Source: an uncultured Bacteroidota bacterium
GTDB taxonomy: Bacteria; Bacteroidota; Bacteroidia; Chitinophagales; Chitinophagaceae
NCBI GenBank assembly: GCA_903848125.1
Contig: CAINFN010000046.1
Coordinates: forward strand, 1 to 33,593
Direction of reading: 5' to 3'
Length of the DNA stretch: 33,593 nucleotides
Positions within the stretch are counted from its first letter, which is position 1; the number at the start of each line of letters is the position of its first letter. The notes under the pieces are model-generated. The model had not been told where the DNA came from and searched no databases. It saw nothing but the letters and a program-made list of their open reading frames with translations. A program made the position numbers and the translations under genes. Below are positions 1-33,593 of this stretch, piece by piece.

Positions 1-521
1 GACTTTTGCTCTGTCTCTTCAAGCACTAAATCGTTTTCTGTTAAATTAAAAGAATCTATGCCAAGATTAATTTGTGCATTCTTAATACATTCTGTTAATG
101 AAATATTTTCAATATTATCGCCAAAATTAAATGCTCTAAATTCTCCATTGCGTTCATCCCCTTGTCCTAATGTTTTTGTTTTGTGATTTCCTTTCCCTGC
201 TTTTTGCAAGTTTCCAAAAATATTGTTTAATGCTTGTTGTCTTATAGCTCTTTCTGTTTTAGAAGTAATTTTTGTTTCTCCAGTGCCGTCTTGCTTTATT
301 TCTTCTTTGATGTATCCTTTCTTTTTTAAATCTTCAATAAAATCGTCAATAGTATATTTCTCGTCGGTCAATTTATATTCCACATCTAGTTCTCTCATCC
401 AACTAATGGTTTCGTCAAAATCACCAGAGGTATGCACAATCAATTCCTTGAATATCTCAAACAATCTATCAAAGGGTGATTGATCTGGGGCTTCGTATGT
501 TTTAAATTGAAATCCTTTCAT
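1..521 (-). CDS. VWA-domain-type protein, N-terminal part only (runs off left edge)
   Basis: Open frame on minus strand from ATG at 521 to the window edge: MKGFQFKTYEAPDQSPFDRLFEIFKELIVHTSGDFDETISWMRELDVEYKLTDEKYTIDDFIEDLKKKGYIKEEI... Resembles the N-terminus of Bacteroidota VWA proteins. Missing from the ORF track because it has no stop in the window. Confidence 0.6.
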   Translation of the reverse strand, partial: MKGFQFKTYEAPDQSPFDRLFEIFKELIVHTSGDFDETISWMRELDVEYKLTDEKYTIDDFIEDLKKKGYIKEEIKQDGTGETKITSKTERAIRQQALNNIFGNLQKAGKGNHKTKTLGQGDERNGEFRAFNFGDNIENISLTECIKNAQINLGIDSFNLTENDLVLEETEQK

Positions 522-714
522 TGTTATATCTGTGTTACCTAATGTGTGGCTATAGTATGAATAAGGCTTACCAATTAGGCGGGTGTAAATTTACTTGTAA
601 AAACTCATTTTTTAGCAATTTGTTTAAGGCCAACACGGGCTAGGAGGCTGGATTTAAAAACAAACCAATTCGATTAACCAAGAACCCTTATTTTTGAAGC
701 CTAAAATACAAATT

Positions 715-939
715 ATGTCTACAAAAATTACCATTAACAATAACGGATCATTGAAAGTTGAAGGTGACTTTACGATTGAAGATCGCAGCGGAAATGCATA
801 CGATTTAGCGGGTAGAGAAGTCATTGGACTTTGTCGTTGCGGTTTAAGCAAAAATAAACCTTTTTGTGACGGAGCGCACAATGGTAATTTTACACACGAG
901 GCTACTGCCTTTGCACTTCCTCCTAAAAAAACAGTTTAA
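715..939 (+). CDS. CDGSH iron-sulfur domain-containing protein
   Basis: [16 protein letters not shown] matches the CDGSH 2Fe-2S motif. The ATG at 715 ([11 protein letters not shown]) is a better start than the track start at 694. Confidence 0.9.
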
Positions 940-962
940 TATTTTAATATTGAAATAGTAGC

Positions 963-1004
963 TTGATCAATTACTTTAACTAATAAATTAAAGTAATTGA
1001 TCAA
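963..1004. terminator. Candidate bidirectional terminator hairpin between convergent genes
   Basis: Perfect 17-bp inverted repeat TTGATCAATTACTTTAA (963-979) / TTAAAGTAATTGATCAA (988-1004) with 8-nt loop, between the stop codons of convergent genes. Confidence 0.65.
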
Positions 1005-1012
1005 ACTTGTAA

Positions 1013-2062
1013 TTAGCTTTTCAAGCTAGCTAAGTCAATTACAAAACGATACTTTACATCTCCTTTTAGCATTCTAGTATAAGCTTCGTTAATGTCTTGC
1101 ATTTTTATTATTTCAATATCTGAAACAATATTATGCTCGGCGCAATAATCAAGCATCTCTTGAGTTTCTTGCATTCCTCCAATACATGAGCCTATTACAC
1201 TTCGTCTATTGGTAACCAAAGAAAAAGGTTGCACTTTAGGAGATTCTATTGGAAGACCTACTACCATTAATTTTCCGTTGGTAGTTAATAAATTTAAATA
1301 AGTTGTAAAATCGTGATTGGCAGAAACGGCATCTAAGATGACATCAAAATAACTATTGTATTTTTTCATGGCGTCTGCATCGGTGCTAATTAAAAAATGA
1401 GTTGCACCTAATTTTTTTGCATCGGCTTCTTTAGAAGGTGAAGTACTTATTACCGTTACTTCTGCTCCAAATGAAACGGCGAATTTCACACCCATATGGC
1501 CTAGTCCACCTAATCCTACTACTGCCACTTTCATTCCCCTTTTCACGCCGGCAAATACTAAGGGAGAATAAGTAGTGATACCTGCACATAATAAAGGAGC
1601 CACTGCAGCTAAGTCTAATTTAGGGGAAACATGCAAAGTATATCTTTGGTCAACGACTATTTGTGTTGAGTATCCGCCCATGGTAATGCCCGAACCATTT
1701 CTTTCTTTGGCATTATAAGTTCCCGTCATGCCTTCGGCACAATATTGTTCTAAACTCTCTTGACAATTCTTACAAGTTCTGCAACTATCCACCATTACGC
1801 CCACACCTGCTAAATCACCTACTTTAAATTTACTTACGCTACTGCCCACCGCACTTACTTTTCCTACTATTTCATGCCCAGGTACCATTGGGTAAACAGA
1901 ACCGCCCCATTCATTTTTTGCTTGATGTAAATCGCTATGGCAAACACCACAATATAAAATTTCAACTTGAACATCATGCGCTCCTAAAGTTCTTCTATCA
2001 AAGGAATAGGTTTCTAAAGGAGTGGTTGCACTTAATGCTGCGTAGGATTTAGTATTGGGCAT
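1013..2062 (-). CDS. NAD(P)-dependent zinc alcohol dehydrogenase (YahK/CAD-like)
   Basis: GVCHSDLH, VPGHEIVG, four-Cys structural zinc region (CRTCKNCQESLEQYC) and GLGGLGHMGVKFA Rossmann motif. Confidence 0.92.
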   Translation of the reverse strand: MPNTKSYAALSATTPLETYSFDRRTLGAHDVQVEILYCGVCHSDLHQAKNEWGGSVYPMVPGHEIVGKVSAVGSSVSKFKVGDLAGVGVMVDSCRTCKNCQESLEQYCAEGMTGTYNAKERNGSGITMGGYSTQIVVDQRYTLHVSPKLDLAAVAPLLCAGITTYSPLVFAGVKRGMKVAVVGLGGLGHMGVKFAVSFGAEVTVISTSPSKEADAKKLGATHFLISTDADAMKKYNSYFDVILDAVSANHDFTTYLNLLTTNGKLMVVGLPIESPKVQPFSLVTNRRSVIGSCIGGMQETQEMLDYCAEHNIVSDIEIIKMQDINEAYTRMLKGDVKYRFVIDLASLKS

Positions 2063-2138
2063 AATTTTTTATTTTAAGTGCTAAAGTTAAGTAGGTATTT
2101 AGACACCACCCCAATTTGTTTTTAAATTATAAATTTAT

Positions 2139-3287
2139 TTAAGGTGTTAAAAAAGGATTACCCCATTTCTTATCAACATAAACGGATGTACCGGCTAGTG
2201 TTTTTATAAATGCTATAACAGCATCCGTTTCGTCTGTGGTTAAATTTAATTGTTGTCCAACATTATTTGGTTTTAACCTGGCATCCAAGTTGGTGTTTCT
2301 TGGATTGGCAGGGATAGTATTGTAATGGCCCATGACTGCTCGTAAACTATTAAAAACCCCGGTGTGCATCATGCGACTATTCACTGTACCATCTGTTTTG
2401 GTAAGGTCTCTTAAAGAAGGTGCTCTTGTATCATTCAATTCTATATTATTGCTTCCAACAATGCCAATGATTCCATTGTTTCTTGAATTAGGATCAATAT
2501 CAAATTCAGGTGCATTGTGACATCCATTACAGCCTACACCACCTGTAATTCTTAGCCCACTTGCATTAAAAACAGGGGGTGTTAAAAAAAGGTTTTTTCC
2601 TGTATTTTCAATAGTAGTGAAATTCGGAAATGCATCATTATCGTTTCTTACTTGTGCTCTTCCTACATCATACTTTGAATCAAATGATTGGATGCTTCTT
2701 ACAAATTGCGCCAATGATTCTTGAAGTCTAGACTCTGTTACAATGGTATCTCCATATACAAATTTGAATAGCTCATTGTAATAATTAATCTTCGAAAGTT
2801 TAGCTAATAAAGTTGACATATTTCCTCTGCCACTTAAACCACTAAAACCCATCTCTAAATGATCTTGAATAGGCATAGTTGTTTGAATCTCTAAGGAAGC
2901 TGCTCTTTCATTCCAAAAGAATTTATTTTCTTTAGCAAATCTTGTGTTAATTAGGCGCATTGAATGCCTTACTGTTAAACCTCCTTCCACCCCATTGCTC
3001 ACTAATGCAGTATCGCTAAAAGCAAAGTTTTGTTTATGGCAACTTCCACATGAAATGGTATTATTTGTGCTTAAATTTTTATCATAAAAGAGGACTCTCC
3101 CTAAGGTTGCTTTTTGATTGGTAATGGCATTATTTCCTGTGTTGTCCTTTAAAATATAAGTTGGTTTGGATTGATTGGCATAATTGAGCAAATTAGTAGG
3201 GTCGATATTGGTTCCAAATGCTAGTTTAGTTGCTGCATAGGTCAATAACAACCACGACAGGTAATTTGCTAGGCGCTTTATTATCAA
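2139..3287 (-). CDS. Cytochrome c peroxidase, MauG/CCP diheme family (N-terminus probably frameshifted)
   Basis: Two heme motifs CGSCH and CNGCH; ATLGRVLFYDKNLSTNNTISCGSCHKQNFAFSD. Track start is TTG; see the finding on the upstream out-of-frame lipoprotein signal. Confidence 0.88.
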   Translation of the reverse strand: MIIKRLANYLSWLLLTYAATKLAFGTNIDPTNLLNYANQSKPTYILKDNTGNNAITNQKATLGRVLFYDKNLSTNNTISCGSCHKQNFAFSDTALVSNGVEGGLTVRHSMRLINTRFAKENKFFWNERAASLEIQTTMPIQDHLEMGFSGLSGRGNMSTLLAKLSKINYYNELFKFVYGDTIVTESRLQESLAQFVRSIQSFDSKYDVGRAQVRNDNDAFPNFTTIENTGKNLFLTPPVFNASGLRITGGVGCNGCHNAPEFDIDPNSRNNGIIGIVGSNNIELNDTRAPSLRDLTKTDGTVNSRMMHTGVFNSLRAVMGHYNTIPANPRNTNLDARLKPNNVGQQLNLTTDETDAVIAFIKTLAGTSVYVDKKWGNPFLTP

Positions 3288-3393
3288 CCACAGTATTATT
3301 TAAGGAAGTGCTTAGGGTGTCGCTTTTTGAACAACTTACTATCAACCCAACTACAATAAATAGGGCAAATTGGGAAAGGCTAATTTTTTTCAT
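3226..3393 (-). other. Out-of-frame 55-aa ORF encoding a lipoprotein signal peptide, probably the displaced N-terminus of the peroxidase
   Basis: ATG at 3393: MKKISLSQFALFIVVGLIVSCSKSDTLSTSLNNTVVDNKAPSKLPVVVVIDLCSN*. Lipobox-like LIVSC; overlaps the start of the peroxidase ORF in another frame. Confidence 0.6.
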
Positions 3394-3539
3394 ATAAATA
3401 GGTTTAAGTTATTCGTATATGTTTTAATGCTCATAGGACTTAGGAGTTTAATAAAGGTTTAATGAATAATTTTTTCTTTAACTTTTTTTTAGGAAATAGG
3501 CTGCTCGAAAAGGCACTTAGGGCTTAGCTTTAAAATAAG

Positions 3540-3547
3540 TATATTTG
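3540..3547 (+). promoter_or_regulatory. Candidate Bacteroidota -7 element (TATATTTG)
   Basis: TATATTTGC fits TAnnTTTG, 31 nt upstream of the ATG at 3579. Confidence 0.45.
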
Positions 3548-3578
3548 CATCATTATTAGCAGTTTACACTCCTCAAAT

Positions 3579-4832
3579 ATGAAGCTTCATTTACAAAAAA
3601 TTAGTATACTCCTTTTTGTCATTCTTTCTTTTAAAGGGTATGCCCAGGATAGTACTCTAGTAAAAAGCCCCCTACATAAAAAAAATATATTCACCCTTGG
3701 TTTATACAAACAACCAGGTATAGATTCCATGGTAGATTTTGTAGATGGAATTTATCGCGTCTTAAATATAACTAAACCTAGGGGGATGGATCAAAAGCTA
3801 AACAAGTATCATCTTGCTTTTGTTCCTGGTGTGGAATATAGCTTAGCTACTGGGTTTGCTACTTCAATTAATGCCGATATTATTTTGCCCTATAAAAACC
3901 CAAAAGACAATCAATCTATTATATTTTCGGAATTAAAATATACCCAAAACAAACAAATTATTTCTCAGCTGGCTTCTAATCTTTGGCTCAATAACAATCA
4001 ATACAATATCACCACCAACTGGTCTTATTTAAAATATCCTCAAATTGATTTTGGATTAGGTTCAAATAGTACTCTTAATTTACTTGATAGTATAGATTAT
4101 TCTTATTTGAAATTACATCAATCTTTTTTGAAAAGAATTGCACCTAATTTATATTTTGGCCCCGGCTTAAACATAGACTACTACTGGAATATAGTAGACA
4201 CTACTAAAAAAAATAAACCTGTAGTTGGTTTTAATGAGTATGGGTTTACAAAACATTCCAATTCGGTAGGGTTGCTATTAAATCTTTTATATGATACCAG
4301 AAAATCATTGGTGAATCCTGTTGCCAATAGTAGTTTTTTAAATATTATTTATAGAGATAACTTAACTTTTTTAGGAACGGATGCCCCTTCGCAAACTTTA
4401 TTATTTGATTATAGAATGTATTTACCTTTCCTAAAAGGAAGTAAAAATATTTTAGCTTTTTGGTCTTACAATATTTTCACACTTGCAGGCAAACAAGCCT
4501 ATTTAGACTTACCTGCTACTGCATCAGATACCTATGGTAATTTTGGTAGAGGGTATATTCAAGGAAGATTTAGGGGAGATAAATTGATGTATGCAGAATC
4601 GGAATATCGTTTTGGCATTACAGAAAATGGTTTTTTAGGCGGGGTAGTTTTTGCCAATATGCAAAGCTTGTCGGAGCGCCAAGGGAAACCTATACAATCT
4701 TTATTGCCTGGGTACGGAGCGGGTATCCGAATTAAATTAAATAAACACTCCAATACTAATATAGCCATTGACTATGGGATGGGTCAAGGGGGTTCCAAAG
4801 GAATTTTTATGAACTTGGGTGAAGTGTTTTAA
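3579..4832 (+). CDS. BamA/TamA-family (Omp85 C-terminal-like) outer membrane beta-barrel protein
   Basis: Signal peptide MKLHLQKISILLFVILSFKGYAQ; alternating beta-barrel pattern; C-terminal GYGAGIRIKLNKHSNTNIAIDYGMGQGGSKGIFMNLGEVF ends in F. Confidence 0.75.
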   Translation: MKLHLQKISILLFVILSFKGYAQDSTLVKSPLHKKNIFTLGLYKQPGIDSMVDFVDGIYRVLNITKPRGMDQKLNKYHLAFVPGVEYSLATGFATSINADIILPYKNPKDNQSIIFSELKYTQNKQIISQLASNLWLNNNQYNITTNWSYLKYPQIDFGLGSNSTLNLLDSIDYSYLKLHQSFLKRIAPNLYFGPGLNIDYYWNIVDTTKKNKPVVGFNEYGFTKHSNSVGLLLNLLYDTRKSLVNPVANSSFLNIIYRDNLTFLGTDAPSQTLLFDYRMYLPFLKGSKNILAFWSYNIFTLAGKQAYLDLPATASDTYGNFGRGYIQGRFRGDKLMYAESEYRFGITENGFLGGVVFANMQSLSERQGKPIQSLLPGYGAGIRIKLNKHSNTNIAIDYGMGQGGSKGIFMNLGEVF

Positions 4833-4864
4833 AATTTGTATTTTTAGTCAATAATAATTTTTGT

Positions 4865-5704
4865 ATGACTACCAACCAACTTCCCATTGATTCTCGCAGA
4901 AAATTTATTAAGAACATCTCTTTGGCTTCTGCTTTTTTTCTTACCGGAAAAATTTCAAAATTAAGCGCTGAGGAAGTGATGCTTTATCAAAAGCAAGTTC
5001 AGTTGCGTTTTATAGTGGCATCAGATGCACATTATGGTCAACCCAATACACCCTATGAGCAAATGATGGACACCATTACCCAGCACATTAATTTATTTCA
5101 TCAACACAGTCCTTTAGATTTTTGTGTAATGAATGGAGATTTAATACACAATGAAAAAAGCTTTTTACCACAAGTGAAGTCCAAACTGGGTAGTTTAAAT
5201 ATGCCTTATTATGTTACGCGAGGAAATCATGATATGGTTGCTTCTGACTATTGGGAACAAGTTTGGGGTACTCCTTTAAATCATGATGTTACAATAAAAA
5301 ACAATGCCATCTTATTAGGGGATACCTCCAATGAACAAGGTACTTATGTATCTCCTGATTTAAATTGGCTGGCGAATAAATTAGAAGCGCATCAAGACAA
5401 AAAAAATTGTTTGATTTTTATTCATATTCCTCAAGCAAAATGGACTGCCAATGGTATTGATACCCCTGCAGTATTTGACATCATTAAAAAGTATCCTAAT
5501 GTAAAAGCTGTTTTTCATGGACATGAGCATGATCAAGATGGCTTTAAAATGGTTGAAAAAGTACCTTATATATTTGATGCGCACATTGGAGGCAACTGGG
5601 GTACGCCGTATAAAGGATTTAGAGTAGTGGAACTAATGAAGGACAATACGATGATTACTTATATGATGAACCCTACTGAGCAATTAAATGAACTTAGTTT
5701 TTAA
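4865..5704 (+). CDS. Metallophosphoesterase with Tat-like signal
   Basis: SRRKFIKNISLASAFFLTG Tat-like N-terminus; SDAHYGQ, NGDLIHNE, TRGNHDM and FHGHEHD calcineurin-like motifs. Confidence 0.88.
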   Translation: MTTNQLPIDSRRKFIKNISLASAFFLTGKISKLSAEEVMLYQKQVQLRFIVASDAHYGQPNTPYEQMMDTITQHINLFHQHSPLDFCVMNGDLIHNEKSFLPQVKSKLGSLNMPYYVTRGNHDMVASDYWEQVWGTPLNHDVTIKNNAILLGDTSNEQGTYVSPDLNWLANKLEAHQDKKNCLIFIHIPQAKWTANGIDTPAVFDIIKKYPNVKAVFHGHEHDQDGFKMVEKVPYIFDAHIGGNWGTPYKGFRVVELMKDNTMITYMMNPTEQLNELSF

Positions 5705-5912
5705 TCATTCTTATATACAATTGCTCCACTTTGGTTCTTGCCCAGGGGGTTTTGCGTAAAAATTTTAAACTGGATTGAATGCTTGGATTGCTATTAAAAC
5801 AATTGATAGGGATGTGTTGCCCCAAATCCTCCCAGCCAAAATAGGCTACTAGCTCAGTAACGATTATTTCGAGTGTTTTTCCATGTAAAGGATCCTTGGA
5901 AGCTTGTTGCAT
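5694..5912 (-). CDS. VF530 (DUF2132) family DNA-binding-like small protein
   Basis: MQQASKDPLHGKTLEIIVTELVAYFGWEDLGQHIPINCFNSNPSIQSSLKFLRKTPWARTKVEQLYIRM. Track start at 5918 is TTG; ATG at 5912 preferred. Confidence 0.82.
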   Translation of the reverse strand: MQQASKDPLHGKTLEIIVTELVAYFGWEDLGQHIPINCFNSNPSIQSSLKFLRKTPWARTKVEQLYIRMIKN

Positions 5913-5937
5913 ATGCAATATTAAGTAATTTGCCGCT

Positions 5938-6537
5938 ATGCAGCCACATCGATATTTTGTTGTTTATAAACCAGTCAATATGGTTTCTCAATTTGTGAGT
6001 TCTCATGATGTTCCATTATTAAATAAATTAAACTTTGTTTTTCCCGAAGGCACTCACGCAATAGGACGATTAGATCAAAATTCAGAAGGCATTTTATTGC
6101 TAACAACCAATAAAAAAATAACAAAGCTTTTATTTCAAGCTGTTGTACCTCATCTTCGAACTTATTTGGTGCAAGTAAAAAATAAAGTAGTACCTGATAC
6201 CATTAAAAAATTGGCCAATGGGATAGAAATCAGTGCGCCCAATGGAACCGTTTATAAAACAACGCCTTGTTTGATAAAATTAGTCAATCAGCCAATGGGT
6301 TTAGCTGAAGTAGAAAATCCATTACACCCAAATGTGCAAACTAGCTGGTTGGAGATTACTTTAACCGAAGGTAGATTTCATCAAGTACGTAAAATGGTGG
6401 CAGCCGTTAACCACAAATGTATTCGCTTAATTAGAACATCCATTGAAGAAATAAAAATAGAAGCTATGAAGCCAGGTGATGTAATTGAAATGGATGAGGC
6501 CCTATTTTACAAGAAGCTATATTTGCTTGCAAAATAA
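5938..6537 (+). CDS. RsuA/RluB/E/F-family rRNA pseudouridine synthase, RluE-like
   Basis: Starts directly at YFVVYKPVNMVSQF with no S4 domain; catalytic GRLDQNSEGILLLT; TEGRFHQVRKM. Confidence 0.85.
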   Translation: MQPHRYFVVYKPVNMVSQFVSSHDVPLLNKLNFVFPEGTHAIGRLDQNSEGILLLTTNKKITKLLFQAVVPHLRTYLVQVKNKVVPDTIKKLANGIEISAPNGTVYKTTPCLIKLVNQPMGLAEVENPLHPNVQTSWLEITLTEGRFHQVRKMVAAVNHKCIRLIRTSIEEIKIEAMKPGDVIEMDEALFYKKLYLLAK

Positions 6538-6599
6538 TTTGTACATTTAAGTTTACTAGGGTTAAAACTTAAATAAACCAAATTTCAAATTGAATTTTT

Positions 6600-7712
6600 A
6601 TGATGACAAAGTTTAAATCAGGTGCAGCTTTTTTGATTCCTAATTTTATTTTAATTCTTTTTTTATTTTGTAACCTTTATTCTTATGGGCAAATAAATTA
6701 TGAAAAAGCAGATGAGGTAGTTAGTAACCTAGTAACTAAAAATAAATTCAGTGGGGTAGTATTAATAGCAGAAAGCGGTAAAATAAAATTCGAAAAAGCA
6801 TATGGCTTTAGGGATTATTCAAATCAAACTCCATTAAATACAAGTACCATTTTTGAATTGGCATCGGTGAGCAAACAGTTTACTGCTATGACCATTATGA
6901 TGCTTCATGAAAAAGGATTGTTAAATTATGATGATTTAGTTGAAAAGTATATTAGCATACCCTACAAAGGCATTACCATTAGGCAATTACTTACCCATAC
7001 CAGCGGATTACCAGATTATCAAACCATTATGGACGAAAATTGGGACAAGTCAAAAGTGGCTGGCAATAAAGATATTATTGAGTACTTGAATAAATATGCA
7101 CCGCCTAAATTGTTTGAGCCAGGCGCTCAATACTTATATAGTAATACAGGGTATGTTCTTTTAGGAAGTATTACTGAGAAAGTAAGCGGCAGAGATTTTA
7201 TTGAATTTTGTAAGACAGAAATTTTTGATAAGCTAAAAATGAAAAGTACAGCTATAAGAACTTTGGAAGAAAAAGCGGCCATTAAAAATTTTGCTTTAGG
7301 ACATGTTTATGTTGAGGACAAAAAAGCATATATAAGAGCTGATTCATTCCCCTCCTCTAATTATACCATTTGGTTAGGTAATAGAAAAGGGCCAGGTAGG
7401 ATAAGTTCTACCGCAGAAGATTTATTAAAATGGGATCAAGCATTGTATTCAAATAGATTAATTAGTCAATCAACCTTAGCAGAAGCTTATAAGCCAATGG
7501 TTTTAAACAATGGAACTATTTCAAATTATGGATTTGGCTGGGAATTAAGACCTAAAGAAAACATTGTTTGGCACAATGGAGATAACCCGGGTTATAAAAC
7601 CATCATCATTCGTTTTTTAAAACCAAAAACAACATTGCTTATACTTTGTAATAACGCTACAGATGAATTTGAAAACCTTACAGCTGCTTTAAAAGCCTCC
7701 ATCCCTTTTTGA
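6600..7712 (+). CDS. Serine hydrolase (beta-lactamase class C / PBP-like)
   Basis: Signal peptide; SVSK SxxK motif; LLTHTSGLPDY; YSNTGY; WHNGDNPGY. Confidence 0.9.
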   Translation: MMTKFKSGAAFLIPNFILILFLFCNLYSYGQINYEKADEVVSNLVTKNKFSGVVLIAESGKIKFEKAYGFRDYSNQTPLNTSTIFELASVSKQFTAMTIMMLHEKGLLNYDDLVEKYISIPYKGITIRQLLTHTSGLPDYQTIMDENWDKSKVAGNKDIIEYLNKYAPPKLFEPGAQYLYSNTGYVLLGSITEKVSGRDFIEFCKTEIFDKLKMKSTAIRTLEEKAAIKNFALGHVYVEDKKAYIRADSFPSSNYTIWLGNRKGPGRISSTAEDLLKWDQALYSNRLISQSTLAEAYKPMVLNNGTISNYGFGWELRPKENIVWHNGDNPGYKTIIIRFLKPKTTLLILCNNATDEFENLTAALKASIPF

Positions 7713-7717
7713 TTGTA

Positions 7718-8599
7718 TTATTCGTGTTCCACCATATCATACAAATGATGTATGAGTCCATCTGCCAAACCTATCTTAGGTACATATATTTCTTCAATGT
7801 CCGCCCATTTACAAATGGCATTGTAAATACTAAGTGCAGGTACAATTACTTCTGCTCTATCTTCTTTAAGGGTATACTTATGCATTCTTTCATCTACCGA
7901 AAGGGGCTCCATTTCCTTATAAATTTCTTTTAAATTATCGGCACTAATAAATTTTCCATCTTTATTACCATTCAAAGCAAATAATTTATTGATATTACCT
8001 CCAGATCCAATTCCAATTACATTATTATATTTTTTGGATAGGTCCTTTAAAGTATCTTTCATCTCCTCCCAAGTTTCGTCTTTTACTTTTTTTGTAAGAA
8101 TACGAACGGTACCAATATTGAAAGATTTTTGAACTACTACATTAGATTTATGATACAAGGTAATTTCAGTACTTCCTCCGCCCACATCAATGTATAGATA
8201 GCTTTTATCTTTATCTAACAATTCTGCAATATGGTTCTCGTAAATAATTTCCGCTTCCAGCTCGCCGGTAATGACTTCAATTTCAATGCTTGTTTCGGTC
8301 TTAATTTCTTTGATAATCTCTTTTGCATTTTCTGCATCGCGCATGGCACTTGTTGCACAAGCCATATAATGTTCTACCTCATACACTTTCATTAAATTAT
8401 TGAAAGCTTTGATGGTATTGATCAACATTTTCTTTTTTTGACCACCAATATGCCCTTTTTCAAAAACATCAAATCCTAAACGTACAGGAATTCTTAAAAG
8501 ACATAGTTTATTAAATTCAACTTCTTTTCCCTTCTTTACCACCCCGCAAATAAGCAATCTTACTGCGTTGCTACCAATATCAATTGCTGCGAGTATCAA
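7718..8599 (-). CDS. ppx: Ppx/GppA exopolyphosphatase-family protein
   Basis: AAIDIGSNAVRLLI, CATSAMRDA, YIDVGGGSTEITL and GIGSGGNINKL. Starts with TTG, immediately after ppk1. Confidence 0.88.
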   Translation of the reverse strand: MILAAIDIGSNAVRLLICGVVKKGKEVEFNKLCLLRIPVRLGFDVFEKGHIGGQKKKMLINTIKAFNNLMKVYEVEHYMACATSAMRDAENAKEIIKEIKTETSIEIEVITGELEAEIIYENHIAELLDKDKSYLYIDVGGGSTEITLYHKSNVVVQKSFNIGTVRILTKKVKDETWEEMKDTLKDLSKKYNNVIGIGSGGNINKLFALNGNKDGKFISADNLKEIYKEMEPLSVDERMHKYTLKEDRAEVIVPALSIYNAICKWADIEEIYVPKIGLADGLIHHLYDMVEHE

Positions 8600-8602
8600 T
8601 TT

Positions 8603-10669
8603 TTATAATTTTTTACCAATTAAGTAATGATAAGTTTCTACTTGAGATTTGTAGATTTTCTTGTGTACGGAAGGTACATAATTATTACTTAAATGCTCAT
8701 CTAAAATTCTAGCTTTATTATTGTCTTTAAGTTGGATGTTAATAATATCAATAAGTTCTTTTTTCAAACGAGGATCTAAGATAGGGGTAGCTACTTCGAT
8801 ACGGTGGTCTAGGTTCCTAACCATCCAGTCGGCACTAGAAATATATACTTTTTCATTACCCTTATTATGGAAAATCATTACACGCGCATGTTCGAGGTAT
8901 TGGTCTACAATACTTATGGCGTTCAACTTGATTTTGGTTTTCTCAATACCTTTTTTTAAGGTTAAAATACCACGTATAATTAAATGAACTTCTACACCTG
9001 CTTTTAATGCTTTGTATAAATGATCTAGCAGTAAATGATCGCTTAAGGAATTTAATTTTACAATAATTTTAGCTGGTTTACCTAGTTTAGCAAATTTTAT
9101 TTCATTGTTGATTAACTGAATAATGGTATTACGCATGTTAATAGGCGATATCAACAAGTTGCGAGTTTTGCCAATAGGCTTGTCACCCATTTGCCAAGTT
9201 TCTAAGTAAGTAAATACTTTACTTACTTCCAATAATAGTGGCCTAGAAGCAGTTAACAAGCAATGATCGGCATAAATTCGTGCAGTTTTCTCATTTAAAT
9301 TACCTGTGCTGATAAATCCATATTGAATGAGCTTATTGGCTACTCTTTTTTGAATGATACAAATTTTGGCATGTACTTTGACATTAGGAATGCCTACTAA
9401 AACATTCACACCTTCTTCTTCCATAGCTGTTTTCCATTCCAAATTTGCTTCTTCGTCAAAACGGGCTTTAAGTTCTAAAAATACAGTTACTTTTTTGCCG
9501 TTCCTTGCTGCATTAATTAAGGCGTTGATTACTTTAGAGTTGCTTGCCAAACGATAAGCTGTTATTTTTATAGATATAACATCATCATCCATCGCAGCTT
9601 CTCTTAGCATGTCTATGACCGGATCAAAACTATGGTATGGAAAATGAAGTAGTACATCTTTTTGAAGCACTACCTCAGATACCTGATTATTCTTCTTAAA
9701 TGCAGGATGCGCAAAAGGCTTTGGCCTATCTTGTTTTTCAACCAGCACGTCTGGAAAATCCATAAAATGTTTAAAATTATGAATATGACCTCCAGGAATT
9801 ATACTGCTTTTTCTTGTAAGGTGTAATTTTTGAATTAAGAAATCAAGTAATTCGGCATTCATGTCTTTATCATAAACAAAACGAACTGGTTTCCCTTTTC
9901 TTCTATTTTTAACGCCTTTGGAAATTTTTTCAACAAAGTTGATGCCAACCTCTTGATCTAAATCAATTTCTGCATCCTTAGTTATTTTGAATACATGCGC
10001 ATCAAATTGGTTAAATTTAAAATGCGAAAAGATGACAGGTAAATTAAACTTAATAATGTCCTCCAATAAAATAATTGATTTTGTTCCAGCACTGGAAGGT
10101 AAAATAACAAAGCGTCCAATGGATTTAGAAGGGATTTCGATTAAGGAGAATTTTTCATGATACGCATCATTTTTATTTCTCATCACAATAGCTAGGTATA
10201 AACTTTTGTCTCTTAAATAAGGTAATTCTGGTAAATTTTCTATCATCAGCGGAATGATATATGGGCGAACTACATTATCAAAATAATCCTTGACAAATAT
10301 TTTTTGCTCATTGTTTAATTTTCGATCATTGATAATTAAAATTTTTCTTTTAATCAATTCTCTATTAATATTCCCCCAAATTCTATTAAACTCACTTTGT
10401 TGTTTTAAAACTACTTTTTGAATCTCGTCTAAGATGAGATGAGGAGAATCTAGAATATCTATATTTAGGCTTTTCTTTTTTTCAAGTAACTCCACCATAC
10501 GTTTTAAGGTAGCTACACGAACTCTGAAAAATTCATCTAAATTATTTGAAAAGATGCCTAAAAATCTGATTCTGTCTTTTAAGGTGACCGATTGATCATT
10601 GGCTTCTTGTAATACCCTGGCATTAAAACTTAACCAACTTATGTCTCTTGGAATGTAATTGTTTTTCAT
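8603..10669 (-). CDS. ppk1: Polyphosphate kinase 1
   Basis: RDISWLSFNARVLQEA, NLDEFFRVRVA, FPYHSFDPVIDMLREAA, TAYRLASNS, ELKARFDEEANLEW, VHAKICII and STGNLNEKTARIYADH. Confidence 0.97.
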   Translation of the reverse strand: MKNNYIPRDISWLSFNARVLQEANDQSVTLKDRIRFLGIFSNNLDEFFRVRVATLKRMVELLEKKKSLNIDILDSPHLILDEIQKVVLKQQSEFNRIWGNINRELIKRKILIINDRKLNNEQKIFVKDYFDNVVRPYIIPLMIENLPELPYLRDKSLYLAIVMRNKNDAYHEKFSLIEIPSKSIGRFVILPSSAGTKSIILLEDIIKFNLPVIFSHFKFNQFDAHVFKITKDAEIDLDQEVGINFVEKISKGVKNRRKGKPVRFVYDKDMNAELLDFLIQKLHLTRKSSIIPGGHIHNFKHFMDFPDVLVEKQDRPKPFAHPAFKKNNQVSEVVLQKDVLLHFPYHSFDPVIDMLREAAMDDDVISIKITAYRLASNSKVINALINAARNGKKVTVFLELKARFDEEANLEWKTAMEEEGVNVLVGIPNVKVHAKICIIQKRVANKLIQYGFISTGNLNEKTARIYADHCLLTASRPLLLEVSKVFTYLETWQMGDKPIGKTRNLLISPINMRNTIIQLINNEIKFAKLGKPAKIIVKLNSLSDHLLLDHLYKALKAGVEVHLIIRGILTLKKGIEKTKIKLNAISIVDQYLEHARVMIFHNKGNEKVYISSADWMVRNLDHRIEVATPILDPRLKKELIDIINIQLKDNNKARILDEHLSNNYVPSVHKKIYKSQVETYHYLIGKKL

Positions 10670-10776
10670 GGAGCTTTAAATTCGTTGTAAAATTACAAAA
10701 ATTGGATTAAGTAATATTCTGGTCATAATTTATTAATCTTAAGTTAATAATGAGGATACATTGAAGTTACTTACTT

Positions 10777-11646
10777 GTGCGTTATTTACACAAACTACCT
10801 CCCATGGATAAGCGACCAATGGAAATATGCATCATCAGCGACCTACATTTAGGCACTTTTGGTTGTCAAGCAAAAGAAGCCTTGAATTATTTAAAGAGTA
10901 TTAAGCCTAAAACTCTCATTTTAAATGGGGACATTATAGATATCTGGCAGTTCAACAAGCGTTACTTTCCGGCTAGCCATATGGCAGTAATCAAACAAAT
11001 ATTTAGTATGGCCAGCAAGGATACTAAAGTAATTTATATCACAGGTAATCATGATGAAGCTTTACGTAAGTATGCCGATTTTGAAATGGGCAATATTCAG
11101 TTAACCGATAAAATTGTTTTTGAAATTAATGGTGAAAAAAACTGGGTGTTTCATGGTGACGTATTTGATAGAACAACCAAAGGCGGTGCAAAATTTATTG
11201 CTAAATTAGGTGGGTATGGCTACGACTTATTAATTCTTATCAATAGTGTCCTTAATTGGTGTATGAAGATAATGGGTAAAGAAAAAATGAGCTTTAGTAA
11301 GAAGGTTAAAAATGGTGTTAAGAAGGCTGTTTCTTGGATTAATAACTTTGAACAAATTGCAGCAGAATTAGCCATTGAAAACAATTACCAATATGTAATA
11401 TGTGGTCATATACATCAACCGCAGCAACGAGTTATCACTACTGAAAAAGGAAGTGTAACCTATTTAAATAGTGGCGATTGGATTGAAAATTTAACTTCAT
11501 TGGAATACTACGATAATGCTTGGAAATTATACCATTACGATCCAAAGCAATATCAAAACGAAATAGTGAGCAAAAATAAAATCATCAACTTGAAAGAGGA
11601 GTTGAGTGTTATTACTAAGGAAGTGGCCTTTCAAGTTTCCATGTAA
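10777..11646 (+). CDS. UDP-2,3-diacylglucosamine diphosphatase-like metallophosphoesterase (LpxH-like)
   Basis: ISDLHLGTFGC, LNGDIIDIWQF, TGNHDEALRKY, VFHGDVFD and CGHIHQPQ. GTG start at 10777 or ATG at 10804. Confidence 0.85.
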   Translation: MRYLHKLPPMDKRPMEICIISDLHLGTFGCQAKEALNYLKSIKPKTLILNGDIIDIWQFNKRYFPASHMAVIKQIFSMASKDTKVIYITGNHDEALRKYADFEMGNIQLTDKIVFEINGEKNWVFHGDVFDRTTKGGAKFIAKLGGYGYDLLILINSVLNWCMKIMGKEKMSFSKKVKNGVKKAVSWINNFEQIAAELAIENNYQYVICGHIHQPQQRVITTEKGSVTYLNSGDWIENLTSLEYYDNAWKLYHYDPKQYQNEIVSKNKIINLKEELSVITKEVAFQVSM

Positions 11647-11657
11647 TTATTTGATTC

Positions 11658-12653
11658 ATGAAAATATTTTATGCCATACAAGGTACGGGGAATGGCCATT
11701 TAAGTAGGGCAGAACAATTGTATCCTTATTTAAAAAAGTATGGAGAAATTGATTTCTTTTTAAGCGGTTCTAATTCACAGTTAAATTCCTCTTTACCTAT
11801 TAAATATAAGAGCAAGGGGGTGAGTTTGCATTACAAGAGTACCGGAGGAATGGATTATGGTAAAATTTCTAAATCGCTAGGTTTTAATATCTATAAAGAA
11901 GCCAAAGCATTACCCATAGAAAAATACGATGTTATTATTAATGATTTTGAATTTATTACATCACTTGCATGTAGTTTCAAAAAGAAAAAAAGTGTCCAAT
12001 TTGGTCATCAAGCCAGTTTCCAAAGTAAATTAACACCTAGAGCTACTTCTTTTAACCCAATTGGAAATTTAGTATTAGATAAATTTGTAAAAAGCTCCGA
12101 TTACTTAGGTTTACATTTTGAATCCTATGACCAAAACATTTACAATCCTATTATAAAGGATGAAGTAGTTCATGCAGAAGTCAGAGATGACGGCCATATT
12201 GCAGTATATTTACCACAGTATTCCATTGATTTTTTAACGCCCTATTTTTTAGCGCTTCCCTTATTTCACTTTGAAGTTTTTACAAAGGAAGTGACTCAAA
12301 TTACATGTAATAACAATATCACTTTTTATCCCATTGATAACAAAGTTTTTACAAGTAGCTTAATAAGATGCCATGCATTAGTGACGGCGGGTGGGTTTGA
12401 AACACCAGCGGAAGCCATGTATTTAAATAAAAAAATACTTAGTATCCCTATTTTAAATCATTTTGAACAAGAGTGTAATGGAGAGGCTATGAAAAAATTA
12501 GGAGTTAAAGTAATTAAAAAAATAGATTCCAATTTTAATCAAATTTTTACAGAGTGGATAGACAGCGAGAACAAGGTTAAGTTTAAACTAACTCATTCTA
12601 CCGAGGCTATTGTAGATATACTAATGAAAAATATTCCAACCAATCAAATATAA
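11658..12653 (+). CDS. Glycosyltransferase family protein (MurG/GT28-like fold)
   Basis: FYAIQGTGNGHLSRAEQLYPYLKKYGEIDFFLSGSNS; HALVTAGGFETPAEAMYLNKKILSIPILNHFEQ. Confidence 0.8.
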   Translation: MKIFYAIQGTGNGHLSRAEQLYPYLKKYGEIDFFLSGSNSQLNSSLPIKYKSKGVSLHYKSTGGMDYGKISKSLGFNIYKEAKALPIEKYDVIINDFEFITSLACSFKKKKSVQFGHQASFQSKLTPRATSFNPIGNLVLDKFVKSSDYLGLHFESYDQNIYNPIIKDEVVHAEVRDDGHIAVYLPQYSIDFLTPYFLALPLFHFEVFTKEVTQITCNNNITFYPIDNKVFTSSLIRCHALVTAGGFETPAEAMYLNKKILSIPILNHFEQECNGEAMKKLGVKVIKKIDSNFNQIFTEWIDSENKVKFKLTHSTEAIVDILMKNIPTNQI

Positions 12654-12687
12654 TTTATTTTAAAAATTATATTAAAACAATCAAATC

Positions 12688-13035
12688 ATGTATTTAATTC
12701 AGAATCAGAAAAATGAAACAGTAGCTTATATTCAAAACATGATGATTTTGGATGCACAACAAGAAAAAGTAATTGGAATTCTAATTGGAGATTGCTTTTT
12801 TGGAAAAAATAAAAAAGTGGTGGGTAAGATATTCAACAAAACAGCCTATTTATTAAATGGAGAAATAGTGGGTAAAATAGAAGTTAATAAAAATTATAAA
12901 AGCGCTGCCATAAAAAAAGTATTGATGCAACAAGCCTGGGATATTCTTATGAATATTACAGAACATACAGCGGACTGGATAGTAGAAACTAAAAAATGGA
13001 GCAAATTAGAGCTGGCGCAAAACTTAGAAGCGTAA
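12688..13035 (+). CDS. Small hypothetical protein, possibly 4-fold beta flower-like
   Basis: Short repeated G-x-I/V strand units: VIGILIGDCFFGKNKKVVGKIFNKTAYLLNGEIVGKIE. Family assignment tentative. Confidence 0.65.
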   Translation: MYLIQNQKNETVAYIQNMMILDAQQEKVIGILIGDCFFGKNKKVVGKIFNKTAYLLNGEIVGKIEVNKNYKSAAIKKVLMQQAWDILMNITEHTADWIVETKKWSKLELAQNLEA

Positions 13036-13046
13036 CATCGCTATAT

Positions 13047-14339
13047 TTATTTTACCATACTTCCGTATACAATTCTTTCAATCTTACCTCCTAATTCTCC
13101 ATGTGAATTTGGTTTGTGCTGTGTCATGACTAATACTATTAATTGATCTTTAGGATCGGCAAAATAACTGGTGCCATAGTAACCACCCCATGAAAAAGAG
13201 CCTTTGTTTCTTGGATTTAAGTTGGCTGATTTTTCTGAAGTAATAGAAAATCCCAAACCAAAATCATCTAGGCCATTGTATTTAAAATCAAGTTGAGGAC
13301 TAATCATATTAGCGGCAGTACGAGGAGAAATAATTTGTTTGCCATTGTATTTTCCTCCATTCAATATCATTTGTAAAAAAATGGCATAATCAAAAGCAGT
13401 CGATGACAATCCAGCACCACCTGAAAAATAGCTTTTTTGCATTAAAGGGTATTTGGGATCTATATTAAAATCCGTTGGCCCCCATTCTATGATTTGATGC
13501 GTAGCATTTTCAGTGTATACTGTAGGCATTCGATTGGCTTTAGCAGCGGGCACATTAAAATAAGTATCCTTCATCCCCAATGGATCAAATATATTTTTTT
13601 GACAATACGCTTCTAACGAAAGCCTACTTACTATTTCAACAATACAACCTAATAGATCAGAATTTAAACCATAGGTAAATTTTTCACCTGGCTGATGTGC
13701 TAAAGGCAATTTTCCAAGTAAAGTCATTTTTTCTAGTAAGCTTGCATTAAAATAACCTAAGCCAGAAGGTATTCCTGCTTTTGTATAGATAGCGTTCATG
13801 TTTGCACTACCAATATCTGTATAATCAATACCGGAAGAATGTGTAAATAAGTCACGAATAGTGATTTCTCTTTTTGCAGGGATAGTAGTATATGTGGTGT
13901 CGTTTGTATTAAGATGAGAAAGTACTTTTGGATTTTTATAAGTAGGAATAAAATCGGACACATTTTGATCTAGGTTTATTTTTCCTTGATCTACCAATTG
14001 TAATACTGCCAAACTCGTAATGGCTTTACTTTGGCTCATAATGCGATAGATGGCATTATTTGGCATTTGCTTTTTTGAAGCTTCGTTGGCAAAACCAAAA
14101 CCTTTATGGTACACTACTTTATTGTCCTTGACAATAATTACTGTTGATCCTACCAGCCAGTGATTGCTAATGTATTTATTGACAGTGGAATCAATTAATG
14201 CTAATTTGGAATAATCAAAGTGAGCGCTTTTCGTTATCTCACTTGATAGTACTTGACTTAAAGAAGAAATTGTACAAAGTAAAATAAAACTTATGGATAA
14301 GATTAATTTACTTAATAAAGGTTGTAAATATTTTTTCAT
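13047..14339 (-). CDS. Serine hydrolase (beta-lactamase / class C PBP-like)
   Basis: Signal peptide; SQSKAITSLAVLQL SxxK; LFTHSSGIDYTD; YGLNSDLLG; GSFSWGGYYGTSYFADP. Confidence 0.92.
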   Translation of the reverse strand: MKKYLQPLLSKLILSISFILLCTISSLSQVLSSEITKSAHFDYSKLALIDSTVNKYISNHWLVGSTVIIVKDNKVVYHKGFGFANEASKKQMPNNAIYRIMSQSKAITSLAVLQLVDQGKINLDQNVSDFIPTYKNPKVLSHLNTNDTTYTTIPAKREITIRDLFTHSSGIDYTDIGSANMNAIYTKAGIPSGLGYFNASLLEKMTLLGKLPLAHQPGEKFTYGLNSDLLGCIVEIVSRLSLEAYCQKNIFDPLGMKDTYFNVPAAKANRMPTVYTENATHQIIEWGPTDFNIDPKYPLMQKSYFSGGAGLSSTAFDYAIFLQMILNGGKYNGKQIISPRTAANMISPQLDFKYNGLDDFGLGFSITSEKSANLNPRNKGSFSWGGYYGTSYFADPKDQLIVLVMTQHKPNSHGELGGKIERIVYGSMVK

Positions 14340-14362
14340 TTTTTTTATTTATTTTGAAAATT

Positions 14363-15322
14363 TTAGTTTTTTGCTGGAAACCAAGTGCCAAACTTAGTTA
14401 AGTCCACATTGCCGCCTGATAAAATAATACCTACTTTTTTCCCTTTGAATAAATGTGCATTTTTAATAGCTGCAGCAAAAGGTACCACGCAACTTGGCTC
14501 TACAATTATTTTCATTCTCTCGTATACTAATTTTAAAGCAGCAATAATTTCTTCGTCGGTGACAAGTAAAATATCAGTTACATATTCTTTAATAATAGCC
14601 AGCGTTTGTTCACTTAAGGTGGTCATTAATCCATCGGCAATCGTATTAATGAAGGGTGCTTTTTCTACTTTGCCCGATTTGATACTTAATACTGCATCCG
14701 CTGCACCTTCCGGTTCGCCTGCATATACTTGTAAGCCTGGTTTAAAAAAATGAGCACCTAAACAAGTACCTGAAAGCAATCCGCCACCGCCTACTGGTGT
14801 AATCACTACATCTAGCGCTGGCACTTCTTCAATAAATTCTTTTACACAAGTTGCTTGTCCTGTAATGACACGGTAGTCGTCATAAGGATGAATAAATTCT
14901 GCACCAGTTTCAGCTACCACTTTATTTAATGCTGCTTCTCTTGCAGCTTGATTGGCTTCGCAAATGATAACTTCGGCTCCATATCCTTTTACCGCATCTA
15001 CTTTTACTTGTGGTGAAGATTTTGGCATAACGATATAAGCTTTAATGCCTAAGGTTTTTGCGGCATAAGCCAATGCCTGGGCATGATTGCCAGAAGAGTG
15101 GGTGGCAATTCCATTTTTCAATTGTGCTGCATTTAAACTTAGTGTTGCGTTCATGCCTCCACGAATTTTAAAAGCACCTATTTTTTGAAAGTTCTCGCAT
15201 TTAAAATAAAAATCAATTCCTGTCAGCTCATTGATACTCTTATTAGTGAGCACAGGGGTTTGATGTATATAAGGCTTAATTATTTTTTCTGCTTGTTCAA
15301 TGGCTTCTCTAGTAATTTTCAT
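14363..15322 (-). CDS. PLP-dependent threonine/serine dehydratase or serine racemase-like
   Basis: FKCENFQKIGAFKIRGGMNA with PLP Lys; HSSGNHAQALAYAA; TPVGGGGLLSG; ILSGGNVD. Confidence 0.92.
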   Translation of the reverse strand: MKITREAIEQAEKIIKPYIHQTPVLTNKSINELTGIDFYFKCENFQKIGAFKIRGGMNATLSLNAAQLKNGIATHSSGNHAQALAYAAKTLGIKAYIVMPKSSPQVKVDAVKGYGAEVIICEANQAAREAALNKVVAETGAEFIHPYDDYRVITGQATCVKEFIEEVPALDVVITPVGGGGLLSGTCLGAHFFKPGLQVYAGEPEGAADAVLSIKSGKVEKAPFINTIADGLMTTLSEQTLAIIKEYVTDILLVTDEEIIAALKLVYERMKIIVEPSCVVPFAAAIKNAHLFKGKKVGIILSGGNVDLTKFGTWFPAKN

Positions 15323-15435
15323 TTTTGACTTTTACTTCCTCAATTTAAATAAAAAATTAAGCTTCAACTAATAATTTGTGTCTTTAACTTTTATATATTT
15401 ATATGCCCAGATCTTAAAAATTAAACAAGCTTATT

Positions 15436-16278
15436 ATGTCAAAATTCTTATTAACGCCAGCTCAAATTGATGCCTACCATAAAGATGGATATGTGATTGT
15501 AAAAAACTTTTGTAGCCAATCCGAAGTGGCTAAGATGTATTCAACTGCTTTAGAAGACAATGCCATGGCAAAAAACGCGCTTAATTTAAACGACCAAACA
15601 GGTAAAAAAACAAAACTCTCCTTATGGTTTACCCCTGGCAATGACATATTTGGCTATTTAACCAGAAGTGAGAAAATGGTAAACGGGGTGGCTCAGTTGA
15701 TAGATAGTAAGGCACCTGTTTGTCATTTTCATTCTAAACTTATGCAAAAGGAACCTAAAGTGGGTGGTGCTTGGGAGTGGCATCAAGATTATGGGTATTG
15801 GTATAAGAATCAGTTTATGTTTCCTGATCAATTAATAAGTGTCATGGTTGCATTAACTCCTGCCAATAAGGGAAATGGATGTATTCAGGTCATTAAAGGG
15901 TCACATAAGTTGGGCCGTGTAAATCATGGTTTTGCTGGAGAACAAGTGGGTGCTGACCAAGTTATGGTAGATAATGCATTGAAAACCATGGACTTAGTTT
16001 ATGTAGAGATTGAAGCTGGGGACGCTTTATTTTTTCATAGTAATATTTTACATCGTTCTGAAGCCAATTTATCAGATAGCCCTAGATGGTCTATTATTTC
16101 ATGCTATAGTTCCCAATCTAATTTGGCCTACAATGAAACTTCTACCTCTTGGAAAACTCCTATTGAAATGGTACCCGATGAAGCAATTTTAGAGTGGAAG
16201 GCTGACTCGCTTTCTCAAGCAGATTTTTTAAAGAAAGAGAATGACCCTGCCCTTAAAGATACCGGCTGGGAAAAATAA
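15436..16278 (+). CDS. Phytanoyl-CoA dioxygenase (PhyH) family protein
   Basis: DGYVIVKNFCSQSEV; WEWHQDYGYWY (HxD); GSHKLGRVNHG; DALFFHSNILHRSEAN; RWSIISCYSS. Confidence 0.92.
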   Translation: MSKFLLTPAQIDAYHKDGYVIVKNFCSQSEVAKMYSTALEDNAMAKNALNLNDQTGKKTKLSLWFTPGNDIFGYLTRSEKMVNGVAQLIDSKAPVCHFHSKLMQKEPKVGGAWEWHQDYGYWYKNQFMFPDQLISVMVALTPANKGNGCIQVIKGSHKLGRVNHGFAGEQVGADQVMVDNALKTMDLVYVEIEAGDALFFHSNILHRSEANLSDSPRWSIISCYSSQSNLAYNETSTSWKTPIEMVPDEAILEWKADSLSQADFLKKENDPALKDTGWEK

Positions 16279-16359
16279 TTACTACTCATTTATTTCTTAG
16301 TTTTAGATACAGTAATTGCCAAACTAATTGGGAAGCTGAACACTAAAGGGTAATATTAT

Positions 16360-17859
16360 ATGTATTTATTAGGAATAGACATAGGCACTTCGTTTATCAA
16401 ATTTTCATTAGTTGATGCTGCTACACAAAAAAAATTAGTCACGGTACAATATCCAGATACCGAAAACGCAATTATATCAAAGCAAACTGGATGGGCCGAA
16501 CAATCACCCAACAATTGGTGGGAGCAAGTGCAACAAGGAATTTTAAAGTTGCATGCAGCTGCTTTAAAAGTAGCCACAAATTATGATGCTCAATCTATTG
16601 TCGCTATTGGCATTGCCTATCAAATGCACGGTTTAGTGATAGTTGATAAAAATCAAAACGTTTTAAGAGATAGTATAATTTGGTGTGACAGTCGTGCGGT
16701 GGAGTATGGTAATAAAGCATTTGAAGCAATTGGAAATGAACATTGCTTAGCACATTTATTAAATTCCCCAGGAAATTTTACTGCTGCTAAACTAGCATGG
16801 GTAAAAGAAAATGAACCTGCTATCTATCAACAAATTCACAAAGTAATGTTGCCTGGTGATTTTATTGCTATGAAATTAACAGGTGAAATTAGCACTACCA
16901 TTTCTGCTTTATCAGAAGGCATATTTTGGGATTTTAAAAACAAAGAAATTTCAAAATCGGTATTGACTTATTTTGGATTTGATGCTTCATTTTTCCCAGC
17001 CATTAAAGATGTATTTAGTAATCATGGGTCATTACAAAAGGAGGTTGCCAATTTATTACAATTAAAAGCCGGCATCCCCGTTACTTATAAAGCAGGAGAC
17101 CAACCTAATAATGCACTCTCCTTAAATGTATTGTCACCGGGCGAAGTAGCGGCCACGGCAGGCACTTCGGGGGTTATTTATGGAGTAGGGGATACTTTAT
17201 CTTACGACAAGCAATCTAGAGTAAATAGTTTTGCGCATGTGAATCATACTTCAAGTAACAACAGCATTGGCATGTTGTTATGTATCAATGGTACAGGCAT
17301 TTTAAATAGTTGGGTGAAAAAAATGGTAGGGGTTAACTATGATTACAATCAAATGAATCAAGCAGCAGCTACTATTGAGGCAGGCAGCGAAGGATTAAAA
17401 ATATTCCCTTTTGGAAATGGAGCAGAGCGAATTTTTAATAATAAAATTTTAGGGGCGCAATTTTCAGGCATTGATTTAAATAAACATACGGCTGCCCATA
17501 TTTTTAATGCAGCACAAGAAGGCATCGCTTTTGCTTTTAGATATGGTTTAGATATTATGCGTGAAAATAATTTGCAACCAAGTATTATAAGGGCTGGGTA
17601 TGCTAATTTATTTTTAAGTAAAATATTTTCTAATGCCTTTGTCAATGTAACGGGTGTGCCTGTGGCGTTATACAATGCGGACGGAAGTGTGGGGGCTGCT
17701 GTTGGGGCAGGTATCGGATCAGGCATATATAAAGATGCAGCAGAGGCTTTCTCTGATTTCAAACCGCTACAAATTATAGCGCCTACTAAATCTAAAGAAT
17801 ATGATGCGCTTTATAATGATTGGAAAAATCAATTAGAAAAACAATTGCTAAATAATTAA
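16360..17859 (+). CDS. xylB: Xylulokinase (FGGY family)
   Basis: LLGIDIGTSFIKFSLVD; YQMHGLVIVDKNQNVLRDSIIWCDSRA; GDQPNNALSLNVLSPGEVAATAGTSGV; adjacent to xylA. Confidence 0.92.
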   Translation: MYLLGIDIGTSFIKFSLVDAATQKKLVTVQYPDTENAIISKQTGWAEQSPNNWWEQVQQGILKLHAAALKVATNYDAQSIVAIGIAYQMHGLVIVDKNQNVLRDSIIWCDSRAVEYGNKAFEAIGNEHCLAHLLNSPGNFTAAKLAWVKENEPAIYQQIHKVMLPGDFIAMKLTGEISTTISALSEGIFWDFKNKEISKSVLTYFGFDASFFPAIKDVFSNHGSLQKEVANLLQLKAGIPVTYKAGDQPNNALSLNVLSPGEVAATAGTSGVIYGVGDTLSYDKQSRVNSFAHVNHTSSNNSIGMLLCINGTGILNSWVKKMVGVNYDYNQMNQAAATIEAGSEGLKIFPFGNGAERIFNNKILGAQFSGIDLNKHTAAHIFNAAQEGIAFAFRYGLDIMRENNLQPSIIRAGYANLFLSKIFSNAFVNVTGVPVALYNADGSVGAAVGAGIGSGIYKDAAEAFSDFKPLQIIAPTKSKEYDALYNDWKNQLEKQLLNN

Positions 17860-17886
17860 AAAAATAAAAACGTAAAAATAAATTGT

Positions 17887-19215
17887 ATGTCAGTACTACT
17901 TGGAAACAAAGAATATTTTAAAGGCATTGGTGTCATCAAGTTTGAAGGTTTAAATAGCGACAATCCATTAAGTTATCGTTGGTATGATGAAAATAAAATA
18001 GTGGCTGGTAAAACAATGAAAGAGTGGTTGCGTTTTGCAGTGGCCTATTGGCATAGTTTTGTAGGCAATGGCGCCGATCCTTTTGGAGAGCCTTCTATTA
18101 TTTATCCTTGGAATGAAAACATTGATGCGGTAGCGCGTGCAAAAGATAAAGCAGATGCTGCTTTTGAATTCATTACTAAATTAGGGTTGCCTTATTATTG
18201 TTTTCATGATGTGGATGTAGTTGACTTTACCAATGACGTGAATGACAATGACAAACGTTTACAAGCACTTACTGCTTATTTGAAAGAAAAGCAAGACGCG
18301 AGTGGGGTAAAGTTATTGTGGGGCACTGCCAATGTGTTTAGCAATAAACGTTATATGAATGGGGCGTCTACCAATCCAGATTTTCAGGTGTTAACACATG
18401 CTGCTGCACAAGTAAAAGGAGCATTGGATGCAACGATTGCCTTGGGCGGAGAAAATTATGTTTTTTGGGGAGGCCGCGAAGGGTACATGTCTTTGTTGAA
18501 TACCAATATGAAAAGAGAGAAAGAGCATTTGGCAAAATTTTTACATACAGCAAAAGACTATGCAAGAAAGAATGGATTTAAAGGCACTTTTTTTATAGAG
18601 CCTAAACCATGCGAGCCAACCAAACATCAATATGATTATGACAGCGAAACAGTTATTGGTTTCTTGCGTCAATATGATTTATTAAATGATTTCAAATTAA
18701 ACATCGAAGTAAATCATGCTACTTTAGCAGGTCATACTTTTCAGCATGAATTACAAGTAGCAGTGGATGCAGGTATGTTAGGCAGTATGGATGCCAACAG
18801 AGGTGATTATCAAAATGGTTGGGATACAGATCAGTTCCCTACCAATATCAATGAATTGGTAGAATCGATGCTTATAATTGTTGAAGCAGGTGGATTCCAA
18901 GGAGGTGGAATTAATTTTGATGCAAAACGAAGAAGAAATTCAACTGATCCTGCCGATTTATTTCATGCACATATTGGCGGCATTGATACTTTTGCACGTG
19001 CATTAATTACAGCGGATGCCATTTTACAAAAATCTGCTTACAAAAAAATACGCACTGATAGATATGCTTCTTTTGATACGGGGAAAGGAAAAGAATTTGA
19101 ACAAGGAAAATTAAGTTTAGAAGATTTAAAAGCACTTGCCATTCAAAATGGTGAACCCGCCGCCACAAGCGGGCAACAAGAATTACTTGAAAATATCATC
19201 AACAGATTTATTTAG
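17887..19215 (+). CDS. xylA: Xylose isomerase
   Basis: [72 protein letters not shown]. Confidence 0.98.
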
Positions 19216-20531
19216 TGACACAAGCATCTGAAAATAAATTAGGCTTGTGGACAAGTACCTCATTGGTCGTTGGCAATATGATTGGGGCAGGTGTGTTTAT
19301 GTTGCCTGCTACATTAGCTGGCTTTGGTGGTATTAGTTTAATAGGTTGGGTTTGTTCTGCTATAGGTGCTTTTTTGATTGCAAAAGTTTTTGCTCAATTA
19401 AGTAAAATGATGCCTGCGGCGGATGGCGGTCCCTATGCCTATACTCAAAAAGGGTTAGGTGACTTTGCAGGGTTTCTTGTTGCTTTTGGTTATTTGGTAT
19501 CGGTGTGGTGTACCAATGCAGCCATCACGGTTTCATTTATTAGCGCACTTAGTACTTTTATTCCAGCCTTAGCTACCAATCCAGTATTGGCCATTGTTTC
19601 AGGTTTAGCTACCATTTGGTTTTTAACCTGGGTTAATTCTTTGGGCATTATTACTTCGGGAGTAGTTCAATTAATTTCTACCATATTAAAAATTGTACCA
19701 ATCATATTAATTGGAGTAGTTGGCTTGTTTTATATCCATTGGCAAAATTTTCTTCCTTTTAATTCAAGTGGCACCTCCAATATAGCTGCCATCACTGCCA
19801 CTACTACTTTGACATTTTTTGCTTTCTTGGGTATCGAATGTGCCACCATCCCTTCGGGAAGTGTTGTTAATTCAGCTACTACGGTAGCCAAAGCAACCAC
19901 CTTAGGAACATTGATTGCTACTATTGTATATATCGTAAGTACGGTAAGTATTATGGGAATGATTCCTGCAGCACAATTAAAAAATAGTGTAACGCCATTT
20001 GCAGATGCGGCTGTTTTAATTTGGGGACATGGAGCGCAGTATTGGGTTAGCGCAGGTGTTGCCATTGCAGCATTTGGAGCCTTAAATGGATATATTTTAA
20101 TTCAAGGACAATTACCTTATGCGATTGCAAAAGACCAATTGGTTCCCAAAATATTTACACAAAAAAATAAAAGAGGCGTACCCGTTTTAGGCGTGGTTAT
20201 TTCAAGTGTTTTTGTTTCGGTATTCATGAGTATGAATTACACTAAAGGTTTAGTAGAACAGTTTAAATTTTTAATTTTAATGACTACTTCAACTATTTTA
20301 ATTCCCTACTTTTTTTGTACTGCTGCCTACGTGCTTATGCGCTTTCAATTACCTATTAAATCAACTAAGTATTTAGTAACTACGCTATTATTGGCTTCTT
20401 TAACTTTCGTTTTTTGTTTATGGATATTCTTGGGATTAGGACAGGAGACAGTTTTCTGGGGCTTCTTTTTAACCATATGCGCTGTACCCATTTATGTATT
20501 TGCAGTTTTGAAACGGGATAAAATAAAATAA
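19215..20531 (+). CDS. APC-superfamily amino acid permease (AdiC-like)
   Basis: GLWTSTSLVVGNMIGAGVFMLPATLAGFGGISLIGWV plus many TM segments. GTG start overlaps the xylA TAG stop by 1 nt (TAGTG). Confidence 0.88.
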   Translation: MTQASENKLGLWTSTSLVVGNMIGAGVFMLPATLAGFGGISLIGWVCSAIGAFLIAKVFAQLSKMMPAADGGPYAYTQKGLGDFAGFLVAFGYLVSVWCTNAAITVSFISALSTFIPALATNPVLAIVSGLATIWFLTWVNSLGIITSGVVQLISTILKIVPIILIGVVGLFYIHWQNFLPFNSSGTSNIAAITATTTLTFFAFLGIECATIPSGSVVNSATTVAKATTLGTLIATIVYIVSTVSIMGMIPAAQLKNSVTPFADAAVLIWGHGAQYWVSAGVAIAAFGALNGYILIQGQLPYAIAKDQLVPKIFTQKNKRGVPVLGVVISSVFVSVFMSMNYTKGLVEQFKFLILMTTSTILIPYFFCTAAYVLMRFQLPIKSTKYLVTTLLLASLTFVFCLWIFLGLGQETVFWGFFLTICAVPIYVFAVLKRDKIK

Positions 20532-20535
20532 CAAT

Positions 20536-21405
20536 ATGAGTGCTCATTCAGAATCAGGGAAATTAACCTCCTTATTTATAAAAAAAGCAGCTGCTGCATT
20601 TATTAATGATGCCCATGTCTCCAAACATTGGGAGGCATTAAATTATTTAGGTAAACCAATCATTGATAAAGCATTTGAGGAATATGAGTCGTTTGAAAAA
20701 ATTTTAAAAGACAATGGTGCTGAAATATTTTATTTTCCTAAAGATGATTCTGTGAATATGGATTCTATTTATTGTAGAGATGCATCCATTGCTACCAGCA
20801 AAGGGATGATCATTTGCAATATGGGAAAAGAGGGAAGAAGAAATGAACCTATCGCACAACAAAAAGCGTATGAAGCCCAAGGTATTCCTGTACTTGGCGT
20901 GATTACCGCGCCCGGCACTATTGAAGGCGGTGATGTGGCCTGGTTGGATTCGAAAACCTTAGCAGTGGGACATACTTATAGAACCAATGAAGAAGGTATT
21001 AAACAAGTAAAAGCTTTATTAAATCCATTAGGGGTTGAAGTAATTACGGTTCCAATGCCACATTATAGAGGACCTGCTGATGTATTTCATTTGATGTCTG
21101 TACTAAGTCCGGTTGACAATAATTTAGCTGTTGTGTATTCGCCATTGATTCCTATTGTTTTTAGAAATGAATTAATAGCACGTGGATATGAATTGGTGGA
21201 AGTACCTGAATCAGAATTTGATAGCATGGGCTGCAATGTATTAGCATTGGCTCCACGTAAATGTTTAATGGTAAAAGGCAATCCCATTACCAAATCAAGA
21301 TTAGAAGCAGCCGGTTGCAAAGTAATAGAATATGAAGGAGCAGAAATTAGTGTAAAAGGTGGCGGTGGTCCTACTTGTTTAACACGACCTATCCTACGAT
21401 CATAA
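20536..21405 (+). CDS. Dimethylarginine dimethylaminohydrolase (DDAH)-like amidinohydrolase
   Basis: YCRDASIAT; GTIEGGDVAWL; VGHTYRTNEEG; MPHYRGPADVFHLMSVLSPVDNNLAVVYSPLIP; terminal GGGGPTCLTRPI with likely catalytic Cys. Confidence 0.82.
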   Translation: MSAHSESGKLTSLFIKKAAAAFINDAHVSKHWEALNYLGKPIIDKAFEEYESFEKILKDNGAEIFYFPKDDSVNMDSIYCRDASIATSKGMIICNMGKEGRRNEPIAQQKAYEAQGIPVLGVITAPGTIEGGDVAWLDSKTLAVGHTYRTNEEGIKQVKALLNPLGVEVITVPMPHYRGPADVFHLMSVLSPVDNNLAVVYSPLIPIVFRNELIARGYELVEVPESEFDSMGCNVLALAPRKCLMVKGNPITKSRLEAAGCKVIEYEGAEISVKGGGGPTCLTRPILRS

Positions 21406-21424
21406 TAAAAATTATAATTTTATT

Positions 21425-22711
21425 TTAAAGCCTAGTACTCTTTTTAATATAATTGTATATTTCATATTTGGTACCAGTTTTTAGCTGAGCACTATAAATT
21501 CCATTAACACCAGATGTAAAGTAAGCCACGACACTTGCTAGTCCAATAAAGACGCCAGCCTCCATTCCAAAAAGTTCAATACCCATTACTATAGAGGCTA
21601 TGGAACAATGTGTTGCGCCCGCAAATACTGCCACAAAGCCCATTCCTGCTAATAAAGCCATAGGAAGTGGGATAAACCAAATTAAAATACTTCCTAAAGT
21701 AGCGCCAATAAAAAACAGCGGGGTTACTTCACCACCTTTAAAGCCTGCACTTAAAGTAAAACTGGTTAATAAAATTTTTAAAGCAAAATCAAAATTACCA
21801 GCAGGCGTAATAAAGGCATTTATTATGGAAGGAATACCTAATCCTATATATTTTGTTGAATTTGCTAGTACAATAAATAAAGCAATGAATATACCGCCAA
21901 TGAAAGGACGCAATGGTGCAAATTTTATTTTTGAAAATAAGCGTTCAAATAAAGTTCCAGTATAAGTAAAAACGAATGCAGTTAATCCAAAAATTAATCC
22001 AGCAAGCAGGGTCCAAGACATACTACTTAATGAAACACCTGGAATAGTTGGGATAGAATAAACAGTATGTTTTACCTGCCATGCTAAACAAATATAATGC
22101 GCGCCAAATGCGGTAGCAAAACTTGGAATAATATTTTCAAGCTTTATTTTTTTAAATGTCATTATTTCTAAAGCAAAAATGGCCCCAGCCAAAGGAGTGC
22201 CAAACACTGCAGCGAAACCTGCGCTCACTCCCATTATCAATATGGTCTTTCTTTCGGCAGCACTTAGTTTAAATAGTTGAGTGAATTGATCTGCAATGGC
22301 CCCACCCATTTGTACTGCTGTTCCTTCTCTTCCAGCAGAGCCACCAGCCACATGTGTAAGCAGGGTGCTAAAAAAAACAAGTGGCGCCATTAGTAAAGGA
22401 ATGACTTTTGAATTAGGAGCTGCCTCAGCGGTCTGATGTGTTTCTATTATTAAATTATTGCCCTTTTTACTTTCACCTCCATAATAATGATAAGTGAGGC
22501 CAATTGCCAAACCAACAAAAGGTAAAAAATTCACCATCCAAATATGATAGGAGCGCCATAAGGTTACTCGATCTAATGAAATTAAAAATAGCGCAGTGGC
22601 TGATCCTACCAAGCATGCCACCAATAAACAAATCAATATCCATTTTAGGATAAACAATAAACCAGTATTAAATTTTTTTTCTTGCATGTTTTTAATAATA
22701 CTGTTAAGCAT
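21425..22711 (-). CDS. ClC-family chloride/anion channel or antiporter
   Basis: GGSAGREGTAVQMGGAIADQ gating-Glu region; MGVSAGFAAVFGTPLAGAIFALE; SAGFKGGEVTPLFFIGATLG. Confidence 0.92.
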   Translation of the reverse strand: MLNSIIKNMQEKKFNTGLLFILKWILICLLVACLVGSATALFLISLDRVTLWRSYHIWMVNFLPFVGLAIGLTYHYYGGESKKGNNLIIETHQTAEAAPNSKVIPLLMAPLVFFSTLLTHVAGGSAGREGTAVQMGGAIADQFTQLFKLSAAERKTILIMGVSAGFAAVFGTPLAGAIFALEIMTFKKIKLENIIPSFATAFGAHYICLAWQVKHTVYSIPTIPGVSLSSMSWTLLAGLIFGLTAFVFTYTGTLFERLFSKIKFAPLRPFIGGIFIALFIVLANSTKYIGLGIPSIINAFITPAGNFDFALKILLTSFTLSAGFKGGEVTPLFFIGATLGSILIWFIPLPMALLAGMGFVAVFAGATHCSIASIVMGIELFGMEAGVFIGLASVVAYFTSGVNGIYSAQLKTGTKYEIYNYIKKSTRL

Positions 22712-22964
22712 TATGATCCTGAGAATTTTGTGTCTTTTTTTTAATGATCATGACAATCGCGATAATGACCCATACAATATTAACCAGCATGGATGGGTAA
22801 GCTTGATGATAATAAGTATTTACAACAAAAAACAGACCCCCTACCATATTGGCAATTACATAGGTTTTGCTTTTGGCATCTATTTTTCCGGTAATATTTA
22901 AGGCATAGGATCCTACAATCAAAATAGAAGCAATCCATCCCAAACATTCTATAAGTATACTCAT
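22704..22964 (-). CDS. Small multi-pass membrane protein, CBU_0592-like
   Basis: IECLGWIASILIVGSYALNITGKIDAKSKTYVIANMVGGLFFVVNTYYHQAYPSMLVNIVWVIIAIVMI; 8-nt overlap with the ClC start. Confidence 0.72.
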   Translation of the reverse strand: MSILIECLGWIASILIVGSYALNITGKIDAKSKTYVIANMVGGLFFVVNTYYHQAYPSMLVNIVWVIIAIVMIIKKKTQNSQDHNA

Positions 22965-23056
22965 GTTATGAAATTAAGTTAAATCGCATAAAAGGGCCTA
23001 TTAATGCTGTTTAAACTTTAAACAAAATCCAAAATATTGCCTAATTTTAATCTTGT

Positions 23057-23689
23057 ATGGAAAAATCGTATAATAAATTATTAGAGAATAATAAAAAGTG
23101 GGTGGCCGATCAATTGGCATTAGAACCCAACTATTTTCAAAAATTAGCCAACAGTCAAAATCCAGAATATTTATGGATAGGTTGTTCGGACAGCAGAGTG
23201 CCTGCCAATCAAATTACAGGCACTTTACCGGGCGATATTTTTGTGCATCGCAATATTGCAAATATGGTCATTCATAGCGATATGAATATGTTAAGTGTTT
23301 TGTCCTATGCGGTGGAAGTATTAAAAGTGAAACATATTATTGTTTGCGGCCATTATGGATGTGGAGGAGTTTTAGCTGCAATGGAAAATAAACAGTTTGG
23401 ATTAATTGATAATTGGCTTCGTCACATTAAAGATGTGTATCGTTTACATTTTAAAGAATTAGATGCTTTAAAAGACACAAAATTAAGAGCAGATAGATTG
23501 GTTGAATTAAATGTGATTGAACAAGTTCAAGATTTAGGTAAAACATCTATTGTTCAAAATGCATGGAAAAGAGAACAACCATTGCATTTGCACGGTTGGG
23601 TATATGACGTGAAAGATGGCATCATTAAGGATTTAGATGTTAACTTTAAAGGCACTAGCGACTTGCACAGTGTTTTTCATTTAGATTAA
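23057..23689 (+). CDS. can: Beta-class carbonic anhydrase
   Basis: [58 protein letters not shown]. Confidence 0.96.
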
Positions 23690-23729
23690 TCATTATCTTT
23701 CAAATACAATTCTTTATAAAATCTTGACT

Positions 23730-25043
23730 ATGAAAAAATATATTTTATCTATTCTATGCTTTCTTGCTTTAAACTTACAGGCACAAACCTATACACCTAC
23801 CAAAGCGAATGTAGCAGCAAGAACCACTTTTCAAGATAATAAATTTGGCATGTTTATTCATTGGGGAGATTTTAGTGTTTTAGGAGATGGAGAATGGGTA
23901 ATGGAAACCAAAGGAATTAATAAAGTAGATTATAAAAAAGTAATTAAATTGTTTAATCCAGTTGATTTTGATGCAGCAAAATGGGTAAGCACTGCAAAAA
24001 ATGCTGGTATGAAGTACATTGTACTTATAACAAGACATCATGATGGCTTTTCAAATTGGGACACCAAACAATCTGATTGGAAAATTACCAACACCCGTTA
24101 CAAAAATGACCCTTTAAAATTATTGGCTGCAGAATGTAAAAAACAAGGTATTAAACTTGGTTTTTACTATTCATTGTTGGATTGGAATAGAGATGACTAT
24201 CCTCGTGAAACGGGTAGGACAGGTCAAAAAGCAGGAAGAACTGCAAAAAGTAATTATGATTCCTATTTGAAATTCATGAAAGGTCAATTAACTGAACTAC
24301 TTACTAATTATGGGGATATTTCTTGTATTTGGTTTGATGGACATTGGGATCAAACCAATCCAGAAGGTTCGGCAGATAGAAGCTCTCGCATCAACTGGAA
24401 GTATGATGAAATTTATAGTCTAATACATAAGTTACAACCGGCTTGTATGATTGGTAACAACCACCATTTAGATCCTATTCCAGGGGAAGACTTTCAAATG
24501 TTTGAACAAGATTTACCAGGTCAAAATAATTCTGGTTTAAGTTTTCAAACCGCTTCTGCTTTGCCGATAGAATCATGTATTACTATGAATGATTCTTGGG
24601 GTTTCAGAATCAACGACCACAACTATAAATCTTTTAATAATATCATTCATACTTTAGTAGGTGCTGCAGGTCGTAATTCTAATTTATTATTGAATGTTGG
24701 GCCCATGGCCAATGGTGAAATTCAACAAGAATTTACAGATACTTTGGCTTTAGTAGGTAAGTGGGTGAAGCAATATGGTGCGAGTGTTTATGGCACGAGG
24801 GGAGGTCCATTAGCCCCACAATCCTGGGGTGTGACCACGCAAGATGCGAAGCATGTATATGTTCATATTTTAGCGCCAATAAAAAATGCTGCTTTGTTTT
24901 TACCAGGTAAATTAAAGCCAACTAAAATTGTACTAATGGGCACCACGGTTAATCTTCCATTTAGTGTTAGAGCCAATGGTATTTTAATTGAAACCAGTGG
25001 ATTGAAATTAACTGGTCCAGATACTATTATTGAAATTCAATAG
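23730..25043 (+). CDS. Alpha-L-fucosidase, GH29, secreted
   Basis: ATG at 23730 (MKKYILSILCFLALNLQAQ signal); KFGMFIHWGDFSVLGDGEWVM; ITRHHDGFSNWDTKQSDW; GFYYSLLDW; IWFDGHWD; NLLLNVGPMANGEI. Track start at 23724 is TTG. Confidence 0.95.
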   Translation: MKKYILSILCFLALNLQAQTYTPTKANVAARTTFQDNKFGMFIHWGDFSVLGDGEWVMETKGINKVDYKKVIKLFNPVDFDAAKWVSTAKNAGMKYIVLITRHHDGFSNWDTKQSDWKITNTRYKNDPLKLLAAECKKQGIKLGFYYSLLDWNRDDYPRETGRTGQKAGRTAKSNYDSYLKFMKGQLTELLTNYGDISCIWFDGHWDQTNPEGSADRSSRINWKYDEIYSLIHKLQPACMIGNNHHLDPIPGEDFQMFEQDLPGQNNSGLSFQTASALPIESCITMNDSWGFRINDHNYKSFNNIIHTLVGAAGRNSNLLLNVGPMANGEIQQEFTDTLALVGKWVKQYGASVYGTRGGPLAPQSWGVTTQDAKHVYVHILAPIKNAALFLPGKLKPTKIVLMGTTVNLPFSVRANGILIETSGLKLTGPDTIIEIQ

Positions 25044-25103
25044 TCCTTTTAGTTATATCTAATATATTAATAATCAGTTATTTAAGTCAATATAAATAGG
25101 ACG

Positions 25104-25162
25104 TAACAATTCGGTAACATACCCATAACAATTCGGTAACATACCCATAACAATTTGGTAAC
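25104..25162 (+). repeat. Tandem repeat: 22-bp unit (TAACAATTCGGTAACATACCCA) x about 2.7, built on an 11-bp TAAC period
   Basis: TAAC at 25104, 25115, 25126, 25137, 25148 and 25159, exactly 11 bp apart; further TAACAATTC at 25177-25185. Confidence 0.95.
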
Positions 25163-25194
25163 TTGAATTAAGCCTTTAACAATTCATTATGCGT

Positions 25195-25202
25195 TTCTTT
25201 TG
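25195..25202 (+). promoter_or_regulatory. Candidate -7 element (TTCTTTTG) of the TonB receptor promoter
   Basis: One mismatch to TAnnTTTG, 20 nt downstream of the start of TTTAACAATTC and 21 nt before the ATG at 25223. Confidence 0.4.
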
Positions 25203-25222
25203 TACCTCAAACAAAGAAAAAA

Positions 25223-28200
25223 ATGAAAAAGGTTTTATCAACTATTATCATAGGGTTAAGTTTTATTGGCGTTTTTGCACAAGAAACATCTTCAACTTTA
25301 GGCGGACGTGTAATCAATGAAAAAAATGAGATTGTTGCAGGAGCAACTATCAAGTTAACCCACGTACCCACTGGTGCAACGGTAATTTTTCAATCTAATT
25401 CGAAAGGTTTATTTGTAGCGCCTAACTTAAAACCAGGCGGACCTTACTCTATTAAAATCAGCTCTGTTGGTTTTAAAGATCAAGATTACAATGATGTTAC
25501 TTTAACACTTGGTGTAAATCCAGATGTTAATATTATTTTATCATCTAAAGTGAATCAATTAACTGATGTAGTTGTAAACAGTACCAGTAGTCGTAAAAAA
25601 GTAGAGGGCGGAACTGTTATTGGTTCAAGACAATTAAATGCATTACCTACATTAGGAAGAAGCTTAAGTGATTTTACAAGATTAACACCACAGTCAAATA
25701 ATAATTCATTTGCTGGAAGTAGTTTCCGTTATAACAATTTAACTATTGATGGTGCTATTAATAACGATGCATTTGGATTTAGTAACTCAGCCGGTGGTAC
25801 AAGTGGTGGTGGTCAATCTGGAGCAGCAGGTTCTGGAACAAGAACGAATCCATATAGCTTGGATGTGATACAAGAAGTACAAGTGCAATTAGCACCTTAT
25901 GATGTTAAATTCGGAAATTTTACAGGTGGTAGCGTAAATGCGGTAACTAAAAGTGGAACCAATGATTTCCATGGTAGTGTTTATAGTTATGGTCGTGATC
26001 AAAACTTAATGGGTAAAAGTGTTGATGGATTAAAGTCAAGCATTGGAAATATGTTTCATGATAATCAACAAGGTGCAACGATAAGCGGGCCAATCATTAA
26101 AAACAAAGCTTTTTTTATTATTAATTTTGAAACAACAGATCGTCAAGAGCCTACTTCTTATAATATTGGTGATCCGGGTGCTGCCATTACAGCAACTGAA
26201 GCACAACAAATAGTAGATAAACTTCAAACCAAGTATGGTTATAATCCAGGAAGTTATATGGGTGCTTATGCCATTTTCACTAAAAGTGATAAATTATTTG
26301 GCCGTTTAGATTTTAATTTGAATCCAAAAAATACTTTAACCTTACGTGCTATTTATACAAATGGTCGTGGTAATAACTTAGAGCGTTCTTCAACCAACTT
26401 TCAATTTGGATCAACTGATTTTACTCAATATACTAAAAACGTAAACTTAACAGTAGAACTTAAATCAAAATTGAGTAACGATGTAAGTAATCAGTTCAAT
26501 GCTAGTTATATCAATGTGCATGAATACAGAGATTTCCCAGGTGTATTGGCGCCGTATATGGATATAGATAACGGTAGAATTACATTAGGTACTTGGAGAG
26601 AAGCGTCAATTTACAACTTGAAACAATCTACTTTTGAATTGAGTGATAATATGACTATTACTAAAGGAATTCATAAAATTACTTTAGGAACGCACAATGA
26701 ATTTTATAATTTAAATTATGGATTCATCAATTCGTTCAATGGTCGTATAGAATATTCAAGAGGTTTAAATAGTTTCTTAGCAGATAATCCAAGTCGTATT
26801 CGTGGAGCATATATGACTGATCCAACCATGACTGGAACGAGAGAGTCTATTTATAATAATCCTCCTAATCCTTTTTCTGTAGCTTTAACTAGTGCTTATT
26901 TTCAAGATGAGATTACTGTAAATAATAAATTTAAATTAAGCCCAGGGGTAAGATTTGATTACTCTTTTGTTGGTAGCCAACCTAAAATTGATGCAGGTTT
27001 AAATTCAACCAACTCAGTTGGATATGTTTCTGCTAATCCAACTTATACGGCAACTCCTTTTAGTCAATTGTCTGATCAAATTCCTTCACGCGTTTCAGTT
27101 TCTCCTCGTATAGGATTTACTTATGATGTGAATGGTGATCAATCAGTGATCATTAGAGGTGGAACAGGAATATTTACTGGTAAAGTACCATTTGCTTGGT
27201 ATGGTTATGCTTATACATTAAGTGGAAATACTTATGGTAATATAGACTGGAATGGTCCAGCTGCTGGAGTAGCAGTACCCTTAGCAATGAACACTGATAA
27301 GTTAAGAGATACCGTAACTAAATACGGAGGTCTTTCAAGAAGTGCTACTAGAGAGGTGGATGTATTTGATAATAACTTTAAATTACCAACTATCTGGAGA
27401 AGTAGTTTAGCGGTGGATTATAAATTTGGTAATGGATATAAATTTACTGGAGATGTGTTATATACTAAAACTATCTATGATGTAAAGTATGAGCAAATTA
27501 ACCTTAAAGATTCTGTTGCTTATTTTACAAGTGGACCAACTCAAACTCCAGTATATGTAGGTGGAAAGTATAATAGTAATTACTCTAACGTGTATTTTTT
27601 AACCAATACAAGCGAAGGGTATCGCTACAACCTTACTGCTCAATTATCTAAATCAACTCCAAATGTTGCTGTAGGTAAATACTTTGCAAACATCAACTGG
27701 AGTGCTGCTTATACATATGGTGTAAGTAAGGACATTACAAACGGTATTCGTAACTCTTGGGAAAGTAGTTATAACGTGAATCCAACCATTGTTCCAAGTA
27801 ATTCTCCATTGGCTTACTCAAACTTTGATTTACGTCATAGAATTGTTGCTACTTTTTCAAGCAACTTTATTTGGAGCAAAATGAATTCTAGTTCTATTGC
27901 ATTTGTTTATTCAGGTGCTTCTGGAAATCCATATAGTTTAATTTATCAATCAGCGCCATTTGGTAATGGTTCTAACGCGCCTTTGCCTGCCATTCCAGCT
28001 GCTGTATCTGAAATCAAATTTGCAGACGTAAAAAATTCAACAGGTGCAGTAACTTATTCTGGATTTGATCAGTTGGTTGACTTCTTTAAGTTTGTTGACA
28101 ATGACCCTTATTTAAAAACAAGAAAAGGTCAATATGCTGAAAGAAATGCAATGCGTACTCCTTGGGTACATGATTTAGATATGAAATTGATGCATGAATT

Positions 28201-28501
28201 TAAATTAAGCAAAACAGATTCTAAGAAAGCTTTACAAATTAGCCTTGATGTATTTAACGTGTTAAACTTACTTAATAACGAATGGGGACATGTTAACTTT
28301 GTTACTAACTTAAACAACTACACTGTTAACTTCTTAAAATTTGTAACGGATGCATCTGGTAAAGCTCCTGGTGCTCCATCAACTGGATACACACCAACAT
28401 TTAACTTTATTAAACCAACTGGAGTTGGAGGGAACTACTATACTTTAGATCCGATTAGCTCTAGATGGCAAGGTCAATTAGGTGTTAAATTGATTTTCTA
28501 A
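25223..28501 (+). CDS. Oar-like TonB-dependent receptor with N-terminal carboxypeptidase regulatory-like domain
   Basis: Signal peptide; TLGGRVINEKNEIVAGATIKLTHVPTGA; plug region NNLTIDGAINNDAFGFSN and EVQVQLAPYDVKFGNFTGGSVNAVTKSGTNDFHGSVY; C-terminal barrel ending RWQGQLGVKLIF. Confidence 0.95.
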   Translation: MKKVLSTIIIGLSFIGVFAQETSSTLGGRVINEKNEIVAGATIKLTHVPTGATVIFQSNSKGLFVAPNLKPGGPYSIKISSVGFKDQDYNDVTLTLGVNPDVNIILSSKVNQLTDVVVNSTSSRKKVEGGTVIGSRQLNALPTLGRSLSDFTRLTPQSNNNSFAGSSFRYNNLTIDGAINNDAFGFSNSAGGTSGGGQSGAAGSGTRTNPYSLDVIQEVQVQLAPYDVKFGNFTGGSVNAVTKSGTNDFHGSVYSYGRDQNLMGKSVDGLKSSIGNMFHDNQQGATISGPIIKNKAFFIINFETTDRQEPTSYNIGDPGAAITATEAQQIVDKLQTKYGYNPGSYMGAYAIFTKSDKLFGRLDFNLNPKNTLTLRAIYTNGRGNNLERSSTNFQFGSTDFTQYTKNVNLTVELKSKLSNDVSNQFNASYINVHEYRDFPGVLAPYMDIDNGRITLGTWREASIYNLKQSTFELSDNMTITKGIHKITLGTHNEFYNLNYGFINSFNGRIEYSRGLNSFLADNPSRIRGAYMTDPTMTGTRESIYNNPPNPFSVALTSAYFQDEITVNNKFKLSPGVRFDYSFVGSQPKIDAGLNSTNSVGYVSANPTYTATPFSQLSDQIPSRVSVSPRIGFTYDVNGDQSVIIRGGTGIFTGKVPFAWYGYAYTLSGNTYGNIDWNGPAAGVAVPLAMNTDKLRDTVTKYGGLSRSATREVDVFDNNFKLPTIWRSSLAVDYKFGNGYKFTGDVLYTKTIYDVKYEQINLKDSVAYFTSGPTQTPVYVGGKYNSNYSNVYFLTNTSEGYRYNLTAQLSKSTPNVAVGKYFANINWSAAYTYGVSKDITNGIRNSWESSYNVNPTIVPSNSPLAYSNFDLRHRIVATFSSNFIWSKMNSSSIAFVYSGASGNPYSLIYQSAPFGNGSNAPLPAIPAAVSEIKFADVKNSTGAVTYSGFDQLVDFFKFVDNDPYLKTRKGQYAERNAMRTPWVHDLDMKLMHEFKLSKTDSKKALQISLDVFNVLNLLNNEWGHVNFVTNLNNYTVNFLKFVTDASGKAPGAPSTGYTPTFNFIKPTGVGGNYYTLDPISSRWQGQLGVKLIF

Positions 28502-28520
28502 TACTTAATTCAATAGTATA

Positions 28521-28552
28521 AAAAAGCCCCTCGAGTAATCGAGGGGCTTTTT
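28521..28552. terminator. Rho-independent terminator, probably bidirectional
   Basis: AAAAAGCCCCTCGA-GTAA-TCGAGGGGCTTTTT: 14-bp perfect stem between the convergent TonB receptor and arsC. Confidence 0.95.
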
Positions 28553-28583
28553 AGTTTTACCTATGTTACGTATTTAAAAAAAA

Positions 28584-29000
28584 TTATTTTATATTTTCTT
28601 GAACAAAATTCTCGCAATAATCTTTAATCATTCCTCTTACCACCCTAAACTGCTCATTAATTTCGGCTTCTGTACCAATGGCTTTGGCAGGATCTGGAAA
28701 ATTATAATGTAGCTTAACTGCCTTAGTTGGGAAATAAGGACAACGCTCTTTAGCATTATCACATACGGTAATCACATAATCAAAATCTACCCCAAAATAC
28801 TCGGTGATATTATTAGAAGTATGCTGAGAAATATCAATACCAATTTCTTTCATGGTAGCAATGGCTTTTGGATTCACACCATGTGTCTCCACGCCAGCAG
28901 AATAAACATTGGCTTTACCCGCTGTCATACTTGCTAAAAATCCATGGGCTATTTGACTTCTGCAACTATTGCCTGTACATAATACTAAAATATTTTTCAT
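28584..29000 (-). CDS. arsC: Arsenate reductase, low-molecular-weight phosphatase type
   Basis: LVLCTGNSCRSQIAHGFL (CX5R P-loop); YVITVCDNAKERCPYFP; FPDPAKA. Confidence 0.93.
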   Translation of the reverse strand: MKNILVLCTGNSCRSQIAHGFLASMTAGKANVYSAGVETHGVNPKAIATMKEIGIDISQHTSNNITEYFGVDFDYVITVCDNAKERCPYFPTKAVKLHYNFPDPAKAIGTEAEINEQFRVVRGMIKDYCENFVQENIK

Positions 29001-29080
29001 ACTATTTTTTATTTTTTAAAAGTATTTCTTAAAGATTATTTTAATTCGAATAATTTCTCCTGAGCTTATTATCCAATTTT

Positions 29081-29920
29081 TTAGCAACAACCTGCACCTG
29101 GCACACAGGCGGCTTTTGGTTTTTGTGCAAATACGGTTACTGAAAAGATACCCATTTGAGAAGATTTAAAAGCAGCAATTTCTGCAGGGTTTAAATAATT
29201 CACTAAAATATCATCAGGAATAATAATGGCTTTTTCTTTTTGAATAACTACATTTTCAAAACCATTCGCATCAATCAATTCCAAGTATACTTGTTTTTGA
29301 ATGGCTCCGGACACACAACCTGCATACATTTCTGCAGCATTTCTTAAACCCTCTGGTAAAGCACCTACTAAAACCACATCTGAAATACTAAAGTGACCAC
29401 CTGGTTTTAAAACTCTAAATATATCTTGTATTACCGCATGTTTATTAGGCACTAAGTTTAATACGCAATTACTCACCACCACATCTGCAATATTAGAAGT
29501 GATGGGCATATGCTCAATGTCACCTTGTCTAAATTCAACATTATGGTAACCCATTTTTTCTGCATTGGCTCTGGCTTTTTCAATCATGGCTGGTGTAAAA
29601 TCAATACCAATGACTTTGCCATTAGCCCCTGTGCTTCTTCTAGCTACAAAACAATCATTGCCAGCACCCGATCCTAAATCTACCACTACATCTCCCTCTT
29701 TTATTTTAGCAAACTCGGTAGGTAAGCCACAGCCTAAGCCTAAATCAGCCCCTTCCACATAGCCTGGTAATTGGGTATAATCATCCGACATGATATTGTA
29801 AATTTCGGTACTGCAACCACCTGCCCCACAACAAGAAGACATATTGGTCTCTTTGTCTTGTAAAGCAATCTCACTGTATTTTGCTTTTACGATTTCTTTT
29901 AATTCTAATTCTGTTTTCAT
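29081..29920 (-). CDS. arsM: Arsenite S-adenosylmethyltransferase
   Basis: SSCCGAGGCSTEIYNIMSDDYTQLPGYVEGADLGLGCGLPTEFAKIKEGDVVVDLGSGAGNDCFVA; C-terminal VPGAGCC. Confidence 0.95.
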   Translation of the reverse strand: MKTELELKEIVKAKYSEIALQDKETNMSSCCGAGGCSTEIYNIMSDDYTQLPGYVEGADLGLGCGLPTEFAKIKEGDVVVDLGSGAGNDCFVARRSTGANGKVIGIDFTPAMIEKARANAEKMGYHNVEFRQGDIEHMPITSNIADVVVSNCVLNLVPNKHAVIQDIFRVLKPGGHFSISDVVLVGALPEGLRNAAEMYAGCVSGAIQKQVYLELIDANGFENVVIQKEKAIIIPDDILVNYLNPAEIAAFKSSQMGIFSVTVFAQKPKAACVPGAGCC

Positions 29921-29938
29921 AATTTCAATTTTATATTG

Positions 29939-30253
29939 TTAACAACAAGTTTTTGATTTGTAGGTAGTATTAAATAAGCCATCAAATAATTTTCCAATTT
30001 TTTTCCAATTGGTTTCGTCAATACAATAACAAGTTTTTACACCAGTAATCTCTCCTTGAATTAAACCTGCTTCTTTTAATTCTTTTAAATGTTGCGAAAC
30101 GGTGCTTTGAGAAAGCGGTAGTTCATCTACTAAATCTCCACAAATACAGGTTTGCTTTTTTAGCAACAATCGAATAATGGCTACCCTGGCTGGATGTCCC
30201 ATTGCTTTTGCTAGCAAAGCTATTTGTTCGTCTTTTTCAGTGTAGAGTGCCAT
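29939..30253 (-). CDS. arsR: ArsR/SmtB-family metalloregulatory repressor
   Basis: [44 protein letters not shown]-terminal CC; heads the arsM-arsC operon. Confidence 0.93.
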
Positions 30254-30258
30254 ACTTT

Positions 30259-30288
30259 CTTATTAATCGTAAAATTACGATTAATAAG
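30259..30288. promoter_or_regulatory. Putative ArsR operator palindrome
   Basis: CTTATTAATCGTAA-AA-TTACGATTAATAAG: perfect 14-bp arms, 5 nt upstream of the arsR ATG. Minus-strand centre TAATTTTA resembles a -7 element. Confidence 0.8.
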
Positions 30289-30344
30289 TGAATCATAAAA
30301 TAATTAAATCATTAATTTTAGTCAACTGATCAAAATCACAAAAA

Positions 30345-30373
30345 AAAGACCTGATCTTTTCAACCAGGTCTTT
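30345..30373 (-). terminator. Intrinsic terminator downstream of ald
   Basis: Minus strand AAAGACCTG-GTTGAAAAGAT-CAGGTCTTT followed by a T-run; lies just 3' of the ald stop. Confidence 0.85.
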
Positions 30374-30398
30374 AACTATCAACACCAAAAACAATCAC

Positions 30399-31484
30399 TT
30401 ATTCATTAAAAGCTTCGGCTACGCCTTTATGTAAAATTTTTCCTGCTTTAATATTTAAACCTTTTGCTAAAGCAGCGTTATCAACACATGCTTTTTCCCA
30501 TCCCTTATTGGCAATGGCTAATGCATAAGGCAAAGTAGCTTGCGTTAAGGCACGCGTGGATGTTTGAGGAACCGCACCCGGCATATTGGCTACGCAATAA
30601 TGCAATACATTTTCTTCCATGTAAACTGGATTTTCATGCGTAGTGGGTTTGCAAGTTTCAATACACCCACCTTGGTCTACTGCTACATCCACTACGACCG
30701 ACCCGGCTTCCATAGTAGCTAAATCTGCCCTCTTGATTAAATGCGGAGCTTTGGCACCATGTAATAAAACAGCCCCAATCACTAAGTCGGTACTTGGTAA
30801 TTTTTCTTGTATGGCCATCACGGTTGAATATTGTGTTACCACATTCGCTGGCATCACATCCGATAAATACCTTAATCGAGCTAAGTTGGTATCCATGATG
30901 GTCACATTGGCTCCTAAACCTGCAGCCATTTTAGCAGCCTGCGTTCCCACAATACCACCACCAATAATTAAAACTTCGGCTGGCTTAACACCTGGGACAC
31001 CTCCTAATAATTTCCCCTTTCCTCCAAATGGTTTGCCTAAATAATAAGCGCCTACGTTTATTGCCATTCTTCCAGCTACTTCCGACATGGGAACTAATAA
31101 AGGCAATGAACCGTCTGGTAATTCAACGGTTTCGTAAGCTATACATACAGCAGATGATTTCATCATGGCTTCTGTCAATTCTTTAGAAGCGGCAAAGTGG
31201 AAATAAGTAAATAATATCTGCCCCGCTTTTATTAATGGGTATTCAACCGCTAATGGTTCTTTTACTTTAATAATCATTTCGGCAATGCCGTATACTTCTT
31301 TAGCTGTTGCTAAAATTGTCGCACCTGCTTTTATATAAGCCTCATCAGAAAATCCAGAGCCAAGACCTGCCTTAGTTTCAACATTCACTGCATGACCTTG
31401 TCTTGTAAGTGCATCCGCACCTTCTGGTGTCAAACCCACTCTATACTCTTGAATCTTAATTTCTTTTGGAACTCCAATAACCAT
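30399..31484 (-). CDS. ald: Alanine dehydrogenase
   Basis: MVIGVPKEIKIQEYRVGLTPEGADAL; KVKEPLAVEYPLIKAGQILFTYFHFAA; GGGIVGTQAAKMAAGLGANVTIMDTN; VANMPGAVPQTSTRALTQATLPY. Confidence 0.97.
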   Translation of the reverse strand: MVIGVPKEIKIQEYRVGLTPEGADALTRQGHAVNVETKAGLGSGFSDEAYIKAGATILATAKEVYGIAEMIIKVKEPLAVEYPLIKAGQILFTYFHFAASKELTEAMMKSSAVCIAYETVELPDGSLPLLVPMSEVAGRMAINVGAYYLGKPFGGKGKLLGGVPGVKPAEVLIIGGGIVGTQAAKMAAGLGANVTIMDTNLARLRYLSDVMPANVVTQYSTVMAIQEKLPSTDLVIGAVLLHGAKAPHLIKRADLATMEAGSVVVDVAVDQGGCIETCKPTTHENPVYMEENVLHYCVANMPGAVPQTSTRALTQATLPYALAIANKGWEKACVDNAALAKGLNIKAGKILHKGVAEAFNE

Positions 31485-31640
31485 GATATTTTGTTTTTAT
31501 TTCTGTACAAATATCGATTAAAAGAAAATATTCATTTAATAATGGTAATATTCAGTAAAATATCTTGTAATTTTGGATTAATACAATAAAATAACGTTCT
31601 TTACACTAGAATTTAAAGCAAAAACAGAAATTATTTCTCT

Positions 31641-32099
31641 ATGGCACTTGACCCTATTGATAAGTCTATATTAAAAATCCTACAAAAGGATTCACTAGCA
31701 AAGCTTAAAGACATTAGCGCTGCCATTAATTTATCCCTTAGCCCCACGCATGATCGTATTAAAAGACTAGAAGCAGAAGGGTATATTTTAAAATATGTTA
31801 CCCTGCTGGACAGAAAAAAATTAGACCTTGGTTTAGTGGTACACTGCCAGGTAACTTTAGACAAACAAACCCGTTCACACTTTTCTGAATTTGAAAAAAC
31901 CATTGCACAATTTCCTGAAATAACTTCTTGTAGTTTGGTGTCGGGTAGCTTTGATTATTATTTAAAATTAGTCACCAAAGATGTCGAGTCTTACAATAAA
32001 TTTTATCAGGAACGCTTAGCCGTGCTACCCATGGTGGCACACATTAATAGTTTATTTGTAATGGATGAAATTAAAACAACTACCGAACTTCCTCTTTAA
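31641..32099 (+). CDS. Lrp/AsnC-family transcriptional regulator
   Basis: LDPIDKSILKILQKDSLAKLKDISAAINLSLSPTHDRIKRLEAEGYI; C-terminal RAM-like domain; divergent from ald. Confidence 0.93.
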   Translation: MALDPIDKSILKILQKDSLAKLKDISAAINLSLSPTHDRIKRLEAEGYILKYVTLLDRKKLDLGLVVHCQVTLDKQTRSHFSEFEKTIAQFPEITSCSLVSGSFDYYLKLVTKDVESYNKFYQERLAVLPMVAHINSLFVMDEIKTTTELPL

Positions 32100-32117
32100 A
32101 AAATAAATGTAAAGTAA

Positions 32118-32741
32118 ATGGCTGCTATAAAAAATTTAATCTTTGATTTAGGTAATGTCTTATACGACATTGATTTTAAAAAAATGAATGCGGCCTTTGA
32201 ATCTCTTGGTATTGAAGGGATAGACAATCATTTTACTTTACACAAATCGAATCAATTATTTTTAGATCTTGAAATGGGTTTTATAAATGAACCAACATTT
32301 TGTGAAGGAGTGAGAGGTTTAGTAAAGCTTCCTTTGACCAACGAACAAATTATTTATGCATGGAATGCATTGTTAGTTGGCTTTAGAAAAAATAGTATTC
32401 AATGGATTAAGGATAACAATATTCGCTTCAATACTTTTTTATACTCTAATACCAATCAAATTCATTGCGATCATTTTCTACCTCAATTTGAAAAGGAAGT
32501 GGCTCATTATCCTTTTGAGTCTTTGTTTAAGACACCCTATTATTCTCACAAAATGGGTATGCGTAAACCTGATCCTAAATCCTTTGTTTATTTATTAGAA
32601 AAGGAAGGGCTGACTGCTGGAGAAACCCTTTTCATAGATGATAATGAGCCTAATATCATAGCCGCGGAATCGGTAGGGCTAAAAGTGCTTCACTTAAAAG
32701 AGGGGATGCGGGTGGAAAGGGATATCGAGGTCTATTTATAG
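32118..32741 (+). CDS. HAD-superfamily (subclass IA-like) phosphatase
   Basis: IKNLIFDLGNVLYDIDF; LYSNTNQIH; GMRKPDPKSFVYLL; TLFIDDNEPNIIAAESVGL. Confidence 0.93.
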   Translation: MAAIKNLIFDLGNVLYDIDFKKMNAAFESLGIEGIDNHFTLHKSNQLFLDLEMGFINEPTFCEGVRGLVKLPLTNEQIIYAWNALLVGFRKNSIQWIKDNNIRFNTFLYSNTNQIHCDHFLPQFEKEVAHYPFESLFKTPYYSHKMGMRKPDPKSFVYLLEKEGLTAGETLFIDDNEPNIIAAESVGLKVLHLKEGMRVERDIEVYL

Positions 32742-32757
32742 GCTCTATTTCTTCCCT

Positions 32758-33000
32758 CTATTTTTTCCTAACTTCTTCAAAATCAATGTATTCTGCTTCA
32801 ATTGGAACCTCTTTTTTAGGCACATTTGTGCTTGCTGTGGTGGCTTGTTGTGCCTTTTTCATGGCTTCTGCCTGTTGTTGTTGCATTTTCTCCATATTGG
32901 CTCTTACCGTCTTTACGCCATTGCTTACTGGCACTACCACTTGGAATATTACTTTGTATAAAAAGTAGATCAACATTCCATATATAATTAGCTTCATCAT
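32758..33000 (-). CDS. DUF4834 family protein
   Basis: MMKLIIYGMLIYFLYKVIFQVVVPVSNGVKTVRANMEKMQQQQAEAMKKAQQ...EAEYIDFEEVRKK. The N-terminal extension to 33066 in the track is probably non-coding. Confidence 0.8.
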   Translation of the reverse strand: MMKLIIYGMLIYFLYKVIFQVVVPVSNGVKTVRANMEKMQQQQAEAMKKAQQATTASTNVPKKEVPIEAEYIDFEEVRKK

Positions 33001-33029
33001 ACTGCAAAAATAAGGCGCTTGGCAATATT

Positions 33030-33062
33030 TTTGGGATATTTCATCCTGTTTTATTACCTTTG
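33030..33062 (+). promoter_or_regulatory. Consensus Bacteroidota promoter for rimP
   Basis: TTTG (33030-33033) - 21 nt - TACCTTTG (33055-33062), matching TTTG/N17-23/TAnnTTTG. Confidence 0.75.
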
Positions 33063-33083
33063 GCATAGAATAGAAGAAAATGT

Positions 33084-33107
33084 GAAGGGAACGAAATCGT
33101 TCCCTTC
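33084..33107 (+). promoter_or_regulatory. Hairpin in rimP 5' leader, possible attenuator
   Basis: GAAGGGAACGA-AA-TCGTTCCCTTC, followed by TAC and TTTTTT (33111-33116), upstream of ATG at 33121. Confidence 0.7.
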
Positions 33108-33120
33108 TACTTTTTTAAGT

Positions 33121-33591
33121 ATGCAAGCAAACGAGATCATAGACCTAGTAAATCCAATTTTGGAGCAACTCCTTAAAGAGGAGCCCAACTATTTCTGTGT
33201 TCAGATTAAAGTGAAGCCTACCAATAATATTAAGATATTCTTGGACGGCGACCAAGGCCTGCCTATTGAAAAGTGCACTTTCATTAATCGGAAATTATAC
33301 CGAATTATGGAAGAAGCAGCTTGGTTTCCAGAAGGAGATTTTTCATTAGAAGTTTCTTCACCTGGAATTGACGAACCGCTACTTTTAAATCGTCAGTATG
33401 TAAAAAATATAGGACGAAAAGTAGAAGTTACTTTTTTAGATGAAAATGTTAAGGAAGGAATATTAAAATTAGTAACAGAGAAAGATATTACAATAGAATG
33501 GACAGAAGGAAAAGGTAAGAAAGCAATTGTGCAAGAATTACTTATTCCTTTTGAACAAATAAAAGCAACCATAGTTCAAATTCAATTTTAA
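33121..33591 (+). CDS. rimP: Ribosome maturation factor RimP
   Basis: MQANEIIDLVNPILEQLLKEEPNYFCVQIKV; LEVSSPGIDEPLLLNRQYVKNIGRKVEVTF. ATG at 33121 preferred over the track start at 33019. Confidence 0.93.
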   Translation: MQANEIIDLVNPILEQLLKEEPNYFCVQIKVKPTNNIKIFLDGDQGLPIEKCTFINRKLYRIMEEAAWFPEGDFSLEVSSPGIDEPLLLNRQYVKNIGRKVEVTFLDENVKEGILKLVTEKDITIEWTEGKGKKAIVQELLIPFEQIKATIVQIQF

Positions 33592-33593
33592 CA

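Follow-up and report, generated by a model that had tools for sequence, protein, structure and literature searches.

The gene for an Oar-like outer-membrane receptor in an uncultured member of the Chitinophagaceae is preceded by six TAAC motifs at exact 11-bp steps, and the question that this locus raises is what the array does and to which signal it would couple the receptor. The window, that is, the whole stretch of DNA that was analyzed (33,593 nucleotides), comes from a host genome that is 79% complete, and all the evidence described here is comparative. A preliminary description of the sequence attributed the array to a tandem-binding response regulator, possibly a phosphate-responsive one of the Pho type. 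The PhoP box of B. subtilis is TTAACA-like. A Pho box comprises two or more 11-nt direct repeats, with about seven conserved and four variable positions, located by the core promoter of genes for phosphate scavenging; the repeat core is CTGTCAT in E. coli and GTTCACC in S. coelicolor (PMC4415409).

Organization of the Array and its Promoter

Direct reading of the sequence places the TAAC starts at 25104, 25115, 25126, 25137, 25148, and 25159, which agrees with the preliminary description in positions and in the exact 11-bp step. The array occupies 25104-25162 and its last TAAC starts 40 nt 5' of a -7-like TTTG. The features of the locus are as follows, boxes 1 to 6 having been assigned by sequence and phase analysis.

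25104..25114, + strand: Pho-type box 1, TAACAATTCGG, at -95 from TTTG
25115..25125, + strand: Pho-type box 2, TAACATACCCA, at -84 from TTTG
25126..25136, + strand: Pho-type box 3, TAACAATTCGG, at -73 from TTTG
25137..25147, + strand: Pho-type box 4, TAACATACCCA, at -62 from TTTG
25148..25158, + strand: Pho-type box 5, TAACAATTTGG, at -51 from TTTG
25159..25169, + strand: Pho-type box 6, TAACTTGAATT, at -40 from TTTG
25170..25191, + strand: degenerate in-phase box positions AAGCCTTTAAC and AATTCATTATG, at -29 and -18 from TTTG
25177..25185, + strand: off-register TAACAATTC, kept in the closest sister species
25195..25202, + strand: -7-like octamer TTCTTTTG (Bacteroidota consensus TAnnTTTG), its TTTG conserved at fixed phase
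25223..28501, + strand: Oar-like outer-membrane receptor, the presumed regulated gene (1092 aa; CarboxypepD_reg PF13620 and OMP_b-brl_4 PF25183)
28584..30253, opposite strand: arsC, arsM, and an ArsR-family gene, directly downstream of the receptor

The longer units had been described as alternating, which holds for boxes 1-4; box 5 departs from the scheme by one change and box 6 retains TAAC only. The additional copy noticed at 25177 (TAACAATTC) is present and out of register, since it lies 18 bp past the last box and not 11 or 22; it may belong to the -33 region of the core promoter. The near-consensus -7 element was read correctly, TTCTTTTG lying 5' of the receptor start codon (25223). The phase of the array extends into this promoter: seven further steps of 11 bp from 25104 lead to 25181, and 18 nt beyond that position the TTTG starts (25199). 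This -18 offset is that of the last TAAC in relatives, and the in-phase positions 25170 and 25181 are degenerate in the window. The statement that all motifs face one side of the helix is approximate, because an 11-bp period drifts slightly against the helical repeat of about 10.5 bp per turn.

Tandem Repeats Finder (TRF) describes the array as a 22-bp unit present 2.7 times with 97% matches (score 111, the top tandem-repeat score in the window), so its regularity is partly the product of a two-box unit having been duplicated in tandem. When the 220 bp upstream were dinucleotide-shuffled 20,000 times, the longest run of TAAC at 11-bp steps was three (in three shuffles) and never six. A pattern scan of the host assembly (1.84 Mb, 79% complete) found no second TAAC-N7-TAAC-N7-TAAC. 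The window has no match in Rfam and thus contains no known RNA element; a sigma-70 scan gave no useful promoter at the receptor gene, as expected for Bacteroidota.

Conservation and Phase Upstream of Receptor Orthologs

Orthologs of the receptor were collected from the genus of the window and from public genome contigs of Chitinophagaceae and other Bacteroidetes; Ferruginibacter paludis and Flavisolibacter nicotianae are two of the sources. TAAC boxes stand directly upstream of nearly all of these receptors. Across 39 non-redundant upstream regions, TAAC pairs occur 64 times at 11 bp, 46 times at 22 bp, and 22 times at 33 bp, against a shuffle expectation of about 0.3 at each spacing (maximum of two for 11-bp pairs) and a single 11-bp pair when the initial 220 nt of the receptor genes served as control. 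In the box consensus, TAAC is followed by A, A/T, and T, and the last four positions are weak.

The boxes are also in phase with the promoter. Measured from TTTG, 77 of 96 TAACs lie at 7 mod 11 (-18, -29, -40, -51, and so on), and these include all six boxes of the window, at 40 to 95 nt. At each of the -29 and -18 positions, which are degenerate in the window, 15 of 27 orthologous promoters have a TAAC box. In the closest sister genomes the proximal in-phase positions are degenerate as well, their place being taken by a conserved TAAC at -22; the strong boxes consequently end at -40 in the window and these sisters, farther from the -7 element than in most relatives. Every second interval measures 12 bp in one sister (L065); strict 11-bp spacing thus holds inside box pairs and not everywhere. 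The preliminary description had staked its reading on the array being present and phased before orthologous receptors, and there it is both conserved and phased. Judged from these promoter sequences, the array is a genuine conserved element across Chitinophagaceae orthologs.

Genes Preceded by the Element

The distribution of the element was examined in 147 genomes of the window's genus with the stringent pattern TAAC-N7-TAAC-N14-TTTGC and its reversed form as control. This pattern occurs in 101 of the 147 genomes, far above the control, and about once per genome, a figure that depends on the stringency of the pattern. A degenerate two-box version (three mismatches) gave counts only modestly above control in 12 complete genomes of the genus, and a wider regulon is thus not definable by that pattern.

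The stringent sites number 109, of which 82 precede one of two kinds of gene: the Oar-like receptor (16 sites) or a TonB receptor of another kind with a lipoprotein after it (66 sites). Ten of the other 27 were opened; five proved to be Oar-like or receptor-lipoprotein genes on broken contigs, and the remaining ones stand before a Porin_O_P gene (one; phosphate-selective porin O/P, PF07396, in L309), a SusC-like receptor (one), and a conserved 104-aa protein (three). The latter cases are two-box arrays with TTTGC in three sister genomes, and the conserved protein, of 104-105 aa (L300, at 4426-4737; L301; L302), has no Pfam match. Four-box arrays are found elsewhere in the family as well, ahead of Oar-like receptors, of TonB receptors, of a lipoprotein that stands alone, and of a porin-like gene. 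The last encodes a 447-aa outer-membrane porin-like protein (L039, 116-1459, - strand) with no significant match in Pfam or NCBIfam. Several other fourfold TAAC matches in the family, for instance those built on TAACTCTCAGA and TAACCCGTATA, were set aside, as they look like simple repeats unrelated to the element; these 11-bp arrays have a different unit and occur several times per genome (e.g., G254, C1:348560-348629; also G338 and G171).

Association with Phosphate Genes

A position weight matrix trained only on promoters of Oar-type receptors was applied, at a 1% null threshold, to 21 PhoX loci of Chitinophagaceae and 30 phytase loci. Three boxes and TTTG at the exact receptor phase were found directly upstream of phoX at seven of the 21 loci, the PhoX support comprising three genera; the ATG follows TTTG by 23-27 nt at each of the seven sites, and PhoX identity was confirmed with Pfam for the three loci checked. 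The element did not exceed the null at the other 14 PhoX loci, many of which are other PhoX subtypes. The phytase loci, a negative set, yielded no element (0/30) within 1.5-kb flanks, a span that might not reach the promoter where it lies before an upstream gene of the operon. No phoX was detectable in the window's own genome (79% complete).

The lipoprotein-TonB receptor pair is found throughout Bacteroidia. Among 20 fetched regions of 9-16 kb each, it adjoins PhoB- or PhoR-like genes in five (L185, L187, L190, L192, and L197), while several others contain TAAC arrays upstream of the pair's TonB receptor; in one region (L189) the lipoprotein and the TonB receptor adjoin an Oar-like receptor, and arrays are present. 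The overlap with phosphate genes proposed at the outset as a check was therefore positive in related genera, where it comprises phoX, Porin_O_P, and the pair that neighbors PhoB/PhoR-like genes in other Bacteroidia.

Expression and binding data from two members of the phylum bear on this association. In F. johnsoniae, a TonB-dependent transporter (TBDT) and lipoprotein encoded in the phoBR operon (Fjoh_0545/0546) are specific to phosphate depletion, as are a second TBDT/lipoprotein pair (3857/3856) and an orphan PF13620 TBDT (Fjoh_3841); PhoX is likewise among the proteins induced when phosphate is depleted (PMC8115612). In Riemerella anatipestifer, PhoP is an OmpR-family regulator that is upregulated in phosphate starvation and binds the promoter of a TonB receptor, with TTTAACA as the most conserved bases of its DAP-seq motif (PMC9603813).

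Candidate Regulator and Interpretation

The host genome encodes, on contig C23, a PhoB-like regulator (best NCBIfam match TIGR02154) and a PhoR-like kinase (best match PnpS/PhoR). Both candidates fall below the NCBIfam equivalog cut-offs (207 vs. 296 bits), and the pair resembles its counterpart that adjoins the receptor-lipoprotein genes of L185 (274 and 393 bits). Three OmpR-family DNA-binding domains occur in this genome, one of them cut by a contig end. PhoU (PF01895) was detected in none of 61 genomes of the genus, against 13 of 14 control genomes, so that the signaling input cannot be the textbook Pst-PhoU route and phosphate sensing would have to work without PhoU.

Taken together, the array is very probably a multi-copy Pho-box operator through which a PhoB-like regulator would switch on the Oar-like receptor when phosphate is scarce. 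The regulator would most likely be the PhoB/PhoR-like pair on contig C23. Under phosphate scarcity, PhoB-like dimers would bind head-to-tail on the 11-bp TAACATT repeats and recruit RNA polymerase to a Bacteroidota -7 promoter that has no clear -33 element, and the receptor would thereby be activated. From the associations described, we infer the identity of the binding protein, activation and not repression, phosphate as the signal, and import of a phosphorus-containing ligand by the receptor. The Pho-type control put forward in the preliminary description is well supported by association, because the element is common to phoX, Porin_O_P, and the receptor-lipoprotein pair and because of the F. 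johnsoniae and Riemerella data.

Direct repeats spaced by about 11 bp characterize the OmpR family as a whole, and the array could be the tandem operator of another member, for example the second response regulator of this genome, of the L150 type, controlling outer-membrane receptors in answer to a non-phosphate signal. The three OmpR-family domains of the host leave room for such a protein, arrays also stand before the 104-aa protein of three sister genomes and one SusC-like receptor, and the authors of the R. anatipestifer study liken the PhoP motif to that of ArcA (PMC9603813). This reading is nevertheless unlikely, given that an element of the same phase sits on phoX and Porin_O_P genes and that the array-bearing receptor-lipoprotein pair adjoins PhoB/PhoR-like genes in several families.

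Two further readings start from the window itself. That the array is a mere 22-bp tandem duplication (VNTR) with no regulatory role would fit the near-perfect repeat, in which the spacing of later copies is inherited and not independently selected; duplication accounts for the copy number in the window but not for the element, whose position and phase are kept in differing flanks, in many genera, and before non-homologous genes, which makes this reading highly improbable. It is just as hard to credit that the array answers arsenate or arsenite. Such a role is suggested by the ars genes that follow the receptor on the opposite strand and by arsenate being a phosphate analog, but operators of the ArsR family are inverted repeats, no ars homolog was found by the receptor at this site in several array-bearing relatives (L288, L290-L292, and L294, among others), and the array is found before phoX too.

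Exchange of Receptor Cassettes at the Locus

The two main kinds of array-bearing gene tend to exclude one another within the genus: the Oar-like receptor occurs alone in 27 genomes, the lipoprotein alone in 99, both in two, and neither in 19 (147 genomes; Fisher p = 5e-15, not corrected for kinship). Restricting the count to the 95 genomes that are at least 90% complete gives 22, 64, two, and seven, respectively. The possibility that the Oar-like receptor is the pair's receptor under another name was rejected, as the two share only about 31% identity over 133 aa. The domain search found no separate Plug match in the window receptor, and PDB sequence searches with the receptor and with the lipoprotein found no relative.

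One species (G036; L286, G036:C18) has the receptor-lipoprotein cassette at the very site where the window and G096 have the Oar-like receptor. One flank, carbonic anhydrase-fucosidase, matches the window at 96% and 84% identity, and the other, arsC-alanine dehydrogenase, at 94% and 93%; no arsM or arsR homolog was found at the site in G036 and G096. The tree of the carbonic anhydrase gene requires three state changes, of which well-supported branches force at least two, and rejects a single Oar clade (p-AU 3.5e-6); it is based on a single neighboring gene that may itself have undergone recombination. On at least two occasions, the Oar-like and receptor-lipoprotein cassettes have taken each other's place at this chromosomal site. 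Each cassette type has its own type of array-bearing promoter, and the idea of a retained promoter with an exchanged receptor was therefore dropped. A tentative proposal is that the strong multi-box Pho regulon of this genus, in which PhoU is not detected, has contracted to what is essentially a single outer-membrane cassette, and that the two non-homologous array-bearing cassettes interchange as an exchangeable phosphorus-uptake surface module.

Implications and Comparison with Known Pho Systems

From these results a Pho-box-like element can be defined by sequence as TAACAWT repeated at 11-bp steps in register with the TTTG of the -7 element. The definition applies to Chitinophagaceae and, with less certainty, to other Bacteroidia; none like it was found in the literature searched. 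It would allow Pho regulons to be predicted from sequence, including many uncharacterized outer-membrane receptors and lipoproteins, in a phylum that matters for the turnover of organic phosphorus. For the Oar-like receptor it predicts a role in phosphorus acquisition, and the comparison reveals an exchangeable receptor locus.

The element resembles the Pho boxes of PhoB and PhoP in its 11-nt tandem direct repeats with conserved (TAAC and AWT) and weak (last four) positions, in its fixed place by the core promoter (the last box at TTTG-18 in most relatives, the strong boxes from -40 in the window), and in preceding phosphate-starvation genes of relatives (phoX, Porin_O_P, and the pair by phoBR-like genes). 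It differs from them in its core, TAACAWT, which is set against a Bacteroidota -7 element (TTTG at -18, -29, and -40), in the six strong boxes of the window, and in its occurrence in a genus without detectable PhoU. The PhoP motif of R. anatipestifer comes from the same phylum and its TTTAACA contains TAACA; in contrast to the roughly one site per genome found here, 583 peaks are reported, and the available part of that report describes no 11-bp promoter-phased array (PMC9603813). A further parallel is with the phosphate-starvation TBDT and lipoprotein systems of F. johnsoniae, PUSIII/IV and Fjoh_3841, in a study whose text does not use the term Pho box (PMC8115612). The likeness extends to a CarboxypepD_reg receptor (Fjoh_3841, taken as Oar-like by its Pfam annotation and without alignment), a receptor with a pectin-lyase-like lipoprotein, a PhoBR neighbor, and PhoX, whereas the genus of the window relies on one or the other of its two cassettes, Oar-like or receptor-lipoprotein.
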